From positions 1 through 64,000 of IMG/VR virus record IMGVR_UViG_3300024344_003321: a stretch of 64,000 nucleotides of DNA, one strand, 5' to 3'. A program made the translations under genes and the position numbers. Positions 1 through 64,000 of this stretch are shown piece after piece. This DNA is from a virus. Positions within the stretch are counted from its first letter, which is position 1. Every line of letters starts with the position of its first letter. A model generated the notes under the pieces. That model searched no databases. It was not told the origin of the DNA and was given only the letters and a program-made list of their open reading frames with translations.

Positions 1-252
1 TTAGAAGAAAACCGATACAGAAAAATCGTAAATGCAGATGCAAGACGAATTGCTTGGTTTGTTAATAATTCAATGTCAGAAAATTATGATGATATGCCTG
101 AATCAATGAGAAAGAAATGGGTTAAAGCGGAATATAAAAAAGAACGATATATGGCAAAAAAATTTTTGGAATCAAAAAAACAGAATGAAAGTGTTGAAAG
201 TAAAGTAAGACAAATCATCAGAGAAGAAATTCAAAAGTTGAATGAAAAGTGA
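1..252 (+). CDS. Hypothetical protein, 3' part only
   Basis: The reading frame is open from the first base of the window and stops at TGA 250-252, so the N-terminus lies outside. The 83 visible residues are highly charged and lysine-rich, ending in a predicted helix with the pattern VRQIIREEIQKL. I do not recognise the family. It lies a few hundred bases upstream of the capsid scaffold gene, so a head-region protein is possible, but that is position only. The stop overlaps a GTG that probably starts the next gene. Confidence 0.6.
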   Translation, partial: LEENRYRKIVNADARRIAWFVNNSMSENYDDMPESMRKKWVKAEYKKERYMAKKFLESKKQNESVESKVRQIIREEIQKLNEK

Positions 253-438
253 TTAAAATTTAAAGCAGGTGATAATATTATTGTTAATACTGGAGGTAAA
301 GATATTAAAGCAATAATAAATCCAGAAATTGATAGTAAGCTTAAGGGAATATATTGGAAAGCTCAAGATGCATATAATGTGTTATTTAATAACAAGACAT
401 CTCAATATATTCCAAGCAAATATATAAGAAAAAGATAA
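249..438 (+). pseudogene. Small hypothetical gene with an apparent 1-base frameshift after its start
   Basis: GTG at 249 overlaps the upstream stop in the GTGA arrangement common in this genome. Read from it, the frame stops after four codons (V I K I). Dropping one A from the AAAA run at 255-258 would give a start M-I-K-F-K-A-G-D and an open frame to TAA 436-438, about 62 residues. The downstream frame has no ATG, GTG or TTG start of its own near its 5' end. This is an assembly indel, a real inactivating mutation, or translation by frameshift. The predicted protein (GDNIIVNTGG near the start) resembles small SH3-like phage proteins, but no function can be assigned. Confidence 0.45.
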
Positions 439-450
439 ATAAGGGTATAT

Positions 451-693
451 ATGGGGTATAACAAACGAAACACAAACAAAATAGAAATTACTGGGACACG
501 GGTTGAAGTGAAACATAATAATATAGAGTTTGCATTAAAGAAATTTAAGAATAAGATAAAAGATTCTAATTTGATGTTAGAACTAAGGGAGCGTCAAACT
601 TATAAGAAAAAATCTGATAAAAAACGAGAAAAACAAAATTTAATTAAAATAAGACATAAATATAAACAAGAAAAAGAAAATAATTTATATTAA
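451..693 (+). CDS. rpsU: Ribosomal protein bS21 homologue
   Basis: This 80-residue basic protein has the bS21 layout: a short N-terminal strand with VEVKHNNIEFALKKFKNK (residues about 18-35, matching the bS21 pattern of V-x-(V/E)-N-x-x-(I/F)-E-x-A-L-R-x-F-K), then LMLELRERQTYKKKSDKKR and a lysine-rich C-terminal helix ending in LY. bS21 sits on the 30S subunit near the mRNA exit and the 3' end of 16S rRNA. Phage copies of bS21 are known and are thought to replace the host protein to favour phage mRNA. An N-terminal extension of about 15 residues precedes the core. It stands alone upstream of the late promoter of the scaffold gene. Confidence 0.85.
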   Translation: MGYNKRNTNKIEITGTRVEVKHNNIEFALKKFKNKIKDSNLMLELRERQTYKKKSDKKREKQNLIKIRHKYKQEKENNLY

Positions 694-707
694 AATTTAA
701 TTTATTC

Positions 708-721
708 ATATTTATATATGA
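708..721 (+). promoter_or_regulatory. Candidate late promoter (TATTTATANNTGA box)
   Basis: ATATTTATATATGA is repeated almost exactly at 4170, 7497, 9307 and 11335, always in a gap before a structural gene. This copy lies 118 bases upstream of the scaffold gene. T4-like late promoters are a single AT-rich -10 box (TATAAATA in T4). Here the + strand box reads TATTTATA. The role is inferred from recurrence and position. Confidence 0.5.
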
Positions 722-729
722 AACTAAAT

Positions 730-805
730 ACACCGTTTATAGAAGGGTTTTACGGTGTCTAAATATCCCCTAAAGTAACTTACCTATTATAGGTCTTAAT
801 ACCTA
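730..805 (+). other. Structured leader before the scaffold gene
   Basis: ACACCGT (730-736) can pair perfectly with ACGGTGT (752-758) around a 15-base loop. Downstream, ACCTA (782-786) and ACCTA (801-805) can each pair with the same TAGGT (790-794), giving two mutually exclusive small hairpins. No T-run follows, so it does not look like a terminator. An effect on mRNA stability or translation of the scaffold gene is possible. Confidence 0.35.
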
Positions 806-838
806 TATTTCCAATAAAATAAATAATGGAGAATCGCA

Positions 839-1918
839 ATGAGTGATTTATTAAAAGAAGCAATCGCTGATGCTAAAGCAGTCCGAGAAACGGCTTTACA
901 GAATGCGAAAATGGCTCTACAAGAGGCATTTACACCTCATTTAAAGTCAATGTTATCTGCTAAACTGCGTGAAGATGATGACGAGTATGCAGACGATGAT
1001 GATTTTGAAGGTGAAGAAGAATTTGGTGGTGAAGATGAATTTGCCGGCGAAGATGAAATCGAGGGTGGTGCAATAAGTGATGAAGTTCCAAGTGATGATA
1101 TAGACATAGATATGGATATGGGTGACGAGGAACCAGAGATGGAAGAAGAAGGTATCATTGAAATAGATGGTGTCAAGTACGCTCCAATCGTATCAGAAGA
1201 TGAATTAGAAACCGACGAATTTGGAGGTGATGATGAGGAATTTGAAGATGACGAGGAAGCACTTGATTTGGAATCCATAATTCGAGAATTAGAAGCTGAC
1301 ATAAATGAAGAGGACGATTTAGAGGAATCTGATAATCCTTATGATAATAATGAACAGCACAATGACTATAAATCGGTTAAAACTGAATCTGCAGATGAAG
1401 ATGAGGATGAAGAATTTGAAGTAGATGAATCCTTATTTTTAGAAGATGACGATTTAGACGAGGAAGTCGACCAATCATCAGGTATTGGGACTGGTACAGG
1501 AAAAGGTAGCACAGATAAATCTTCCGGTATTGGAAATTCAAATAAAAAACTAAAAGAAGTTACTGCACAATTATCAGAGTATAAGGAAGTAGTTGGTTTT
1601 TTACGAGATAAATTAAGCGAAGTAAATATTTTAAATGCTAAATTATTATTTACAAATAAAATATTTAAACAATATGCTTTATCCAATAATCAAAAGATGA
1701 AAGTGGTAGAAAACTTTGATAGAGCTCGTACAACACGAGAAATCAAATTGGTTTATACTACTTTATGTGAAAACTTTACCAGCACAGGCCCGGTAAAACG
1801 AAAATCAATTAACGAATTAGCAAGTGCTAAATCAGGCTCAACTAAACCTTCTCGTAAGATAATTACAGAAGAATCTGCAGTTGCAAATAGATTTAAAAAA
1901 CTTGCTGGTATTAACTAG
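839..1918 (+). CDS. 22: Prohead core scaffolding protein (gp22-like)
   Basis: This 359-residue protein lies directly upstream of the major capsid gene, the place of gp22 in T4-like phages. Residues 1-42 are helical, about 44-225 are extremely acidic (long runs of Asp and Glu), and about 238-300 are helical or coiled-coil, followed by a basic tail ending KKLAGIN. In T4, gp22 forms the inner prohead core and is degraded by the gp21 protease after (L/I)-x-E sites. Several such sites occur here, for example LESIIRELE. The ATG is preceded by GGAG with good spacing. Overall sequence similarity is weak by eye, so the call rests on context, composition and architecture. Confidence 0.75.
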   Translation: MSDLLKEAIADAKAVRETALQNAKMALQEAFTPHLKSMLSAKLREDDDEYADDDDFEGEEEFGGEDEFAGEDEIEGGAISDEVPSDDIDIDMDMGDEEPEMEEEGIIEIDGVKYAPIVSEDELETDEFGGDDEEFEDDEEALDLESIIRELEADINEEDDLEESDNPYDNNEQHNDYKSVKTESADEDEDEEFEVDESLFLEDDDLDEEVDQSSGIGTGTGKGSTDKSSGIGNSNKKLKEVTAQLSEYKEVVGFLRDKLSEVNILNAKLLFTNKIFKQYALSNNQKMKVVENFDRARTTREIKLVYTTLCENFTSTGPVKRKSINELASAKSGSTKPSRKIITEESAVANRFKKLAGIN

Positions 1919-1929
1919 GAGATAATATA

Positions 1930-3603
1930 ATGAGTAATTATATAAATGAAACTCTATTAGATACATCACCATATAAGAAGCAGCAAGATGCTGCAGCAAA
2001 ACTTATTGTAAAATGGGAAAAAACAGGATTATTAGATGGTCTAAATGAAGGGTATCAAAAAAATAACATGGCTATGATGCTTGAAAATCAAGCAAAGCAG
2101 CTATTAAACGAGGCATCAGTTGGTAGTCCAAGTGGTGGAAGTGTAGGTAGTGCATTTAAAGGTGATGAAGAATGGTCAGGTGTTGCATTACCATTGGTTA
2201 GACGGATTTTTGCTGATATAGCAGCTCAAGAATTTGTATCAGTTCAACCAATGAATTTACCATCTGGTCTTATATTTTACCTTGATATGACACATGGAAC
2301 AACATCAGGTGGATTTACTGCAGGTGAAGGTAGTTCTGTATTTGGTAAACAAGGTCCATTTTCTCCATCAGGCTCATCAGCCCCATATGGTGAAGATACA
2401 GGATTTTATGGTGCAGGTCGCTATGGATATACTGCTCCAAGTCAATCTGTAACAGTTCATTTAGATGGTGCAGTTGCTGCATCAATGAAGGACATCAACT
2501 TTGATGCTGATGTTTCACAATCTTATGGTGGAGCTCTTTGGAAAATGACTGGAACTTTAACTGCAAATAGAGTAGATGTACTATCAGCCAGAGGATGGGC
2601 ATTCTCAGGATATGGCGGTGGTGCAACAGGTTCTGCGGGTACCGTATTAAATCAATTTGTATCAGTTGATACTTCAAAAGAAGGAGCATCAAGTCATACA
2701 GTTACAGCAATAGTATCTGGTTCAACAGCAGCTATTGTGCAGGGTAATTATACTGTACAGTACTTTGAACAACCGACTGAAGCAATTAGAGGTGACTTTG
2801 AACAAACAACTACTGGCTTTGGTGCTAATCCAGAAACTGATTTAAACATTCCTGAAATTAACTTGAACCTAAAATCAAGACCAATCGTTGCTAAGACTCG
2901 TAAGTTGAAAGCAGTTTGGACTCCTGAAATGGCTCAAGATTTGAATGCTTATCATTCAGTTGATGCTGAAGCAGAATTAACATCAATGTTATCTGAATAC
3001 ATTTCAATGGAAATAGATTTAGAAATATTAGATATGTTAATTGCAGATGCAGTAACAGTCGATTATTGGTCAATGAAGCCAGGTAATGATTACGATTCAC
3101 AATCTAACTCATTTGTAAATACAACATTTTATGGTACACGCTTCGAATGGTATCAGACATTAGTTCAAAAGATACAAAAAGTATCTAATGAAATACATCG
3201 TTTGACATTAAGAGGTGGAGCTAACTTTGTTGTGTGTTCACCAAAAGTGGCTACTATACTTGAATCGTTGCCAGGATATAACGCTAACTTACCAGGTGGT
3301 GATTTAGCAGCTAATCAGCAATTTTCAATGGGTGTAACTAAAATTGGTGCAGTAAATAATCAGTATCAAGTTTACAAGAATCCTTATATGCATGAGAATA
3401 CAATTCTCTTAGGATATAGAGGTACTAACTTCTTGGAAACAGGTGCTGTTTATTCACCATATGTTCCATTGATTATGACTCCGCTAGTATATGACCCTAA
3501 GAACTTCCAACCAAGAAAAGGTGTGATGACACGATACGCTAAGAAGATGGTTAGACCAGAGTTCTATGGTAAGATATATGTAGCTGACCTTAATATGCTG
3601 TAA
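1930..3603 (+). CDS. 23: Major capsid protein (gp23-like)
   Basis: This 557-residue protein (T4 gp23 has 521) has the gp23 signature PLVRRIFADIAAQEFVSVQP, followed by MNLPSGLIFYLD near residues 80-115, and a C-terminus with NPYMHENTILLGYRG and MTPLVYDPKNFQPRKG. It is the main hexamer subunit of the head. The prohead protease is expected to remove an N-terminal propeptide. The site LLNE|AS after Glu61 fits the (L/I)-x-E rule and lies close to the T4 cleavage position (after residue 65). The start is preceded by AGGAG. It follows the scaffold gene by 11 bases, so the two are probably co-transcribed. Confidence 0.95.
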   Translation: MSNYINETLLDTSPYKKQQDAAAKLIVKWEKTGLLDGLNEGYQKNNMAMMLENQAKQLLNEASVGSPSGGSVGSAFKGDEEWSGVALPLVRRIFADIAAQEFVSVQPMNLPSGLIFYLDMTHGTTSGGFTAGEGSSVFGKQGPFSPSGSSAPYGEDTGFYGAGRYGYTAPSQSVTVHLDGAVAASMKDINFDADVSQSYGGALWKMTGTLTANRVDVLSARGWAFSGYGGGATGSAGTVLNQFVSVDTSKEGASSHTVTAIVSGSTAAIVQGNYTVQYFEQPTEAIRGDFEQTTTGFGANPETDLNIPEINLNLKSRPIVAKTRKLKAVWTPEMAQDLNAYHSVDAEAELTSMLSEYISMEIDLEILDMLIADAVTVDYWSMKPGNDYDSQSNSFVNTTFYGTRFEWYQTLVQKIQKVSNEIHRLTLRGGANFVVCSPKVATILESLPGYNANLPGGDLAANQQFSMGVTKIGAVNNQYQVYKNPYMHENTILLGYRGTNFLETGAVYSPYVPLIMTPLVYDPKNFQPRKGVMTRYAKKMVRPEFYGKIYVADLNML

Positions 3604-3617
3604 ACAATACTTAACCA

Positions 3618-3655
3618 GTGATATGGGAGCTGATTAATTTCAGCTCCTTAATCAC
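3618..3655 (+). other. Strong hairpin between capsid and following gene
   Basis: GGAGCTGA (3626-3633) pairs perfectly with TCAGCTCC (3640-3647) around a TTAATT loop. An outer GTGAT/ATCAC stem (3618-3622 with 3651-3655) can extend it. No U-run follows, and the next ribosome binding site begins within 10 bases. It could be an mRNA stabiliser or processing site that sets capsid message levels, or a weak terminator. Confidence 0.5.
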
Positions 3656-3673
3656 ACTAATAGGAGAAAAAAT

Positions 3674-4096
3674 ATGCCGTTTATAAAAAAAACACATACA
3701 TTTGAAGGTTTAAAGTATAATTTAGATAATAAGGATAGAGTGGCTGCTTCTGCTGCAACACAAGGTGTTGACATTGGAGTTGTAACTCAGGCTACAAATC
3801 ATGCTACTGGTGTCACTCTTAACAAGCGAGCTGGTGTAATTACATTGGCTGGTGATGCTGTGGCAGCAACAACGAATGTGGAATTTACTTTTACTAATGA
3901 TACGATTAAAGCTGATTCCGTTATTTTATTGACTATGCAAGATGAGAATACCACGGATAACAAACAACTTGCATGTGCAGTCCATACGATTGCAGCAGGT
4001 AGCTGTGTTATAACAATAGTTAATCCTCATTCTGCTACAAGTACAAGTGCAACTGCTAGTAAGATTCATTTCTTAATTATTAATAGTACTGCTTAG
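3674..4096 (+). CDS. Putative head decoration/structural protein
   Basis: This 140-residue protein is rich in Thr, Ala, Val and Ile with a predicted all-beta pattern (GVITLAGDAVAATTNVEFTF, then SVILLTMQDEN, SCVITIVNP, KIHFLIINS). It has an AGGAG ribosome site and is followed by a clear terminator, so it closes the capsid transcription unit. Small beta proteins just after gp23 in related phages are usually virion components such as decoration proteins. I do not recognise a specific named family. A role outside the head is not excluded. Confidence 0.5.
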   Translation: MPFIKKTHTFEGLKYNLDNKDRVAASAATQGVDIGVVTQATNHATGVTLNKRAGVITLAGDAVAATTNVEFTFTNDTIKADSVILLTMQDENTTDNKQLACAVHTIAAGSCVITIVNPHSATSTSATASKIHFLIINSTA

Positions 4097-4128
4097 TAAC
4101 TTATACTAATGTATAAAAAACCTTAAAG

Positions 4129-4156
4129 GGGGTGGATTAAATTCTATCCCTTTTTT
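4129..4156 (+). terminator. Rho-independent terminator after the capsid unit
   Basis: The arms GGGGTGGA (4129-4136) and TCTATCCC (4143-4150) form an 8-bp stem with two G-U pairs and a 6-base loop. TTTTTT follows at once. A flanking A-tract (4125-4127) can extend the stem. This is the clearest intrinsic terminator in the window. The next late promoter-like box lies 14 bases downstream. Confidence 0.8.
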
Positions 4157-4169
4157 GTTATATTTGCTT

Positions 4170-4183
4170 ATATTTATAGATGA
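4170..4183 (+). promoter_or_regulatory. Candidate late promoter (TATTTATANNTGA box)
   Basis: ATATTTATAGATGA lies right after the terminator and 31 bases before the neck protein start. It restarts transcription for the neck/tail unit. It belongs to the recurrent set seen at 708, 7497, 9307 and 11335. Confidence 0.5.
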
Positions 4184-4214
4184 GTTATAACCATATTCTT
4201 TTTTGGAGAGTTTA

Positions 4215-5420
4215 ATGTCAAAGTTTAATTATATATATTCTGACCCAACTATATCTACACCCGCATCAGGTTCAACCCCGTATGGGACTTATGACAACGA
4301 TGCGTCGTTTGTTACGGAAAGTGTTGATATATGTAAATGGGTTGCTCGTAGATTGGGTCACCCTGTTATGCAATTGGAATTTAATTCGGGTTCGATATAT
4401 GCTATGTTTGAGGAATCCATATCAGAATATTCTTTGCATATAAATCATTATAATATGAAAAATTGGATATGGGAATCATATGGTTCGGATTCTAAACTAT
4501 CAGGGTCAGGGTGGTCAAATAATAGTGAAAACAGAATGGGGACTGGTTCAGCGACTGTAACACATCCACACATGGGAACGACCTTTTTATTATCAGACCA
4601 ATATGGTGAAGCGATTGGGTTGGGTGGAACAAAAACTATGCACACAGGTTCAATAACTATTACAGGTTCAAAGCAAGTTTATGATTTAGATAATGGTTCT
4701 AATATACCTGCATCACATAAAGGAAAAAGGTTAGAAATTCATACAGTATTTAATCAAGGTCCATCATCTATTACAAGATTTTATGACCCATTTACGGGTA
4801 ATTATGACCAAAGGAATATGTTAGATAGTTTTGGGATGGGCAATGTATCTCCTGCAGTATCATTTATATTACGACCAGTTTCGCATGATATAACACGAGC
4901 ACAAGCAATCGAAACAAATGATATTATAAGAAAATCTGCATATTCATTTGAATTGATAAATAACCAACTTAGAGTATTTCCAGTCCCAGAATCAGATGAT
5001 GATGGGAATAAAATATTCTTTAAATATTATGTGAAAGAAGATAAGCAATCTACCGCAAGTACATTTACGGATAACAGAGTAACAGACCCATCGAATGCAC
5101 CTTACAAATTTATAACATATTCAGAGATTAATGCACCAGGAAGACAATGGATACGAAAATTCACATTAGCATTGTCAAAGGAATTATTGGGTATTATTAG
5201 AAGTAAATATGCATCATTACCTCTACCAAATGGTGAAGTAGCTATGGATGGTGAATCATTGAAAGCAGAAGGTAGAGAAGAAAAAGCACAAATGTTAGAG
5301 GAATTAAAGGAATTTTTAGATTCAGTTTCATTATCTGAAAAAGCTAGGCAAGAACAGGAGCAGGCTGAATCTGCACAGCAAGTATTAGCTAAAGCCCCAT
5401 TAGGGATTTACATAGGATAA
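4215..5420 (+). CDS. 13: Neck protein (gp13-like)
   Basis: This 401-residue protein has an N-terminal region ICKWVARRLGHPVMQLEF and EESISEYSLHINHYNMKNWIWESYG typical of the gp13-type neck/head-completion proteins of marine T4-like phages, and a long C-terminal helix rich in Glu and Lys (about 340-385). gp13 with gp14 seals the portal after packaging and joins head to tail. The neighbours fit: a gp14-like gene follows after 4 bases and a gp15-like gene comes soon after. I use ATG 4215 because GGAG at 4205-4208 sits 6 bases upstream. The in-frame TTG at 4203 overlaps that site and is unlikely. Confidence 0.7.
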   Translation: MSKFNYIYSDPTISTPASGSTPYGTYDNDASFVTESVDICKWVARRLGHPVMQLEFNSGSIYAMFEESISEYSLHINHYNMKNWIWESYGSDSKLSGSGWSNNSENRMGTGSATVTHPHMGTTFLLSDQYGEAIGLGGTKTMHTGSITITGSKQVYDLDNGSNIPASHKGKRLEIHTVFNQGPSSITRFYDPFTGNYDQRNMLDSFGMGNVSPAVSFILRPVSHDITRAQAIETNDIIRKSAYSFELINNQLRVFPVPESDDDGNKIFFKYYVKEDKQSTASTFTDNRVTDPSNAPYKFITYSEINAPGRQWIRKFTLALSKELLGIIRSKYASLPLPNGEVAMDGESLKAEGREEKAQMLEELKEFLDSVSLSEKARQEQEQAESAQQVLAKAPLGIYIG

Positions 5421-5424
5421 TTTT

Positions 5425-5892
5425 ATGGCAACCAATAAACCATTTTTTGTTCCACAAAAGGAAATAGATTTAATTGACTCTATGAATGAGGAGTTAATTG
5501 ATGATATTGTTGGTCAAACAGTAGATATATATAAAATAACGGTAGATGATACTGAAACCAATTTATATGGTGAATCTACTACAAAATATTATAATAAAGG
5601 ATTTAGAGTAAATTGTTTAATAATGTATGATGAGCCTGTTGTCAATTTAGATGAATTTGGACCAGATACAGGGGGGAGTATTGAGTTATATTTTCATAGG
5701 ACAACTTTAAAGGAAGCTAATTTTTATCCAGAAGTTGGGGATATTGTAGATTGGAATCGCCAATATTATGAAATGAATGCTGTAACAGAACCACAATTGA
5801 TTGCAGGACATCAGGGGTTTAAACATGAAATTAAAGTTGCTGCTCATAGAATAAGAACATCTAATTTACAGATAGAGGAACGAATAAAATAA
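5425..5892 (+). CDS. 14: Neck protein (gp14-like)
   Basis: This 155-residue protein contains LYGESTTKYYNKGFRVNCLI, then GGSIELYFHR and PEVGDIVDWNRQYYEM. This pattern of a YGE motif, a chemically simple beta core and a GD-(I/F)-(V/L)-(D/E) strand fits the small gp14-type neck proteins of marine T4-like phages (T4 gp14 is longer, 256 residues). It would act with gp13 at the head-tail joint. The stop TAA shares a base with the ATG of the next gene. The identification rests on motif style plus position. Confidence 0.6.
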   Translation: MATNKPFFVPQKEIDLIDSMNEELIDDIVGQTVDIYKITVDDTETNLYGESTTKYYNKGFRVNCLIMYDEPVVNLDEFGPDTGGSIELYFHRTTLKEANFYPEVGDIVDWNRQYYEMNAVTEPQLIAGHQGFKHEIKVAAHRIRTSNLQIEERIK

Positions 5893-6293
5893 TGGCTGTA
5901 CAAGAAATAACAAATAAAACGATAACTAAATTTGATTCATCTCATCCAAATTATAATTCTGAGCTTATCAAACGAAAAGAAGTGAATGGTAATCAGGATT
6001 ATGTAAAGTCCGATGATAGTGCAACGGACATATACGGTGAAAATACATACCAAGCACAATCAGAACCAAATGGAAATCTTAAAATGGAAGAGATGATGGG
6101 TAAGATGATGGGAAAACTTGACAATTTATCAGGAACAAATTCTCAAACTGGAACTGAAGCAGTTGAAGTAGATATTCAACGAGAAATAGCTATATCAATG
6201 GTTGACCAAAATGCAGTTAAATCAGAAGTAACATATGGTAGAGTGAAAAACAATAAGAATAAGTTGAAACGATTTAGAAGGATGAATAAATAA
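5892..6293 (+). CDS. Hypothetical protein in the neck operon
   Basis: This 133-residue, hydrophilic protein begins MAVQEITNKTITKF, very like the start of the next protein (MAVNPITNKHIVVG). It has a Met-rich helix around residues 59-70 (MEEMMGKMMGKL) and a basic C-terminus (KNKLKRFRRMNK). TAATG overlaps join it to both neighbours, so translation is coupled. I do not recognise it. It may be a minor virion or assembly protein of the neck/tail junction. Confidence 0.6.
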   Translation: MAVQEITNKTITKFDSSHPNYNSELIKRKEVNGNQDYVKSDDSATDIYGENTYQAQSEPNGNLKMEEMMGKMMGKLDNLSGTNSQTGTEAVEVDIQREIAISMVDQNAVKSEVTYGRVKNNKNKLKRFRRMNK

Positions 6294-7165
6294 TGGCTGT
6301 AAATCCAATTACAAATAAACATATAGTTGTAGGAAAAAATATTGACCGCTCTAAGCAAGTATCAACTAAAGGGTCAGTACAACGGGGTGTTAGTGGCCGT
6401 TCTGCAGCCACATCAATAGTACCTGGAAAAGACTATACTAAAAATTATGCTATCACTTTAAAGGATGTGGATAGTGCAATTTTAAGTCACATAAAACAAG
6501 TGCTTAGACCAAAAGTTAAAGAAAGTAATGAAATGGTCGATGTACCTGTATTATATGGTAATGAGGAAAGGTGGGTGTCGGCTAAAAAACGAGGATATTT
6601 ACGAGATGAGCATGGTACTCTAATGTTGCCACTTATAATGCTACGGCGTATTTCCCATGATGCAAATACAATGTCTGGACAACGGTATTCACATGATATT
6701 AACAATGAATATGCATCAGTATTACGAAATTCAAAGTGGTCAAAAAACAATAGATATGATAGGTTTTCAGTACAAACGGGTAAAAAACCCGTATATGAAA
6801 ATATATTAACTACTATGCCAAATTTTAGAACAATAACTTATGATTTTGTGTTATGGACTAATTATATGGAACAGATGAATGAATTAGTGGAATTATTTAT
6901 AGAAGAAAATAATAAATATTGGGGTGAATCTGAAGGTTATAAATTTTTAGTAAATAGTGAAACAATTAGTGATTCATCGGACTTTGCACAAGATAGTGAA
7001 CGGTTTATAAAAATGAATTTACAGATATTTGCTCAAGCATATCTATTACCAGAATATATAAGCTCAGTAGTTACAGAAAAAATTTCAACAAGTAAGAAGG
7101 AAGTATCATTTTCAAAAGTTATATTTGGATTTGAAGGTGATGCATCAGATAGTCAAGTAAGTTAA
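6293..7165 (+). CDS. 15: Tail completion / sheath stabiliser protein (gp15-like)
   Basis: This 290-residue protein contains VPVLYGNEERWVSAKKRGYL, then LMLPLIMLRRIS, and ITYDFVLWTNYMEQMNELVELFIE, with a late FIKMNLQIFAQAYLLPE strand. T4 gp15 shows the same order: a VPITYAS strand, LPRI, and YELSIFTRYEDDMFQIVEQ. gp15 forms the terminal hexamer that caps the tail tube and sheath and docks to the neck. The length is close to T4 (272). The position just before the sheath gene supports this. It overlaps the preceding gene by one base. Confidence 0.7.
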   Translation: MAVNPITNKHIVVGKNIDRSKQVSTKGSVQRGVSGRSAATSIVPGKDYTKNYAITLKDVDSAILSHIKQVLRPKVKESNEMVDVPVLYGNEERWVSAKKRGYLRDEHGTLMLPLIMLRRISHDANTMSGQRYSHDINNEYASVLRNSKWSKNNRYDRFSVQTGKKPVYENILTTMPNFRTITYDFVLWTNYMEQMNELVELFIEENNKYWGESEGYKFLVNSETISDSSDFAQDSERFIKMNLQIFAQAYLLPEYISSVVTEKISTSKKEVSFSKVIFGFEGDASDSQVS

Positions 7166-7188
7166 AAAAAACAAATGTAGGAGGTTAC

Positions 7189-7461
7189 ATGGATAGTACA
7201 AAGCAATTTTCAGATGATGAAATGAAACAATTAAAAGAAATTCAAGAAGCATATTTAGAAATACAGCATAATTTAGGGCAAATAGCTGTAGGTAAATTAA
7301 GATTAGAACAACAAATTTTTAAATTAGATGAATTAAAAATTAATTTAGAAAATGAATTTATTAAGACTCAGGAAGTTGAGCTTAATTTTGTTGAAAAAGT
7401 CAATAAAAAATATGGTGAGGGTGTGCTTAACCCAGAAACTGGAGAATTTGCACCAAAATAA
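7189..7461 (+). CDS. Small coiled-coil protein
   Basis: This 90-residue protein is almost entirely predicted helix (residues about 7-75), with a heptad-like pattern of Leu, Ile and Gln/Glu, then a short tail GEGVLNPETGEFAPK. The ribosome site is a strong GGAGG. Short coiled-coil proteins in this position are common in marine T4-like phages, but I know of no assigned function. It ends the neck transcription unit, before the next late promoter-like box. Confidence 0.6.
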   Translation: MDSTKQFSDDEMKQLKEIQEAYLEIQHNLGQIAVGKLRLEQQIFKLDELKINLENEFIKTQEVELNFVEKVNKKYGEGVLNPETGEFAPK

Positions 7462-7496
7462 AATAATAAAAAAATATTGTTTGCAACATTTGTATT

Positions 7497-7510
7497 ATAT
7501 TTATATATGA
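7497..7510 (+). promoter_or_regulatory. Candidate late promoter before the sheath gene
   Basis: ATATTTATATATGA is identical to the boxes at 708 and 11335 and lies 49 bases upstream of the sheath ATG, in a gap of about 100 bases that has no other evident feature. Confidence 0.5.
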
Positions 7511-7559
7511 TATATAATGGTTATTATATGCTTTAAAAAATTCACAAGGAGACCTCAAA

Positions 7560-9290
7560 ATGCCAAGTTCAGAAAAAATAATATCACCAGGAGTATTTAC
7601 AACAGAAATAGACCAAAGTTATCTTCCAGCCGCAATCGGTGATATAGGAGGGGCAATAGTAGGCCCAACAGTAAAGGGCCCAGCTGGAATCCCAGTAGTA
7701 GTAGGTTCATTTTCAGAGTTTGAACAACGATTTGGAGATGATTTTTCAAGTGGTTCAGATTATTATAGGTATTTTACTTCTTTAGCAGCAGAACAATATT
7801 TAAAACATGCTCCAAGTTTAACCGTGATACGAGTTTTACCTGGGGATTTTAGTCATGCTTCTTCTATTGTTTCGAGTTCAACATCCACAGTATCATTTAA
7901 ATTACATACATTAGGTGATGGTACGATAATGAATTCAAATAGTAAAAACGCTACTAATAATGTACTTCCATCGGGTTCAATACATAATTTAAGATGGGAA
8001 ATTACAAATGTAAATAACAAAAAAGGAACATTTACATTATTAGTAAGGAGAGGAAATGACAGCATTAAGAGAAAGGTTACGCTTGAAACTTGGAGTAATG
8101 TTTCACTTGATACTAAAGCGAATAATTATATTGGTAAAGCAATTGGGGACCAGAAATTTACTTTACGCGATGCAGGAACAACAGACCCATATTTACAATT
8201 ATCTGGGTCGTTTCCCAATAAATCTAAATATGTTAGGGTTGAGGTAATAAGTCCAACTGTTGATTATCTTGATGAAAATGGTGATTTAAGATTAAATGAA
8301 TTATCATCGTCATTACCATCGTCTGCAAGTGGTTCATTTGCTGGAGGTACAGATGGGACATTATCACATCCACAGAATTTCTATCATAACATTACTTCAA
8401 CAAATACGCAGGGATTGGACCCTACATCGGCAGGAAATGGTAAAACATCGTATGAGGATGCTTTAAATTTATTATCGAACCAAGATGAATATGATTTTAA
8501 TTTATTATGGTTACCGGGTATAAGTGATGCAGACCACAATGTTATAGCTTCTAAAGCAATTCAAATTTGTGAGGATAGAGGTGACTGTTTTACAATATTG
8601 GATCCAGTATTATACAATAGGACAATATCACAAGCAACAACTGAATCAGAAACACGGGATACGAGTTATGCAGCTCATTATTGGCCTTGGATTCAAATTC
8701 CTGATAATAAATTGGGTGGTAATATTTGGGTTCCACCATCAGTTGCAATTCCAGGTATATATGCATTTAATGATAAAGTTGCTCATCCGTGGTTCGCACC
8801 TGCAGGATTGAATAGAGGTGGAATAGATTCGGCAATAATGGCTGAAAGAAAATTAACTCATGCTAATAGAGATACTTTATATGATAGCAATGTTAATCCA
8901 ATTGCAACATTCCCAGGTCAGGGCGTGACTGTATATGGTCAAAAGACTTTACAGAAAAAAGCTTCAGCACTTGATAGAATTAATGTAAGAAGATTGTTGA
9001 TTAAATTGAAGAAATTTATTGCTTCAAGTTCAAGATTTTTAGTGTTTGAACAAAATAATTCAGCTACGCGGAGGAGATTTTTAAACATCGTTAATCCGTT
9101 TTTAGAATCAGTTCAATCTAATTCAGGATTAACTGCTTTCAGAGTAGTAATGGATGAAACAAATAATACTCCAGATGTAGTGGATAGAAATGTCTTATAT
9201 GGACAGATATTTGTTCAACCCACAAGAACGGCTGAATTTATAGTATTAGATTTTACAGTTCAACCATCTGGTGCTACATTTCCAGAATAA
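7560..9290 (+). CDS. 18: Tail sheath protein (gp18-like)
   Basis: This 576-residue protein opens with ISPGVFTTEID, the hallmark of contractile sheath subunits, followed by GPTVKGPAGIPVVVGSFSEFEQRFG. The C-terminal domain has RINVRRLLIKLKKFI, then FVQPTRTAEFIVLDFTVQPSG, again typical of gp18-type sheaths. The sheath polymerises around the tube and contracts at infection. It is slightly shorter than T4 gp18 (659). A GGAG ribosome site precedes the ATG, and the tube gene follows after a short gap with its own promoter-like box. Confidence 0.95.
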   Translation: MPSSEKIISPGVFTTEIDQSYLPAAIGDIGGAIVGPTVKGPAGIPVVVGSFSEFEQRFGDDFSSGSDYYRYFTSLAAEQYLKHAPSLTVIRVLPGDFSHASSIVSSSTSTVSFKLHTLGDGTIMNSNSKNATNNVLPSGSIHNLRWEITNVNNKKGTFTLLVRRGNDSIKRKVTLETWSNVSLDTKANNYIGKAIGDQKFTLRDAGTTDPYLQLSGSFPNKSKYVRVEVISPTVDYLDENGDLRLNELSSSLPSSASGSFAGGTDGTLSHPQNFYHNITSTNTQGLDPTSAGNGKTSYEDALNLLSNQDEYDFNLLWLPGISDADHNVIASKAIQICEDRGDCFTILDPVLYNRTISQATTESETRDTSYAAHYWPWIQIPDNKLGGNIWVPPSVAIPGIYAFNDKVAHPWFAPAGLNRGGIDSAIMAERKLTHANRDTLYDSNVNPIATFPGQGVTVYGQKTLQKKASALDRINVRRLLIKLKKFIASSSRFLVFEQNNSATRRRFLNIVNPFLESVQSNSGLTAFRVVMDETNNTPDVVDRNVLYGQIFVQPTRTAEFIVLDFTVQPSGATFPE

Positions 9291-9306
9291 TTTTTAAAAA
9301 AAATAC

Positions 9307-9319
9307 TATTTATATATGA
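9307..9319 (+). promoter_or_regulatory. Candidate late promoter before the tube gene
   Basis: TATTTATATATGA lies 30 bases upstream of the tube ATG. It matches the other late promoter-like boxes at nearly the same distance as the copy before gp13. Confidence 0.5.
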
Positions 9320-9349
9320 GATGTTTAATATATAAAACGGAGAAAAATA

Positions 9350-9838
9350 ATGGCAGAATTGATTGATGCTCAAGATATAATGTTTACCCCATTTGAACCT
9401 AAAATGAAAAATAGGTTTATAATGAGAATTGATGGCGTTCCAGCATATATGATAAAAGCTGCAAGTAGGCCTGAATTCCAATCAGAGGAAGTGATATTGG
9501 AGCATATGAATGTAAAACGATATGTTAAGGGTAAGAGTGAATGGATGGAGCAGCAGATTACATTATATGACCCAATTGTTCCATCTGCAGCACAGGCTAT
9601 AATGGAATGGATACGATTATCACATGAATCGGTAACTGGTAGAGATGGGTATTCAGATTTTTACAAAAAAGATGTGAATTTCCAAATGCTTGGTCCAGTT
9701 GGTGACATTGTTGAAGAATGGACACTTAAAGGTGCATGGATTAAAACTGCTAATTTCGGTGAGATGGATTTTGGTACAAGTGAGCCTGCTGATATTACAG
9801 CAACAATCCGATATGACTACGCAATACTCCAATTCTAA
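9350..9838 (+). CDS. 19: Tail tube protein (gp19-like)
   Basis: This 162-residue protein (T4 gp19 has 163) shows FEPKMKNRFIMRIDGVPAYMIKAASRP near the start, then VKGKSEWMEQQITLYDPIVPSAAQA and GDIVEEWTLKGAWIKTANFGEMDFG. These are the conserved elements of gp19-type tube subunits. It stacks as hexamers to make the inner tube. The short distance to the sheath gene and its own box fit high-level late expression. Confidence 0.95.
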   Translation: MAELIDAQDIMFTPFEPKMKNRFIMRIDGVPAYMIKAASRPEFQSEEVILEHMNVKRYVKGKSEWMEQQITLYDPIVPSAAQAIMEWIRLSHESVTGRDGYSDFYKKDVNFQMLGPVGDIVEEWTLKGAWIKTANFGEMDFGTSEPADITATIRYDYAILQF

Positions 9839-9841
9839 TAT

Positions 9842-10324
9842 ATGTTAATAACATTTGATGAGATAATCGAGGTTTTATTAGAACACGAAGGTGGTTATGT
9901 TAATGACCCAACTGATTTGGGTGGGGAAACAAAGTATGGTATCACAAAACGATTTTATCCAGATGTTGATATTAAAAATCTAACAAAAGAACAGGCTAAA
10001 GAAATTTATAAAAAAGATTATTGGGTAAAAAACAAAGTCCCACAATTACCCAATAATCTTAAACATATCTATTTTGATATGTGTATTAATCAAGGGCGAG
10101 GGACTGCAGTAAAAGTTTTACAAAGAGCTGTAAATGCAAAAGGTGGTGATTTAAAAGTTGATGGTGGTTTTGGACCAAAAACTATTGAAGCTATAAATAA
10201 ATACAACCTGAGTGCTGACCGAGTTCGTTGTTACAGACTAAAACATTATTATGATTTAGTAAATAGAAAACCTGAACAGGAAAAGTTTTTGTTTGGGTGG
10301 TTTCGTAGAACAATAGAAGTATAG
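9842..10324 (+). CDS. GH108-type N-acetylmuramidase (endolysin or tail lysozyme)
   Basis: This 160-residue protein opens with HEGGYVNDPTDLGGETKYGIT (residues 15-35), the signature of glycosyl hydrolase family 108. Glu16 in the EGGY motif is the expected catalytic acid. The C-terminal half (about 75-130) matches the peptidoglycan-binding fold associated with GH108: INQGRG, LQRAVNA, DGGFGPKT. It cleaves the glycan backbone of peptidoglycan. It has no signal peptide or membrane segment, so export would need a holin, or it may ride in the tail. It lies between tube and gp26 genes, with no gp5 lysozyme fusion seen, so either an endolysin or a baseplate lysozyme role is possible. Confidence 0.85.
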   Translation: MLITFDEIIEVLLEHEGGYVNDPTDLGGETKYGITKRFYPDVDIKNLTKEQAKEIYKKDYWVKNKVPQLPNNLKHIYFDMCINQGRGTAVKVLQRAVNAKGGDLKVDGGFGPKTIEAINKYNLSADRVRCYRLKHYYDLVNRKPEQEKFLFGWFRRTIEV

Positions 10325-10332
10325 GAGTTATA

Positions 10333-11079
10333 ATGGCAACAGAAAACCAATTCCCAACGGAAATAATCGATTTACCTAGCGAGGGAAAATTATATCCAAA
10401 GGATAGTCCACTATCATCAGGAAAATTAGAAATTAAATATATGACAGCAAAAGAAGAAGATATTTTAACTTCACAAAATTTAATTAAAAAAAATGTAGTA
10501 ATAGAAACATTGCTAGATTCATTAATTGTTACACCAGGTGTCAAAACGGATGATTTAATTTTAGGTGATAAAAATGCAGTTATGGTAGCAGCACGGATAT
10601 TGGCATATGGTCCAGACTATGAGGCAGAAATACGCGTCCCAGGTACAGATGAAATTATAAATCACACTTTTAATTTAGCTGACTGTCCATTCAAAAAAAT
10701 AAAAGGTAAAGTCACAGGGAATGAATTTAGTACTACTTTGCCCGTATCTAAAGTTAATATCACTTTTAAATTATTAACAGGTGCAGATGAAAAACAAATT
10801 AATGCTGAAATGGTGGCTAGAAAAAAATTAAATAGTATGGTTTCTCCAGAATTAACTACACGGTTAAAACATATTATAATTGCCGTGGATGGTGATTCTG
10901 AATATGCTACAATAAATAGTTTTGTGGATAGTATGTTATCCCGGGATTCATTATTTTTAAGACAAGAGATTGCCAATATGACTCCAGATATTGAAATGGT
11001 TCAAACGGTAGAGATTGGGGGTGCTGAATTTGAGGTAGATATACCAATGACAGCAAACTTTTTTTGGCCTATATCCTAA
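10333..11079 (+). CDS. 26: Baseplate hub/tail assembly protein (gp26-like)
   Basis: This 248-residue protein begins with FPTEIIDLPSEGKLYPKDSP and KLEIKYMTAKEEDILTS, the conserved start of gp26-type proteins, and continues with VMVAARILAYGPDYEAEIRVP. Phage T4 gp26 is linked to baseplate hub assembly. The zero-frame ends TANFFWPIS just after a run of seven T (11059-11065). Another frame with no start codon continues from that run for about 80 codons (see the next feature). This resembles the tail assembly chaperone pair (G and G-T) of other phages, and the tape measure gene is nearby downstream. Confidence 0.8.
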   Translation: MATENQFPTEIIDLPSEGKLYPKDSPLSSGKLEIKYMTAKEEDILTSQNLIKKNVVIETLLDSLIVTPGVKTDDLILGDKNAVMVAARILAYGPDYEAEIRVPGTDEIINHTFNLADCPFKKIKGKVTGNEFSTTLPVSKVNITFKLLTGADEKQINAEMVARKKLNSMVSPELTTRLKHIIIAVDGDSEYATINSFVDSMLSRDSLFLRQEIANMTPDIEMVQTVEIGGAEFEVDIPMTANFFWPIS

Positions 11080-11299
11080 AGATAAGCCAAATTTACATCA
11101 TGAAATATTTCAATTAGTATATCATGGACAAGGATTTACACATTCGGATGTATATAATTTACCCACATATTTAAGACGATTTTATCTTAAACATTTAGTT
11201 GATATTAGGGCCGCTGAACAGGAGCGAGTAAATAAATCAACAAATAAACCCACTACACAAATTCATAAACTATCGGTCTCCCCCGGGTCGAAAAAATAA
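11051..11299 (+). CDS. Probable frameshift extension of gp26
   Basis: From the T7 run the +1 (or -2) frame reads FFGLYPKDKP, then FQLVYHGQGFTHSDVYNLP and YLRRFYLKHLVDIRAAEQE, ending at TAA 11297. This is protein-like, but the frame has no ATG, GTG or TTG between its upstream stop (11048-11050) and the conserved-looking part. It is most simply expressed as a C-terminal extension of gp26 after slippage on CTTTTTTTGG. The upstream zero-frame Phe codons TTT TTT can re-pair exactly after a -2 slip. A one-base assembly error in the T run would give a plain fusion and must be excluded. Confidence 0.6.
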   Translation, partial: QQTFFGLYPKDKPNLHHEIFQLVYHGQGFTHSDVYNLPTYLRRFYLKHLVDIRAAEQERVNKSTNKPTTQIHKLSVSPGSKK

Positions 11300-11334
11300 T
11301 TATTTAGTATTCTCTGTATTTATTGATATTCGCT

Positions 11335-11348
11335 ATATTTATATATGA
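11335..11348 (+). promoter_or_regulatory. Candidate late promoter before the tape measure unit
   Basis: ATATTTATATATGA lies 18 bases upstream of the ATG at 11367 and is identical to the boxes at 708 and 7497. Transcription from it would give a very short leader. Confidence 0.5.
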
Positions 11349-11366
11349 TTACAAATGGAGAAATTT

Positions 11367-11600
11367 ATGAAAAAAAGTTTAGATTATACACAACTATTGA
11401 GTGAAAATTTTTTTACTAAATTGTTCAATTTATTTAAAATAGAACCAGCTGACCAACAGCAAGTAAAAAGTAATAAGAAAATACAAAATAGCTTAAATTC
11501 GTTAAATAAATCCCAAGATGAATTGGAAACTGCATTAGAAGATTTATTAGGTAAAAAAATTGATTTAAATAGATATTCATTGAAAGATTTTTTACGATAA
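11367..11600 (+). CDS. Small helical protein upstream of the tape measure gene
   Basis: This 77-residue protein is mostly predicted helix with Asn/Lys-rich stretches (QQVKSNKKIQNSLNSLNKSQ) and ends DLNRYSLKDFLR. I place the start at ATG 11367 because GGAG at 11357-11360 sits 6 bases before it. The upstream ATG at 11355 overlaps that site. The gene is one base from the tape measure start. I do not recognise it. Its position fits a tail assembly factor. Confidence 0.55.
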   Translation: MKKSLDYTQLLSENFFTKLFNLFKIEPADQQQVKSNKKIQNSLNSLNKSQDELETALEDLLGKKIDLNRYSLKDFLR

Positions 11601-11601
11601 A

Positions 11602-13410
11602 ATGGCTAACAATAATTTAAATATATCAGATTTAAAGGAAGCCCGCAATTTATTAAATGAGATTAAGGATACTATTTCAAATATAAAAAAAGGTTATGAT
11701 GCAGCCAATACTTCACAAAAAAAAGGATTACAGGATTACCAGGCAGTTTTAGAGGAAATTCTTGCAAATGAAAAACTGGACCGAGCAAATAAATTAAAGC
11801 GTGCGAGTTTAATAGATGACTTAATGAAAAGTGATAATTCGTTAAGTTATATTGCTAAAAAACGGGCTGATATACAGCGGAAAATGAATGATGGACGAGT
11901 GAAGGAGGGTGGTGCTGCTTGGAATGGGTATAAAGTAGATTTGAAGATGTTAGATGCAGCGGAAAATAGGCTTAAAACTCAAAAATTAATTGATTCGGCA
12001 TTTGAATCTGGTGATGCATTGGCGGGTGGTATGTTATCTAAGGCTAAAGGTTTAAAGGATACTATGGGTAAGTTCGGGACAAAAGTAGGGTTAGCTACAG
12101 CGGGATTGACAGCAGCAGTTGCAATATTAATTTCATTTAGTGGTAAATTAGACACTATTGGACAGCAGTTTGGTGCTATTGGATTACAAAGTAAGGCAAT
12201 TAAAGGTGACATTTTAGCAGCCGAAGTTGAAGCTACCAAATTGGGTAAATCAATTGAAGATGTTATAAATGTAACCCGTGGATTAACATCTGAGTTTGGG
12301 ATTGCATTTTCAGAAGCAAGACAAATAACATCTGGTATAATCGATACATCAGTTGCACTTGGATTGACAGTCGATGAGGGAACAAAATTAGTTGGTATAT
12401 TGAGTACAGTTGGACAATTATCGACTGATACTGCACAAGTTTTAGCTAAACAAGTTACTCTATTGGCATATGCAAATGATGTTGCACCACAGGCAGTATT
12501 AAGTGATATTGCAAATTCGGCCGAAACTATTGCACTATATACTGAAAAAAGTGGTGAAAATATTGCTCGGGCAGCAATTCAAGCAAAACGGTTGGGAACA
12601 TCATTGCAAGAAATGGTATCATCGCTTAGGCAGACATTGGATTTTGATACTTCGATACGAGGTGAATTGGAAGCTTCAGTATTATTGGGTAGGCAATTAA
12701 ATTTACAACGAGTACGGGAGTTAACTTTAGCTAACAATCTCGAAGGAGCACAGAATGAGTTAGTGAAACAACTCGGTTCAGCAGCCGATTTTAGTAAACT
12801 AAATGTGATACAGAAAGAAGCGTTAGCTCGTGCAACAGGCCTTTCAGCAGAACAGATGGCTAAATTAGTTTCACATGAAAAGGATGCAGTTACTTTAGCT
12901 GGTCAATTGGCAGGACAACCTGGGTTTGATAAATTGGTAGGAAAAAATGCAATATCAGATTTAACTATGATGAACAATCAATTAAAATCTATGGCTGCAT
13001 TGCTCGTTAATATATTAGGTCCTGCAATAAATTTAATTTTTTCTGTTTTGAACCCAGTACTGGAACTGTTGGAGAGCATAGTTAACCCATTAAATAATCT
13101 GATTCGTAGTGAAAATCAATCATTTCTTGGTGCTGGTATGGGAGCAATTGAACCAATTGGGTTGGCAACAGGTGGTTTAGTGATGAAACCTATAAATGCA
13201 AATTTAGCAGAAAATGGGCCAGAATTAGTAATTCCATTAACAGGTACAAATAAACCTGATGATTTATTTGATACAGAGCCAATTGTTGCTGCAATAAGTG
13301 AGTTAAAATCAGAAATGAGAGGAGTAAACAGTAAAATTTCTGGTTTAAAATTATCAACTAAATTAACAAATCGTGAAATAAATGTGGTATTAACACCACA
13401 TTCAACATAA
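11602..13410 (+). CDS. 29: Tail tape measure protein (gp29-like)
   Basis: This 602-residue protein has an N-terminal helical/coiled region (1-150), a hydrophobic stretch around 165-180 (VGLATAGLTAAVAILIS), and then alternating Ala/Gly/Leu-rich helices. A second hydrophobic region lies near 465-495, and a GGLVMKP...NGPELVIPL element near 525-550 is typical of tape measure C-termini. Tape measures set tail length and help eject DNA. T4 gp29 has 590 residues, so the predicted tail length is similar to T4. It follows gp26 and its putative frameshift extension, as chaperones precede tape measures elsewhere. Confidence 0.8.
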   Translation: MANNNLNISDLKEARNLLNEIKDTISNIKKGYDAANTSQKKGLQDYQAVLEEILANEKLDRANKLKRASLIDDLMKSDNSLSYIAKKRADIQRKMNDGRVKEGGAAWNGYKVDLKMLDAAENRLKTQKLIDSAFESGDALAGGMLSKAKGLKDTMGKFGTKVGLATAGLTAAVAILISFSGKLDTIGQQFGAIGLQSKAIKGDILAAEVEATKLGKSIEDVINVTRGLTSEFGIAFSEARQITSGIIDTSVALGLTVDEGTKLVGILSTVGQLSTDTAQVLAKQVTLLAYANDVAPQAVLSDIANSAETIALYTEKSGENIARAAIQAKRLGTSLQEMVSSLRQTLDFDTSIRGELEASVLLGRQLNLQRVRELTLANNLEGAQNELVKQLGSAADFSKLNVIQKEALARATGLSAEQMAKLVSHEKDAVTLAGQLAGQPGFDKLVGKNAISDLTMMNNQLKSMAALLVNILGPAINLIFSVLNPVLELLESIVNPLNNLIRSENQSFLGAGMGAIEPIGLATGGLVMKPINANLAENGPELVIPLTGTNKPDDLFDTEPIVAAISELKSEMRGVNSKISGLKLSTKLTNREINVVLTPHST

Positions 13411-13428
13411 TCATTTAGGAGAGAATTC

Positions 13429-16224
13429 GTGGGTTTAGAAAATTTAAAAAGTATTTTTAGTATAATAGATAACCCATCTATAACACACCAATCTGGTAGA
13501 TTTACAGGTGAAATTGGACCATTACAAAACTTTCATCCTAACGAAAACTCCAATTTAGATTTTGATATAGGTATCCCTACAGTTGATTTTTTTAATTCAA
13601 CAACTTCAATATATGGATTCGATTTGGGTCAGGATTCTCCGATATTAGGTTTTTCTAAAAAAATGGGTCCTCCCGGATATTCTTTTGGTGATGGGGATGT
13701 TGGTAATAGTTTTTTGAGTAGAGTAAATACACCATATGAGTTAAATTCGCTCCCAACCAGAACAATAAACATATCTGCGGCAGACTTAATACCTACAAAA
13801 TTAGGGTTTGGTGATTTAACATTGCAGGGAACGGGTGCAGCATTGAACAAACCTGATTGGGTAAGACAGGGGATAGCAGGGTTAGTCGATGTTATACAAA
13901 CACCATTATTTAGACCACCTGAAGAAGGTGGGATATTTGGTAATAGTATTTATGATAAATTATCTGGGACAGTTGATACTGTTACTGATATTTTAGGGGA
14001 ATTTGAGGTTGGGTATCAAATATATAATGCTGTTACTAATAAAACTTTGGGGTTAGATACGATAAATAATCTTTTTGGTCCAGTTGATTTTGAAAATGGT
14101 AAAATTGTTCTGGGTGGGCACCCAATACGATACCATGACCCTGAAAAAAGTGGTGAAAGTCAACTATACGAAAGTTTTAGTAATGTTGTATCGCCAACAG
14201 ATGCAGCAACGGCAGAAAAATATGAGGGGCAATACCGAGGAACTGCATTTCAAGTCTTGGGGTTTAATAAAACCCCGAGGGAAAAAGTTTTAGGTAATAC
14301 AGACCCGATAACAAGAGTTATTTCACACCAAGGAAAATTCAATGATAGGAGATTTTTAGGTCGCGTTGATGGTAGATTGGGTGGATTCACATTTGACCCA
14401 AGTTTTATATCTATAACGGGTGGTTCTATAAACTTTAACCAGGGAAAAATTGAAGCATATAAACATATATTAGACGATACTGCACAAAATATTAAAGATA
14501 AGTTAATAGAGAAAAAAAATGATACAATTAATTTTTTTAAAGGTATGTCGGCTAAAGATGTTCTCTTTTCTGGAGACGATTTATCTGGGTTGAGAGGTAT
14601 GAAACTACCTTTTAGTGAAAATGAACATATTAAAGCTATAGCAGAAGGCATGGGGGGTGTATTTAAAGACATAGGAGGTTGGGGTGCCCCGATTTTATCG
14701 AATATTAGTAATTTATTTAAGGTAAATATATTACGGGTTCCCATGGGAACTGATGCAGGTGAGTGGTACGGGGGTAAATTATCAAATTTTGGTGATACAT
14801 TGAAAAATTCCAAGGTTGGTAAAGCAGCTTCAAAAATAAGTATTAAGAATATTAAAGGTTTTGCTGAAGATGTTAAAAAAACTATACAAAAATTTAATCC
14901 AATTACATCTGTCGATTTACCCATATTGAAAATATCAAATCCTTTTGCAAATCATTACAGTGAGTATGGGACGCCTGCTAATGCCCAAACTATGAATTTA
15001 TATGATAGGTATAAGGACCTCGATACATCATTATTGCAATTTCAAGAAGGTTTTTATAAAGCACAAGCTGGTGATAGAACAAATAGTGTTACTAATAATT
15101 TACCTGCTGCTTTAGCTGTTTATGATATAACAGCAAATAGTAAAAAAGGTAATTCAATGCTTGTTGAAAAATTTATAAAAAAATTAAATGTTCCGTTTAA
15201 ATCACAAAATAATGTTTCAATAACAACAAAGAAGCAGGCTTCTGCACACTTTAAATCTTCAATTAAAGCAGCAAAAACTTCAGCATTGGCAGGTGTTGCT
15301 GGCAAATTAACAAATAATTTACCAAAATTAGCGTCTGTATCGGGGTTCGGTCCAATTGGTGGAGGGTTGAAATTACCTGGTGTATTAGGTAAAGGTAAAG
15401 TGTCAGATAATAAACAGGAAATTAACGCGACAGGAACAACACATGAAGATATGGGGAAAGAAACTTACGGTGGAGGCCCAAATACGGGGGTAATACAGCC
15501 ATCAGGTTTTTATCCTGCAAAATTGCAACCATCACAAGAAACTGGGCAACCGGCAGACTCTATGACTTTATCGGAAATTAAAGGTGATTTAACTGCTAAT
15601 CATATTGCTGGAGCTGGTTATGATGTATATGGGGATGGTACTAATGTTATTGAAAGTGAAGATAATGGTATGCCAGTGTATTTTAGAGATTTACGCGATG
15701 GTAAATATATAATATTTAGAGGATATATTAATAATTTAACAGAACAATATTCACCGACTTGGAACCCAGTAAATTATATAGGACGCAGTGAACCAGTGTG
15801 GACATACGAAAGGGCTGAGCGAGATATGAATTTTTCGTTGAAATTATTTGCCGGTTCGGCATTAGAATTGAATGCAATATATGGTAAATTGCGGGTGTTA
15901 TCTTCTTTTGTTTATCCTGAATACGATAATGACAGCAACTTGGGTGGTAAGATGAGAATGAAGCCACCACTATTACAATTTAGGTTAGGTGAGTTATATG
16001 GTAGTAATGGTGCAAATGGGTTTGAACAAACATGTTTTATGAAAAATCTAGGTTATACATTTGATGATGTTAGTACATGGGAATTTAGAGCAGGGCAGAG
16101 GGTTCCTAAATTAGTGATGGCAAATATTTCTTTACAGATAATTCATAAAACGCCACCAAATAAAAATACTAAATTTTATGGTTACGATGGTAGTTTTGAA
16201 GGTAATAAACAACTAACTTTATAG
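13429..16224 (+). CDS. Baseplate/tail tube initiator-like structural protein
   Basis: This 931-residue protein starts at GTG 13429 behind AGGAGAG. The first about 700 residues are Gly/Asn/Phe-rich with few clear motifs. The C-terminal 230 residues (VYFRDLRDGKYIIFRGYINNL, ERAERDMNFSLKLFAG, MKPPLLQFRLGELY) match a module found in marine T4-like baseplate proteins that resembles gp48/gp54 (tube initiation at the baseplate). It is far longer than T4 gp48 (364) or gp54 (320), so it may combine roles or include a fibre-like part. Its position between tape measure and gp53 supports a baseplate role. The exact T4 equivalent is uncertain. Confidence 0.65.
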   Translation: MGLENLKSIFSIIDNPSITHQSGRFTGEIGPLQNFHPNENSNLDFDIGIPTVDFFNSTTSIYGFDLGQDSPILGFSKKMGPPGYSFGDGDVGNSFLSRVNTPYELNSLPTRTINISAADLIPTKLGFGDLTLQGTGAALNKPDWVRQGIAGLVDVIQTPLFRPPEEGGIFGNSIYDKLSGTVDTVTDILGEFEVGYQIYNAVTNKTLGLDTINNLFGPVDFENGKIVLGGHPIRYHDPEKSGESQLYESFSNVVSPTDAATAEKYEGQYRGTAFQVLGFNKTPREKVLGNTDPITRVISHQGKFNDRRFLGRVDGRLGGFTFDPSFISITGGSINFNQGKIEAYKHILDDTAQNIKDKLIEKKNDTINFFKGMSAKDVLFSGDDLSGLRGMKLPFSENEHIKAIAEGMGGVFKDIGGWGAPILSNISNLFKVNILRVPMGTDAGEWYGGKLSNFGDTLKNSKVGKAASKISIKNIKGFAEDVKKTIQKFNPITSVDLPILKISNPFANHYSEYGTPANAQTMNLYDRYKDLDTSLLQFQEGFYKAQAGDRTNSVTNNLPAALAVYDITANSKKGNSMLVEKFIKKLNVPFKSQNNVSITTKKQASAHFKSSIKAAKTSALAGVAGKLTNNLPKLASVSGFGPIGGGLKLPGVLGKGKVSDNKQEINATGTTHEDMGKETYGGGPNTGVIQPSGFYPAKLQPSQETGQPADSMTLSEIKGDLTANHIAGAGYDVYGDGTNVIESEDNGMPVYFRDLRDGKYIIFRGYINNLTEQYSPTWNPVNYIGRSEPVWTYERAERDMNFSLKLFAGSALELNAIYGKLRVLSSFVYPEYDNDSNLGGKMRMKPPLLQFRLGELYGSNGANGFEQTCFMKNLGYTFDDVSTWEFRAGQRVPKLVMANISLQIIHKTPPNKNTKFYGYDGSFEGNKQLTL

Positions 16225-16233
16225 GAGATAATC

Positions 16234-16530
16234 GTGGCAAGATATAAGAACACTAACATCAATACATATACAGCAAGACCTGATAAAAAGCACTTGGATA
16301 ATATTACTAAGTATGATACTACTATATATGCAGTTGTCCCAGAAACTAATGAGGATTTATTTATTATCACAACTGAAGGTGACAGATTAGATAATTTAGC
16401 TTACCAATTTTATAATAATTCAAGGTTATGGTGGTATATAGCAAAAGCCAATAGCCTAAATTTTATGACGATAGAACCAGGTACCCGTTTACGAATACCA
16501 TCGTCTGCAGCTTTTGCAATAGGTGATTAA
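16234..16530 (+). CDS. 53: Baseplate wedge protein (gp53-like, LysM fold)
   Basis: This 98-residue protein starts at GTG 16234 with GGAG upstream. Residues about 50-95 form a LysM-like unit: TTEGDRLDNLAYQFYNNSRLWWYIAKANSLN, then EPGTRLRIP. gp53-type wedge proteins end in such a module and lock wedges around the hub. It is shorter than T4 gp53 (196). It lies between two large baseplate genes. A general LysM tail protein is the alternative. Confidence 0.75.
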   Translation: MARYKNTNINTYTARPDKKHLDNITKYDTTIYAVVPETNEDLFIITTEGDRLDNLAYQFYNNSRLWWYIAKANSLNFMTIEPGTRLRIPSSAAFAIGD

Positions 16531-16532
16531 TA

Positions 16533-19500
16533 ATGGGTAGAATAATTGAAATGCAGACACATTGGTCTGGTGGTAAATTTACCAGTGAGGAAGATGCTAA
16601 ATTAAAAAAATCAAAAAGTAATACAACTTCCGATAAACAAAATAAAGAGAATAAAGGTCCAATTAAAATAGTTGAACCACCAAATCAAGTTGTTCAAAAG
16701 CGTATATTTGGTCAACCAATCGATACTAAAATACATGAATTGTTGCAACAAAGGCAATTTAATAATGCTGGTATAAATCCCAATCAATCTCGGACTGTTT
16801 CAGTAACTGGAGGAGGGCAGGCAATACCTGGTGGTAGTGTAGCAGGGGGATTTGAACTTGAACCTATTGATGTAGTTGGTAGCAGTAAAAATAATTTCAA
16901 TACATTATCTGAGCAAACATCATGGGCAAGAATGTGGACTGCAGTACGAAATACTTCATTTACGGGTGCCAAAGGTGTATCAGAGCAAACAGTTAAAGAT
17001 GCATCAGAGTCAGAGAAACATTTTTATTTTGAAAAAAATGGAAGATATTTTAAGATGGATAAAACTATTCTCGATACTATGGTGTATGAATTGGGTAATA
17101 GTAATTATAGTACCTTCGTGGCATCACCAAATACACCAATTACTTCTACTGTAACTAATAGTCCGACAGCAAATGCAGATGAGACTTCTACATTCAGTGC
17201 TGAACTTAGTGCAAATCAATTTCTAAAACCCCCTGCAGGATTAATTTCTATTGATTCAACTACTGAAGGAACATTGGGGGCTATAAAGCGAACTACGGTA
17301 AATTTTATGGTGCATAATTTTTATGATTTTGAAAATATTTATCTGAAATATTTTTTAAAACCTGGTGCACTATTATTCATTGATTTGGGTTGGAGTGATT
17401 CAGCAATGTATGATAACCGTGCATTAGTTGAAGAAAATGGTGGTAAGGATATGGAGAAAATGCTATTTGGACGGGATGGTGTATTAGATAGGTACCCAGG
17501 AGAATTAGAAATAATAATGGGATATGTTACACACTATACATCAAAGGCTTTGGCAGATGGTAGTTTTGAATGTAGTGTGGAGATAATTTCAAAGAATGAG
17601 ATATTAATAAATAATCAATTGGATGAAGCGAGTGGTGTAAAAAATAAGACTTTTTCATTTATGGGTCCATATTTAATTAATACACTGATAGGTGAACTTG
17701 GTATAGAACTCGGAACTATTTTTGCTGATATAGACCCAAATGTAGAAAAAATTAGTGAAAATGATGTTGCAGCAGAGCAGGACTATATTGAATCATGGGG
17801 TAGAATATTATTTGGTGGTGGGCATAAAACAACTGATATACCTAAAATTGGAATCGAGAGGGGATTATATTGGCAAGAAATACCATACATTGATACTAAA
17901 TCTGGTGTGTTTGGTAGAAAAAAACGAAAATATAGCAATGGTAAAAACTTATATATTACTTGGGGGTTCTTTGAAGATAAATTTTTAAATAACGAATTAG
18001 GGTTATTTTCAGATGATGAAATGAGCACACTTTCAAATTCAATAAATGCAAAATTTGATACTACTAATTCATTTGTGCCATTAGATGCAAACCTACAAAA
18101 ACGGCAATATTCGATTTTAGACAAATCGTCATTGGTTTTCATGTATCCGACAAAATGGGGGGTATTAGAGGATAAAGATAACGATGAATATTCCAGTTAC
18201 AGTTATGTACAAGGTAAATACTCTGGTTTACAACGGCAGCATGAAAATCTAGGAGTGTGCCCAATATCTGAATTATGGATAAGTTTATCAGTAATCCAGC
18301 AAGCGTTTTCAGAGTTTGATAGCGTTAGTGCAGCATTGATTGACATAATGGATACTATATCTGCAGCTGCATTTGATATATTTAGTTTAAAATTGAGTAC
18401 TAATGATAATGCAGTAACTTCACTATCCGTTGTTGATAGGAATTTTACAGATATGGATACTCAATCCTTTAATGATTTATTTGTGTTTAAACCTCATTCT
18501 CCGCAGTCTATCATTACAGATATGCAACTTAATTACACAACTCCACAGAATGGGTTACAGAACTTAATAGCTATACAAAATACTATATCACCAATGTTTC
18601 CTAATTCATCTAATATTGATATGAATTTAGCATTAAAGGGGTTGATGGCGTTTGACAATACCAATACATTTGAATATTTGCCGCAATCCGACACGGGTTT
18701 GTTGAAATTAAAATCACGGATACAAGAAAATGAAATTTCGTCCCAAAATAATAGTAGAGTTGAAGTGTCAACTGGTAATATAAACTCTGATAATGTAACT
18801 TCTGCATTAAGTAATATATATAATGTTGAAACAGATGACTATGAGGACAAAGTGAGTCAGTTGGAGGACGCAAGAGATGAGTATGTACGGGCTGCATTCG
18901 AGGATGAAGCAGAGCAAGTAACGAATGGTTATGGGTTTAACCTCGGGGGTCCATTCAGTGGTGGAAAATCGACAACTAAACCAATTGATGATGAATCTAC
19001 TAAAAAAATTAAAGGTGTTGTTGATTATACTTATGTAGATTCATTGGAAGAATATTATGGGTTGTTAGCAAAAAATAAATTTTATTTTGAAACATTTGAT
19101 ACGATTATTCCAATGGAGCTAGAACTATCTATATATGGTATATCGGGTATTGCTCCTGGTGATTTATTTAAGGTAGATTATCTACCATACCAACTCAGAA
19201 GTAATATATATTTTCAGGCAATAACAGTAAGTCAGACACTTACTGCATCAAGGTGGACTACCCGTATAGTAGCAGTTCCTCGTGTTAGACGGAAATTAAA
19301 ATCAGATTTAGTATCAGGCGATATTCCAATATATAAAATCAATGATGCAACTAATATACGATTAACAAAAAAATTCTTGTTGTCACAAGGTGTTAGCCGT
19401 AATGCTGCATGGTTATTTACAGATTTTACAGTATTGGATGACCCCAGGGTCAATCAATATAATGATATTTTTGTAGTTAAAGGTTTAGTATCGGCCGAGT

Positions 19501-19808
19501 CATTACAGGATTCATCTATATGGGATAATGTTGTAATGACGGGGGAAAATAAAGAAGGTACTTATAATAATTTTACAAATAATTTACATTCTTGGTTTAC
19601 AGATAAAGATGAATATGAAAAAAATTCAGAGTGGTTTCCATTAGAAGTAGATTTTGCTGAAGGGGTATATGTATATGTAGTAGTATCTGGATTTAAAAAT
19701 TTAGTTTTGCCAGGTAAAGCTAACAAAAACCTTGGTGAGTGGATCCAAAAAATTGTCTGGATAAGCCACCATTCTACAAAATTAAGGATGCAACCATCAG
19801 TATCATAA
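16533..19808 (+). CDS. Baseplate hub protein (gp27-like, large)
   Basis: This 1091-residue protein contains FMVHNFYDFENIYLKYFLKPG and LLFIDLGWSDS around residues 255-290, seen in hub proteins of marine T4-like phages. Late in the protein are ELSIYGISGIAPGDLFKVDYLP and FQAITVSQTLTASRWTTRIVAVPRV (about 865-925), resembling the late-control/gp27 hub fold where GD-x-F-x-(V/I) and a final beta hairpin occur. It is nearly three times longer than T4 gp27 (391), with large low-complexity Asn/Ser/Thr segments. It closes the tail block. It lacks any lysozyme motif I can see. Confidence 0.65.
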   Translation: MGRIIEMQTHWSGGKFTSEEDAKLKKSKSNTTSDKQNKENKGPIKIVEPPNQVVQKRIFGQPIDTKIHELLQQRQFNNAGINPNQSRTVSVTGGGQAIPGGSVAGGFELEPIDVVGSSKNNFNTLSEQTSWARMWTAVRNTSFTGAKGVSEQTVKDASESEKHFYFEKNGRYFKMDKTILDTMVYELGNSNYSTFVASPNTPITSTVTNSPTANADETSTFSAELSANQFLKPPAGLISIDSTTEGTLGAIKRTTVNFMVHNFYDFENIYLKYFLKPGALLFIDLGWSDSAMYDNRALVEENGGKDMEKMLFGRDGVLDRYPGELEIIMGYVTHYTSKALADGSFECSVEIISKNEILINNQLDEASGVKNKTFSFMGPYLINTLIGELGIELGTIFADIDPNVEKISENDVAAEQDYIESWGRILFGGGHKTTDIPKIGIERGLYWQEIPYIDTKSGVFGRKKRKYSNGKNLYITWGFFEDKFLNNELGLFSDDEMSTLSNSINAKFDTTNSFVPLDANLQKRQYSILDKSSLVFMYPTKWGVLEDKDNDEYSSYSYVQGKYSGLQRQHENLGVCPISELWISLSVIQQAFSEFDSVSAALIDIMDTISAAAFDIFSLKLSTNDNAVTSLSVVDRNFTDMDTQSFNDLFVFKPHSPQSIITDMQLNYTTPQNGLQNLIAIQNTISPMFPNSSNIDMNLALKGLMAFDNTNTFEYLPQSDTGLLKLKSRIQENEISSQNNSRVEVSTGNINSDNVTSALSNIYNVETDDYEDKVSQLEDARDEYVRAAFEDEAEQVTNGYGFNLGGPFSGGKSTTKPIDDESTKKIKGVVDYTYVDSLEEYYGLLAKNKFYFETFDTIIPMELELSIYGISGIAPGDLFKVDYLPYQLRSNIYFQAITVSQTLTASRWTTRIVAVPRVRRKLKSDLVSGDIPIYKINDATNIRLTKKFLLSQGVSRNAAWLFTDFTVLDDPRVNQYNDIFVVKGLVSAESLQDSSIWDNVVMTGENKEGTYNNFTNNLHSWFTDKDEYEKNSEWFPLEVDFAEGVYVYVVVSGFKNLVLPGKANKNLGEWIQKIVWISHHSTKLRMQPSVS

Positions 19809-19813
19809 AATGC

Positions 19814-19842
19814 TTGTTTTATATATAAAAAAAGTGTTATAT
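19814..19842 (+). promoter_or_regulatory. Candidate sigma70-like early/middle promoter
   Basis: TTGTTT (19814-19819), 17 bases, then TTATAT (19837-19842). The extended string TTGTTTTATATAT recurs at 24598 and 31592. TGCTT at 19811-19815 also resembles a T4 MotA box. It drives the family A polymerase-like gene 28 bases downstream. Confidence 0.4.
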
Positions 19843-19869
19843 TATAGTATATAGTAAATTAGGTTATAA

Positions 19870-21111
19870 ATGTACATTGTAATTCCAATACATTCGGATG
19901 GGTTTATACATCCATTACACAAGGAAAATAGATTATCTCTGCTTTATGTCAAAGAGCTAGGTCAACCCGGTCGTGTGCTTACATTCAATCACATGGATTT
20001 ACTTGCATCAGATTCGTATGAATTTCTAAAAAATGAAACTATATTAACACCGTCTAAAAAACATTTATTATCAGTATATCCATTTAAAAATGTATATGAT
20101 ATGAATATGTTGAATTGGTGGATTTACAACAAACCAATGAATTTAGATATAAAAGTAAATACAATAGATATATTAAATAATAGATTTTATAATCTTAAAA
20201 ATATAAATACAGTAATTCCTATATATAAACATCTTGAATATTGTAATAAAGTTGCAGAATATATAGAGCAATTATGGGAAAATAAAGATAAAATTGATTT
20301 TAATAACTATTTATTATATAATAGAGATGCAATATTAGCTTATTATTCAATCGAAAGACGAGGTATCAGGGTTTCAGATGATGTATGTGATGTATTCGAT
20401 AATAGAGTAAAAAAACATATTTCAGATAACAAGTTATATTCAGATTATTTTTTAAATACAACTACAGGTAGGCCAAGTAATTCATTCGGTTCAATCAATT
20501 TTGCAGCACTTGAACCAGCAAAAAGAAAAGTATTTATACCTGAAAATGATATTTTTATTGAATATGATTATGATGCATATCATTTGAGAATAATAGCAGA
20601 TTTAGTTGGATATAAGTTTCCAGATGGTTCAGTCCATGAATATTTAGCAAGTTGGTATGGTGTTGAATATGATGAATCTAAAAGTATAACATTTAAAATA
20701 TTATATGGTGGTATAAGTGACGAGATGGCGAATAAAGTTCCGTTCTTTAAAAAAGTAAGAGAATTTATATCGTTACAATGGAAGTTATTTAATTCACAAA
20801 AATATGTTGAAACTTATATTTATAATAGAAGAATTGTATCAAAAAATTTAGAGGGAATGAATGCTAATAAGGTGTTCAATTATTTAATACAATCGCATGA
20901 AACTGAATTAAACATAAAAACAATAATTGAGTTACAGCGATATTTATTGGATAAACAGACTAATTTAGTGTTATATGGATATGACAGTTTTTTGTTTGAT
21001 TTTTCTAAAAATGATAGTGAGCACATTCTTTATAATTTAAAGAAAATATTAGAACGGAATGGTCACCCAATAAAATTAAAGCAAGGTTATAATTATCAGG
21101 AGATGAAATGA
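19870..21111 (+). CDS. Small family A DNA polymerase-like protein
   Basis: This 413-residue protein shows the family A order: TTTGRPS (about 197-203), motif A with Asp233 (EYDYDAYHLR), motif B with Lys271, Phe275 and Tyr279 (ESKSITFKILYGG), and motif C with Asp372 (LYGYDSFLF). Compared with E. coli Pol I, the two metal-binding Asp residues and the motif B Lys/Phe/Tyr are kept. The steric-gate Glu710 is His238, the motif B Arg754 is Tyr, and HDE in motif C is YDS. No 3'-5' exonuclease motifs are visible in the first 190 residues. The phage also has a full gp43, so this may be a repair or specialised polymerase, or a non-catalytic relative. Confidence 0.75.
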   Translation: MYIVIPIHSDGFIHPLHKENRLSLLYVKELGQPGRVLTFNHMDLLASDSYEFLKNETILTPSKKHLLSVYPFKNVYDMNMLNWWIYNKPMNLDIKVNTIDILNNRFYNLKNINTVIPIYKHLEYCNKVAEYIEQLWENKDKIDFNNYLLYNRDAILAYYSIERRGIRVSDDVCDVFDNRVKKHISDNKLYSDYFLNTTTGRPSNSFGSINFAALEPAKRKVFIPENDIFIEYDYDAYHLRIIADLVGYKFPDGSVHEYLASWYGVEYDESKSITFKILYGGISDEMANKVPFFKKVREFISLQWKLFNSQKYVETYIYNRRIVSKNLEGMNANKVFNYLIQSHETELNIKTIIELQRYLLDKQTNLVLYGYDSFLFDFSKNDSEHILYNLKKILERNGHPIKLKQGYNYQEMK

Positions 21112-23159
21112 AAAAGAATGCAATTGAATATTTATTAGAGCGATTATCAGTTAAATTTGGTATTATAGATTTTAATCAACCAATACAGATTGCATATTTA
21201 TATGAAGTGTTGACTCATATGGATATTCCAATACAGTTAGCTCAGGAATCTATATCGCGATTAACTGAAGGTGATAGATTTTATGCTAAAAATCCTAAAG
21301 GTAAAAAAATAAGTGCATTTGATACTGAAGCTGCAAGAGATGCAGCTATAAATTCAAAGGGATATATAAAAGTATCTGATGCAGAAGCAGAACGAGAACT
21401 AAATAAACAAACTAAAGATACAGTAAAAAACCAGCGTGATAAGGAAAATGATACTGAGCCAAAAGATGATAAATCATCAAAACCTCAACCTGATACTTCC
21501 CCTCCTATAACTGATATACCTACACATCAATTTACTGGTGCAGAGCAAGATATGCAAGATGATGGTATAGGGAAATCATCAGATGAACAGAGAAAAATAG
21601 ACCATGAAACTACTGATTCGCAGTTAAAATTGACTGTATCTGATGCAAAGGCTCAAGCAAAAAAGAAGGGTAAAAAAGGAGTTGGTGCGGGCACACCAGA
21701 ATCGAGGGCTGGAGAGGCAGCAACTCATTATGCATTAAGACAATTAAAAAATGGTAATTCACTTGCAGATATAAAACAACAATTGATGGCTATATCGAAG
21801 GGAAAAACTAACTCAGATACAGGAAAAGTAGATAAAACAGTTTTAACGCGAGAATGGGTCAATGGGGCATTAAACTGTTCGGAATATATTGTTAATAAAT
21901 TTGGGATTGATAGTATTGAAGAAATAGTATGGGATACACCAAATGGTAGAGCACTGATAGATGTTGAAGGCCACGATACATCTTCGGATATGTTTGTTAA
22001 ATTAAAGACTGGTGAGCGCGTGGGTATATCATTGAAAAAAGATGGTAAAGTATTTATTTTGAACGGTGGATATGCAAAACAATTTAATGATTTATTGGAT
22101 GGTTTAAATTTAGATGCTAGTAGTAGAGCACAAATAGAAGATGAATTAGGTTATGATACATTTAAGAGTGACAGAGAAGTTGCATTTTCAGAAGGAATTA
22201 GTCATTTAATAAACATATTACCAACTATTCGGGAGGAGTTAGAAAAATATAAAACAGATTCTAAATTAGCAACAAATCATTTTGGACCTAATTATAACAA
22301 ATATTTGGATATTTTAAATCAAGGTGATGAAGTTTATTATCAGATGATGCAGAAAGCCAAAGAGCAGACTTTAAGTGGTGAAGAAATGAAAGCATTATCA
22401 AAGTTAGCTAAATCGAATACGGCCGTCAAAGAAAGTGTTCCAGAAGTGTATAGTGAAATGCGAAATAGTGAGATACGATTGACCCAAAAAATATTGCGTA
22501 AAGCAAACAGTGATGAGCAATTCAGAGGGGGGTTGAAAGAAATAGCATTACATGGTATTCATGTGGAAGAGATTTTAGGTATTCATGATAATCCTAAATT
22601 AGATAAATTTATAACTGTATATGGTGAATCTGGTGGTGCAGAATTATCACCAGACACACTTGTAAAGTTATTTAATCTTGATGGTTTATATAGTGAACTT
22701 ACTGATTTAGGTGGTAATGAAAAAGAGCATAAAATTGATGAAATTAGAAAACACATTAGAAGTATGGTAGAGTTTGATTTTAAAGATGGTGCTAGAGATG
22801 GTGTGGTGAAAATCAAACATGAGGGCCCACCAGAACAAGATTTTCCATTATTTACTATCAAATGTCGAACTAAGCCAATCGGAGATGCACCAACATTAGA
22901 AATGTCACAAACCACATATATGGTAAATGCTTTGAAATACGGACTTAAAATAGACGGTTGGCCAGAGAAGCAACAAAAAACATTCTATACAGGTCAATTG
23001 AAGGATTTATACGAGCAGCGCGATGATAGTGCAACGGATGAGAGGAAAGCAGTTGATGCACAAATATCAGAATTAGAAACTAAAAGTGGTTATGTTAGAA
23101 AATTTAATCCAAAAACTCGTAAATATATTTTTACTAAGGCACCGGCAGAAGCAGTATAA
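21108..23159 (+). CDS. Large hypothetical protein, possible nuclease-like core
   Basis: This 683-residue protein overlaps the polymerase-like gene by 4 bases and the next gene by 1. Residues 1-50 look structured, about 95-170 are a charged Pro/Asp/Lys linker, and about 185-330 include SSDMFVKLKTGERVGISLKK and GKVFILNGGYAKQ. The D-x(n)-GISLKK pattern recalls PD-(D/E)xK-type nucleases with a substituted acidic residue, but I could not confirm a fold. The C-terminus has a charged helix and ends RKFNPKTRKYIFTKA. A role with the adjacent polymerase is possible from coupling. Alternatively it is an injected virion protein. Confidence 0.5.
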   Translation: MKKNAIEYLLERLSVKFGIIDFNQPIQIAYLYEVLTHMDIPIQLAQESISRLTEGDRFYAKNPKGKKISAFDTEAARDAAINSKGYIKVSDAEAERELNKQTKDTVKNQRDKENDTEPKDDKSSKPQPDTSPPITDIPTHQFTGAEQDMQDDGIGKSSDEQRKIDHETTDSQLKLTVSDAKAQAKKKGKKGVGAGTPESRAGEAATHYALRQLKNGNSLADIKQQLMAISKGKTNSDTGKVDKTVLTREWVNGALNCSEYIVNKFGIDSIEEIVWDTPNGRALIDVEGHDTSSDMFVKLKTGERVGISLKKDGKVFILNGGYAKQFNDLLDGLNLDASSRAQIEDELGYDTFKSDREVAFSEGISHLINILPTIREELEKYKTDSKLATNHFGPNYNKYLDILNQGDEVYYQMMQKAKEQTLSGEEMKALSKLAKSNTAVKESVPEVYSEMRNSEIRLTQKILRKANSDEQFRGGLKEIALHGIHVEEILGIHDNPKLDKFITVYGESGGAELSPDTLVKLFNLDGLYSELTDLGGNEKEHKIDEIRKHIRSMVEFDFKDGARDGVVKIKHEGPPEQDFPLFTIKCRTKPIGDAPTLEMSQTTYMVNALKYGLKIDGWPEKQQKTFYTGQLKDLYEQRDDSATDERKAVDAQISELETKSGYVRKFNPKTRKYIFTKAPAEAV

Positions 23160-23554
23160 TGAAAACCCAACTATTAGCAACATTCACCACGAAAGTTTAT
23201 TTAGATGGTATTGTAGATAAAATCAAAGATATTTACCCTATCATATTTGATAAAATTTATGTGTTACAAAATGAAGATTCGCATAAAGAATTAATTTGCA
23301 CTTATAATGTGGATGTAACTCAATCAGTAGATTATAATGCAATAGAAAATACAATATCATTACATCGAAAAAAACACACTAATACATTGTACACAATCAA
23401 TGCATTAAATGAGGTTGTGATGAATATGAACAATGGAGTTAAAGACCCAAACACAATAGTGCCATGGGAAAATTACAAAAATTCTATTTTAGTCACTAAT
23501 TCAGATGGCTTAAATAAAATCAACACAAGGATATTTAAAATAATAAAACTTTAA
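23159..23554 (+). CDS. Hypothetical protein
   Basis: This 131-residue protein of mixed alpha/beta character (VYLDGIVDKIKDIYPIIFDKIYVLQNEDSHKEL near the start, TLYTINALNEVV in the middle) has no motif I recognise. Its ATG overlaps the previous stop by one base, so it is probably translated with the two upstream genes as one operon. No signal peptide or membrane segment is seen. Confidence 0.6.
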   Translation: MKTQLLATFTTKVYLDGIVDKIKDIYPIIFDKIYVLQNEDSHKELICTYNVDVTQSVDYNAIENTISLHRKKHTNTLYTINALNEVVMNMNNGVKDPNTIVPWENYKNSILVTNSDGLNKINTRIFKIIKL

Positions 23555-23558
23555 TGTT

Positions 23559-23586
23559 TTGGGATTTTAATATATACTTATATATA
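23559..23586 (+). promoter_or_regulatory. Candidate promoter before the thioredoxin-like gene
   Basis: TTGGGA (23559-23564), 16 bases, then TATATA (23581-23586), in a 66-base gap. It is weaker than the sites at 19814 and 24598. Confidence 0.3.
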
Positions 23587-23620
23587 GTTATTAACAATAC
23601 AACAATAGGAGAAATAGGTT

Positions 23621-24184
23621 ATGAGTGAATCTACCTTATATTATTTTTATTCAGTAGGATGTGGTTGGTGTAAAAAGACAGAACCACTTATTGATGAATT
23701 AAACAAATCAGGTTATGATATTCTAAAATTAGATTTATCCGAAAAAGATAATCAGGAATTGAATACAGAATTAAAAGAAAAATACAAAGTTCAATGCGGT
23801 ACACCGTGGTTAATTGATGCAGAAACAGGCAATCAAATTTGTGGATTTCGTGAAAAAGATATAATTGAAAAATGGGCTAAAGGTGAGGAAATTCCAGAAC
23901 CACCTAAACCAAAAGGCCCACCTCCTCCACCACCACAAGATTTCAAAGATAAAAAAGGAGTGAGTGAGTGGAAAACAGGGTATGAAAAATGGGTGAAGGA
24001 AAATAAACATATGCCAAACCTTCCGCCAGCTGACCAGATGTTAGAACGGCTCGAAAAGCAAGCTGAGTTTATGAAAAATAGACAGAATCAGGTAGCACCT
24101 GGTAATTCACCACAATTAGATGTTAGAGTCAGTGCAATAGAAAAAAAGATAGATAGGTTAATGAAACATTTAGGTGTAAAATGA
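23621..24184 (+). CDS. Thioredoxin-like protein with proline-rich linker and coiled coil
   Basis: This 187-residue protein has a thioredoxin/glutaredoxin fold in residues 1-85: LYYFYSVGCGWCKK with redox Cys14 and Cys17, and the cis-proline motif GTPW at Pro62. A linker with a run of prolines (about 95-106) leads to a helical region and a short C-terminal coiled coil (SAIEKKIDRLMKHLG). It could reduce ribonucleotide reductase (NrdJ downstream has a CX4C tail) or act on a structural partner. The fused C-terminal part suggests recruitment to a complex. It overlaps the next gene by 4 bases. Confidence 0.75.
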   Translation: MSESTLYYFYSVGCGWCKKTEPLIDELNKSGYDILKLDLSEKDNQELNTELKEKYKVQCGTPWLIDAETGNQICGFREKDIIEKWAKGEEIPEPPKPKGPPPPPPQDFKDKKGVSEWKTGYEKWVKENKHMPNLPPADQMLERLEKQAEFMKNRQNQVAPGNSPQLDVRVSAIEKKIDRLMKHLGVK

Positions 24185-24585
24185 AATTTAAACCAAAGCC
24201 AACTGTTGACAGGCAGGCCAGTAAGGTAGAATTGGAGTGTATTGATAAAACTGAAAAGATGTTAGAGGGAGAACATAAGCTCCCTCCAGCATCCCAGATG
24301 ATACGAAACATTGCAGTTGACCACTGGAAAGGTTTGAAAGCTTTTATCCGTGGAAAACAAGTAATTACAACACAAGAAGAAGCACAACGAAGATGGGATA
24401 TATGTACAAAATGTCCACATCTTAAATATGATGAAACAAATCCAGATACTAATAAAAAAGATGGTAGATGTACTCATTGTGGGTGTTTTATGAATGTGAA
24501 AGTTCATTACGCTACAGCAGAATGTCCTATTAAAAAATGGACAAAAGATTGCAACCACGAAAATAAATGTGGGTGTGAAAATTAA
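24181..24585 (+). CDS. Zinc-binding conserved phage protein
   Basis: This 134-residue protein has CTKCPHL (about residues 79-85) followed by GRCTHCGCFMNVKVHYATAECPIKKW and a Cys-rich end (CNHENKCGCEN). The paired CxxC motifs and CxxCxC suggest one or two zinc sites. The pattern is common in marine phage proteins without known function. It is translationally coupled to the thioredoxin-like gene, so the two may act together, perhaps in thiol exchange. This is inference from context. Confidence 0.6.
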   Translation: MKFKPKPTVDRQASKVELECIDKTEKMLEGEHKLPPASQMIRNIAVDHWKGLKAFIRGKQVITTQEEAQRRWDICTKCPHLKYDETNPDTNKKDGRCTHCGCFMNVKVHYATAECPIKKWTKDCNHENKCGCEN

Positions 24586-24597
24586 TTAAAAAAAAAC

Positions 24598-24627
24598 TTG
24601 TTTTATATATCAAAAAAGATATATATT
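24598..24627 (+). promoter_or_regulatory. Candidate sigma70-like promoter of the gene 32 unit
   Basis: TTGTTT (24598-24603), 18 bases, then TATATT (24622-24627). The string TTGTTTTATATAT is shared with 19814 and 31592. It would give a leader of about 60 bases before gp32. Confidence 0.45.
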
Positions 24628-24658
24628 ATAGTAATAGGTTATGTGTAAAAACATAAAT

Positions 24659-24679
24659 AATAAACAATAAACAATAAAC
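24659..24679 (+). repeat. 32: Three tandem AATAAAC units in the gene 32 leader
   Basis: AATAAAC occurs three times in a row directly upstream of the AAGGAG ribosome site of gp32. The segment is unstructured and free of G. In T4, gp32 represses its own translation by binding an unstructured AU-rich leader. These repeats would suit such an operator. This function is inferred by analogy. Confidence 0.5.
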
Positions 24680-24696
24680 ATAAGGAGATATTTAAC

Positions 24697-25440
24697 ATGG
24701 ATATCAACGCAATAAAAAACCGATTAAATCAGTTACAAACAACAACTTCAACAAAAAACTCATTTTGGAAACCAGAACCAGGTAAAACACAAATTAGAAT
24801 TGTACCTTACAAATTCAATAAGGACAATCCTTTTAGTGAGTTATTTTTTCATTATCAATTTGAAAATAAAACATTCATTTCACCAGTATCATATGGTCGT
24901 CCAGACCCAATCAATGAATTTTCATCTAAATTGAAATCAACGGGTGTAAAAGATGATTGGATTCAAGGTAAACGATTAGAACCTAAAATGAGAACTTATG
25001 TTCCAGTAGTAGTTAGAGGGCAAGAAGCTGATGGTGTGAAGTTTTGGGGATTTGGTAAAACAGTTTATCAAGAACTATTATCAATTATAGCAGACCCAGA
25101 TTATGGTGATATTACAGACCCAATTAATGGACGAGATATTACTGTTGAAAAAATGACACCGGCAGAAGCAGGCAATCAATATGGTAAAACTACAATTCGA
25201 GTTAAACCAAATCAAGTACCTTTAACAGATGATAAGGACCAACTGAAAAGATTATTTGACTCTCAGGTAGATTTAAATGAATTATACACTGAACCGTCTT
25301 ATGATGATTTAAAGGAAGTCCTTGATAGATATATGAATCCTGAAGCAGAAGAAACAGAAGAAGAAACACTCGCCGCAGAACCTGTAGCACCAGTTACTTC
25401 AAATGTGGGTGATGCTTTCGATAGTTTATTTGACAACTAA
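24697..25440 (+). CDS. 32: Single-stranded DNA-binding protein (gp32-like)
   Basis: This 247-residue protein begins with an N-terminal helix for cooperative binding, followed by NSFWKPEPGKTQIRIVPYKFN and FFHYQFENKTFISPVSYG typical of T4-like gp32 OB-fold cores. KFWGFGKTVYQELLSIIADPDYGDITDP is the other conserved stretch. The last 40 residues are acidic (EAEETEEETLAAEP) and end DAFDSLFDN, the usual tail that binds replication partners. It is shorter than T4 gp32 (301), and the zinc-binding Cys/His set of T4 is not evident. It heads the replication cluster with UvsX directly downstream. Confidence 0.85.
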   Translation: MDINAIKNRLNQLQTTTSTKNSFWKPEPGKTQIRIVPYKFNKDNPFSELFFHYQFENKTFISPVSYGRPDPINEFSSKLKSTGVKDDWIQGKRLEPKMRTYVPVVVRGQEADGVKFWGFGKTVYQELLSIIADPDYGDITDPINGRDITVEKMTPAEAGNQYGKTTIRVKPNQVPLTDDKDQLKRLFDSQVDLNELYTEPSYDDLKEVLDRYMNPEAEETEEETLAAEPVAPVTSNVGDAFDSLFDN

Positions 25441-25454
25441 ATAGGAGAATAACA

Positions 25455-26573
25455 ATGACGAATAAAGATGAATTAGCATCAGTCATTGCCTCCGAACTCA
25501 ACAAAACATTCAAACATCAACAAGTTGCCTATTTTTTAGGTGATGAAGATACACCAACAGATATAAGGGGATTCGTTTCAACCGGGTCCTCTATGTTGGA
25601 TTTGGCAATCGCAAATAAACCAGATGGTGGAATGGCTATTGGTAGAATAACTGAATTGAATGGGTTAGAAGGTAGTGGTAAATCATTAATTGGAGCACAT
25701 GCACTCGCAGATTGTCAGAAAAAGGGTGGTCTTGCAGTGTATATAGATACAGAATCCGCAGTATCTGAGGAATTTTTACAGGCGATAGGTATAGATACGG
25801 CAAATATGTTATATGTACATCTTGAAACTGTGGAAGAAGTCTTTGATACGATTTCAACTATTGTAACAAAAATTCGTGAATCGAATAAAGATAAATTGGT
25901 TACAATATTAGTAGATAGTTTAGCCGCAGCATCTACAAAAGTAGAAATGGATGCTGATTTTGATAAAGATGGGTGGGCCACTGCAAAAGCAATTATTATA
26001 AGTAAGGCAATGAGAAAAATTACTCAAATGATTGCAAGACAAAAGATTTGTCTAATATTCACAAATCAACTTAGACAGAAACTTGGTGTTATGTTCGGTG
26101 ACCCATGGACTACTTCTGGAGGCAAGGCATTACCATTCCACGCATCAACTCGTGTTCGGTTAAAGAACGCGGGTCAAATCAAAGATACCAAAAAGAATAC
26201 AATTGGTATTAAAATCAAAGCACAAGTGATTAAGAATCGATTAGGGCCTCCAATGAGGACTGCTGAATTTCAATTATACTTTGATAAAGGTATTGATGAT
26301 TTTGGTAGTTGGTTGACCGTGATGAAAGACCATAAATTACTTAAACAAGGTGGTGCATGGTACACGATTCCGCATGTAGATTTGGAAACGGGTGAACTTA
26401 TAAAAGAGTATAAATTTTTATCTAAAGATTTTGAAGAGCTTATGCTAAATAATTCAGAATTAAGAGATTTTTGTTATACTCAAATATGTGAAGCTTGTAT
26501 CTTAAAATACGATTCTAAACAACTTGGTATTGATGATGTAAATGAAGTTGATGAGGTAGTGGATGAACTCTAA
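25455..26573 (+). CDS. uvsX: UvsX RecA-like recombinase
   Basis: This 372-residue protein has Walker A GLEGSGKS (70-77), a Walker B-like LVTILVDSLAA (about 152-162) and the DNA-binding loop region LIFTNQLRQKLGVMFGDPWTTSGGKAL typical of UvsX/RecA. It forms filaments on ssDNA for strand exchange and recombination-dependent replication. The length is near T4 UvsX (391). It follows gp32 by 14 bases and overlaps the RNase H gene by 11 bases. Confidence 0.95.
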   Translation: MTNKDELASVIASELNKTFKHQQVAYFLGDEDTPTDIRGFVSTGSSMLDLAIANKPDGGMAIGRITELNGLEGSGKSLIGAHALADCQKKGGLAVYIDTESAVSEEFLQAIGIDTANMLYVHLETVEEVFDTISTIVTKIRESNKDKLVTILVDSLAAASTKVEMDADFDKDGWATAKAIIISKAMRKITQMIARQKICLIFTNQLRQKLGVMFGDPWTTSGGKALPFHASTRVRLKNAGQIKDTKKNTIGIKIKAQVIKNRLGPPMRTAEFQLYFDKGIDDFGSWLTVMKDHKLLKQGGAWYTIPHVDLETGELIKEYKFLSKDFEELMLNNSELRDFCYTQICEACILKYDSKQLGIDDVNEVDEVVDEL

Positions 26574-27624
26574 AATCGATAAAGAACAATATTTATCATT
26601 TTTAGACCAAATACAGGATAATCCAGAGAAAACAATAAACTTGAATGATAAGGTGTTGATAATTGATGGGCTCAACACCTTTATTCGAGCTCATGCAGTT
26701 AACCCATCATTAAATGATGATGGTATGCATGTTGGTGCATTAATAGGATTTTTGAAGTCATTGAGATATACGATTGAAAAATTACAACCTACACGATGTA
26801 TAATTGTATTTGACGGTAAGGGTGGCTCTAAAAGGCGAAGAAAAATATTCCCTGATTATAAAGCAAATCGAAAAGTAAAGTCACGGTTGAATAGACATGT
26901 AGATTGGTCAACTAGCCCAGCCAATGAGCAAGAATCAATGAAAATGCAAATGAGTAGGTTAATAGAATATTTAGAACAATTACCATTAACTTTAATTTCA
27001 ATAGATGATATTGAAGCTGATGATACTATTGCATATATAACTAAACAATTATTAACGGATAGTCAAATATTGATAATGTCAACTGATAAGGATTTTCTAC
27101 AATTAGCAGACGAGCGAATTAAAGTGTGGAGTCCGACAAAAAAGAAATTGTATAATCAGAGTACTATTATAGATGAATATGGAATCCACCCATCTAAATT
27201 TTTATTATACAGAGTTTTGGATGGTGATAAATCTGATAATATAGGTGGTATAAGGGGTGCTGGTATAAAATCAATAATTAAATACATTGACCCTTTAACT
27301 AAAGGTGATAAATTTAATTTGGATGATTTGATTGAATATTGTGAAAAATCAGATAAAAAAATAAAACTCTTGGATAGTATTACAAATAATCGTAAATTAC
27401 TATATAGAAATTTCTTACTAATGCAGTTAGATGAGGTAGATATACCGAATCATTGTAAATTAAAAATACAAGGTGCAGTAAATCTGAAAATACCTCAACT
27501 GATTAAATATAAAATACAAACTCTTTTTTTACAGGACAAATTGAATAATCAAATAAAAAACTTCGATTCATGGTTATTGGAATTCGTTAGACTGGATAGG
27601 TATAGAGGGTTACATGGTAAATAA
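26563..27624 (+). CDS. rnh: 5'-3' exonuclease / RNase H (T4 Rnh-like)
   Basis: This 353-residue protein of the PIN/FEN superfamily shows metal-binding acids in order: LIIDGLNTFIRAH (Asp35), FDGKGGSKRRRK, DIEADDTIAY (about 145-154), STDKDFLQLAD and LDGDKSDNIGG with the helix-hairpin-helix GIRGAGIKSI. This removes RNA primers and flaps during lagging-strand synthesis. It is a little longer than T4 RNase H (305). It sits between uvsX and the gp41 helicase, overlapping both by 11 bases. Confidence 0.9.
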   Translation: MNSKIDKEQYLSFLDQIQDNPEKTINLNDKVLIIDGLNTFIRAHAVNPSLNDDGMHVGALIGFLKSLRYTIEKLQPTRCIIVFDGKGGSKRRRKIFPDYKANRKVKSRLNRHVDWSTSPANEQESMKMQMSRLIEYLEQLPLTLISIDDIEADDTIAYITKQLLTDSQILIMSTDKDFLQLADERIKVWSPTKKKLYNQSTIIDEYGIHPSKFLLYRVLDGDKSDNIGGIRGAGIKSIIKYIDPLTKGDKFNLDDLIEYCEKSDKKIKLLDSITNNRKLLYRNFLLMQLDEVDIPNHCKLKIQGAVNLKIPQLIKYKIQTLFLQDKLNNQIKNFDSWLLEFVRLDRYRGLHGK

Positions 27625-28969
27625 AATAACTGATTTTGGGTATAATTTTCAGATAAAAACAATTGTGTGTTTGATGAAGGATGTAAAATTCATTGAACAG
27701 ATACATGATATTTTAGATGAAAAGCATTTTGATAATGAAGCAATAAAATGGATAATAAAAAATTGTAGAAGTTATTACGATGAGTATAAAAAAAATATAA
27801 CTTTAGATGTTTTTAAGATAAAAACAAACGAAGTACAGAATGAAATACTTAAAACTACTATTGTTGATACTTTACGGGAAGTTTATAAACATTTAGACGC
27901 AAATGATTTAGAATTTGTACAGGATAAGGCATTAGATTTCTTTAAAAATCAGGCATTAAAAAATGCAATAATGGGCTCAGTTGAAATATTAGAACAAAAA
28001 GGTGATTTTGAACAAATCAAAGTATTGATTGATGATGCTATGAAGGCGGGGACTGAAAGAAATTTAGGGCATGACTATATAGAAGATTTTGACATTAGAT
28101 ATTCAGAAATGGCACGCGAAACGATACCTACCGATTGGGATGTAATCAATGAATTAATGCAAGGTGGTTTAGGTAAGGGTGAATTGGGTGTTATTGTAGC
28201 ACCCGCAGGTATTGGTAAATCGTGGGTATTAGCTACAATAGGTGCAGATGCAGTAAAAAATGGATATAATGTAGTTCATTATACACTTGAATTAAATGAG
28301 GCGTATGTTGGATTACGATATGACAGTATATTTTCTGGTATAGCAAATCAAAATCTTAAATACCATAAAGATGATATTGAACAGCGAATTGAAAAACTTG
28401 ATGGTAGTTTAACAATTAAATATTTCCCAACAAAAACGGCATCTGTCCATACGATTCAAGCTCACTTACAGAAAATGAAAACATTGGGACATGAAGTTGA
28501 TTTGGTTATAATGGATTATGCCGATATAATGAAGGATACGAGTAACGCTCGGGAAGTAAGACATGCACTTGGAAATATCTATGAAGAATTAAGAGGAACT
28601 GCAGGTGAAATAGAAGTACCAATTTGGACTGCTTCACAGGCCAATAGGTCGGCTCTTGATGAAGATGTAATTGAGGCTCAAAAAGTATCTGAAAGTTATC
28701 AAAAGATTATGACTGCTGATTTTGTTATGTCGTTGTCGAGAAAAGTAGAAGATAAAATCGGAAACACAGGTAGGTTTCATGTTATGAAAAATAGATTTGG
28801 TCCAGATGGTATAACATACCCTGCATCAGTTAATACAAATAATGGTAAAATTGATATTTTTGATGCGACAACCGTTGGTGGAAAAGAAACACAAGGTAAA
28901 ATTAATAATAGAGATAATATAGCTAAGAAAATGTTATCTACAAAATTCAAAGATTTAATGGGGGATTAA
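27614..28969 (+). CDS. 41: Replicative DNA helicase (gp41, DnaB-like)
   Basis: This 451-residue protein has an N-terminal helical domain (1-150) and a RecA-like motor with Walker A APAGIGKS (196-203), Walker B LVIMDYADIM (about 295-304), an arginine-finger region and SQANRSALDED. It forms the hexameric helicase of the fork with the primase (not in the window). The length is close to T4 gp41 (475). It is coupled to rnh by an 11-base overlap. Confidence 0.93.
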   Translation: MVNKITDFGYNFQIKTIVCLMKDVKFIEQIHDILDEKHFDNEAIKWIIKNCRSYYDEYKKNITLDVFKIKTNEVQNEILKTTIVDTLREVYKHLDANDLEFVQDKALDFFKNQALKNAIMGSVEILEQKGDFEQIKVLIDDAMKAGTERNLGHDYIEDFDIRYSEMARETIPTDWDVINELMQGGLGKGELGVIVAPAGIGKSWVLATIGADAVKNGYNVVHYTLELNEAYVGLRYDSIFSGIANQNLKYHKDDIEQRIEKLDGSLTIKYFPTKTASVHTIQAHLQKMKTLGHEVDLVIMDYADIMKDTSNAREVRHALGNIYEELRGTAGEIEVPIWTASQANRSALDEDVIEAQKVSESYQKIMTADFVMSLSRKVEDKIGNTGRFHVMKNRFGPDGITYPASVNTNNGKIDIFDATTVGGKETQGKINNRDNIAKKMLSTKFKDLMGD

Positions 28970-28971
28970 TA

Positions 28972-29076
28972 ATGTCAACTAAAATTATCAGTTATATAGA
29001 AATACCAGAAGATTATTGGGTCACATCAGTACCTGAAAATATTGAAATAGAATACATAATTATTGAAGAAGAATAA
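28972..29076 (+). CDS. Very small acidic protein
   Basis: The 34 codons from ATG 28972 to TAA 29074 encode a peptide with Ile/Glu-rich ends (IISYIEIPEDYW, EYIIIEEE). It starts two bases after the helicase stop. Coupling and clean amino-acid composition suggest it is made, but the function is unknown. Confidence 0.4.
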   Translation: MSTKIISYIEIPEDYWVTSVPENIEIEYIIIEEE

Positions 29077-29089
29077 TATTTATAAGTGA
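29077..29089 (+). promoter_or_regulatory. Candidate variant late-type box before nrdJ
   Basis: TATTTATAAGTGA shares TATTTATANNTGA with the late promoter-like set and lies 31 bases upstream of the nrdJ ATG, the same distance as at gp13 and gp19. With only one more mismatch than the others it may be fortuitous. Confidence 0.3.
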
Positions 29090-29120
29090 CCTAAATCAAG
29101 GTTTTAATCAAGGAGTTTTA

Positions 29121-30977
29121 ATGGATATATCATCACAAATTTTATCAGATATTACAGTTTATATGAAATACGCAAGATACTTACCTGAATTGAAAAGGCG
29201 AGAAACTTGGCATGAATTGGTTACGAGAAACAAATCAATGCATATAAAACAATATCCTGATTTAAAAGACGAAATAAATAAAGTTTACAAGTTGGTTTAC
29301 GATAAAAAGATACTACCATCAATGAGAAGTATGCAGTTTGCCGGTAAATCAATCGAAATATCACCAAACAGAGTGTATAATTGTGCATATCTACCAATAG
29401 ACGATTGGCGTAGTTTTGGTGAAACGATGTTTTTATTACTTGGTGGAACTGGTGTAGGTTATTCAGTTCAAAAACATCATGTAGAACAATTACCCGAAAT
29501 ACATCGACCAAATCCAAAAAGAAAACGAAGATTTTTAATAGGTGATTCAATTGAAGGTTGGGCAGATGCTGTAAAGGTATTGATGAAATCATTTTTTCAT
29601 GGTGGTTCACATATCAAATTCGATTTTTCAGATATACGACCCAAAGGTGCTATGTTAATTACAAGTGGTGGAAAAGCACCTGGACCACAACCATTGAAAG
29701 AATGTATTGTAAAAATTCAAGGTATATTAAATCAAAAAGAAAATGGTGATAAACTCACCACATTAGAAGTGCACGATATTGTATGTTATATAGCAGATGC
29801 TGTATTGGCCGGTGGAATAAGACGAGCCGCATTAATATCATTATTTTCAGCAGATGACGATTCAATGATTTCTTGTAAAGTCGGCAATTGGTGGGAAGAA
29901 AATCCACAACGAGGTCGGTCTAACAATTCTGCTGTATTAGTTCGCTCGAAGGTAACAGAGGATTTTTTCTTTGATATATGGGAAAAAATCAAATTGAGTG
30001 GAAGTGGAGAACCTGGCATTTATCTTACAAATGATAAAGATTGGGGGACAAATCCCTGTTGTGAAATAGCTTTAAGACCATATCAATTCTGTAATTTAAC
30101 AGAAGTGAATGTATCAAATGTAGAATCTCAGGATGACTTAAATGAACGAGTTAAGGGTGCTGCATTCATAGGAACTCTACAAGCTGGATATTCAGAGTTT
30201 CATTATTTACGACCGATATGGCAAAGAAATACCGAAAAGGATGCACTCATAGGTGTATCAATGACAGGTATCGCATCCAATAAATTAGATGATTTGGATG
30301 TAACAGAAGCCGCTAATGAAGTTAAAAAAGAAAACAAACGAGTTGCTGATTTATTAGGTATCAAACCAGCGGCAAGATGTACAACTGTTAAACCAGCAGG
30401 TTCAACATCATTAACTTTAGGAACATCAAGTGGTATTCATGCGTGGCATAATGATTTTTATATCAGAAGATTAAGGGTTGGAAAAAACGAAGCAATTTAT
30501 GGGTATCTATCAGAAAATCATCCCGAATTAGTTGAAGATGAATATTTTAGACCACACGATACGGCAGTAATATCTGTTCCACAAAAAGCGCCTGGCGGAG
30601 CTACAATGAGAACCGAATCAGCATTCCAATTATTAGAACGAGTTAAATTCATTAGTGAAAATTATGTTAAAAAAGGACATCGTGGTGGTATGAATACACA
30701 CAATGTTTCAGCAACAATTTCAATAAAAGATGGTGAATGGGATGATGTTGGTAAATGGATGTGGAAAAACAAAAGTGCATATAATGGTTTAAGTATCTTA
30801 CCATATGACGGTGGTTCGTATGTACAAGCTCCATTTGAAGATTGTGAAGAAGCCACATACGAAAAGATGTTAGAAACATTGAAGGAAGTAGATTTATTTA
30901 AGATTGTGGAAGAACAAGATGATACTGATTTAAAGGGTGAGATTGCTTGCTCTGCGAATGGGTGTGAAATAGTATAG
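29121..30977 (+). CDS. nrdJ: Class II (B12-dependent) ribonucleotide reductase
   Basis: This 618-residue protein resembles monomeric adenosylcobalamin-dependent ribonucleoside triphosphate reductase. Key residues seen: Cys88 (VYNCAYLP), the NPCCEI motif with thiyl Cys313 and Glu315, Cys324 in PYQFCN as partner of Cys88, and the C-terminal CX4C pair Cys610/Cys615 (ACSANGCEIV). It makes deoxynucleotides without oxygen and needs host B12. T4 itself uses class I (NrdAB). It is shorter than the Lactobacillus enzyme (739). The thioredoxin-like protein upstream could re-reduce the tail. A partial copy of its 3' end recurs 700 bases downstream. Confidence 0.93.
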   Translation: MDISSQILSDITVYMKYARYLPELKRRETWHELVTRNKSMHIKQYPDLKDEINKVYKLVYDKKILPSMRSMQFAGKSIEISPNRVYNCAYLPIDDWRSFGETMFLLLGGTGVGYSVQKHHVEQLPEIHRPNPKRKRRFLIGDSIEGWADAVKVLMKSFFHGGSHIKFDFSDIRPKGAMLITSGGKAPGPQPLKECIVKIQGILNQKENGDKLTTLEVHDIVCYIADAVLAGGIRRAALISLFSADDDSMISCKVGNWWEENPQRGRSNNSAVLVRSKVTEDFFFDIWEKIKLSGSGEPGIYLTNDKDWGTNPCCEIALRPYQFCNLTEVNVSNVESQDDLNERVKGAAFIGTLQAGYSEFHYLRPIWQRNTEKDALIGVSMTGIASNKLDDLDVTEAANEVKKENKRVADLLGIKPAARCTTVKPAGSTSLTLGTSSGIHAWHNDFYIRRLRVGKNEAIYGYLSENHPELVEDEYFRPHDTAVISVPQKAPGGATMRTESAFQLLERVKFISENYVKKGHRGGMNTHNVSATISIKDGEWDDVGKWMWKNKSAYNGLSILPYDGGSYVQAPFEDCEEATYEKMLETLKEVDLFKIVEEQDDTDLKGEIACSANGCEIV

Positions 30978-30986
30978 GAGAAACTG

Positions 30987-31586
30987 ATGAATGAAATAAC
31001 ATTAGAACATATAGCAAACGCCATTAAAGGTGGTGATGTAGATGAAATTAACGAGGCATCGCTTGGTAGAGTTTACCAACACATTACAAAAGAAGCAAGT
31101 AAGAGTTTCGCAATCATCACAGCATTTCGAGGTGGTTATTCAACAAAACAAAACAAATCCAGAAATAAACAATTGGGTTCGGATATTCGTGGATTGGGAG
31201 TGGGATTTTTCAAAGTAACTGGATATTGGGTTGAATGTCAAGATGACAGTATAGAATATGATGATTGTCCAGAAGACCAAAAGAAACCAGTTAAAGAATT
31301 TAGTTATTTTGTTCCGGATATATCAAAACAAGATGCTGTTAAATTGGCTAAGAAATATGACCAAGATGCTATTGTGTATCAAGGTGAAGAAACAAATCAG
31401 AAAGTTGAATTGATTAGTAAGACAGGTTCATCTATTATGAAACTTGGTAAATTTTCAGCAAATAAAATAAAACAAGCTTATACACAAATAAAAGGTAGTA
31501 CATTTGTGTTTGAAGGATTTAGATATAAACCAACAGGGCAGTTGGAAAATATAGCATTTAATGCGTATTTAAAAAATATTGTATAA
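30987..31586 (+). CDS. DUF3293-like protein
   Basis: This 199-residue protein contains FAIITAFRGGYSTKQNKSRN, then LGSDIRGLGVGFFKVTGYWVE and FSYFVPDISKQDAVKLAKKYDQDAIVYQ. The pattern of IITA, asparagine-rich NKSRN, a glycine turn, (E)-x-SYFV and a late QDAI fits DUF3293, a family of unknown function. It starts 9 bases after nrdJ behind AGGAG. It is flanked by the true nrdJ tail upstream and an nrdJ tail remnant downstream, suggesting it came in by recombination at that point. Confidence 0.55.
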   Translation: MNEITLEHIANAIKGGDVDEINEASLGRVYQHITKEASKSFAIITAFRGGYSTKQNKSRNKQLGSDIRGLGVGFFKVTGYWVECQDDSIEYDDCPEDQKKPVKEFSYFVPDISKQDAVKLAKKYDQDAIVYQGEETNQKVELISKTGSSIMKLGKFSANKIKQAYTQIKGSTFVFEGFRYKPTGQLENIAFNAYLKNIV

Positions 31587-31634
31587 TTGTGTTGTTTTAT
31601 ATATTAAAAATGGTGTAAGTGACAGAATCAATAT

Positions 31635-31679
31635 AAAGGGTGGGTTGCTTGCTCTGCGAATGAGTGCGAAATAGTTTAA
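31635..31679 (+). pseudogene. Remnant duplicate of the nrdJ 3' end
   Basis: This segment repeats nrdJ 30932-30974 with about 39 of 43 bases matching and one deletion. In frame it ends CSANECEIV and TAA, so the CX4C pair and the stop are kept. There is no start or upstream coding sequence. It is preceded by a promoter-like TTGTTTTATATAT (31592) without a good -10. It marks a past duplication or replacement of the nrdJ 3' region and the gene after it. Confidence 0.75.
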
Positions 31680-31686
31680 AAAAAGC

Positions 31687-31716
31687 TTGGTTTATATACT
31701 AATTGCATCGTATAAT
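31687..31716 (+). promoter_or_regulatory. Candidate sigma70-like promoter of the protease gene
   Basis: TTGGTT (31687-31692), 18 bases, then a consensus TATAAT (31711-31716), followed by ATAGTATAATC. This is the best -10 match in the window. It lies 36 bases before the lipoprotein protease ATG. Confidence 0.55.
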
Positions 31717-31752
31717 ATAGTATAATCATTAACAATAAATAAAGGTAAGAAC

Positions 31753-32985
31753 ATGAAGAACATTATAATAATATTAATGCTAATACTATCTGGGTGTGAA
31801 ACGGACACTTTACTAAATAATAATCCACAAGACCACACTATATTACAATTAAACAAATCAATTCCTAACCATGAAACTGATATAATAAGTGGTTACGAAG
31901 TTAACCCTCCAGGGTTATACCCATTTATGGCTTCAGTACAATATAATTCAGGTACTATGCACCAATGTGGTGGTATATTGATTGACCCAGAATGGGTATT
32001 GACTGCAGCACATTGCGTTGGTACGGGAAATCCATCAGCTTATTACATAAGAATTGGTGGGCATGAAATATTTGACAGTCCTGAACTGATAAGTGTAGAT
32101 GAAGTAATACAGCATCCCTTATGGGAAACTGATTTTTCAAATATGCTATGGCACGATATAGCATTACTACATTTAAGCACACCATCAGAATATACACCGA
32201 TTGAATTGATAGATGATATAGCTTTAGAATCAATTGGTGTGGCTAAAACTATGGGTTGGGGTGACACTATGTGGTTAGGTGAAAACTCAGATGTATTGTT
32301 AGAAATTGATTTACCACTTATTAATGATTGTTATATTCTTAATCCAGATTTAACGGATGATATTATTTGTGCTGGTGATGGGATATATGCAGGTAACCCT
32401 CAATCACCTGCACATGGAGATTCGGGTGGGCCATTAATTGTAGATGACAATGGTACATGGAAATTAGTTGGAGTCGTAAGTTGGGTTAGTTATTATAATC
32501 CATCTGGTTTTTCTCGAATATGGTCTCAAAAAGATTGGATTTATAGTATCATTGGGTACCCTCAAATTGAACCTTATTTTAGAATATATATAAAATCAGT
32601 TGTAGGGAATGTGATTAGAGTTGGACTTGAAAATACACATTCAGTTGGGTTTTTTAGGTTTCAATTGACTTCCAGTGACTCCTCATTTTGGATGACTAAT
32701 ACCTACGGTGCACCTGGGAGTGGGTGTTACCCCCAATTGCTAGAAATGGCAAGTTCATATCAATTTAGTGTTACAGGTAATTGCAGTGGCTTTCAACCCC
32801 CCGGTGGTGATTTTGTAGATGTTGAATATTGGAGGTCAGGTGAAGGTTCATTTGAAATCTGTGTAACTCCACATGATGAATGGCCTACTATTATTGAGTC
32901 GAGTGGACCACCAGTACCTGTTATTACAGATGATGAATGTAAGGTGTTTCATGTTGGAGAAATTGAGGATAATGAGTTTAAATAA
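31753..32985 (+). CDS. Secreted trypsin-like serine protease, predicted lipoprotein
   Basis: This 410-residue protein has a lipoprotein signal (hydrophobic residues 3-12, lipobox LSGC, Cys15) followed by a chymotrypsin-fold (S1) domain: activation-type IISG at residue 44, LTAAHC with His87, HDIALL with Asp135, and GDSGGP with Ser224. Cysteines for the 42-58 (Cys72/Cys88) and 168-182 (Cys193/Cys207) disulfides are present. The 191-220 pair is lost (Ala220). The S1-pocket position 189 is Ser218, as in chymotrypsin. Activation would require cutting after Asp43. About 130 C-terminal residues form an extra beta-rich domain. Its own promoter and the nrdJ scar upstream suggest acquisition. It may act at the host envelope. 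Confidence 0.9.
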   Translation: MKNIIIILMLILSGCETDTLLNNNPQDHTILQLNKSIPNHETDIISGYEVNPPGLYPFMASVQYNSGTMHQCGGILIDPEWVLTAAHCVGTGNPSAYYIRIGGHEIFDSPELISVDEVIQHPLWETDFSNMLWHDIALLHLSTPSEYTPIELIDDIALESIGVAKTMGWGDTMWLGENSDVLLEIDLPLINDCYILNPDLTDDIICAGDGIYAGNPQSPAHGDSGGPLIVDDNGTWKLVGVVSWVSYYNPSGFSRIWSQKDWIYSIIGYPQIEPYFRIYIKSVVGNVIRVGLENTHSVGFFRFQLTSSDSSFWMTNTYGAPGSGCYPQLLEMASSYQFSVTGNCSGFQPPGGDFVDVEYWRSGEGSFEICVTPHDEWPTIIESSGPPVPVITDDECKVFHVGEIEDNEFK

Positions 32986-32987
32986 AT

Positions 32988-33413
32988 ATGGAACTTAAGG
33001 TTAAACGATTAACAAAAACATCTCGATTACCCGAAAAGGCACACATAGGTGATTTAGGATATGATATATTTGCTGATGAAAGTAAAATGATAGAATCGGG
33101 TGATTACAAATTAATATCAACAGGAATTTCAATCAATTGTTCAAGTAACAATTATGGGTTTCTTATTAAGGATAGAAGTTCAATGGCGTGCAAAGGTTTG
33201 TTTACTCACGCAGGAGTTATTGATGCTGGATATACAGGTGAAATAAAAGTCTTATTTCATAATTCAAATTCAGATGCAGATGCGATAATTGAAAAGGGTG
33301 ATAAGATTGCTCAACTCATTCCAACCAAAGTTATAGGATTTGAAATACAGGAAGTGGATGAATTGTTTAATACGAAGAGAGGAAGTAATGGATTCGGAAG
33401 TACCGGAAAGTAG
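32988..33413 (+). CDS. dut: dUTPase
   Basis: This 141-residue trimeric dUTP nucleotidohydrolase has all five motifs in order: GDLGYDIFA (motif I), DRSSMA (II), GVIDAGYTGEIKV (III), GDKIAQLI (IV) and RGSNGFGSTGK (V). It hydrolyses dUTP to dUMP, keeping uracil out of DNA and feeding thymidylate synthesis. It starts two bases after the protease stop and overlaps the following gene. Confidence 0.95.
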   Translation: MELKVKRLTKTSRLPEKAHIGDLGYDIFADESKMIESGDYKLISTGISINCSSNNYGFLIKDRSSMACKGLFTHAGVIDAGYTGEIKVLFHNSNSDADAIIEKGDKIAQLIPTKVIGFEIQEVDELFNTKRGSNGFGSTGK

Positions 33414-33660
33414 TTACAGAAAGAAATTTCCAAAGGGTAAAGATTGGGTTCAACCGACACCAAATCCTCATGGATTTTGTGGATTAAATCCTGATTCATA
33501 TCATGGGATGGAAACGGTAGCTATTGATATAGAAAAATATAACAAATTAATGAGAGATTTCAGTCGAGTGGTGGTTGCATTGAACCAATTATTACAAGAA
33601 AATCCAGAAGATGGTTATATAAAAACGGTGCTCCAAGATGTTGGAGTTCACCCTAAATAA
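33388..33660 (+). CDS. Small hypothetical protein
   Basis: The 90-residue protein starts at ATG 33388, behind GAGAGGAA and inside the end of dut. It has FPKGKDWVQPTPNPHGFCGLNPDSYHGMETVAIDIEKYNK-like composition, then a helix and ends VLQDVGVHPK. I see no known motif. An upstream ATG at 33340 would add 16 residues but needs a long overlap with dut. A protein with similar Pro/Asn/Gly turns is common in T4-like early regions, without assigned function. Confidence 0.5.
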   Translation: MDSEVPESSYRKKFPKGKDWVQPTPNPHGFCGLNPDSYHGMETVAIDIEKYNKLMRDFSRVVVALNQLLQENPEDGYIKTVLQDVGVHPK

Positions 33661-33670
33661 AAGGTTATAG

Positions 33671-36202
33671 ATGTATCAAAATATATGGGTTAATAGAAAA
33701 CAAAAGAGTATAGAAGTACATTTATGGGACGATGTTGCTGGCTATAGTAAATTTCAACATAAAACTTATGCATATAAAAAATCACCTGCAGGCACATATC
33801 AATCATTTTATGGTGATAAATTAAAAAAAGTTAATTTTTGGACACAAGACGATTTAGAGCAGAATTTAATGTTTGAATCGGATGTTCCACTGGAAACCCG
33901 CCTCTTAATTGATAATTACTATGATTCAGATGAAGTATCAACGGGGCACAGGGAACTGATATTTGATATAGAGGTTGAAGTAACAGATGGGTTTCCAGAC
34001 CCACATGCTGCTACCAATAAAATCACGGCTATAGCAATGTATGATAAAGTTATGGATAGTTATACATGTTTAGTATTGGGTAATGTTGATGCGTATGGAG
34101 ATGGTAACACGAGCATTGAATCGTTTGAAAGTGAAGAGGAATTATTGCAGCGGTTTTATCAAAAATACCTTGAAATATCTCCTACAATAATTAGTGGTTG
34201 GAACACTGACTTTTTTGATGTTCCGTATTTATATAATAGAAGTACCAGAGTAGTTGGTCAGCATGTAGCAGATATGTTATCCCCAATTGGTCAAGTATTT
34301 TGGTCCGAGCATAAAAATAGATACAAAATAGCAGGTGTATCTCAATTGGATTATTTACCTTTATATCGATTATTTACTTATTCACAACAATCATCATATA
34401 GATTAGATTTTATTGGGCAACTTGAAGTCGGTATAGGTAAAATTGAATATGAAGGTACATTACAGAGTTTATATGAAACTGATTTAGAAAAGTATATAGA
34501 ATACAATTTGAATGATGTGAAAATTGTAAAAGCACTTGATGATAAATTAAAATTTATTGATTTAGCTAAAGGTGTAGCACATTTAGGTCATATTCCATAT
34601 GAAGAGGTATTTTTAAGTAGTAGATATTTAGAGGGTGCTATCCTTGTTTATATGAAAAATATAGGAGTAGTTGCACCAAATAAAATACTTGGTAATTCAT
34701 ATGGTGATGATTTGAAATTTAGTGGGGCGTATGTAAAAACTCCAATCCCAGGTAGATATGACTGGGTTTATGATTTGGATTTAACATCAATGTATCCATC
34801 CACTATTATGACATTGAATATATCGCCGGAAATGAAGCTTGGTAAATTAGATGGTTGGGATGCAGAGGAATTCATTAAAAATACAGATAAAACTTATACA
34901 TTTACTAAAAATAGTCGTATAAAAACAAAACTACCTGAATCCTTTAATAATGAAGAATTACAAATGGTATTCGATAATAATAATATTTCAGTAGCAGCAA
35001 ATGGGGTATTATATAGAAATGACAAAAAGGGGTTAATCCCATCTATATTGTCAAAGTGGTTTACTGAACGGTTAGAGTATAAGAGGTTAGCTAAAAAATA
35101 TAATGACGATGGTGATACTGACCAATTTGGTTATTTTAATAGACGGCAACATGTACAGAAAATTTTGTTAAATTCTATGTATGGTGTATTAGGTTCACCA
35201 ACTTTTAGATTTTATGACATTGATAATGCAGAAGCTGTAACAACCACTGGAGTGTCATTGATAAAATATACTCAGCGAATGGCTAATTATTATTACAATA
35301 ATGAATTGGGTGATGATAAGGATTATGTTATATATACTGATACGGATTCCATATTTTGCTCAGCTGTTCCATTAGTAAAACATAGGAAGCCAAACATTGA
35401 TGTTACAGATAATGATATAATGACAGCAGAAATATTAACTATAGCATCCGAAGTGCAAGACTTTTTAAATAAATCGTATGATGTGTTTGCTCTACGCTTA
35501 CTAAATGTAAAGGGTGACCATAGGTTCGATATAAAACAAGAAGTGATTGCTAAGAGTGGGTTTTGGGTCACAAAGAAACGATACGGTCAGTGGATTATAA
35601 ATGATGGTGGTTTTGCATGTGATAAATTAGATGTTAAGGGGTTGGATATAGTTAGAAGTAATTTTCCACCAGCATTCAGAGATTTAATGACTTTTGTTTT
35701 AAAGAATATTTTGAACAAAGCCGATAAGGATATTATTGATAACAAAATACTGACCTTTAAAAAACAAATGAAAAACAAACCTATTATTGATATTGCATTA
35801 CCAACTGGTGTAAAGGGATTAAAAAAATATATTGATAGGCGCGCCAGAGGTTTTAAATCTACGCAACAGTTTGTTAAGATAAAAAAAGGGTGTCCAGCTC
35901 ATGTAAGGGCAGCTATTCGGTATAATGATTTATTGAAATATTATGGGAAAACAAATTATGAACCAATTAGGAATTCAGATAAAATAAAATGGACATATTT
36001 GAAGCAAAACCCATTTAATTTGGATAAAATAGCATTTAAAGGTTATGATGACCCCCCTGAAATAATGGAGTTTATTGAACAATATATAGATTACAATCAA
36101 TTATTCGAGGGACAATTAAAAAAGAAAATATCAATGTTCTATGATGCATTAAAATGGTCACTGCCAGTAGATAAAAAAAATACATTAGAAAGGTTTTTTT
36201 AA
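33671..36202 (+). CDS. 43: Family B DNA polymerase (gp43-like)
   Basis: This 843-residue replicative polymerase has 3'-5' exonuclease motifs FDIEVE (about 97-102), SGWNTDFFDVPYL and YNLNDVKIV, and polymerase motifs A (DLDLTSMYPSTI), B (KILLNSMYGVLG) and C (YTDTDSIF). The C-terminus is the usual thumb with a clamp-binding end (ERFF). The length is near T4 gp43 (898). The translation start has AAGGTTATAG upstream. Confidence 0.97.
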   Translation: MYQNIWVNRKQKSIEVHLWDDVAGYSKFQHKTYAYKKSPAGTYQSFYGDKLKKVNFWTQDDLEQNLMFESDVPLETRLLIDNYYDSDEVSTGHRELIFDIEVEVTDGFPDPHAATNKITAIAMYDKVMDSYTCLVLGNVDAYGDGNTSIESFESEEELLQRFYQKYLEISPTIISGWNTDFFDVPYLYNRSTRVVGQHVADMLSPIGQVFWSEHKNRYKIAGVSQLDYLPLYRLFTYSQQSSYRLDFIGQLEVGIGKIEYEGTLQSLYETDLEKYIEYNLNDVKIVKALDDKLKFIDLAKGVAHLGHIPYEEVFLSSRYLEGAILVYMKNIGVVAPNKILGNSYGDDLKFSGAYVKTPIPGRYDWVYDLDLTSMYPSTIMTLNISPEMKLGKLDGWDAEEFIKNTDKTYTFTKNSRIKTKLPESFNNEELQMVFDNNNISVAANGVLYRNDKKGLIPSILSKWFTERLEYKRLAKKYNDDGDTDQFGYFNRRQHVQKILLNSMYGVLGSPTFRFYDIDNAEAVTTTGVSLIKYTQRMANYYYNNELGDDKDYVIYTDTDSIFCSAVPLVKHRKPNIDVTDNDIMTAEILTIASEVQDFLNKSYDVFALRLLNVKGDHRFDIKQEVIAKSGFWVTKKRYGQWIINDGGFACDKLDVKGLDIVRSNFPPAFRDLMTFVLKNILNKADKDIIDNKILTFKKQMKNKPIIDIALPTGVKGLKKYIDRRARGFKSTQQFVKIKKGCPAHVRAAIRYNDLLKYYGKTNYEPIRNSDKIKWTYLKQNPFNLDKIAFKGYDDPPEIMEFIEQYIDYNQLFEGQLKKKISMFYDALKWSLPVDKKNTLERFF

Positions 36203-36203
36203 C

Positions 36204-36240
36204 TTGGTTTGTATTGGTTATTTTTCGTATATTATAAATA
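36204..36240 (+). promoter_or_regulatory. Candidate promoter before queD
   Basis: TTGGTT (36204-36209), 18 bases, then TATATT (36228-36233). A plus-strand TATAAATA (36233-36240), identical to the T4 late core, overlaps it. The gap to queD is short (20 bases). It would drive the 7-deazaguanine cluster. Confidence 0.45.
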
Positions 36241-36259
36241 TTAGAAACGAGGTAAAAAT

Positions 36260-36808
36260 ATGCAGTATATAACACGCTCCGGTACATTTGATTCTGGACA
36301 TCGAGTAATGAATGAGGCAATGAAATGTTTTAATCTACATGGTCACACTTATTTGTATGATTTGACTTTCTCATTCAATTCTATGAAGGATATAGGTTAT
36401 CAGATAGATTTCAAGGAAATTAAAAGAGTAGCATGTCAATGGATAGATGATAAATTAGACCACGGGTTCATAGCTAACTCAAAAGATGTAAATTATATCG
36501 AAGTGGCTCTAAAAGAAGGTAGTAAAGTGTGGGAGATGTCATTAGAAGGAATTGGTAAGTATTGCAATCCATCTGCTGAAAATGTAGTTAAAGAAATATT
36601 TTTAGCTATGGAAATTCTATTTGAAGGATATGATGATTTAAATATCTATGAAATTAAATTAAATGAAACACCCAAATGTTATACTATTTGTAATTCAGAA
36701 TCTATAAGCGATAGTGATAGAAGTAATTTTAAAAATGTTAGGTACAAGGAAATAAAACAATATGCAGATGATAAGGGGATTGTAGAATACGATGACAGAC
36801 TACAATAA
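36260..36808 (+). CDS. queD: 6-carboxytetrahydropterin synthase QueD-like
   Basis: This 182-residue protein of the T-fold family has zinc ligands His14 (SGHRV), His27 and His29 (HGH) with catalytic Cys23 (KCFNLHGH). DHGFIA (residues about 66-71) and KLNETPK (about 135) fit the active site. QueD turns dihydroneopterin triphosphate into 6-carboxytetrahydropterin, the second step from GTP to 7-deazaguanine bases. It overlaps queE by 17 bases. The length is above the usual 120-140, with a C-terminal tail. Confidence 0.9.
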   Translation: MQYITRSGTFDSGHRVMNEAMKCFNLHGHTYLYDLTFSFNSMKDIGYQIDFKEIKRVACQWIDDKLDHGFIANSKDVNYIEVALKEGSKVWEMSLEGIGKYCNPSAENVVKEIFLAMEILFEGYDDLNIYEIKLNETPKCYTICNSESISDSDRSNFKNVRYKEIKQYADDKGIVEYDDRLQ

Positions 36809-37544
36809 AAATCAACCATTAGGAGAAACATACGCTTGTTTACAGGGTGAGGGTAAATATATGGGTATTCCTCATATTTTGATACGAGTCACTGGATGTC
36901 GGCTAAGATGTCAATTTTCAGATTCGTTTTGTGATACACCGTACGCTTCGTGGACACCTGAAAAAGGTAAATATACTTTAAATGATGTTGTTGAATTTTA
37001 TGAAAATAATAAACATATAAGCCACACCATGATAACGGGGGGCGGGCCAACATTACACGCTGAATTGTTAAAAGAGTTATGCATTATAGGTAAGACATAT
37101 AACCATACAATTACAATAGAAACAGAAGGTTCGGAGTTTGTTCAAACTGTGGCTGATTGTATTTCACTATCACCGAAATTAAGTAATTCAACACCACAGC
37201 CGGGTTCTTGGATGGAATATGCCAATAGAGCAGTCACTAAAAAGGATAAACAGCAACATGAAAAGTGGAGATGTAATTATAAAGCTATGAAACAATTAAT
37301 TACAAAACATCCAGATTATCAGTTAAAACCTGTTATATCAAATGAAAAAGATTTAGATGAAGTAAAAGAGTTACAACATATATTAGATATACCGAACAAT
37401 AAAGTTTGGTTAATGCCTGAGGGTTTGGTAGAAGAACAATTAAATGAACGAAGGAGATGGTTGATGGAATTGTGTACACAAAATGGATACAATTATACAG
37501 ATAGATTACACATAATAGCTTATGGAGATACACGCGGGGTATGA
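36792..37544 (+). CDS. queE: 7-carboxy-7-deazaguanine synthase QueE-like
   Basis: This 250-residue radical SAM enzyme has [11 protein letters not shown] then [15 protein letters not shown] with Cys36, Cys40 and Cys47. The spacing C-x3-C-x6-C is expanded compared with C-x3-C-x2-C. The SAM-binding TGGGPTLH follows. QueE makes 7-carboxy-7-deazaguanine (CDG). It shares 17 bases with queD and 4 with folE. QueC, which converts CDG to preQ0, is not found in the window. Confidence 0.9.
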
Positions 37545-38182
37545 AAATATTACAAAAATTAGGGTATGCCAATGGTAATATACCATTGACAGGTGAAGAA
37601 AAACAAGAAATGATTAGAGAAGCAGCTGAACACTATGGTCGGTATATGAATGCTTTACGAATCGATTGGAGAAACGACCCAAATTCATCTGATACTCCTA
37701 TGAGAGTTGCGAAGGCCTTTGTTAATGATTTGGCTGAGGGTTGTTATAACGAAGAACCTAAGGTAACAGCATTCGATAATTTAGATAAATATGATGGTAT
37801 GGTATTTCAAGGTAACATTACAGTAAATTCATTTTGTTCACATCATCATTTACCGTTTGTAGGTGTAGCTCATGTAGCTTATATTCCAAGTATTGATGGT
37901 AAAATAATTGGGTTAAGTAAATTAAATAGAATTGTTGAACATTATGCAAGACGACCTCAAGTACAGGAAAATTTGACAATGCAAATTCATAACCACATCG
38001 ATTCTGTATGTGATGGTAATTTAGGTGTAGCAGTGATGGTATCAGCCAATCACATGTGTGCTTGCGTTCGTGGTGTTAGACATGATGCTACAATGAAAAC
38101 ATCTAAATTGAGTAAGGAGTTTTTAAACGGTGAGAGCAGGTCAAGCTCAGAATTTTATAGTTTTATTAACGGATTAAAATAG
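37541..38182 (+). CDS. folE: GTP cyclohydrolase I
   Basis: This 213-residue enzyme has the zinc-site motif [10 protein letters not shown] (Cys99, His102) and a later NHMCACVRG-type element (Cys at about 171), with DTPMRVAKA near residue 51. It opens GTP to dihydroneopterin triphosphate, the first step of both folate and 7-deazaguanine synthesis. Here it is the third gene of an overlapping queD-queE-folE set, pointing to deazaguanine. It ends 8 bases before the nuclease gene. Confidence 0.93.
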
Positions 38183-38190
38183 GATAATAT

Positions 38191-39534
38191 ATGATAGATT
38201 TACCATTACCTGAAGGGGTAAAAATAAAAGATTGGTACCCTGTGTTTGGTAACAAAACTGTTAGGTGTAAGAAATTTAATAGGAGGACATGTTGGGAAAA
38301 ATCAGATTTTCAAAAATGGTTGGTAGCATTAGGTAGGGGGCATGTTATAAACCCATTGATTTATGTTCATATTGATAGTTGTGTAAATTCTTGTTTAAGA
38401 GAAGGTAAACTTGATGATGTAAAATATTTTGAGGATTATAAAAAACAAGGTTATGATTATATTACCCTCGAAGGTGGTAATAGGCATGATTCTACTGAGA
38501 AAATATATGAGGTAACTCCTGAATTCCATAATAAAAGAATTAATATAGCATTAGTTGATGGTATAGACAGAGAAGAAATGCACGAGCTTTATTTGAATTT
38601 AGCAAGTGGTAAATCTCCAAATGACCAAGAAAGACGAACTGGTATATATGGGGTAGTATCTGATGTTGTGCGAAAAGTATCTGAGCGATTAATCTCCATG
38701 TGGGATAAAGTTAATGGGATAACACGACCAAGAATGAAGGATGATGAAATGGTGGCAATGATAATGAATTATGTTACTAATAATAGTTTCGGGACACACC
38801 CGCTTACAGGAAAAACTCGTACAGAAACCCTTGATTCTTTATATGAAACAAATGAATATAATTCTAAATTATTTAATTATGTTACTGAAAGTCTAAAAGC
38901 TTTTTGGGAGAGGGTGCGGGATGACGAAATTGTCACTAAAAAACAACCAAAAGTAGTAATTTATTTATTAACGATATTATTTTCTCATTTTAAAAATAAA
39001 TATAAAATAGTTAATGAGAAAAAATTTATTAAAGAATTTTTTGATTATTTTAATGATATATATAATTTTGATTATAAGGAGGGTACAACAGAAACACGGG
39101 TTAGGTTAAAATTAAGTGGGACACATTATACATATAAGAATTTATTAGGTAATATGTTAAAAAACTTAGGTGTACTTAATGAGGTGGAATATTTAGTTAG
39201 GTCAGAACTTATACCAAAATTAGAAACTGCTAGTGTTATTAAACCAATTAATATGGAAGAATTTACATTTAAACACCGTAAAGAATATATAGGATTGCAT
39301 AAATTTGACAAGCATGGTAATATATATGTCAAAGTTAGAACTAATAATCCAAAGTTAGATTGGTTTCCTGGGCAACCAGAGTTTACAGATATTAGTTTAA
39401 CGGAATCATTTTCAAATAAATATGAATTAGACCATATTATTCCTAAATCAAAAAATGGGCCTACTTCAATAGAAAATGCAGAATTAACATCTAAAGAGTA
39501 TAACAGAAAAAAATATAATATAGAGGTAAAATGA
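38191..39534 (+). CDS. DUF262-like N-terminal domain with HNH nuclease
   Basis: This 447-residue protein has LEGGNRHDST (93-102), a variant of the DGQQR-T motif of DUF262/ParB-like domains, and YLNLASGKSPNDQER, which corresponds to the N-x-G-x-x-L-x-x-x-E element. The end is an HNH site: LDHIIPKSKNG with His415, then Asn429 and Asn438. This combination is seen in GmrSD-like modification-dependent nucleases and many phage relatives. Placed in the middle of a base-modification cluster, it could cut DNA lacking or carrying the modification. This is inference. It overlaps the next gene by 4 bases. Confidence 0.7.
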   Translation: MIDLPLPEGVKIKDWYPVFGNKTVRCKKFNRRTCWEKSDFQKWLVALGRGHVINPLIYVHIDSCVNSCLREGKLDDVKYFEDYKKQGYDYITLEGGNRHDSTEKIYEVTPEFHNKRINIALVDGIDREEMHELYLNLASGKSPNDQERRTGIYGVVSDVVRKVSERLISMWDKVNGITRPRMKDDEMVAMIMNYVTNNSFGTHPLTGKTRTETLDSLYETNEYNSKLFNYVTESLKAFWERVRDDEIVTKKQPKVVIYLLTILFSHFKNKYKIVNEKKFIKEFFDYFNDIYNFDYKEGTTETRVRLKLSGTHYTYKNLLGNMLKNLGVLNEVEYLVRSELIPKLETASVIKPINMEEFTFKHRKEYIGLHKFDKHGNIYVKVRTNNPKLDWFPGQPEFTDISLTESFSNKYELDHIIPKSKNGPTSIENAELTSKEYNRKKYNIEVK

Positions 39535-39878
39535 AAACAAACATAATAGTTACATTACAAGTTGAGGGAGTACATAATTGGCCAAACGCTAAGAATGTAT
39601 TTCCAGAAGTGGCTTTTTTATCGAGAGCACATAGGCATATATTTCATATAACAGCTAAAAAAAGAGTAAATCACGATGATAGGGATGTTGAATTTATCAT
39701 GTTCAAACGGGATATATTAGATTATATGAAAAATAAATATTGGAGAGAGGTCATACGAGCTTATGACTTTAAATCAAAAAGTTGTGAAATGATAGCTAAA
39801 GAAATAGTCAATCGATTTAATTTAGAATATTGCTCAGTATTTGAAGATAACGAAAATGGAGCTGAGGTCTATGTCTAA
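39531..39878 (+). CDS. Conserved small protein with HRH motif, unknown
   Basis: This 115-residue protein contains LSRAHRHIFHITAKK, then NHDDRDVEFIMFK and SCEMIAKEIVNRF, ending SVFEDNENGAEVYV. The paired His plus V-E-F and a short alpha/beta core recall a T-fold (QueD-like) arrangement, but the match is loose. Position in the cluster suggests a late step of base modification or a related function. I would not assign one. Confidence 0.5.
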   Translation: MKTNIIVTLQVEGVHNWPNAKNVFPEVAFLSRAHRHIFHITAKKRVNHDDRDVEFIMFKRDILDYMKNKYWREVIRAYDFKSKSCEMIAKEIVNRFNLEYCSVFEDNENGAEVYV

Positions 39879-40278
39879 TAGAAAATATTTACCAACATTA
39901 GCTGAATTAGTGGATAGATTATCGATTATCCAATTAAAGGAAGTTTTTATTGTAGAACATAAAGATGAATATGCAAAAGAGATAGCTGCTATTGTCCATG
40001 ATATTGATGTGATATTAGATGATGAGAATGTAAAGTTAAGTGGCAAAGATGTTAGAGCTATTATAGTGTTATCGCAAATGAATTTACATATATGGCATAA
40101 TGAAACACAATATCGTGCAGGAACAGGTGATGGGAATCTCGGATTAACACATGGACTAAATGGTATCAGAAATACTGCAAAGAATATAATACAGGATAAT
40201 ATTGGTGGTAGGAAAGATTATAAAATTGATTGTATTGCTGCAGAATTTAAAGATTGGGAGATAAGCTGGAGTGAGTAA
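39871..40278 (+). CDS. Hypothetical protein, loosely DUF4254-like
   Basis: The 135-residue protein starts at ATG 39871, overlapping the previous gene by 8 bases, with GGAGCTGAGG upstream. It reads PTLAELVDRLSIIQLKEVF, then MNLHIWHNETQYR, a pattern like DUF4254 proteins found beside LPS heptose genes. The next gene is an ADP-heptose pathway kinase, which supports that. The resemblance is tentative. Confidence 0.45.
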   Translation: MSNRKYLPTLAELVDRLSIIQLKEVFIVEHKDEYAKEIAAIVHDIDVILDDENVKLSGKDVRAIIVLSQMNLHIWHNETQYRAGTGDGNLGLTHGLNGIRNTAKNIIQDNIGGRKDYKIDCIAAEFKDWEISWSE

Positions 40279-41017
40279 AGTTTTAGTTATAGGTGACAGC
40301 TGTAGAGATATTTTTATATATGGGGATATAGAAAGAGTTTCACCTGAAGCTCCAATTCCTGTATTTAAACCAACGCATGAATCTGAAAATGATGGTATGT
40401 CGGCAAATGTAGTTAAGAACTTAGAGGCATTAGGGTGTACAGCTGAGATATTGACAAATGAAAACGATATAAAAAAGATTAGGTATGTCCATACAGCATC
40501 AAATCAAATGGTTCTCCGAGTTGATGAACATGATTATTGCAGAAGGATACATGAACAAGAGCTTAAGTATGTCAATGATTGGGCTGATACTTTTGATGCA
40601 ATCATAATATCAGATTATTGTAAAGGGTTTTTAACTGAGGATGACATAGAATTTATATGTTCTAAGTCAGATAATGTTTTCATTGATACTAAAAAATTGT
40701 TAGGTGATTGGATTATTAACGCAAAATTTATAAAAATAAATGATTTGGAGCATAAAAAAAATTATGAGCGGATACCAAATTATCCACACCTCAATGATAA
40801 ATTAATTGTTACTCGTGGTGGTAATGGATGTGATTATAAAAATACGAATTATCCAGTCCCAGAGGTATCAGTAAAAGATGTATCTGGTGCAGGTGATACA
40901 TTTTTATCTGGGTTAGTATCTGAATATATTAAAACAAAGGATATCGTCCAATCGATAAAATTTGCACAAAAATGTACAACTGCAGTAGTACAAAAACATG
41001 GAGTTTCAACTATATGA
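40271..41017 (+). CDS. PfkB-family sugar kinase, heptose-7-phosphate kinase type
   Basis: This 248-residue protein starts at GTG 40271 inside the end of the previous gene. It matches the kinase half of HldE: VIGDSCRDIFIYGDIERVSPEAPIPVFKP at the N-terminus and the PfkB signature DVSGAGDTFLSG (about 209-220). The kinase phosphorylates D-glycero-D-manno-heptose 7-phosphate at carbon 1. It is shorter than the usual 310-330 residues. A HAD phosphatase, a cupin and the HldE-like adenylyltransferase follow, all overlapping. Confidence 0.8.
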   Translation: MSKVLVIGDSCRDIFIYGDIERVSPEAPIPVFKPTHESENDGMSANVVKNLEALGCTAEILTNENDIKKIRYVHTASNQMVLRVDEHDYCRRIHEQELKYVNDWADTFDAIIISDYCKGFLTEDDIEFICSKSDNVFIDTKKLLGDWIINAKFIKINDLEHKKNYERIPNYPHLNDKLIVTRGGNGCDYKNTNYPVPEVSVKDVSGAGDTFLSGLVSEYIKTKDIVQSIKFAQKCTTAVVQKHGVSTI

Positions 41018-41307
41018 TAATATATGTGGATATTGATGGTACAATCTGTCATACTGAAAATTCGGATTATGATAATTCAAAGCCAAGATATAATCAAATT
41101 TTAAAAATAAATGAATTATATAGTGATGGACATGAAATAGTATATTGGACTGCTCGTGGGGGCACGACTGGTATAGATTGGAGTAAACATACAAAAAAAC
41201 AGATAGATGAATGGGGCTGTAAATATACACGGATAGAAACGCAGAAAAAACCATCATTTGATTTGTTTATAGATGATAAATCAAAACGAATAGAGGAGTT
41301 AGCTTGA
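41014..41307 (+). CDS. Small HAD-family phosphatase
   Basis: The 97-residue protein starts at ATG 41014, overlapping the kinase stop. It has DIDGTICHT (nucleophile Asp6), YWTARGG (motif II Thr), then a lysine and LFIDDKS (motif III). Small HAD phosphatases of this type sit in many sugar nucleotide clusters. Between the kinase and the adenylyltransferase it may remove the 7-phosphate of heptose bisphosphate (the GmhB step), though it is much smaller than GmhB. Confidence 0.7.
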   Translation: MIIYVDIDGTICHTENSDYDNSKPRYNQILKINELYSDGHEIVYWTARGGTTGIDWSKHTKKQIDEWGCKYTRIETQKKPSFDLFIDDKSKRIEELA

Positions 41308-41681
41308 GTCATAAAATAAAACCAACAGTATGTGAGGGGTGCACAGTCCCAAAAGGTTGGGGAGAAGAGCTTATCATAGAAAATAATGAAATGTATTGTG
41401 GTAAGATATTGAAATTTAAAAAAGGGTGTAAGTTTTCAATGCATTACCATCTAATTAAGGATGAAACTTGGTATGTCCAAGAAGGTGAATTTAGATATAG
41501 ATGGATTGATACTGAAACTGCAGAACTACATGGCATTAAACTTAAAGAAGGTGATGTAGTTAGACAACGAATCGGGCAACCACATCAATTGATAGCTGAA
41601 ACAGATGGAACTATATTTGAAGTTTCAACACAGCATTTTGATGATGACAGCTACAGAATTTTACCGGGAGATAGTCAGTGA
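41304..41681 (+). CDS. Cupin-fold protein (sugar isomerase-like)
   Basis: This 125-residue protein starts at TTG 41304, overlapping the HAD stop, with GAGGAG upstream. GKILKFKKGCKFSMHYHLIKDETWYVQEGEF is the cupin metal motif (His47, His49, Glu54), and GDVVRQRIGQPHQLIAE carries the second His. Mannose-6-phosphate isomerase-type cupins look like this. It may work on an intermediate of the cassette. The substrate is unknown. Confidence 0.65.
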   Translation: MSHKIKPTVCEGCTVPKGWGEELIIENNEMYCGKILKFKKGCKFSMHYHLIKDETWYVQEGEFRYRWIDTETAELHGIKLKEGDVVRQRIGQPHQLIAETDGTIFEVSTQHFDDDSYRILPGDSQ

Positions 41682-42067
41682 TGAGAATTTGGACAAACGG
41701 TTGTTTTGATGTGTTGCATAGAGGACATATAGAATTATTTAAATATGCTAGGTCGCTGGGAGATGAATTGATAGTAGGGGTGGATACAGATAGTAAGGTC
41801 AAAAAAGATAAAGGAGTAGATAGACCATTCAATACTTTGGCTGATAGGATGGCAGTTTTAAATTCCCTTATTTATGTGGATAAAGTGATTCCATTTGATA
41901 CCACAGATGAATTAAAAGATACAATAAAATGGCTGAAACCACATATTATGGTTATAGGTTCTGATTGGAAAGGTAAGGATGTGATTGGAAGACGGTATGC
42001 CGAAAAGGTAATATTTTTTGATAGAATTAGTGGATATTCAACAACTATGATTTTGGAGAATAAATGA
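41678..42067 (+). CDS. Cytidylyltransferase-fold enzyme, HldE adenylyltransferase type
   Basis: This 129-residue protein has TNGCFDVLHRGHIEL (HxGH-type motif with R-G-H), GVDTDSKVKKDKGVDRPFN, GSDW and a final GYSTTMIL. These match the adenylyltransferase half of HldE, which makes ADP-heptose. Start choices are GTG 41678 or ATG 41681. Together with the kinase and HAD gene this is a split HldE set. The isomerase GmhA would have to come from the host. Confidence 0.8.
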   Translation: MMRIWTNGCFDVLHRGHIELFKYARSLGDELIVGVDTDSKVKKDKGVDRPFNTLADRMAVLNSLIYVDKVIPFDTTDELKDTIKWLKPHIMVIGSDWKGKDVIGRRYAEKVIFFDRISGYSTTMILENK

Positions 42068-43071
42068 GTAAAATAATTTATTTACCAGTTGAACATCCGG
42101 GTGGGGCAGACGATGTTAGGAATAATAGCACATACGATACATATATAACAGATTATTTAACTCAGAATGATAAGGAATATATTAGGATATATCCAAATAT
42201 TCCACACCCAACAAGTTTAAAGGCTGGAAGTTTTCTTGATGCAGAGTTTACTATTAGATTTAAGAGTGCACAACTCGCAGAAATAGCAAGATTATATCGT
42301 GATGATGTGATTGTTTCTGGTGATATAATATGGAGTGCTGATTTGTGGCACCCAGGTATTGAAAGTATTGCTTACATGAATTATTTTGCTAAGAAGGATG
42401 TTAAAATTAGAGGTATGTTACATGCCGGTAGCTTCACTGATACGGATTTTGTACGGGATTTAGAGAGGTGGGCTAAAAACTTTGAGGATATAGTTTTTGA
42501 TATATCAGATAAAATTTATGTTGGTAGTGAATTTATTAAAAATGATGTTATTAAGAAGAGGATAGTTGACCCAAATAAAATGCAAGTTACTGGGTTCCCT
42601 CTCGATATAGATAAATTAAGTAAATTTCATAACAATAATAAGGAAGATATTGTTTTATTTAGTGCAAGGAATGTAGATGAAAAGCAGCCTTGGTTATTTG
42701 AAGAATTATCTAAAAGATTAAAAGGTAAAGCTAAATTCATAAATACATTAGAGCATAATTTTAGTAAAGAAGAATATTATGAATTGTTATCTAAGTCAAA
42801 GATTATAGTGAGTTATGCTTTACAAGAAAATTTTGGAGTATCAGTACAAGAAGCTGCATATTTAAATTGTGTGCCTGTTCTACCTAATAGGTTAGTTTAT
42901 CCAGAATTTTTTAGTAAAAAGCATTTATATAATACTTTTGAGGAAAGTGTTTCTATGGTAGAACATATTTTAAATAATTGGAATTTTACTGATGTGCATT
43001 GGCCAATAGAACAGATTGGCGTGAGTTGTAATTCAAATAAAAATATAATGGAGGAATGGTTTAATGCGTAA
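42064..43071 (+). CDS. Glycosyltransferase-like protein (GT-B, family 4 style)
   Basis: This 335-residue protein has LYRDDVIVSGDIIWSADLWHPG in the N-domain and DKIYVGSEFIKNDVIKK. The C-domain shows VLFSARNVDEKQPWLFEEL and ALQENFGVSVQEAAYLNCVPVLPN, the E-x7-E-like donor site. It probably transfers a nucleotide sugar. It overlaps the adenylyltransferase (4 bases) and the dpdA-like gene (8 bases), so it could use ADP-heptose or act with the DNA modification. Both are speculation. Confidence 0.7.
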   Translation: MSKIIYLPVEHPGGADDVRNNSTYDTYITDYLTQNDKEYIRIYPNIPHPTSLKAGSFLDAEFTIRFKSAQLAEIARLYRDDVIVSGDIIWSADLWHPGIESIAYMNYFAKKDVKIRGMLHAGSFTDTDFVRDLERWAKNFEDIVFDISDKIYVGSEFIKNDVIKKRIVDPNKMQVTGFPLDIDKLSKFHNNNKEDIVLFSARNVDEKQPWLFEELSKRLKGKAKFINTLEHNFSKEEYYELLSKSKIIVSYALQENFGVSVQEAAYLNCVPVLPNRLVYPEFFSKKHLYNTFEESVSMVEHILNNWNFTDVHWPIEQIGVSCNSNKNIMEEWFNA

Positions 43072-44263
43072 ATTTATTTATTTCCCATCATTTTCTGCAG
43101 GAGAATATGGTGATAAATTAAAAAAAGATTATAAGTTTAAAAATGGGCACTCGTGCCGATTTTATTCGGATGATTTTCCTGAACAATATAGACATAATCA
43201 AGTTTTAATAACAGCGGGAGCTCATTTTAAAACTGATGGTTATCGTAATTTGTTAGGACTATCTAAGGATAATTTAGTGATGGGTGACTCTGGTGGATAT
43301 CAAATAGCATCTGGTGCTATGAAGTGGGATATAAAACATAGAGATAGAATTTTTAAATGGTTAGAAGAAAATGCTGATGTTGCTATGAATTTAGATATTC
43401 CACCAAGATTGAAATATCAAGGTAAATATAGAGAATGTTTAGATATTAGCATTGATAATTTTAAATATTTTGATAAACATCAGGATGGTAGCACTAAATT
43501 TCTAAATGTAGTACAGGGTGATGATGATGTTACATACCAGAATTGGTATGACCAAGTAAAAGATTTTGAATTTTCTGGTTGGGGTGTAGGTGGTGCCGGT
43601 GGGAGTATGTATCGGTTCATGTCAGGTGTTTTAGCATTAATAAATGGTAAAGAACACCTAAAACCTAATAATGAATATTTTCATATTTTGGGAACATCGA
43701 AGATTAGAGATTTTTTAATGTTAATACAATTGCAGAAGTCACTTGAAGAGGTTGGGAGTAAAGTAACTGTTACTACGGATAGTTCGTCACCAGATAGAGC
43801 TGTAGTATTTGGGACATTCTATACTAATTTTAGTATTAAGCGGGGTACATTTGAGTCGGTTAATTTTCCCAATGCTAAGCATCAAGGGGATATAATTGAT
43901 GATTTTTTAACACTTGAAAATATGAATTGGCCAAACTTGACTAAATTTGATGATAATTTATCAAAATTTGTAGGTTGGAAAGACACAGCAGAATGGAATT
44001 CTGATTGTACAATTGGTATGAGATTACATAATTTTTTTGTATTCAAGGATGCAATACAGCAGATAACTGATTATGTATATGGTCACAATTATATTTTAGA
44101 ACAAGTTGTGGATAAAGAAGTATATACTGTTTTAATGTCAATTGATGAAATGGTCAAAAGTGATGACCCGAAGCGTGTATTTGAGAAATATAAACCATTG
44201 TATTCTAAATTTAGTAATATGAAAAAAACAATAATAAATAACAGTGCGGGGTTTTGGGAATGA
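43064..44263 (+). CDS. dpdA: DpdA-like guanine transglycosylase
   Basis: This 399-residue TIM-barrel protein of the tRNA-guanine transglycosylase superfamily has MGDSGGYQIASG with Asp75, MNLDIPP (about 112-118), FLNVVQGDDDV and WGVGGAGGS, then TDSSSPDRAVVFG, likely with the nucleophile Asp. Phage proteins of this type (DpdA) exchange guanine in DNA for 7-deazaguanine derivatives. With FolE, QueD and QueE upstream it forms a coherent modification system. DNA rather than tRNA as target is inferred from the phage context. Confidence 0.85.
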   Translation: MRKFIYFPSFSAGEYGDKLKKDYKFKNGHSCRFYSDDFPEQYRHNQVLITAGAHFKTDGYRNLLGLSKDNLVMGDSGGYQIASGAMKWDIKHRDRIFKWLEENADVAMNLDIPPRLKYQGKYRECLDISIDNFKYFDKHQDGSTKFLNVVQGDDDVTYQNWYDQVKDFEFSGWGVGGAGGSMYRFMSGVLALINGKEHLKPNNEYFHILGTSKIRDFLMLIQLQKSLEEVGSKVTVTTDSSSPDRAVVFGTFYTNFSIKRGTFESVNFPNAKHQGDIIDDFLTLENMNWPNLTKFDDNLSKFVGWKDTAEWNSDCTIGMRLHNFFVFKDAIQQITDYVYGHNYILEQVVDKEVYTVLMSIDEMVKSDDPKRVFEKYKPLYSKFSNMKKTIINNSAGFWE

Positions 44264-44340
44264 TGGATCCAATGTCAATAATGGATCCAATAATGCATCC
44301 AGAGCGCCGAATTAATAATATAAAACAAGGAAATAATAGT

Positions 44341-45063
44341 ATGGATAAAAATAAAATAGATAGATTTATAACAAAATATTCTTTAGCTGGTAACGCTAAT
44401 TCAGTTAAATGGAAATTTACTGATAATAGGTTAGTAACATCATTTGTAACTGAGGATAGAAGTTTATTGGGTCAAGTAACAGTTGATAATTTTGACTTTG
44501 AGGAATGTGAATTGGGGGTTTATGCAACAGACCAATTGCAAAAATTATTAAGTGTACTTAGTGACAGCGTAAAACTATCTTTAAATAAATTTGGTGATAA
44601 GCCACTTTCATTAGGAATTAAAAATGATTTTGTCGCAGTGGACTTTGTGTTATCAGATTTATCGGTTATACCAGAACCACCTAAAATGAAAAAAATACCA
44701 GACTTTAAAACTAAAATTAAAATGGATACTGCTTTTATATCTGCATTTATTAAAGGTAAATCTGCATTACCAGATTCAACATCATTTACAGTAACAGGTA
44801 CCAATGATGGTGATTGTAAAATAGTTATAGGGTATTCCAATACAACTACAAATAGAGTTAGCTTAGATGTAGAATGTTCAAACTGTGATTTAGATGAAAA
44901 TGTATCATTTAATGCAGATTTATTTAAGGAAATTTTAAGTGCAAATAAAGAATGTACTGATGCTGTTCTTGAAGTTTCAAATGATGGTCTTGCTAAGATA
45001 AATTTTAAAATAGACGATTTTGATGCAGTTTATTATATGGTAGCTAACCAAGAGGATGAGTAA
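44341..45063 (+). CDS. 45: Sliding clamp (gp45-like)
   Basis: This 240-residue protein starts at ATG 44341 after AAGGA (spacing 9). It keeps gp45 features: an N-terminal helix IDRFITKYSL, repeated beta strands, a central VYATDQLQKLLSVLSDSVKLSL and a C-terminus VYYMVANQEDE. T4 gp45 has 228 residues. It forms the ring for gp43 and late transcription. An in-frame extension from ATG 44263 would add 26 residues with three Met-Asp/His-Pro units (MDPMSIMDPIMHP). I think that less likely. It is next to the clamp loader. Confidence 0.85.
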   Translation: MDKNKIDRFITKYSLAGNANSVKWKFTDNRLVTSFVTEDRSLLGQVTVDNFDFEECELGVYATDQLQKLLSVLSDSVKLSLNKFGDKPLSLGIKNDFVAVDFVLSDLSVIPEPPKMKKIPDFKTKIKMDTAFISAFIKGKSALPDSTSFTVTGTNDGDCKIVIGYSNTTTNRVSLDVECSNCDLDENVSFNADLFKEILSANKECTDAVLEVSNDGLAKINFKIDDFDAVYYMVANQEDE

Positions 45064-45974
45064 TGAGTGTAACGCATTCACTTTGGGTTGAAAAGTATAG
45101 GCCTAATAAATTAGATAATTATATAGGTAATGAACATTTAAAGACAAAAGTGCAGCGGTATATAGATGACCAAGATGTCCCTCACCTATTATTATATGGT
45201 AGAGCAGGTACAGGCAAAACTACTTTGGCTAAATTAGTCGTTAAGAATATTGAATGTGATTATCTTTATATAAATGCATCAGATGAAAATAATATAGATA
45301 CTGTACGGTTTAAAATAAGAGCATTTGCATCAACTGTTGGGTTTAAGGATTTAAAAGTTGTGATATTAGATGAGTGCGACTATTTAACGCCAAATGCACA
45401 GGCTGCATTAAGAAATGTAATGGAAACATTTTCAAAACATTGTAGGTTCATATTAACTTGTAATTATGTTGAACGGGTCATCGACCCAATACAATCAAGA
45501 TGCCAATCATATAAGATTGTACCACCTAAAAAATCAGATGTTGCTAGGCACATAGTAACTATATTAAACGCTGAAAAAGTCACCTATGATTTAGATGATG
45601 TAGCTACTTTGATAACTGCCGGGTACCCTGATATTAGACGAGTGTTAAACTCTATGCAAAGACAGGTAGTCGATGGAAAATTGAAGGTGGATGTTGATAC
45701 TATAATACAAAATGACTATAAAATGAAATTGTTAGAATTATTAACTACTAATGCTAGTTTAAATGATATACGACAATTAATTGCCAACAATTCTATTAGT
45801 GATTATTCTGAATTATATAGGTTATTATATGATGAGGTTGATAATTATTCTAAGGGGAATGTTGCAGAATGTATATTAGCAATAGCAGAAGGTCAATATC
45901 AAGACGTGAATGTGGTTGATAAGGAAATTAATTTTATGAGTACTATATTAAAAATACAGGAAAAAATAAGATGA
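45063..45974 (+). CDS. 44: Clamp loader large subunit (gp44-like)
   Basis: This 303-residue AAA+ ATPase has Walker A GRAGTGKTT (about 46-54), Walker B VVILDECDYLTP, sensor RFILTCNY and the SRC motif QSRCQSYK. With gp62 it loads the gp45 clamp. The length is near T4 gp44 (319). It overlaps gp45 by one base. Confidence 0.95.
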   Translation: MSVTHSLWVEKYRPNKLDNYIGNEHLKTKVQRYIDDQDVPHLLLYGRAGTGKTTLAKLVVKNIECDYLYINASDENNIDTVRFKIRAFASTVGFKDLKVVILDECDYLTPNAQAALRNVMETFSKHCRFILTCNYVERVIDPIQSRCQSYKIVPPKKSDVARHIVTILNAEKVTYDLDDVATLITAGYPDIRRVLNSMQRQVVDGKLKVDVDTIIQNDYKMKLLELLTTNASLNDIRQLIANNSISDYSELYRLLYDEVDNYSKGNVAECILAIAEGQYQDVNVVDKEINFMSTILKIQEKIR

Positions 45975-46156
45975 GAACTTTTGAAGTTGTAAATAATAAT
46001 GATTGTGCGGACAATACTTGGGGTGATACTGATTGTAGAAAAATTATAGTTACCTTACCCGAAGGACCATATACGGATGAGCGAATTTTAAATAAAACAG
46101 GTTATAATCCCGAAAATGTTACAATACGGGATATAACATTGGAGGAGATATTATGA
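45971..46156 (+). CDS. Small hypothetical protein
   Basis: This 61-residue protein with NNNDCADNTWGDTDCRKIIVTLPEGPY and a late ILNKTGYNPENVTIRDITLEEIL has two cysteines but no clear metal site. It is coupled to gp44 and to the zinc ribbon that follows by 4-base overlaps. Its function is unknown. Confidence 0.5.
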   Translation: MRTFEVVNNNDCADNTWGDTDCRKIIVTLPEGPYTDERILNKTGYNPENVTIRDITLEEIL

Positions 46157-46377
46157 GTAATGACTTTCAAGATTCAATGGGAATGGATATGACAAAGACC
46201 GTTGAATATACATGTGAAAAATGTAATTTTGATGTGTTTGAGGCAAAATGTAAAATAAGAAAATTGCCTGCAGATATATCACCATCTGGTGAGGATGCTA
46301 TAATACCTATGCAGGTATTTGCATGTGGTAAATGTGGCCATATTAACCAAGAATTTCAACAGGGTGAGTTTGAATAG
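46153..46377 (+). CDS. Zinc ribbon protein
   Basis: This 74-residue protein has CEKCNF (about residues 22-27) and CGKCGH (about 59-64), a classic two-knuckle zinc ribbon, with the region between containing PADISPSGEDAIIPMQVFA. Such proteins may bind DNA or a replication partner. It lies between clamp loader genes. No further assignment can be made. Confidence 0.55.
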   Translation: MSNDFQDSMGMDMTKTVEYTCEKCNFDVFEAKCKIRKLPADISPSGEDAIIPMQVFACGKCGHINQEFQQGEFE

Positions 46378-46560
46378 ATGCCGATATACACTTTTAGATG
46401 TAAATGTGGAAATGAAAAAGACATTATATGCAAGAGCTGTGATACAGAATTACGGATGTGTACTAAATGTGGATGTGGTATGAAGCGGGTAGTGAGTAAG
46501 GGTGGTTCATTTAAATTAAAGGGCAGTGGATTTTACGAAACTGACTATAAGGATAAATGA
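46378..46560 (+). CDS. FmdB-like zinc ribbon protein
   Basis: This 60-residue protein reads MPIYTFRCKCG, then CTKCGCGMKRVVSKGGSFKLKGSGFYETDY, which fits the FmdB/CxxC-CxxC-SSSS family. FmdB proteins are small putative regulators of unknown mechanism found in bacteria and T4-like phages. It immediately precedes gp62 and follows another zinc ribbon. Confidence 0.8.
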   Translation: MPIYTFRCKCGNEKDIICKSCDTELRMCTKCGCGMKRVVSKGGSFKLKGSGFYETDYKDK

Positions 46561-46988
46561 TGACAATATTTAATTGGATAGACCAGATATTGGTTAATAA
46601 AAAATCATGGGAAAAGTTTGATGAATCTGACCATAAAACTTTCAGTCCATTTATCATAAATAGATGGTTATCAATGGATGTGGATTTTCTTGAAATAGTT
46701 AATTTTTTTCAAAAATATTCTATTGGATTGTTAAAACCTAAAGAAGTATATAAATGGTATTGTGATGTATTGCCAAAAGGTAAGAGATTTAATAAATATA
46801 TCAAGGGGAAAAAACAAGTGAAATATAATAACGATTTGATAGAAATTACATGCAAACATTTTGAAACAAGTAAAAAAGAATGTATGGAGTATATTGAATT
46901 AATGAATAAAGAACAATTAACATCATTATTAGAATTGTTTGGTAAAAATCCAAAAGAAATTAAAACATTATTAAAGGGCAAAAAGTGA
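46557..46988 (+). CDS. 62: Clamp loader small subunit (gp62-like)
   Basis: This 143-residue protein has the gp62 signature: HKTFSPFIINRWLSMD near the start and LPKGKRFNKYIKGKK (about 72-86), equivalent to PRGKRYGKW in T4. The C-terminal helices include FETSKKECMEYIELM. It is shorter than T4 gp62 (187). It overlaps the FmdB-like gene by 4 bases and follows gp44 after three small genes, whereas T4 has 44 and 62 adjacent. Confidence 0.8.
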   Translation: MMTIFNWIDQILVNKKSWEKFDESDHKTFSPFIINRWLSMDVDFLEIVNFFQKYSIGLLKPKEVYKWYCDVLPKGKRFNKYIKGKKQVKYNNDLIEITCKHFETSKKECMEYIELMNKEQLTSLLELFGKNPKEIKTLLKGKK

Positions 46989-47425
46989 AACCAAAAATAA
47001 AAGTTACAAATGAAAAAGGCGAAGATGTTACTATGGACCGACTAAATATCATAGGGCAAAATGGAAATAGTGGGTTACATTATGACAAGATAGAAGATGC
47101 TATTTCATTTATAACAAAAAAATATCCAGAAACCACAAAAATGTTTCAAGATACACAATTTGAGCAATGGGAGTTATTCTGTAAAAAACAAAAAGATTAT
47201 GGGCCAAAAAATATATCAGTTGGAACTAATTTAGAAACGGATGAAGAAGTTAAATTGGCTCTAACGGGATTGTGGTTTAGAATGAATGACAAAATGCAAA
47301 GATTTCAACAAATAGTTATGAATAATCAAGAACCTGAAAATGAATCTTTAATGGATACATTTACAGATTTAGCTAATTACGCAATAATAGCACAATTAGT
47401 ACAAGAAAAAATATGGGGGAAATAA
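46985..47425 (+). CDS. DUF1599 (nucleotide-modification-associated) protein
   Basis: This 146-residue protein starts at GTG 46985. It reads FEQWELFCKKQKDYGPKNISVG, then ALTGLWFRMNDKMQRFQQIV and ESLMDTFTDLANYAII, which fits DUF1599, named Nmad1 (nucleotide modification associated). The family is linked to phage base modification. Here it lies 3 kb from the dpdA-like gene, which supports a connection, but no activity is known to me. Confidence 0.7.
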   Translation: MKPKIKVTNEKGEDVTMDRLNIIGQNGNSGLHYDKIEDAISFITKKYPETTKMFQDTQFEQWELFCKKQKDYGPKNISVGTNLETDEEVKLALTGLWFRMNDKMQRFQQIVMNNQEPENESLMDTFTDLANYAIIAQLVQEKIWGK

Positions 47426-47622
47426 TGGATGAAGAAACAAGGTATCACACAGGTGATGTCGTTACAATAAATAATATAGATTGGATTATTGAATCTGTTA
47501 CAATGAGATTTGGTAAGATAATGAATTACGCGTTAAAATACAAAGATGAAAATGGTGATAGGGAATTTGTTAATATTGAAACGGGTTCACTTGAAACATT
47601 AATTAAATTAGGAGAGAGTTAA
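47425..47622 (+). CDS. Small hypothetical protein
   Basis: The 65-residue protein starts at ATG 47425, one base into the previous stop, behind GGGGGA. It has HTGDVVTINNIDWIIESV and MNYALKYKDENGDREFVNIETGSLE, a simple beta-strand pattern. No known motif is seen. It is coupled to the synthetase-like gene by one base. Confidence 0.5.
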   Translation: MDEETRYHTGDVVTINNIDWIIESVTMRFGKIMNYALKYKDENGDREFVNIETGSLETLIKLGES

Positions 47623-48455
47623 TGAAAGATATGTTCGCATATGATGCGGTAGTATATAAAATGAGGCAGTATTTTAGAGAAGCAAAAGGATTTGTCGAAG
47701 TACCGGCACAATCCCGACAGTCAATATTAGCAGCGTGTGAGGACCCAAAAACAATCAGCCAGTATGTTTTTAGTGGAACGAATTGGCCACTACCACAAAC
47801 AGGACAAATGTGGTTGGAACACGAGCTGTTGAAAAACCCAACGATAAAGGGTGTATTTTGTGTAACTACATCATACAGAAATGAGCCAAATCCAATACCA
47901 GGGAGACACGATAAAATATTTCCAATGTTTGAATTTGAATCACATGGTAATATGGATGATTTGATAACCATTGAAGAAGAATTATTATCATTTTTAGGGT
48001 TTGGTAGTGTGTTAGATTTCAGCACTGTAAAATATGAAGATGCTTCTACAAAATATGGTGTATCTGAATTAGATGTTGATGAAGAAGAAAAACTATGTAA
48101 GGATTTCAGTACTTGTACATTCTTAACAGACTTTCCTCAAAGAACACATCCATTTTGGAATATGAAACAAAATGAAGTGGATAAAAATCTATTTAATAAA
48201 GTAGATGTCATAATGCATGGAATGGAAACAATAGGAAGTGCTGAACGGAGTACAAATGTTGAAGAAATGCGACATCAATTTCATACAATTTCAGATGGTG
48301 AATATGCGGGATTGTTATTTAATCATTTTGGAAAAGAACGAGTTGAAGCTGAATTAGAGGAATATTTATCCCATGATATGTTTCCAAGATTTGGAGCAGG
48401 AATTGGCGTTACTCGTATGGTACGGGCAATGGAATTATCAGGATTATTAAATTAA
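47622..48455 (+). CDS. Orphan class II aminoacyl-tRNA synthetase-like enzyme (Asx type)
   Basis: This 277-residue protein is only a class II catalytic core. Motif 2 is TTSYRNEPNPIPGRHD with Arg86 and the loop Arg95-His96, motif 2 ends MFEFE, and motif 3 is GAGIGVTR (258-265). The core resembles AspRS, AsnRS, LysRS and asparagine synthetase A. The N-terminal OB anticodon-binding domain of AspRS/AsnRS is absent. Possible roles: charging a tRNA, making an aminoacyl adenylate for protein or base modification, or making asparagine. An unusual Asn-anticodon tRNA lies 600 bases downstream, suggesting tRNA charging. Confidence 0.75.
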   Translation: MKDMFAYDAVVYKMRQYFREAKGFVEVPAQSRQSILAACEDPKTISQYVFSGTNWPLPQTGQMWLEHELLKNPTIKGVFCVTTSYRNEPNPIPGRHDKIFPMFEFESHGNMDDLITIEEELLSFLGFGSVLDFSTVKYEDASTKYGVSELDVDEEEKLCKDFSTCTFLTDFPQRTHPFWNMKQNEVDKNLFNKVDVIMHGMETIGSAERSTNVEEMRHQFHTISDGEYAGLLFNHFGKERVEAELEEYLSHDMFPRFGAGIGVTRMVRAMELSGLLN

Positions 48456-48474
48456 ACAATAGGAGAATAAGGTT

Positions 48475-48684
48475 ATGGCACATTATTACGAAGCAAATGT
48501 AGTATTTGAGGAAACGGTTGATACAAAAAATGGACCGAAAACTAAAAAGACAAAAGAAAACTATTTGGTAGAAGGTGATTCAGTTACTTATGTTGAAGCA
48601 AAAGTAAATGAACATCTACAAGATAGTGTTCACCCATTTGAAGTAAAATCAGTTAGAGAATCTAAAATAGTAGAAGTTGTTTGA
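48475..48684 (+). CDS. DUF4494-like small protein
   Basis: This 69-residue protein reads EANVVFEETVDTKNGPKTKKTKENYLVEGDSVTYVEAKVNEHL, then FEVKSVRESKIVEVV, which resembles DUF4494, a small beta-rich family found in Bacteroidetes and phages. AGGAGAATAAGGTT precedes the ATG. The stop overlaps the TTG start of the thioesterase. Function unknown. Confidence 0.55.
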   Translation: MAHYYEANVVFEETVDTKNGPKTKKTKENYLVEGDSVTYVEAKVNEHLQDSVHPFEVKSVRESKIVEVV

Positions 48685-49049
48685 AATTCCTAACACGAAA
48701 ACTCGTTACACCAGCAGACTTAAACCCTCGTGGAACTTTACATGGGGGTATTCTGCTGAAATGGATTGACGAAGAAGCAGGTGTACACGCAGCATTAGAA
48801 CTCAATACAGGTTTATTAGTCACTAAATATATGTCAGAGATAGAATTTGTATCTCCAGTGTTACCAGGCGATATAGTTGAAATTGGAATGGAAACTTTAA
48901 AGGTTGGGACAACATCAATTACATTAAAATGCGATGTTAGGTCTAAACAAATGGATGCTGTTATATTACGAATTGAAAAGATTATATTTGTCAGAGTGAA
49001 TAAATATGGTCAACCAAAAGCACACGGTGCGAGTTGGGATGAAGATTAA
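48681..49049 (+). CDS. Hotdog-fold acyl-CoA thioesterase
   Basis: The 122-residue protein starts at TTG 48681, overlapping the previous stop. It reads TPADLNPRGTLHGGILLKWIDEEAGVHAALEL, the active-site helix of YciA-type acyl-CoA thioesterases (catalytic Asp/Glu in the WIDEEAG segment), then VSPVLPGDIVEI and TSITLKCDV. It would hydrolyse acyl-CoA to fatty acid and CoA. It has no neighbour with an obvious lipid role. Such genes are rare in T4-like phages and may adjust host lipid or CoA pools. Confidence 0.85.
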   Translation: MKFLTRKLVTPADLNPRGTLHGGILLKWIDEEAGVHAALELNTGLLVTKYMSEIEFVSPVLPGDIVEIGMETLKVGTTSITLKCDVRSKQMDAVILRIEKIIFVRVNKYGQPKAHGASWDED

Positions 49050-49051
49050 AT

Positions 49052-49135
49052 TGGAGTATGGTGGAATTGGCAGACACGCTATCCTGTTTAGATGGTGATA
49101 TTTATATCGTGGGGGTTCGATTCCTTCTGCTCCAG
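49052..49135 (+). tRNA. Unusual tRNA: leucine-type class II body, GUU (Asn) anticodon
   Basis: The cloverleaf is complete. Acceptor stem TGGAGTA/TGCTCCA (49052-49058, 49128-49134) has one G-U. The D-arm is GTG...CAC (49061-49077). Anticodon stem CTATC/GATGG (49079-49083, 49091-49095) has loop CTGTTTA, giving anticodon GTT (49086-49088). The variable arm is 15 bases with a 4-bp stem GATA/TATC (class II). The T-arm is GGGGG/CCTTC with loop TTCGATT (49111-49127). The discriminator is G135 and CCA is not encoded. The D-arm and variable arm match leucine tRNA, whereas U1-A72, G73 and GUU match asparagine. Position 37 is T, which is abnormal. Confidence 0.8.
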
Positions 49136-49161
49136 CAAAAATAAAAAAAAGAGGTTATAGT

Positions 49162-50022
49162 ATGAGTAGAATATCATATTCACAATTATCATTATATACT
49201 AATTGCCCTAAGCAATGGCAATTAAGGTATATAGACAAAATAACAGAATCCGAATCAAATATATATTTAGTATTCGGTACTGCAATGCATGAAACATTAC
49301 AACATTATCTTGATGTGATGTACAAACATACAGTCAAAAAGGCCGATGAAATAAACTTACCAAAATTCTTACAAAAGGCTTTAATAACAGAATTTAAAAA
49401 AGCTGAAGAAGCTGATGGCAAACTACCTTGCACGAAGGAAGAACTATATGAGTTTTTTCAAGATGGTTGTGATATACTTGATTTTTTCAAAAAACGGCGA
49501 AGTGAGTATTTTAGTAAAAACGGGTGGGAGTTAGTTGGTATAGAAAAACCAATAAATGTCGAGCTAAAAGGGAAATTGAGAATAGTTGGTTTTCTTGATG
49601 TGGTGATGTATGATAAAATAGCTAATAGAATAAAGATAATTGATATTAAAACATCTACAATGGGTTGGAACAAGTGGCAGAAAAAAGATGAGAACAAAAC
49701 AGCACAATTATTATTATATAAACAATTTTATGCCAAACAATACGGATTTCCGATAGAAAATATAGATGTTGAATATTTTATAGTAAAACGGAAATTATAT
49801 GAAAATGCACAATTTCCGCAAAAAAGAGTTCAAAAGTTTTCACCTGCAAGTGGGACGGTATCAATGAATAAAGTTGCTAAAAAAATGAAAATTTTTATGG
49901 ATGATGCATTTGATGATGATGGTCAGCATATAATAAAAGAATATCAAACTAACCCATCTAAAAAGGCGTGTAGGTGGTGTGAATTTAATAAAACAGAACA
50001 TTGTTCGGATGGTGTAAAATGA
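49162..50022 (+). CDS. PD-(D/E)xK nuclease, Cas4/RecB-like
   Basis: This 286-residue protein begins ISYSQLSLYTNCPKQWQLRY, typical of the RecB/Cas4-like family, and continues with GTAMHETLQHYL (about residues 42-53), GFLDVV (catalytic Asp) and IIDIKTS (D-x-K, about 160). A QLLLYKQFYA motif follows. The C-terminus has cysteines CRWCEF...EHC that with the N-terminal Cys16 could hold an Fe-S cluster. It may process DNA ends in recombination. It overlaps the epimerase gene by 4 bases. Confidence 0.85.
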   Translation: MSRISYSQLSLYTNCPKQWQLRYIDKITESESNIYLVFGTAMHETLQHYLDVMYKHTVKKADEINLPKFLQKALITEFKKAEEADGKLPCTKEELYEFFQDGCDILDFFKKRRSEYFSKNGWELVGIEKPINVELKGKLRIVGFLDVVMYDKIANRIKIIDIKTSTMGWNKWQKKDENKTAQLLLYKQFYAKQYGFPIENIDVEYFIVKRKLYENAQFPQKRVQKFSPASGTVSMNKVAKKMKIFMDDAFDDDGQHIIKEYQTNPSKKACRWCEFNKTEHCSDGVK

Positions 50023-50933
50023 AATGTTTAGTAACAGGTGGTGCAGGATTCATAGGAAGTAATCTTGTAGATAGACTAATTAAAGACAATCATGAAGTAA
50101 TAATAATAGATGATTTGTCAACTGGTAAAGAAAAAAATATAAACCCAAAAGCTGAGTTTATGAAGGTTGATATATCAGATAATGATGATATGTTGAGTGG
50201 AGCACTTAAAGGTGTTGATGTTGTATTTCATTTAGCAGCCAAGGCTCGTGTTCAACCATCAATTGAAAATCCAATTGAATTTCATAATACAAATGTTAAT
50301 GGAACACTTAATTTATTAAAGGCGTGTGTAGATAACAATGTCAAACGATTTGTATTTAGTTCATCATCATCTGTTTATGGTGATGTTGAAAAGTTACCAA
50401 CACCTGAATATCATCCACTTGACCCAATAAGTCCATACGCATTACAGAAATTAATTGGCGAACAATATTGTAAATTATTTTCAGAACTATATGATATAGA
50501 AACTGTATGTTTAAGATATTTCAATGTGTATGGTGATGGTATGGATTTGACTAGCACATATAAATTAGTTATACCAATATTTACAGAACAGATACAAAAT
50601 GGCAAACCAATGACTATTAGAGGTGACGGTGAACAAAGACGAGATTTTACACATATCGATGATGTAGTTGAAGCAAATATATTAGCAGGCTTTAATTCAA
50701 AGATACCTATTTTCAAATGTAAAGGTGATACTTTTAATATTGGGAATGGTGATAATAGGTCAGTCAATCAAATTGCAGATTTACTTGGTGATAATAAAAT
50801 CAATGTTGAACCTGTAATTGAACCAATAGAAACATTGGCTGATAATAGTAAAGCGTTTATGGTGTTGGGTTGGAAACCAAAATTAATGATAAACGATTGG
50901 ATACAGAAATGGAAGAAGGAGATGGGTATATGA
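50019..50933 (+). CDS. NAD-dependent sugar epimerase (UDP-glucose 4-epimerase-like)
   Basis: The 304-residue protein starts at ATG 50019 in the ATGA overlap. It has TGGAGFIGSNL (NAD fold, residues 6-16), DDLSTG, FHLAAKA, SSSSVYGD and YALQK (YxxxK, about 145-149). These define the extended SDR family that epimerises nucleotide sugars. It is probably part of the glycan pathway that resumes downstream, with donor substrate unknown. Confidence 0.85.
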   Translation: MKCLVTGGAGFIGSNLVDRLIKDNHEVIIIDDLSTGKEKNINPKAEFMKVDISDNDDMLSGALKGVDVVFHLAAKARVQPSIENPIEFHNTNVNGTLNLLKACVDNNVKRFVFSSSSSVYGDVEKLPTPEYHPLDPISPYALQKLIGEQYCKLFSELYDIETVCLRYFNVYGDGMDLTSTYKLVIPIFTEQIQNGKPMTIRGDGEQRRDFTHIDDVVEANILAGFNSKIPIFKCKGDTFNIGNGDNRSVNQIADLLGDNKINVEPVIEPIETLADNSKAFMVLGWKPKLMINDWIQKWKKEMGI

Positions 50934-51331
50934 AAATTGGTATAGTTGGTAGTCGAATATATGAGAATAAAAAAAAGATAAAAGATTTTATATTTAAATT
51001 AAAACAAGAAAAGGGTGAGAATGTAATAATCGTAAGTGGTGGTTGTCCAGATGGTGCCGATAGGTATGCTAAGAAATACGCATTGGAATTTGGATTGCAG
51101 TATGAAGAATATCCACCATTTCATGCACAGCATAATTTATATTGTGCATTACCTGAAACTTGTTATGGAAAGCAATATAGTGTTAGATATTTCTTTGCGA
51201 GGAATAAATTAATTGCTAAGAACAGTGATTATATAGTTGGTTTTATCCCAGAGGGTCATACTTCAAATGGTACAAATTCTACATTGAAGTATGCTCAGAA
51301 ATTTGGAAAAAAAACTTTAATAATTGATTAA
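50930..51331 (+). CDS. SLOG-superfamily protein (DUF2493-like)
   Basis: The 133-residue protein starts at ATG 50930, overlapping the epimerase stop. It reads MKIGIVGSR, then VIIVSGGCPDGADRYAKKYA (nucleotide-binding loop), and FARNKLIAKNSDYIVGFIPEG, the SLOG/DprA-like Rossmann-type fold. Such proteins bind nucleotide ligands or nucleotide sugars, and some serve in signalling. A promoter-like region follows. Confidence 0.75.
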   Translation: MKIGIVGSRIYENKKKIKDFIFKLKQEKGENVIIVSGGCPDGADRYAKKYALEFGLQYEEYPPFHAQHNLYCALPETCYGKQYSVRYFFARNKLIAKNSDYIVGFIPEGHTSNGTNSTLKYAQKFGKKTLIID

Positions 51332-51338
51332 AAAATCG

Positions 51339-51379
51339 TTGTTTAGTGTGCTTGTGTTATATATATATACATATATACT
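51339..51379 (+). promoter_or_regulatory. Candidate promoter(s) of the glycan unit
   Basis: Two overlapping choices: TTGTTT (51339-51344) with TATATA at 51362-51367, or TTGTGT (51352-51357), 16 bases, with TATACT (51374-51379). The 64-base gap before the RHH gene also carries AGGAGT and AGGTT close to the ATG. Confidence 0.4.
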
Positions 51380-51395
51380 AAATTAGGAGTAGGTT

Positions 51396-51590
51396 ATGGA
51401 TAAAATGAAACTCACCTCAGTTAAGATTTTAAAATCGTTATATGATAAATTTAAACTTAAAACGGTTAATAGTAAAATGACATTACAAAAAATTACAAAT
51501 AGGTCTTTATATATGTATCTCAATGATGCTAAATTTAATGATGATGTAAATACAATGGATAAGTTAATAGTAAGTGGTAGTAATCTATAA
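51396..51590 (+). CDS. Small ribbon-helix-helix-like protein
   Basis: This 64-residue protein has one strand-like segment MKLTSVKILKSLYDKFKLKT, then a two-helix part SKMTLQKITNRSLYMYLND. This is the layout of Arc/MetJ-like DNA-binding proteins. The first gene after a promoter, it may regulate the unit. The evidence is fold-level only. Confidence 0.55.
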   Translation: MDKMKLTSVKILKSLYDKFKLKTVNSKMTLQKITNRSLYMYLNDAKFNDDVNTMDKLIVSGSNL

Positions 51591-52982
51591 ATGGGAAAAC
51601 AGATGAATAAAAAGAAAAAAATACTATTTTTATCGGATGATATGCGAATGTTTAGTGGTGTTGCAGTCGTAAGTAAAGAATTGATTTTAGGGACAGTAGA
51701 TACATTTGATTGGGTTCAAGTTGGGGCTGCAATAAAACATCCGGAAGAAAATAAAAAAATAGATATGTCGGATGTCATACGGGATATAACAGGTGTTCGA
51801 GATGCATCAGTAATGATTTATCCAACAAGTGGTTATGGTAACCCAAATATGTTGCGTGAATTAATAAAAATAGAACAACCTGATGCTATTTTACACTTTA
51901 CAGACCCTAGGTTTTGGATATGGTTATATGAAATGGAACATGAAGTTAGAACCAACATTCCTATATTTTATTATAATATATGGGACGATTTGCCAGACCC
52001 ACATTATAATAGAGATTATTACAGGAGTTCTGATTTATTGATGTCAATATCAAAACAAACTTATGGTATTAATAAGCGAGTATTATCTGAGTATGGTTAT
52101 AAAGATTGGCAACTTAAATATGTACCACATGGTATCGACCATAAAAAATTTAATATAGTTGATAAAAATGACACAAAATTTAAAAAATTCCAAAATAAAT
52201 TTGGGATAGATAAATACAAGTTTAAAGTATTATACTTGAATAGAAATATAAGACGAAAAAATCCAGGTGATGTGATTTTAGCGTATAAACACTTTATCGA
52301 TTCATTACCAAAGGAAAAACGGGATGAATGTGTTTTAATGTTTCACACTAACCCCGTTGATGACAATGGGACTGATTTAAAGGCAGTGCATACGGCATTA
52401 GCTAAGGACTGTAATGTTATTTTTACTATGGATTATGACGGTACGGCATTCGATGACCAACAGATGAATTTTATATATAACTCGGCTGATGTGTATATAA
52501 ATTTAGCATCAAATGAAGGGTTTGGATTAGGTTCGGCCGAATCATTGATGACAGGAACACCAATTGTTGTAAATGTTACAGGTGGGTTACAAGACCAATG
52601 TGGGTTCAAGGATGATAGTGGAAATTATCTTACAGAAGATGATTATATATCATTGGGTTCAAATCATAGAGGCCAATATAAAGAACACGGTGAATGGGTA
52701 AAACCTGTGTTTCCAAGTAATATAAGTTTACAAGGGTCACCACTAACACCTTACATATTTGACGATAGAGCAAGTTATGAAGATGCTGGTGATGCATTGA
52801 AATACTGGTACGATGTTGGGTCAGATAAACGAGGTCAATATGGTAAGTTGGGCCGTGAATATGTGTTGGATAATAGAATAGGTATGTCTGCAGAAAATAT
52901 GTGTGGTAGGTTAGTTGAATCGATAGAGCATTTATTTGAAAATTGGGTACCAAAAGATAAATTTATTTTGGAGGTTGTATGA
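51591..52982 (+). CDS. Glycosyltransferase (GT-B, family 4-like)
   Basis: This 463-residue protein has ILFLSDDMRMFSGVAVVSKEL at the start, HGIDHKKFN (about 184-192), KVLYLNRNIRRKNPGDVI (donor phosphate site) and SNEGFGLGSAESLMTGTPIVV (E-x7-E) followed by GGLQDQCG. It transfers from a nucleotide sugar. The ATG at 51591 lacks a good ribosome site. ATG 51603 (12 bases downstream, with GGGA upstream) is an alternative. It overlaps the next transferase by 4 bases. Confidence 0.85.
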   Translation: MGKQMNKKKKILFLSDDMRMFSGVAVVSKELILGTVDTFDWVQVGAAIKHPEENKKIDMSDVIRDITGVRDASVMIYPTSGYGNPNMLRELIKIEQPDAILHFTDPRFWIWLYEMEHEVRTNIPIFYYNIWDDLPDPHYNRDYYRSSDLLMSISKQTYGINKRVLSEYGYKDWQLKYVPHGIDHKKFNIVDKNDTKFKKFQNKFGIDKYKFKVLYLNRNIRRKNPGDVILAYKHFIDSLPKEKRDECVLMFHTNPVDDNGTDLKAVHTALAKDCNVIFTMDYDGTAFDDQQMNFIYNSADVYINLASNEGFGLGSAESLMTGTPIVVNVTGGLQDQCGFKDDSGNYLTEDDYISLGSNHRGQYKEHGEWVKPVFPSNISLQGSPLTPYIFDDRASYEDAGDALKYWYDVGSDKRGQYGKLGREYVLDNRIGMSAENMCGRLVESIEHLFENWVPKDKFILEVV

Positions 52983-54334
52983 TAAAAAAACAATTACTTT
53001 TATGTGCTCCAGTATCAACTAGGAGTGGTTATGGTAGTCATTCACGCGATGTATTTCATGCATTACATTTAGTGGATAAATATGATATTAAAATATTAGA
53101 TGTACCGTGGGGCGACTGTCCACGCAATGCACTCGATGTTAACAATGAGAATGACAAATTGGTAATTGACAATATTATGGTAGAACCTGTTTTAAAAAGT
53201 CAACCAGATATTTATATTGATTTAAGAATACCAAATGAATTTCAAACTTATGGTAAGATAAATATCGGGTTTACTGCTGGGATAGAAACAAACGCAGTAT
53301 CAGTTAAATGGATTGATGGGTGCAATAAAATGGATTTGAATATTGTACCATCTGAGCATTCAAGGAGGTCATTTATGGATACTAAATTTGATAAAATGGA
53401 AGAACATCAAGGTCAAGGTAGTGTAAAAGTAGGTGAAATATCATTGGAAAAACCAATGGAAGTTGTATTTGAAGGTGTACATGATGACATATATAAAAAA
53501 ATTAATGTAAGTGACATTGATAAAAATATTTTAGATAAAATAAATAATACGGTTAAAGAAGATTTTGCATTTTTATTCGTAGGGCAATGGGTCAAAGGTA
53601 ATTATGGTGAGGATAGAAAGGATATTTTTAAATTGATTAAATTATTCCTTGAGTCGTTTGCTAATAAAAAGAAACGGCCTGCACTTGTATTAAAAACAAG
53701 TGGAGCTTCATTTTCAATAATGGATTATGAACGGACCATTGAAAATATAAAAAGCGTGAAATCGAAGTTTCCAAATGATTGGGAATTACCAAATATCTAT
53801 TTGATGCATGGTGAATTATCAGATGTAGAAATGAATTGTTTATATAATCATCCAAAAATAAAATCGTTGGTGACATTTACCCATGGTGAGGGTTTTGGGA
53901 GGCCACTACTCGAAGCTTCGATGGTAGGGTTGCCAGTCATAGCTTCAGGTTGGAGTGGTCAAATGGATTTTTTAGATAGCGATAGGTCATTGTTATTGCA
54001 AGGGAAATTAGAACAGATACCGAAGTCTGCTAGATGGAAGGATATATTGATAGATGAGAGTAAATGGTTTGTGATTGATGAAAATCATGCATATGATGCG
54101 TTAATAGATATGCATCAAAATTACTTTGAATATAAGCGAAAAGCTGATGCTTTAATGAATATAAATAGAGAAAAATATACATTGAAAAAAATGTCTATAT
54201 TACTTGATTCAATTATAACTAAAGCAACAGAGGGTGTTCCATCTGAAACAAAGTTAAAATTGCCTAAATTGAAAAAATTAAAAACAAATAACGATGAGAA
54301 ATCATTGAAATTACCTAAATTAAAGAGAGTGTAA
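52979..54334 (+). CDS. Glycosyltransferase-like protein with repeated basic tail
   Basis: This 451-residue protein has APVSTRSGYGSHSRDVFHAL near the start, PSEHSRRSFMDTKF, FLFVGQWVKGN and FTHGEGFGRPLLEASMVGLPVIAS (about 306-330), a GT-B donor site. The C-terminus carries a repeated LKLPKLK motif (LKLPKLKKLK and SLKLPKLKRV), probably a flexible interaction or localisation tail. It follows the other transferase with a 4-base overlap. Confidence 0.8.
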   Translation: MIKKQLLLCAPVSTRSGYGSHSRDVFHALHLVDKYDIKILDVPWGDCPRNALDVNNENDKLVIDNIMVEPVLKSQPDIYIDLRIPNEFQTYGKINIGFTAGIETNAVSVKWIDGCNKMDLNIVPSEHSRRSFMDTKFDKMEEHQGQGSVKVGEISLEKPMEVVFEGVHDDIYKKINVSDIDKNILDKINNTVKEDFAFLFVGQWVKGNYGEDRKDIFKLIKLFLESFANKKKRPALVLKTSGASFSIMDYERTIENIKSVKSKFPNDWELPNIYLMHGELSDVEMNCLYNHPKIKSLVTFTHGEGFGRPLLEASMVGLPVIASGWSGQMDFLDSDRSLLLQGKLEQIPKSARWKDILIDESKWFVIDENHAYDALIDMHQNYFEYKRKADALMNINREKYTLKKMSILLDSIITKATEGVPSETKLKLPKLKKLKTNNDEKSLKLPKLKRV

Positions 54335-54336
54335 GT

Positions 54337-54795
54337 ATGGAAATAAAAATAGATTGTACATTATGTAAAAGTAAACGGAGTATATTTTTACTACCAGAGG
54401 ATAAATTAAAGACAATGCAATGTCTAAGTTGTGGGTATGCAAGTTCCGATAGATACTTAGGTGAGCAGGCAGAAAATGAAGTTTATAATTCATTGACATC
54501 TGAAATGAAGAAGATGGCTATATTTGAATCCAATCGAACTTGGGTACCATCTTTATTAACTTTGCCTGGAGGTGTATTGGCTCCAATCTATGTTGAGGAT
54601 GTATTGTTCTGGTCAGTTGTTCCAGCAGTAGATATTCCTGAAGATGAACAAAAAAATTACCCTGATGGAAATGGTGGTTATTATGAACGAAAATATGATA
54701 ATAACAATACACAATTATTTAATAAATTCGCTGAAGCATTAAAGGAAGTTACTACCAATACAGCTTCTGAACCAAAATTAAATTTACCCGATTAA
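54337..54795 (+). CDS. Zinc-ribbon-like conserved phage protein
   Basis: This 152-residue protein has CTLCKSK (residues 7-13) and CLSCGYASS (about 29-37), a likely zinc site, then a conserved core FESNRTWVPSLLTLPGGVLAPI and VLFWSVVPAV. It ends PKLNLPD, echoing the LPKL repeats of the gene before it. I know of no function. It is unlinked in sequence to known glycan enzymes. Confidence 0.55.
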   Translation: MEIKIDCTLCKSKRSIFLLPEDKLKTMQCLSCGYASSDRYLGEQAENEVYNSLTSEMKKMAIFESNRTWVPSLLTLPGGVLAPIYVEDVLFWSVVPAVDIPEDEQKNYPDGNGGYYERKYDNNNTQLFNKFAEALKEVTTNTASEPKLNLPD

Positions 54796-54800
54796 TACTG

Positions 54801-55397
54801 ATGGCAAATAAAAAATTAAATCATAATCGTAGGATATTGGGTAGAGAAGGTATTGCTAAATATGATTTAGTCCCAGGTATGATTATAAATTTTAATTATT
54901 CTAAACCAAATGTGCAAGATAAAAATCCACTCGTATTATTGTTGGGTGTGGATAATACAACTAATTCAATACATTGCATTAATTTTAATTATTTATATGA
55001 GGCCGATGTCCAACATTTATTTGATGCAATAAGTAAGCGAGTTAATGTGCAGGTCAGTGATGTGAGTGGTCAAATGAAGTCCACGATTACTGATGGTGGT
55101 GTAGCTCATATAGATTATTCTAATAAAGTTGATACATATAAATTATATGAACTCGTTATAAAACCTACATTGATGATTAAACCAAGGACAAAAAATTGCT
55201 ATAGGACATATAAAATATCCAATATTCGTAATTTATCGTTAATTAATTATAGATTTGATGTTATAGAGAAAAAAGCCCGTAAAGATGCTAACCTCACTAA
55301 TTATGCATTAAAATCTGCAGAATTATTTAAAGCGTTAATTGAACAGGAAATGGAAGTGCAGACGGATAATGTTCCTCCATCATATAAGGATAAATAA
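54801..55397 (+). CDS. Hypothetical protein, conserved-looking
   Basis: This 198-residue, basic protein has YDLVPGMIINFNYSKP, LLLGVDNTTNSIHCINFNYLYEADV and DTYKLYELVIKPTLM, followed by YRTYKISNIRNLSLINY. The core looks like a small SH3-like/beta barrel plus helices. It recalls hypothetical proteins of T4-like phages near structural or end-protection genes, but I cannot assign one. It is flanked by glycosyltransferases. Confidence 0.5.
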   Translation: MANKKLNHNRRILGREGIAKYDLVPGMIINFNYSKPNVQDKNPLVLLLGVDNTTNSIHCINFNYLYEADVQHLFDAISKRVNVQVSDVSGQMKSTITDGGVAHIDYSNKVDTYKLYELVIKPTLMIKPRTKNCYRTYKISNIRNLSLINYRFDVIEKKARKDANLTNYALKSAELFKALIEQEMEVQTDNVPPSYKDK

Positions 55398-55399
55398 AA

Positions 55400-55918
55400 A
55401 TGAAAATATCATACGCTATATTAACACATAATGAAACACAATCCTTAATGGATTTAATTAATTTCCTTGTGGAATATAAGGATGATGAGGATGAAATTAT
55501 AATACTCGATGATTATTCGGATAATGAAGAAACGAAAAAAATATTGGACGCTACAGTTTCAGTTTATGATATTATATTTGAACAACGGCATTTATTAGGT
55601 GATTTTGCGGGTCAAAAAAATCATTTAAAAAATATGTGTTCTGGTGATTATATTTTTAATTTAGATGCTGATGAACTCCCACATAAAAAACTTATAAAAT
55701 CATTAAAACCAATATTAGAAGCAAATCCGGCAGTTGATTTATACTGGGTACCGAGAATTAATACAGTAGAGGGTATAACACAAGAACATATACTTGCATG
55801 GCATTGGAGTATAGGACATTTAGATAGTATGAAACATACTAAAGTATTAGACACAAATTCGGATGAATATAAATTATTGGAAAAATATAATTTAATTATT
55901 GAAGAAAAAGATGTTTAA
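55400..55918 (+). pseudogene. Glycosyltransferase family 2, N-terminal fragment (interrupted gene)
   Basis: The 172 residues start with SYAILTHNETQSLMDLINFL and include IILDDYSD and FNLDADELP with the catalytic DxD-type motif, the N-terminal half of GT-A family 2. The frame stops at 55918 (EEKDV). The missing C-terminal part (DYQGRIWKN...PVHE) is encoded by the separate frame at 56728-56970. A homing endonuclease gene lies between them. This fragment keeps the nucleotide-sugar site but lacks the acceptor part. Confidence 0.8.
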
Positions 55919-55961
55919 TTCTATATTTATATTAGGTACTAATTGTCAGGGAAGGATTTAT

Positions 55962-56777
55962 ATGAATAGACAATGGAAAAGAAATTGTCCAGAATGTAAT
56001 AAAGAAATTACTTATACTCAAAAATATAGTAGAGATGATGCTGAACAAAAAAACAGAAAATGTCAGAAATGTGGATGTGGTTGGTCTAAAGGATTAACCA
56101 AAGATACTTCACCTTCATTGATGGGAATGAGTAAAAAAGTTTCTAAAGCTATGGTAGAATATAGAAAAACGGCACCACCGTGGAATAAAGGATTGACTCG
56201 TGAAACTAATGAAATATTAGCTAAAATGGGTGACAATCATAAAGGATTTGTACATACTGAAAATACGAAAAAACTAATATCTAAAGCTTCTATTGAGCAT
56301 TGGAAAGATACTGAATATAGGGAAAAAGTTATAAAAAACGCTACAATAGGAATAAGAAAAGCATATGCTGAGGGTAGAGTAAAATATCCTATAAATAGAG
56401 ATACTAAACCAGAATTAGCAGTGATGGGAGTGTTGGATGATATGGAAATAAAATATATAAAACAATATCCTATTTGGTCATCTTATCCCAGAACTGAAAA
56501 GACTGTTAGATTTTACGATTTTTATTTAACAGATTATAATAAAATAATTGAAGTACATGGTGATTACTGGCACGCTAATCCAACTAAATATTTAGATAGA
56601 AATAATTTATCACAAATACAAAAAGAAACGGTTGTAAATGATGCAGACAAAGTTAAAAGAGCTATGGATGTTGGAAAGGAAGTTTTTGTTATTTGGGAAG
56701 AACATACAAAAGATAAAGAGGTGTTATATGAAAAAATTAGTTACATTTTACAAACCACTAATAAATTGGCCACATGA
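55962..56777 (+). mobile_element. Homing endonuclease gene (EDxHD/Vsr-like with NUMOD-like repeats)
   Basis: The 271-residue protein starts at ATG 55962 behind AGGGAAGGA. An N-terminal zinc finger (CPECNKE...CQKCGC) is followed by two DNA-binding NUMOD3-like units (WSKGLTKDT...SKKVSKAM and NKGLTRETNE...HTENTKKLISKAS). The C-terminal nuclease has KPELAVMGVLDDMEIKYIKQ, VRFYDFYL (Asp) and IIEVHGDYWHANP, the EDxHD family related to Vsr. It is inserted between two halves of a GT2 gene. Its start region retains a diverged copy of the target site (GTCAGGGAAGGATTTA, compared with ATCAGGGTAGGATTT in the 3' half). Confidence 0.8.
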
Positions 56778-56970
56778 TTATCAGGGTAGGATTTGGAAAA
56801 ACAGACCAAATATCAGATGGGAAAAACCAGTCCACGAAACTTTGGTTGGTTATAAAGAGTATTCACATTTACCAGCTCAAGATGAATTTGCAATATATCA
56901 CCATAAGGACATAAAACGCCAAGAACAGCAGAATGAAAAATATTATAACATTATAAATGATAAAAATTAA
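56728..56970 (+). pseudogene. Glycosyltransferase family 2, C-terminal fragment
   Basis: The 80 codons from ATG 56728 encode the expected GT2 C-terminal part: NWPHDYQGRIWKNRPNIRWEKPVHETLVG, and a basic end HHKDIKRQEQQNEKYY. The region begins within the endonuclease frame and overlaps it. GAGGTG upstream of ATG could allow separate translation. It matches the end missing from 55400-55918, so one ancestral gene was split. Confidence 0.75.
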
Positions 56971-57982
56971 ATTATTAGAAAAAAATATACATCGGAACGA
57001 AACTACATTTAGACCATTTATTTTTGCTCAAAATTATTTAAAGGAAATAGGGATTGAGTTTACAGATGGCGATTCGTATGATTATGCATGGGTCGGTCAA
57101 GCAAGCATTATAGATAAAAAAAAATCACTTAAGGAATCAATAGACGGTGGGTTGGAATTTATTTCAAGGATAACTGGTGATTACATGATAATTGACGGGC
57201 AGGATTCTACATCTTTAATTGGAGCTATTGATGTGTTTAGGGAATCTAATGCTAAGCTATTTCTTAAAAATTCATATCTTAAAGATTTTGATTTGTATAA
57301 AAAAGGTTGGGCAAATGGTAGAATGTATTGGGGTATAGGTGAATATTCAGTCCCTGATATTGATATGATGAAGTCAAAAATGAAGTTATCTGGATGCAAT
57401 TGGTTATCAACAATTCAACCGAATTGGTATGATTATAAACACATAGAAAAAAAATATGATATATCTTGTATGTTTGGATTTCCAACAAAAACCAAAGTAT
57501 ATGAACATGAATTATGCCAAACGGATTATTATGATAAGCATAGAAAGGAATTACTGAACATATTAGGTGATAAATATAATATTGCAAAATTAGATGGTGG
57601 TAAGCGTGTATCGCAGAATGAGTATTATAAAAAAATGTATAGCTCAAAAATAATAATGGCACCATATGGTTATGGTGAAATGGCACCAAGAGATTTAGAA
57701 TCTGCTATGTTTGGTAGTGTATTAGTAAAACCAGATTTAAGTTATATAGAAACTGTACCAAATATTTATCTTGATTCATATAGCTATATTTCCGTAACTT
57801 ATGATTGGTCGAATATTATAGAAAAAATTGATATGATATTAGCTGATTATGAAAATATAAGGGAACGATTAGTTAAAAATATGAGAAATGAATTTGATAG
57901 AGCAAATAATTATGAGAATTTTGCAGTACATCTGTATAATATATTTAGTCAATTAGAGGGGGTGAGTGTTGAATATGCGTAA
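56957..57982 (+). CDS. Glycosyltransferase-like protein
   Basis: This 341-residue protein contains ISRITGDYMIIDGQDST and a C-terminal MYSSKIIMAPYGYGEMAPRDLESAMFGSVLVKPD (about 225-258). That latter pattern is the acidic donor-site loop of GT-B enzymes such as exostosin-like families. It overlaps the GT2 C-terminal fragment by 14 bases and the next gene by 8. The sugar and acceptor are unknown. Confidence 0.65.
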   Translation: MIKIKLLEKNIHRNETTFRPFIFAQNYLKEIGIEFTDGDSYDYAWVGQASIIDKKKSLKESIDGGLEFISRITGDYMIIDGQDSTSLIGAIDVFRESNAKLFLKNSYLKDFDLYKKGWANGRMYWGIGEYSVPDIDMMKSKMKLSGCNWLSTIQPNWYDYKHIEKKYDISCMFGFPTKTKVYEHELCQTDYYDKHRKELLNILGDKYNIAKLDGGKRVSQNEYYKKMYSSKIIMAPYGYGEMAPRDLESAMFGSVLVKPDLSYIETVPNIYLDSYSYISVTYDWSNIIEKIDMILADYENIRERLVKNMRNEFDRANNYENFAVHLYNIFSQLEGVSVEYA

Positions 57983-58985
57983 ATTAATAGTATTTGGGCC
58001 ATGGTGTGGTGAGTTTTGTTATGAATTAAGTTGGTGGATTCCTGAAATTAGAAAAATAAAGAATGATAATTATTCAGATTGGGATGCAATAGCTGTTGGT
58101 TTCAATGGTCGTCAAGTTTTATATGAGGATTTTACTATTGGTTATATATCATATCCAAAAGATGTTGATGATAAATTATTATATCCTGCTACTTACGGTG
58201 AGCATATAGCGGGTGGTGGTGATGTAGTACCAGATTTTTTAATAGATTTTGTCAACGAAAAATTAAATTCTATTAAAGATAATTATGACCATATAGAAGT
58301 ATATTATCCAGGGATTTATCCAATAACAGCAGAGCGAACTTTATCAGAGCAACCATATGGGATTTATAAACATTATACTGCATCACCAAGAATATATAAT
58401 AAAATAAGAACACAACTAAATGATTATTTTGATAATGATAGGAAAACTATTGCAATAATGGCTCGTATTCGGACACGATATGGCAATACATGTAAACTCG
58501 ATTGGAACCCAACTCATTGGGAAACATTAGTGGATATGATTATAAATAAATTGCATGTTAATGTTGTGATGATAGGTATAGCTAGGAAGCCGGATAGTAG
58601 TGCAGGCGGGGGCTTGACATTGTCAGATACAGAGGTATATGAGAAAAATAAAGATTATATTATGCCAATATCATTTAGTGGAGCTGATTCAGTTGAAGAA
58701 CAGATTGCTTTATTACAATTAACAGAATGTAGTATATATGGCTCATCAGGGACAGCAGTGTTCCCATTTTTTATAAAAGATGCACCTTCATTTACTCAGC
58801 AGACTGTTGAGGAAGGATATAGATTAAAATTTAAATGGGAAAGAGAATTAACAAATAATTTAAAAAATATCAAAGTGTTTGATAAATATAATAATTTTGA
58901 TATTTATGATTCCTCACCTGAGGAGTTATTCGATGAATTTAAACGGTTTTATGAAAAAATAGATGAAGGATTATGCTATGAATAA
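57975..58985 (+). CDS. Putative glycosyltransferase-like protein, unknown family
   Basis: The 336-residue protein starts at ATG 57975. A start at GTG 57966 is possible. It reads FGPWCGEFCYELSWWIPEIRKI at the N-terminus, TIAIMARIRTRYGN in the middle and SIYGSSGTAVFPFFIKDAPSF later, like GT-B nucleotide-sugar binding domains. I do not know a named family. It lies between a transferase and an aminotransferase. Confidence 0.6.
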   Translation: MRKLIVFGPWCGEFCYELSWWIPEIRKIKNDNYSDWDAIAVGFNGRQVLYEDFTIGYISYPKDVDDKLLYPATYGEHIAGGGDVVPDFLIDFVNEKLNSIKDNYDHIEVYYPGIYPITAERTLSEQPYGIYKHYTASPRIYNKIRTQLNDYFDNDRKTIAIMARIRTRYGNTCKLDWNPTHWETLVDMIINKLHVNVVMIGIARKPDSSAGGGLTLSDTEVYEKNKDYIMPISFSGADSVEEQIALLQLTECSIYGSSGTAVFPFFIKDAPSFTQQTVEEGYRLKFKWERELTNNLKNIKVFDKYNNFDIYDSSPEELFDEFKRFYEKIDEGLCYE

Positions 58986-60093
58986 GTTAGATATACGCGA
59001 AAATATGTTACCCGTATTAGGCCCCCAGGGCGGGTTAGAAGAAGTATCTGCTATACAGCAGGTGATTGAAAGTGGTTGGTGGGGTAAAGGGCCAAAAGTT
59101 GCTGAATTTGAAGAAAAGTTTGCTAAAATGGTTGGACATAAATATGCTATAGCTGTTACAAGTGCATCACACGGCCAAGATTTGGTTATGAAGGCAATGG
59201 GCTGGAAAGGAATTGATGTAATCAATCCGGCAATATCATTTATTGCAACTGCTATTATACCTCTTTGGAATGGTTTTACTTCAAATATTGTTGATGTTAA
59301 ACGAGATACATTATGTATAGACCCAGAAGATGTTAGAAAATATAAAAAACCAAATAGTGAATTATTAATAGCTGTAAATCAAGCAGGAGTCCCAGCTGAT
59401 TACAGAGAATTACGAAAAGTATTTGATGGGTTTATACTTGAAGATACTGCACATAGCTGCTGGACACCTGGTGCAGGACTCGGTGGTGATTGTGCTGTTT
59501 GGTCATTTCAAGCAGTTAAGACTATGCCAATGGGGGATGGTGGCATGATTACAACAGATGATAAACAGCTCGCTGATAAATGTAGGGAGATGACTTGGTT
59601 TGGTGTTTCATCGACATGGAGTAGAAGTCAAGGTGCAAGTGGGAAGCCTGGATACGCTTGGGATTATCAAGTTGATATTCTTGGGTATAAATATTATATG
59701 ATTGACATATTAGCTGCTATTGGGTTAGAGCAGATGAAGAAATTACCTAAACATTTAGAATTTAGGAGACATATACAATCAAGATATAATAAAGAATTAA
59801 ACCCATTAATTGAAAGACCACCACATTCAGAAACGGTGCAATACTATGTAGCAAGAGTCCCATCGGAGCATAGAGATAGTTTAATTGATTATTTGGGTAA
59901 TAAAAAAATACATACTTCTGTTCATTTCAAACCATTATATAAATATGGTCCAATTGTGCATGATAGGGAATACCCAGTATGTGAAACTGAATGGACAAAA
60001 TTAATATCATTACCATGCCATAACAGAATGAAGGAAGAAGATATTGATTATGTTGTGTATTGGGTGAATAAATATTTTGAGGATAAGGTTTAA
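58978..60093 (+). CDS. DegT/DnrJ/EryC1-type PLP aminotransferase
   Basis: The 371-residue protein starts at ATG 58978 (GAAGGA 7 bases upstream), overlapping the previous stop. It has WWGKGPKVAEFEEKFAKMVG, TSASHGQDLVMKAM, EDTAHSCW (Asp for the PLP ring), SFQAVKTMPMGDGGMI with the internal Lys, and a C-terminal HVHFKPLYKYG-like element. It aminates a keto sugar nucleotide (3- or 4-position). The lysine distinguishes it from the ColD-like protein at 63108. Confidence 0.9.
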   Translation: MNKLDIRENMLPVLGPQGGLEEVSAIQQVIESGWWGKGPKVAEFEEKFAKMVGHKYAIAVTSASHGQDLVMKAMGWKGIDVINPAISFIATAIIPLWNGFTSNIVDVKRDTLCIDPEDVRKYKKPNSELLIAVNQAGVPADYRELRKVFDGFILEDTAHSCWTPGAGLGGDCAVWSFQAVKTMPMGDGGMITTDDKQLADKCREMTWFGVSSTWSRSQGASGKPGYAWDYQVDILGYKYYMIDILAAIGLEQMKKLPKHLEFRRHIQSRYNKELNPLIERPPHSETVQYYVARVPSEHRDSLIDYLGNKKIHTSVHFKPLYKYGPIVHDREYPVCETEWTKLISLPCHNRMKEEDIDYVVYWVNKYFEDKV

Positions 60094-60097
60094 TAAT

Positions 60098-60949
60098 ATG
60101 TATTTAGACAAATATACAATACAGGGAACTATAAATAATGATGCAAATCCTTGTTTTCATAATCCTAATACTTTTCCTGATTTTCAAGTTAAATTAGAAC
60201 AATTTAAAAATCATTTAACGGGGTTAGTTGATAATAAAGAATCTAAAACTTTTTATAAATTTGGTGATGGAGATTATTACTTTTTAAAGAGAGTGGGAGT
60301 GGGTAGTGCATCTCCTGGCAAACGAGCTTTAAGTAAGTCATATTCTGATATTAATCACAATGAATTTGTCGAAGGTTCAAAATTAAATGATTATTATACT
60401 TGTGAGATATATCCTGAAAATGTTAGTAAATTTAAAGAAATAATACCTAACACGAATATAGATTATCCTGCAGAATATGGTTATGGGTTGGTTGCTAATA
60501 AATGGTTTTTTGAAAAATTTAATGGTAAAATTGGATTAATTGGGGCCAGTGAAAAGTTATATTTAATTGAAGAACTACTGCAACATGATAGGTATAAAGA
60601 GTATTTGGGTTTGGACCGTTTTAATGATTATATACATTTCCCTCAAAAATATGCTTGTGATGATATTAAAATGGTAGAAGAATTTGTTGGTAATCAATTA
60701 AAGCAATCTGATTCTAACATATTCTTATTGGGAATAGGTCATGCTAAATCAGCCATACTACACAAATTTAAAAAATACACGAACGCTGTTTTTATGGATG
60801 TTGGTGCAGGTATAGATATGATAGCTGGTTGTATCAATGTAAACAGACCTTATGCAGGTGACTGGACAAATTATAGACTTAACAATTACGATTATTCAAA
60901 AATCGATTATTTAAAATACATAGGTGCAGGTAAGGAGGTAGTTTTATAA
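60098..60949 (+). CDS. GT-D-like glycosyltransferase (DUF1792-like)
   Basis: The 283-residue protein starts at ATG 60098, preceded by GAGGATAAGG. It has FYKFGDGDYYFLKRV (about residues 54-68), similar to the RFGDGE motif of GT-D (DUF1792) transferases, a central GKIGLIGASEKLYLIEELL and a late FLLGIGHAKSAILHKF with MDVGAGIDMIAG. It may extend a glycan with a UDP-sugar. This is a reasonable family-level call. Confidence 0.65.
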   Translation: MYLDKYTIQGTINNDANPCFHNPNTFPDFQVKLEQFKNHLTGLVDNKESKTFYKFGDGDYYFLKRVGVGSASPGKRALSKSYSDINHNEFVEGSKLNDYYTCEIYPENVSKFKEIIPNTNIDYPAEYGYGLVANKWFFEKFNGKIGLIGASEKLYLIEELLQHDRYKEYLGLDRFNDYIHFPQKYACDDIKMVEEFVGNQLKQSDSNIFLLGIGHAKSAILHKFKKYTNAVFMDVGAGIDMIAGCINVNRPYAGDWTNYRLNNYDYSKIDYLKYIGAGKEVVL

Positions 60950-61650
60950 TGAATATATATATTTTAACATCAGATAAAAGTAATTTTGTGATAAAAGCTT
61001 TACAATATTGCATAAATAAATTTTGGAAACCCAATCCTAAAGTTTTTATATTGGGGTATAAAGAACCAGCTGTAAAACTTGAAAAAAACTTTACTTTTGT
61101 TTCATTAGGTGAGGATAGAGGTCCAGAACATGTTGGGGGTGACTTAATCAGATTTTTTTCAAAAATAAAAGATAAACATTTTATTTTTTCAGTTGATGAT
61201 TTTTTACCTATTAGGAAAGTAAATAAAAAAATGTTAACACATTTAAAACAAAAAATGAGGTTAGATTCAGTTGGTAGAATTTCTTTAACAGACCAAGTTA
61301 GTGATAAACAGCATAGTGTAGTTGAACAACTTGAGCAATATAATATAATAGAAATGGCTCAGAATGCGAATTACAGAAAATCAGCAGTATGGTCATTGTG
61401 GTCTAAAGAATATTTTTTAAAATATCTTAATCCTAAGATGACATTATGGCAATGGGAATTGGATGAGAGGTGTAAAGGTGATGGTATTCGTATTTTAGGA
61501 ACTAATACCACATTTATTATGCAATCATGCCATTTATTTAAGCGGGGTAAGTTAAAAGCAGATTGGGTAACGGATAGCGAAAGTGATGATGTCATGTTTG
61601 AAAAAGACCAAAAAGTAGTTTCTGAAATAATAGGTATTGTGAATGAGTAA
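60949..61650 (+). CDS. Putative glycosyltransferase
   Basis: This 233-residue protein shows MNIYILTSDKSNFVIKALQYCINKFW, VFILGYKEPA and HFIFSVDDFLPI with a DxD-like acidic site, and CHLFKRGKL at the end. This is an alpha/beta GT-A-like layout. It overlaps both neighbours by 1 and 8 bases. Specific family not recognised. Confidence 0.6.
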   Translation: MNIYILTSDKSNFVIKALQYCINKFWKPNPKVFILGYKEPAVKLEKNFTFVSLGEDRGPEHVGGDLIRFFSKIKDKHFIFSVDDFLPIRKVNKKMLTHLKQKMRLDSVGRISLTDQVSDKQHSVVEQLEQYNIIEMAQNANYRKSAVWSLWSKEYFLKYLNPKMTLWQWELDERCKGDGIRILGTNTTFIMQSCHLFKRGKLKADWVTDSESDDVMFEKDQKVVSEIIGIVNE

Positions 61651-62539
61651 AATATTAGTTACGGGTGGTAGTGGTTTGGTAGGTAAACACCTTAAAGATA
61701 TTTTACCAGACGCTATTTATGTATCATCCAAAAATTTTGATTTGATGGACATCAATCGTGTGGATGCAATGATTGACTTTTTCAGACCCAATATAGTTAT
61801 TCACTTGGCAGCTAAAGTGGGTGGTATCATGGATAACATAACCTACCCAGTGGATTATTTAGAAGAAAACATTTTGATGAATACAAATATACTAAAAAAA
61901 TGTCATGAATTTAAAGTGGATAGAGTTATAAGTATTTTAAGCACATGTATTTACCCAGACCATGTTGATACTTATCCGATGGTGGAAACAGATTTATTTA
62001 ATGGACCACCAACACCAACTAATTTTTCATACGGGTTTGCAAAAAGATGCATGGCCACCCATATTGATTCTTATGTAAAACAATACAATAAAAAATGGTC
62101 TTATTTAATACCTTGTAATTTATATGGAGAATATGATAAATATGAAGAACATAATAGTCATTTTGTATCTGCTTTAATTAAAAAAATATATGAGAATGAT
62201 ACTGAAATGACTCTATGGGGTACTGGTAAACCATTAAGGCAATTTATGCATGGTGGTGATTTGGCTAGAGTTATCAAATATATGATTGATAATAATATAG
62301 TTGGTAATTTTAATGTAGCTCCACCAGAAGTGTATAGTATAGACGAAATTACAGAAATAGCAAAAAAAGCTTGTAATAAAGAAAATTTAGTTGTATATTA
62401 TGATAATAATAAACCAGATGGACAATTTAGAAAAGATGTTGATTCTTCCAAATTATTATCAATTCTAAAAGATTTTAAATTCACATCATTGGAAGATGGT
62501 ATAAAAATTACTTATGATGCAGTAAAGGGTAAATTATGA
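61643..62539 (+). CDS. GDP-L-fucose synthase-like epimerase/reductase
   Basis: This 298-residue extended SDR has TGGSGLVGKHL (residues 7-17), HLAAKVGGIMDN, SILSTCIYPD, PTPTNFSYGFAKR (catalytic Tyr/Lys) and CNLYGEYDKYEEHNSHFVSALI. The pattern fits the Fcl (GDP-4-keto-6-deoxymannose epimerase-reductase) and colitose synthase group. Its likely role is the last step of a 6-deoxy or 3,6-dideoxy sugar nucleotide. A ColD-like gene is two genes downstream. Confidence 0.85.
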   Translation: MSKILVTGGSGLVGKHLKDILPDAIYVSSKNFDLMDINRVDAMIDFFRPNIVIHLAAKVGGIMDNITYPVDYLEENILMNTNILKKCHEFKVDRVISILSTCIYPDHVDTYPMVETDLFNGPPTPTNFSYGFAKRCMATHIDSYVKQYNKKWSYLIPCNLYGEYDKYEEHNSHFVSALIKKIYENDTEMTLWGTGKPLRQFMHGGDLARVIKYMIDNNIVGNFNVAPPEVYSIDEITEIAKKACNKENLVVYYDNNKPDGQFRKDVDSSKLLSILKDFKFTSLEDGIKITYDAVKGKL

Positions 62540-63111
62540 AGCATTTAAGATTACCAGAAAATTATTTAACTGACAGTAGTGTAGTATTTGACTTAGGTGG
62601 TTATAACGGCACTTATAGTGGACTAATACACAATATATGTGCATGTTCTATATTTTTATTTGAGCCAGTTGAAGGATATTATACTCATTGTGTTAATAGA
62701 TTCAAGGGGAACGATAATATTAAATGTTTTAATTATGGGTTAGGTAGTAATAATGAACTTATATCATTATATATTGGTGGTGATTCATCATCAATTTATA
62801 AAACAAAACAAAATACAGATGAATTAGTATTATGCGAAATAAAACATTTTGGTGAGTTTATAAAACAAAATGAAATTAAACATATAGATTTGATTAAAAT
62901 AAATATTGAAGGTGGTGAATATGATTTATTAGAATATTTAATTGACGGTGGTGACATATTAAAAATAGGTAAACTCCAAATTCAATTTCATAACTTTGAT
63001 AAAAATGCAGAAAAAAGAAAAAGAGAAATAGTAAAAAAATTAAAGGTAACCCATTCAATGGATTGGAAACAGGGTGAATGGACTTGGGAAGAATGGAGTT
63101 TAAAACAATGA
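62536..63111 (+). CDS. FkbM-family methyltransferase
   Basis: This 191-residue protein has VVFDLGGYNGTYSGL (SAM site, residues 16-31), LFEPVEGYYTHC (FEP), and HIDLIKINIEGGEYDLLEYLI (about 113-135), the classic FkbM order. It probably methylates a sugar. It overlaps both neighbours by 4 bases. Its length is at the low end of the family. Confidence 0.85.
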   Translation: MKHLRLPENYLTDSSVVFDLGGYNGTYSGLIHNICACSIFLFEPVEGYYTHCVNRFKGNDNIKCFNYGLGSNNELISLYIGGDSSSIYKTKQNTDELVLCEIKHFGEFIKQNEIKHIDLIKINIEGGEYDLLEYLIDGGDILKIGKLQIQFHNFDKNAEKRKREIVKKLKVTHSMDWKQGEWTWEEWSLKQ

Positions 63112-64000
63112 TAACTTTAGTAAAAGATACAATAGGTAATGATGATATTGACCAATTAATAGATTGGTTAAAAACTTATCCAAGATTAACAAAGGGTCCA
63201 CTGACCATGGAGTTGGAAAAGAAGTGGTCTAAATGGTTAGGAAGAAAATATTCAGTATTTTGTAATTCAGGTTCATCTGCTAATCTTTTAATGTTGTCTG
63301 CATTAAAAGAAGGTCATTACATGAAAAACAATAAGGTGGTAGTCCCATCGGTTGCTTGGTCAACAGATTTAGCTCCCGTGATGCAATTAGGAATGGAACC
63401 TATTTTATGTGATTCTAACATAAAAGAGTTGTCAGTTGATTTAAATCATTTAGAACAATTATTTCAACTACACTCCCCATCAGCATTAATGTTTGTATCT
63501 GTATTGGGTTTAGTTCCTGATATGGAAAAAATTGTAAAGTTATGTTTGCAGTATAATGTAACATTGTTAGAAGATACTTGTGAATCAATGGGGTGTGAAT
63601 ATAAGAATAAGAAACTCGGGACTTTCAGTAAAATGTCAAGCTTTTCAACATATTTTGGACATCATATTTCAACAATTGAAGGTGGTTTTGTTACAACAGA
63701 TGATGAAGAATTATATGAATTATTATTATCATTGAGGAGTCATGGTTGGGATAGGGATTTAAGTAAAAGTTCACAAATTACTTTGCAACACGATTGGTCA
63801 GTATCAGAATTTGATGCTATGTACACTTTTTACCATCCTGGGTTTAATCTACGGTCCACAGATTTACAAGCATTTATTGGGATAAATCAAATAGACAAAT
63901 TAGATGAATGGGGTGAAAAAAGAGAAAATAATTTTAAGTTATACCAAAAGTTAATAAAGAATGATTATTGGAAAGTGAATCCAACGCCCGATTCATTCAT
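63108..64000 (+). CDS. ColD-like PLP sugar dehydratase, 5' part
   Basis: The gene starts at ATG 63108 and runs off the window end. The 297 visible codons show the DegT fold: FCNSGSSANLLMLSAL, VVPSVAWSTDL, LLEDTCESMG (PLP Asp156) and FSTYFGHHISTIEGG. At the place of the usual Schiff-base lysine is His185. That swap is known from GDP-4-keto-6-deoxymannose 3-dehydratase (ColD), which removes a hydroxyl to make 3,6-dideoxy sugars. The Fcl-like gene upstream would fit GDP-colitose or similar. Confidence 0.8.
   Translation, partial: MITLVKDTIGNDDIDQLIDWLKTYPRLTKGPLTMELEKKWSKWLGRKYSVFCNSGSSANLLMLSALKEGHYMKNNKVVVPSVAWSTDLAPVMQLGMEPILCDSNIKELSVDLNHLEQLFQLHSPSALMFVSVLGLVPDMEKIVKLCLQYNVTLLEDTCESMGCEYKNKKLGTFSKMSSFSTYFGHHISTIEGGFVTTDDEELYELLLSLRSHGWDRDLSKSSQITLQHDWSVSEFDAMYTFYHPGFNLRSTDLQAFIGINQIDKLDEWGEKRENNFKLYQKLIKNDYWKVNPTPDSF

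Follow-up and report, generated by a model that had tools for sequence, protein, structure and literature searches.

What does a T4-like virus gain from a transfer RNA that joins the body of a leucine tRNA to the anticodon of an asparagine tRNA, and which enzyme could charge such a molecule? The question is raised by one gene in the analysed stretch of 64,000 nucleotides (the window), which is part of a 97,424-base T4-like virus record. ARAGORN calls this gene tRNA-Asn (GTT) at 49052-49136, and the RF00005 search of the source record places it at 49052-49135 with 36.7 bits, above the cut-off of 29 bits. The same search over the 97,424 bases of the record gave no second tRNA, and the fast-filter Rfam scan of the whole window did not list a tRNA. 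The features of the locus are collected in Table 1.

Table 1. Coordinates of the tRNA, its parts and the preceding genes within the window.
Feature	Position	Strand	Basis
Predicted minimal asparaginyl-tRNA synthetase (AsnRS), 277 aa, class IIb catalytic core	47622..48455	+	PF00152, phrog_29758, fold, active-site residues
69-aa ORF, DUF4494-like, between enzyme and tRNA	48475..48684	+	PF14902, E=1.9e-9
4HBT thioesterase-like ORF, ending 2 nt before the tRNA	48681..49049	+	PF03061, E=2.4e-14
Class II tRNA-Asn(GUU), positions 1-73	49052..49135	+	Direct reading, ARAGORN, RF00005, covariation
Leu-type D-arm, 3-bp stem	49061..49077	+	Direct reading; same arm in host tRNA-Leu
Anticodon GUU	49086..49088	+	Reading and ARAGORN; invariant in 111 distinct relatives
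Pyrimidine 37 (U; T37 in DNA)	49089..49089	+	Direct reading
15-nt variable arm, 4-bp stem	49096..49110	+	Reading; stem backed by covariation
Discriminator G73	49135..49135	+	Direct reading; G in 111/111 relatives

Direct reading of the sequence gives a complete cloverleaf. The acceptor stem is TGGAGTA/TGCTCCA with U1-A72 as the first pair, and the D-arm is GTG-GAATTGGCAGA-CAC. The anticodon stem CTATC/GATGG encloses the loop CTGTTTA, and it is followed by the variable arm T-GATA-TTTA-TATC-GT, with two unpaired bases on the 3′ side in the style of tRNA-Leu, and by the T-arm GGGGG-TTCGATT-CCTTC. The CCA end is not encoded. Long variable arms are textbook traits of tRNA-Leu, tRNA-Ser, bacterial tRNA-Tyr and tRNA-Sec. 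From tRNA-Asn the molecule has the GUU anticodon, the U1-A72 pair and G73, and it lacks the class I body with a short variable loop and A37. From tRNA-Leu it has the class II body with the Leu-type D-arm and variable arm, and it lacks a leucine anticodon and A73. The preliminary description, made from the sequence alone, had proposed exactly this combination of a leucine-type class II body with an asparagine-like anticodon and acceptor end, and both the direct reading and ARAGORN bear it out.

The tRNA belongs to a tight run of genes on one strand, which consists of the 277-aa ORF, the DUF4494-like ORF, the 4HBT thioesterase-like ORF, the tRNA and a PD-(D/E)XK nuclease gene, so arranged that the tRNA lies about 600 nt downstream of the 277-aa ORF. 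The two short ORFs in between are probably passengers: the DUF4494-like one is not conserved at other loci, and the thioesterase-like one would share an operon with the tRNA.

The 277-aa protein matches PF00152 (class II synthetase D/K/N) over residues 9-270 (E=5e-19) and no other Pfam family, and it matches phrog_29758 with E=3e-96. It begins at the catalytic core and stops just past motif 3, and therefore has neither an anticodon-binding domain nor the usual C-terminal tail; Pfam, the structural model and the alignment agree that the N-terminal OB-fold anticodon-binding domain is absent. With cellular AsnRS, both archaeal/eukaryotic and bacterial, it has in common the catalytic core, motifs 2 and 3 and the Asn-specific residues. 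In the alignment of 114 relatives the arginines of motifs 2 and 3 are near-invariant (R86, H96 and R265 in the class IIb core), and so are E66, R209 and the C39-E40 pair. The AlphaFold2 model has a pLDDT of 93.7, and its top 14 Foldseek matches in the PDB are all AsnRS, the first being the Pyrococcus horikoshii enzyme with asparaginyl-adenylate; AsnRS structures also rank first in the profile search with the enzyme family. Residues Q62 to E66, C39-E40 and R209 are as in AsnRS. The two substrate residues of the Asn type, the E after QLYx and the R in GGSxR, are E66 and R209, which align with cellular AsnRS and presumably touch the side chain of the substrate, as in AsnRS structures. The position of E66 is occupied by K or Q in an AspRS-like sequence and lies in a different motif in a LysRS-like one, these comparison enzymes coming from fetched genomes in which two AsnRS were confirmed by NCBIfam, and the AspRS-like and LysRS-like ones were assigned by motifs. 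Judged from the fold and the active-site comparison, the substrate is likely asparagine. In NCBIfam, asnS (TIGR00457) was not among the matches listed and the phage enzyme missed all AsnRS cut-offs; its best matches there were LysRS and AspRS(Asn), far under the cut-off.

Class IIb cores of about 280-330 aa without an anticodon domain are also found in the archaeal asparagine synthetase AS-AR, an AsnRS paralogue, and in GenX/EpmA, two structures of which (3g1z and 3a5z) are among the Foldseek matches. Unlike what is predicted for the phage enzyme, these proteins do not charge tRNA, and they have no tRNA partner gene. The enzyme could accordingly be an asparagine synthetase of the AS-AR type with the tRNA beside it by accident, an explanation that draws on the same domain architecture, the similar length and a weak profile match to the AS-AR structure 3p8t (E=0.001). 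It is nevertheless very unlikely, as AsnRS structures match far better in both the profile and the Foldseek comparison, the pairing with tRNA-Asn is near-obligate, and E66 is of the AsnRS type rather than the K or Q of AspRS, in an alignment that covers cellular AsnRS and the AspRS-like and LysRS-like sequences.

The pairing of enzyme and tRNA is common in aquatic, mostly T4-like phages. In the Prochlorococcus phages P-SSM2, P-SSM5 and P-SSM7 an enzyme 54-56% identical to that of the window, annotated as 'tRNA ligase', is directly followed by a class II tRNA-Asn, and at least 600 contigs in IMG/VR match the enzyme patterns. Among 284 fetched loci ARAGORN reported a tRNA-Asn in 143, and a finder blind to the anticodon and to base 73 detected a nearby tRNA in 184. 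The latter reduce to 115 distinct tRNAs: 111 of class II with GUU, two class I tRNA-Asn and two unrelated ones. The tRNA starts 8-40 nt past the enzyme in most of the 180 loci with a GUU tRNA, the gap being larger in L006 (1053 nt) and in the window (600 nt). The search was also run in reverse, scanning the 2.9 million viral contigs of IMG/VR with a pattern built on the tRNA only. It returned 95 stretches with 75 new loci, 73 of which contain the enzyme, nearly always tens of bases upstream, while in the other two the contig ends 374 and 63 bases from the tRNA on the side where the enzyme is expected. The tRNA is essentially never found without the enzyme, and chance adjacency of the two is ruled out.

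These relatives also decide whether the molecule is a pseudogene, or a tRNA-Leu altered by mutation or by sequencing error. Its body is of the leucine type and the best cellular matches of the covariance model are tRNA-Leu, but the same chimera recurs in more than 100 distinct sequences with intact stems and with G73, never A73, which leaves such an origin with a negligible probability and rules out a sequencing error or a mutated tRNA-Leu. The preliminary description had named an ordinary leucine anticodon in related phages as a finding that would speak against it; the related phages carry the chimera instead.

The conservation of the family is uneven. The GUU anticodon and G73 are found in each of the 111 distinct class II tRNAs beside the enzyme, the rest of the sequence being divergent, and the first pair is U1-A72 in 104 and A1-U72 in seven. 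Ordinary tRNA-Asn from the same loci also has U1 and G73. Base 37 is U in 97 relatives, C in three and A in 11, and base 33 is not U in nine. The control set, 101 further tRNAs of these loci, has only purines at 37 and U33 in all but one. The pyrimidine at 37 (100/111 against 0/101), which the preliminary description had pointed out as rare elsewhere, is thus more than chance. The variable arm ranges from 11 to 37 nt. Covariation among 25 relatives supports every helix: 20 of the 24 cloverleaf pairs, including all four pairs of the variable stem, change on both sides, and 99.5% of the cells are paired. In seven loci (L247, L248, L249, L256, L264, L274 and L282) the class II tRNA-Asn has a variable arm of about 28-31 nt with an inner motif CUGCAA or CGGCAAA-like, within which ARAGORN misreads an anticodon and so misnames the tRNA.

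The reading preferred here, and in our judgement a likely one, is that the phage carries a self-contained asparagine-charging pair, composed of a minimal AsnRS and a dedicated class II tRNA-Asn. The 277-aa protein would activate asparagine with ATP and join it to the class II tRNA. Because the enzyme has no anticodon-reading domain, it would select the tRNA by the acceptor end (U1-A72 or A1-U72, and G73), and perhaps by the elbow or the long variable arm as well. As an enzyme of this kind cannot read the anticodon, another constraint must preserve the strict GUU, the simplest being the decoding of AAC and AAU codons in phage mRNAs. Such decoding, one of the uses suggested in the preliminary description, fits the invariant GUU beside an enzyme predicted to have no anticodon-binding domain. 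The accompanying idea of a special-purpose tRNA served by a phage enzyme has strong support: a minimal AsnRS-like gene lies upstream here and beside nearly every relative, and the fold and active site of its product point to asparagine as the amino acid of the predicted charging. The notion of a 'recoded' tRNA finds no support, as there is no sign of a meaning of AAY other than asparagine.

The tRNA of the pair is probably orthogonal to the host. LeuRS needs A73, and neither it nor SerRS or the host AsnRS/AspRS should accept a leucine-type body with G73. The odd loop, with its pyrimidine 37 and sometimes without U33, could not take t6A37, and host enzymes whose substrate is tRNA-Asn may act on it poorly. 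The supply of Asn-tRNA in the phage would then be independent of the host tRNA-Asn. The host resistance proposed in the preliminary description is a plausible hypothesis, and the tRNA may perhaps escape a host nuclease as well.

Why a phage should need its own Asn-tRNA is a separate matter. No tRNA besides this one is present in P-SSM2 (252 kb), the record of the window (97 kb) or the contigs G061 (150 kb) and G063 (179 kb), which indicates that the pair is kept for itself, and since such single-tRNA genomes retain both tRNA and enzyme, general codon supply is not the reason. A high demand for asparagine was also considered and rejected: after GC correction, loci with the pair have a slightly reduced asparagine content, not an increased one. 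A possible reason, held with less than even confidence, is anti-defence, in which the pair stands in for host tRNA-Asn that an anticodon nuclease of the host has cut or that is degraded in infection. The altered loop (positions 37 and 33) and the class II body would make the tRNA nuclease-proof, and a private synthetase would be needed since the host AsnRS would reject the tRNA. Anti-defence would thus be a reason for the charging pair and not a different object. The single-tRNA genomes, the clustering of changes around an anticodon that itself stays GUU, and the absence of excess asparagine demand agree with it; against it, no tRNA-Asn-specific nuclease has been identified in a host, and the enzyme has no match in padloc.

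Pyrimidine 37 and a base other than U at 33 are unfavourable for ordinary decoding. An alternative is that the Asn-tRNA is consumed by a transferase or in some other reaction off the ribosome, or that the loop serves frameshifting (GUUU with AAAC/AAAU), either of which would relax positions 33 and 37. The frequencies of these two bases in the family are what such a use would lead one to expect. It is rendered improbable by the lack of a third gene accompanying the pair, the neighbours varying by lineage in the window and the P-SSM phage loci, and by a GUU that is otherwise invariant though the enzyme cannot read it. The frameshifting version also fails on the four-base anticodon GUUU, which is rejected as U37 is missing in 14 of 111 relatives. 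It is tentatively suggested, with some doubt, that the loop of the Asn-tRNA (pyrimidine 37, no t6A, U33 dispensable) is built for non-ordinary decoding and that the synthetase serves only this tRNA, the purpose being either decoding that withstands a defence aimed at tRNA-Asn or some non-standard use of asparagine, on or off the ribosome.

Several observations count against the charging pair, among them the unfavourable bases at 33 and 37 and an asparagine content that is not raised. First, the enzyme has no adjacent tRNA in 78 of 220 distinct sequences, or about one third, a count that includes the mislabelled L280, which does have a tRNA. These cases may be fragments, or they may use a normal tRNA-Asn, as appears from the enzyme-only phages W02 (481335-481407) and G023 (41853-41925), in which such a tRNA lies elsewhere in the genome. 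The enzyme tree shows seven or more switches of the tRNA label between branches with good support, and the tRNA has therefore been repeatedly gained or lost. Second, the nearest relative of the window enzyme (77%), from L007, is accompanied by a tRNA of the same kind (L007:7332-7475) with a GUC (Asp) anticodon, the loop UUGUCUC and a variable region of about 79 nt. This is the only non-GUU member seen. Should it be functional and charged with asparagine, Asp codons would be mistranslated; the gene may be in decay or mis-sequenced, or it may be a sign that decoding is beside the point, as the non-decoding alternative would have it. L022 and L026 depart in another direction, with an ordinary class I tRNA-Asn in place of the class II one, which ties the enzyme to asparagine.

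The enzyme also occurs in 27 genome contigs. Some of them, such as L107 and L109 with their class II tRNA, are probably viral contigs binned into genomes. In L095 (5001-5858) the minimal AsnRS gene lies among ordinary chromosomal genes of a 1.24-Mb chlamydial contig, whose genome also has a full AsnRS and gatA; the enzyme family is therefore not purely viral. A role in supplying AsnRS to cells that lack it was rejected, as the cellular genomes with the enzyme are mixed, a full AsnRS exceeding the cut-off in 11 of 24 and gatA in 15 of 24.

An example of a natural orthogonal pair is PylRS with tRNA-Pyl, in which, as in similar pairs, a synthetase without ordinary anticodon reading is encoded together with an unusual tRNA. 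The phage pair resembles it in the missing anticodon domain and in the co-encoded, structurally unusual tRNA, and differs in using a standard amino acid, sense codons and a class II tRNA. Huge phages are known to carry their own synthetases and tRNA variants (PMC7162821), and two phages of that work carry the enzyme described here (L004 and L005); they differ in having large tRNA sets and, at least in the phage of L005, an ordinary class I tRNA-Asn. The enzymes of P-SSM2, P-SSM5 and P-SSM7 belong to the same family, with the class II GUU tRNA directly after them. In the published analysis the cluster T4-GC 194 'tRNA ligase' is listed in one table for P-SSM2 and P-SSM7 only, without discussion, and in the records 'tRNA ligase' and 'tRNA-Asn' are annotated separately; the assignment to asparagine, the class II body and the pairing are not discussed (PMC3037559). 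A search of open-licence PMC papers, preprints not included, found no published account of a class II tRNA-Asn or of the enzyme-tRNA pair, which is thus undescribed within that literature.

The widespread class II tRNA-Asn adds an isotype to the tRNAs with long variable arms, and its pyrimidine 37 is an exception to an almost universal anticodon-loop rule. Together with its one dedicated tRNA, an AsnRS of 270-280 residues that lacks an anticodon domain is a candidate for a naturally orthogonal system that handles a standard amino acid, and it could become a tool in work on the genetic code. The pair can be tested directly in the isolated phages P-SSM2 and P-SSM7, and it may lead to whatever process in the host causes phages to carry a single tRNA and its enzyme.

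Several minor observations were made at these loci. In the P-SSM2 record (L001, AY939844.2) the annotated tRNA-Asn position 164094-164179 does not contain the tRNA, which the searches place at 162083-162168, directly after the enzyme. In P-SSM7 the reverse oddity adjoins the Asn pair: a tRNA-Leu(UAA) with a class I body and a variable loop of 5 nt (L002:4844-4916). Elsewhere in the window, the regions 36792-38182 and 43064-44263 hold a QueE-like radical SAM ORF, a GTP cyclohydrolase I (FolE) and an ORF with a GDSGGYQI stretch that recalls TGT/DpdA and has no Pfam match, a set that possibly serves 7-deazaguanine modification of DNA. The region 31753-32985 of this phage genome contains an ORF for a trypsin-like serine protease (PF00089).
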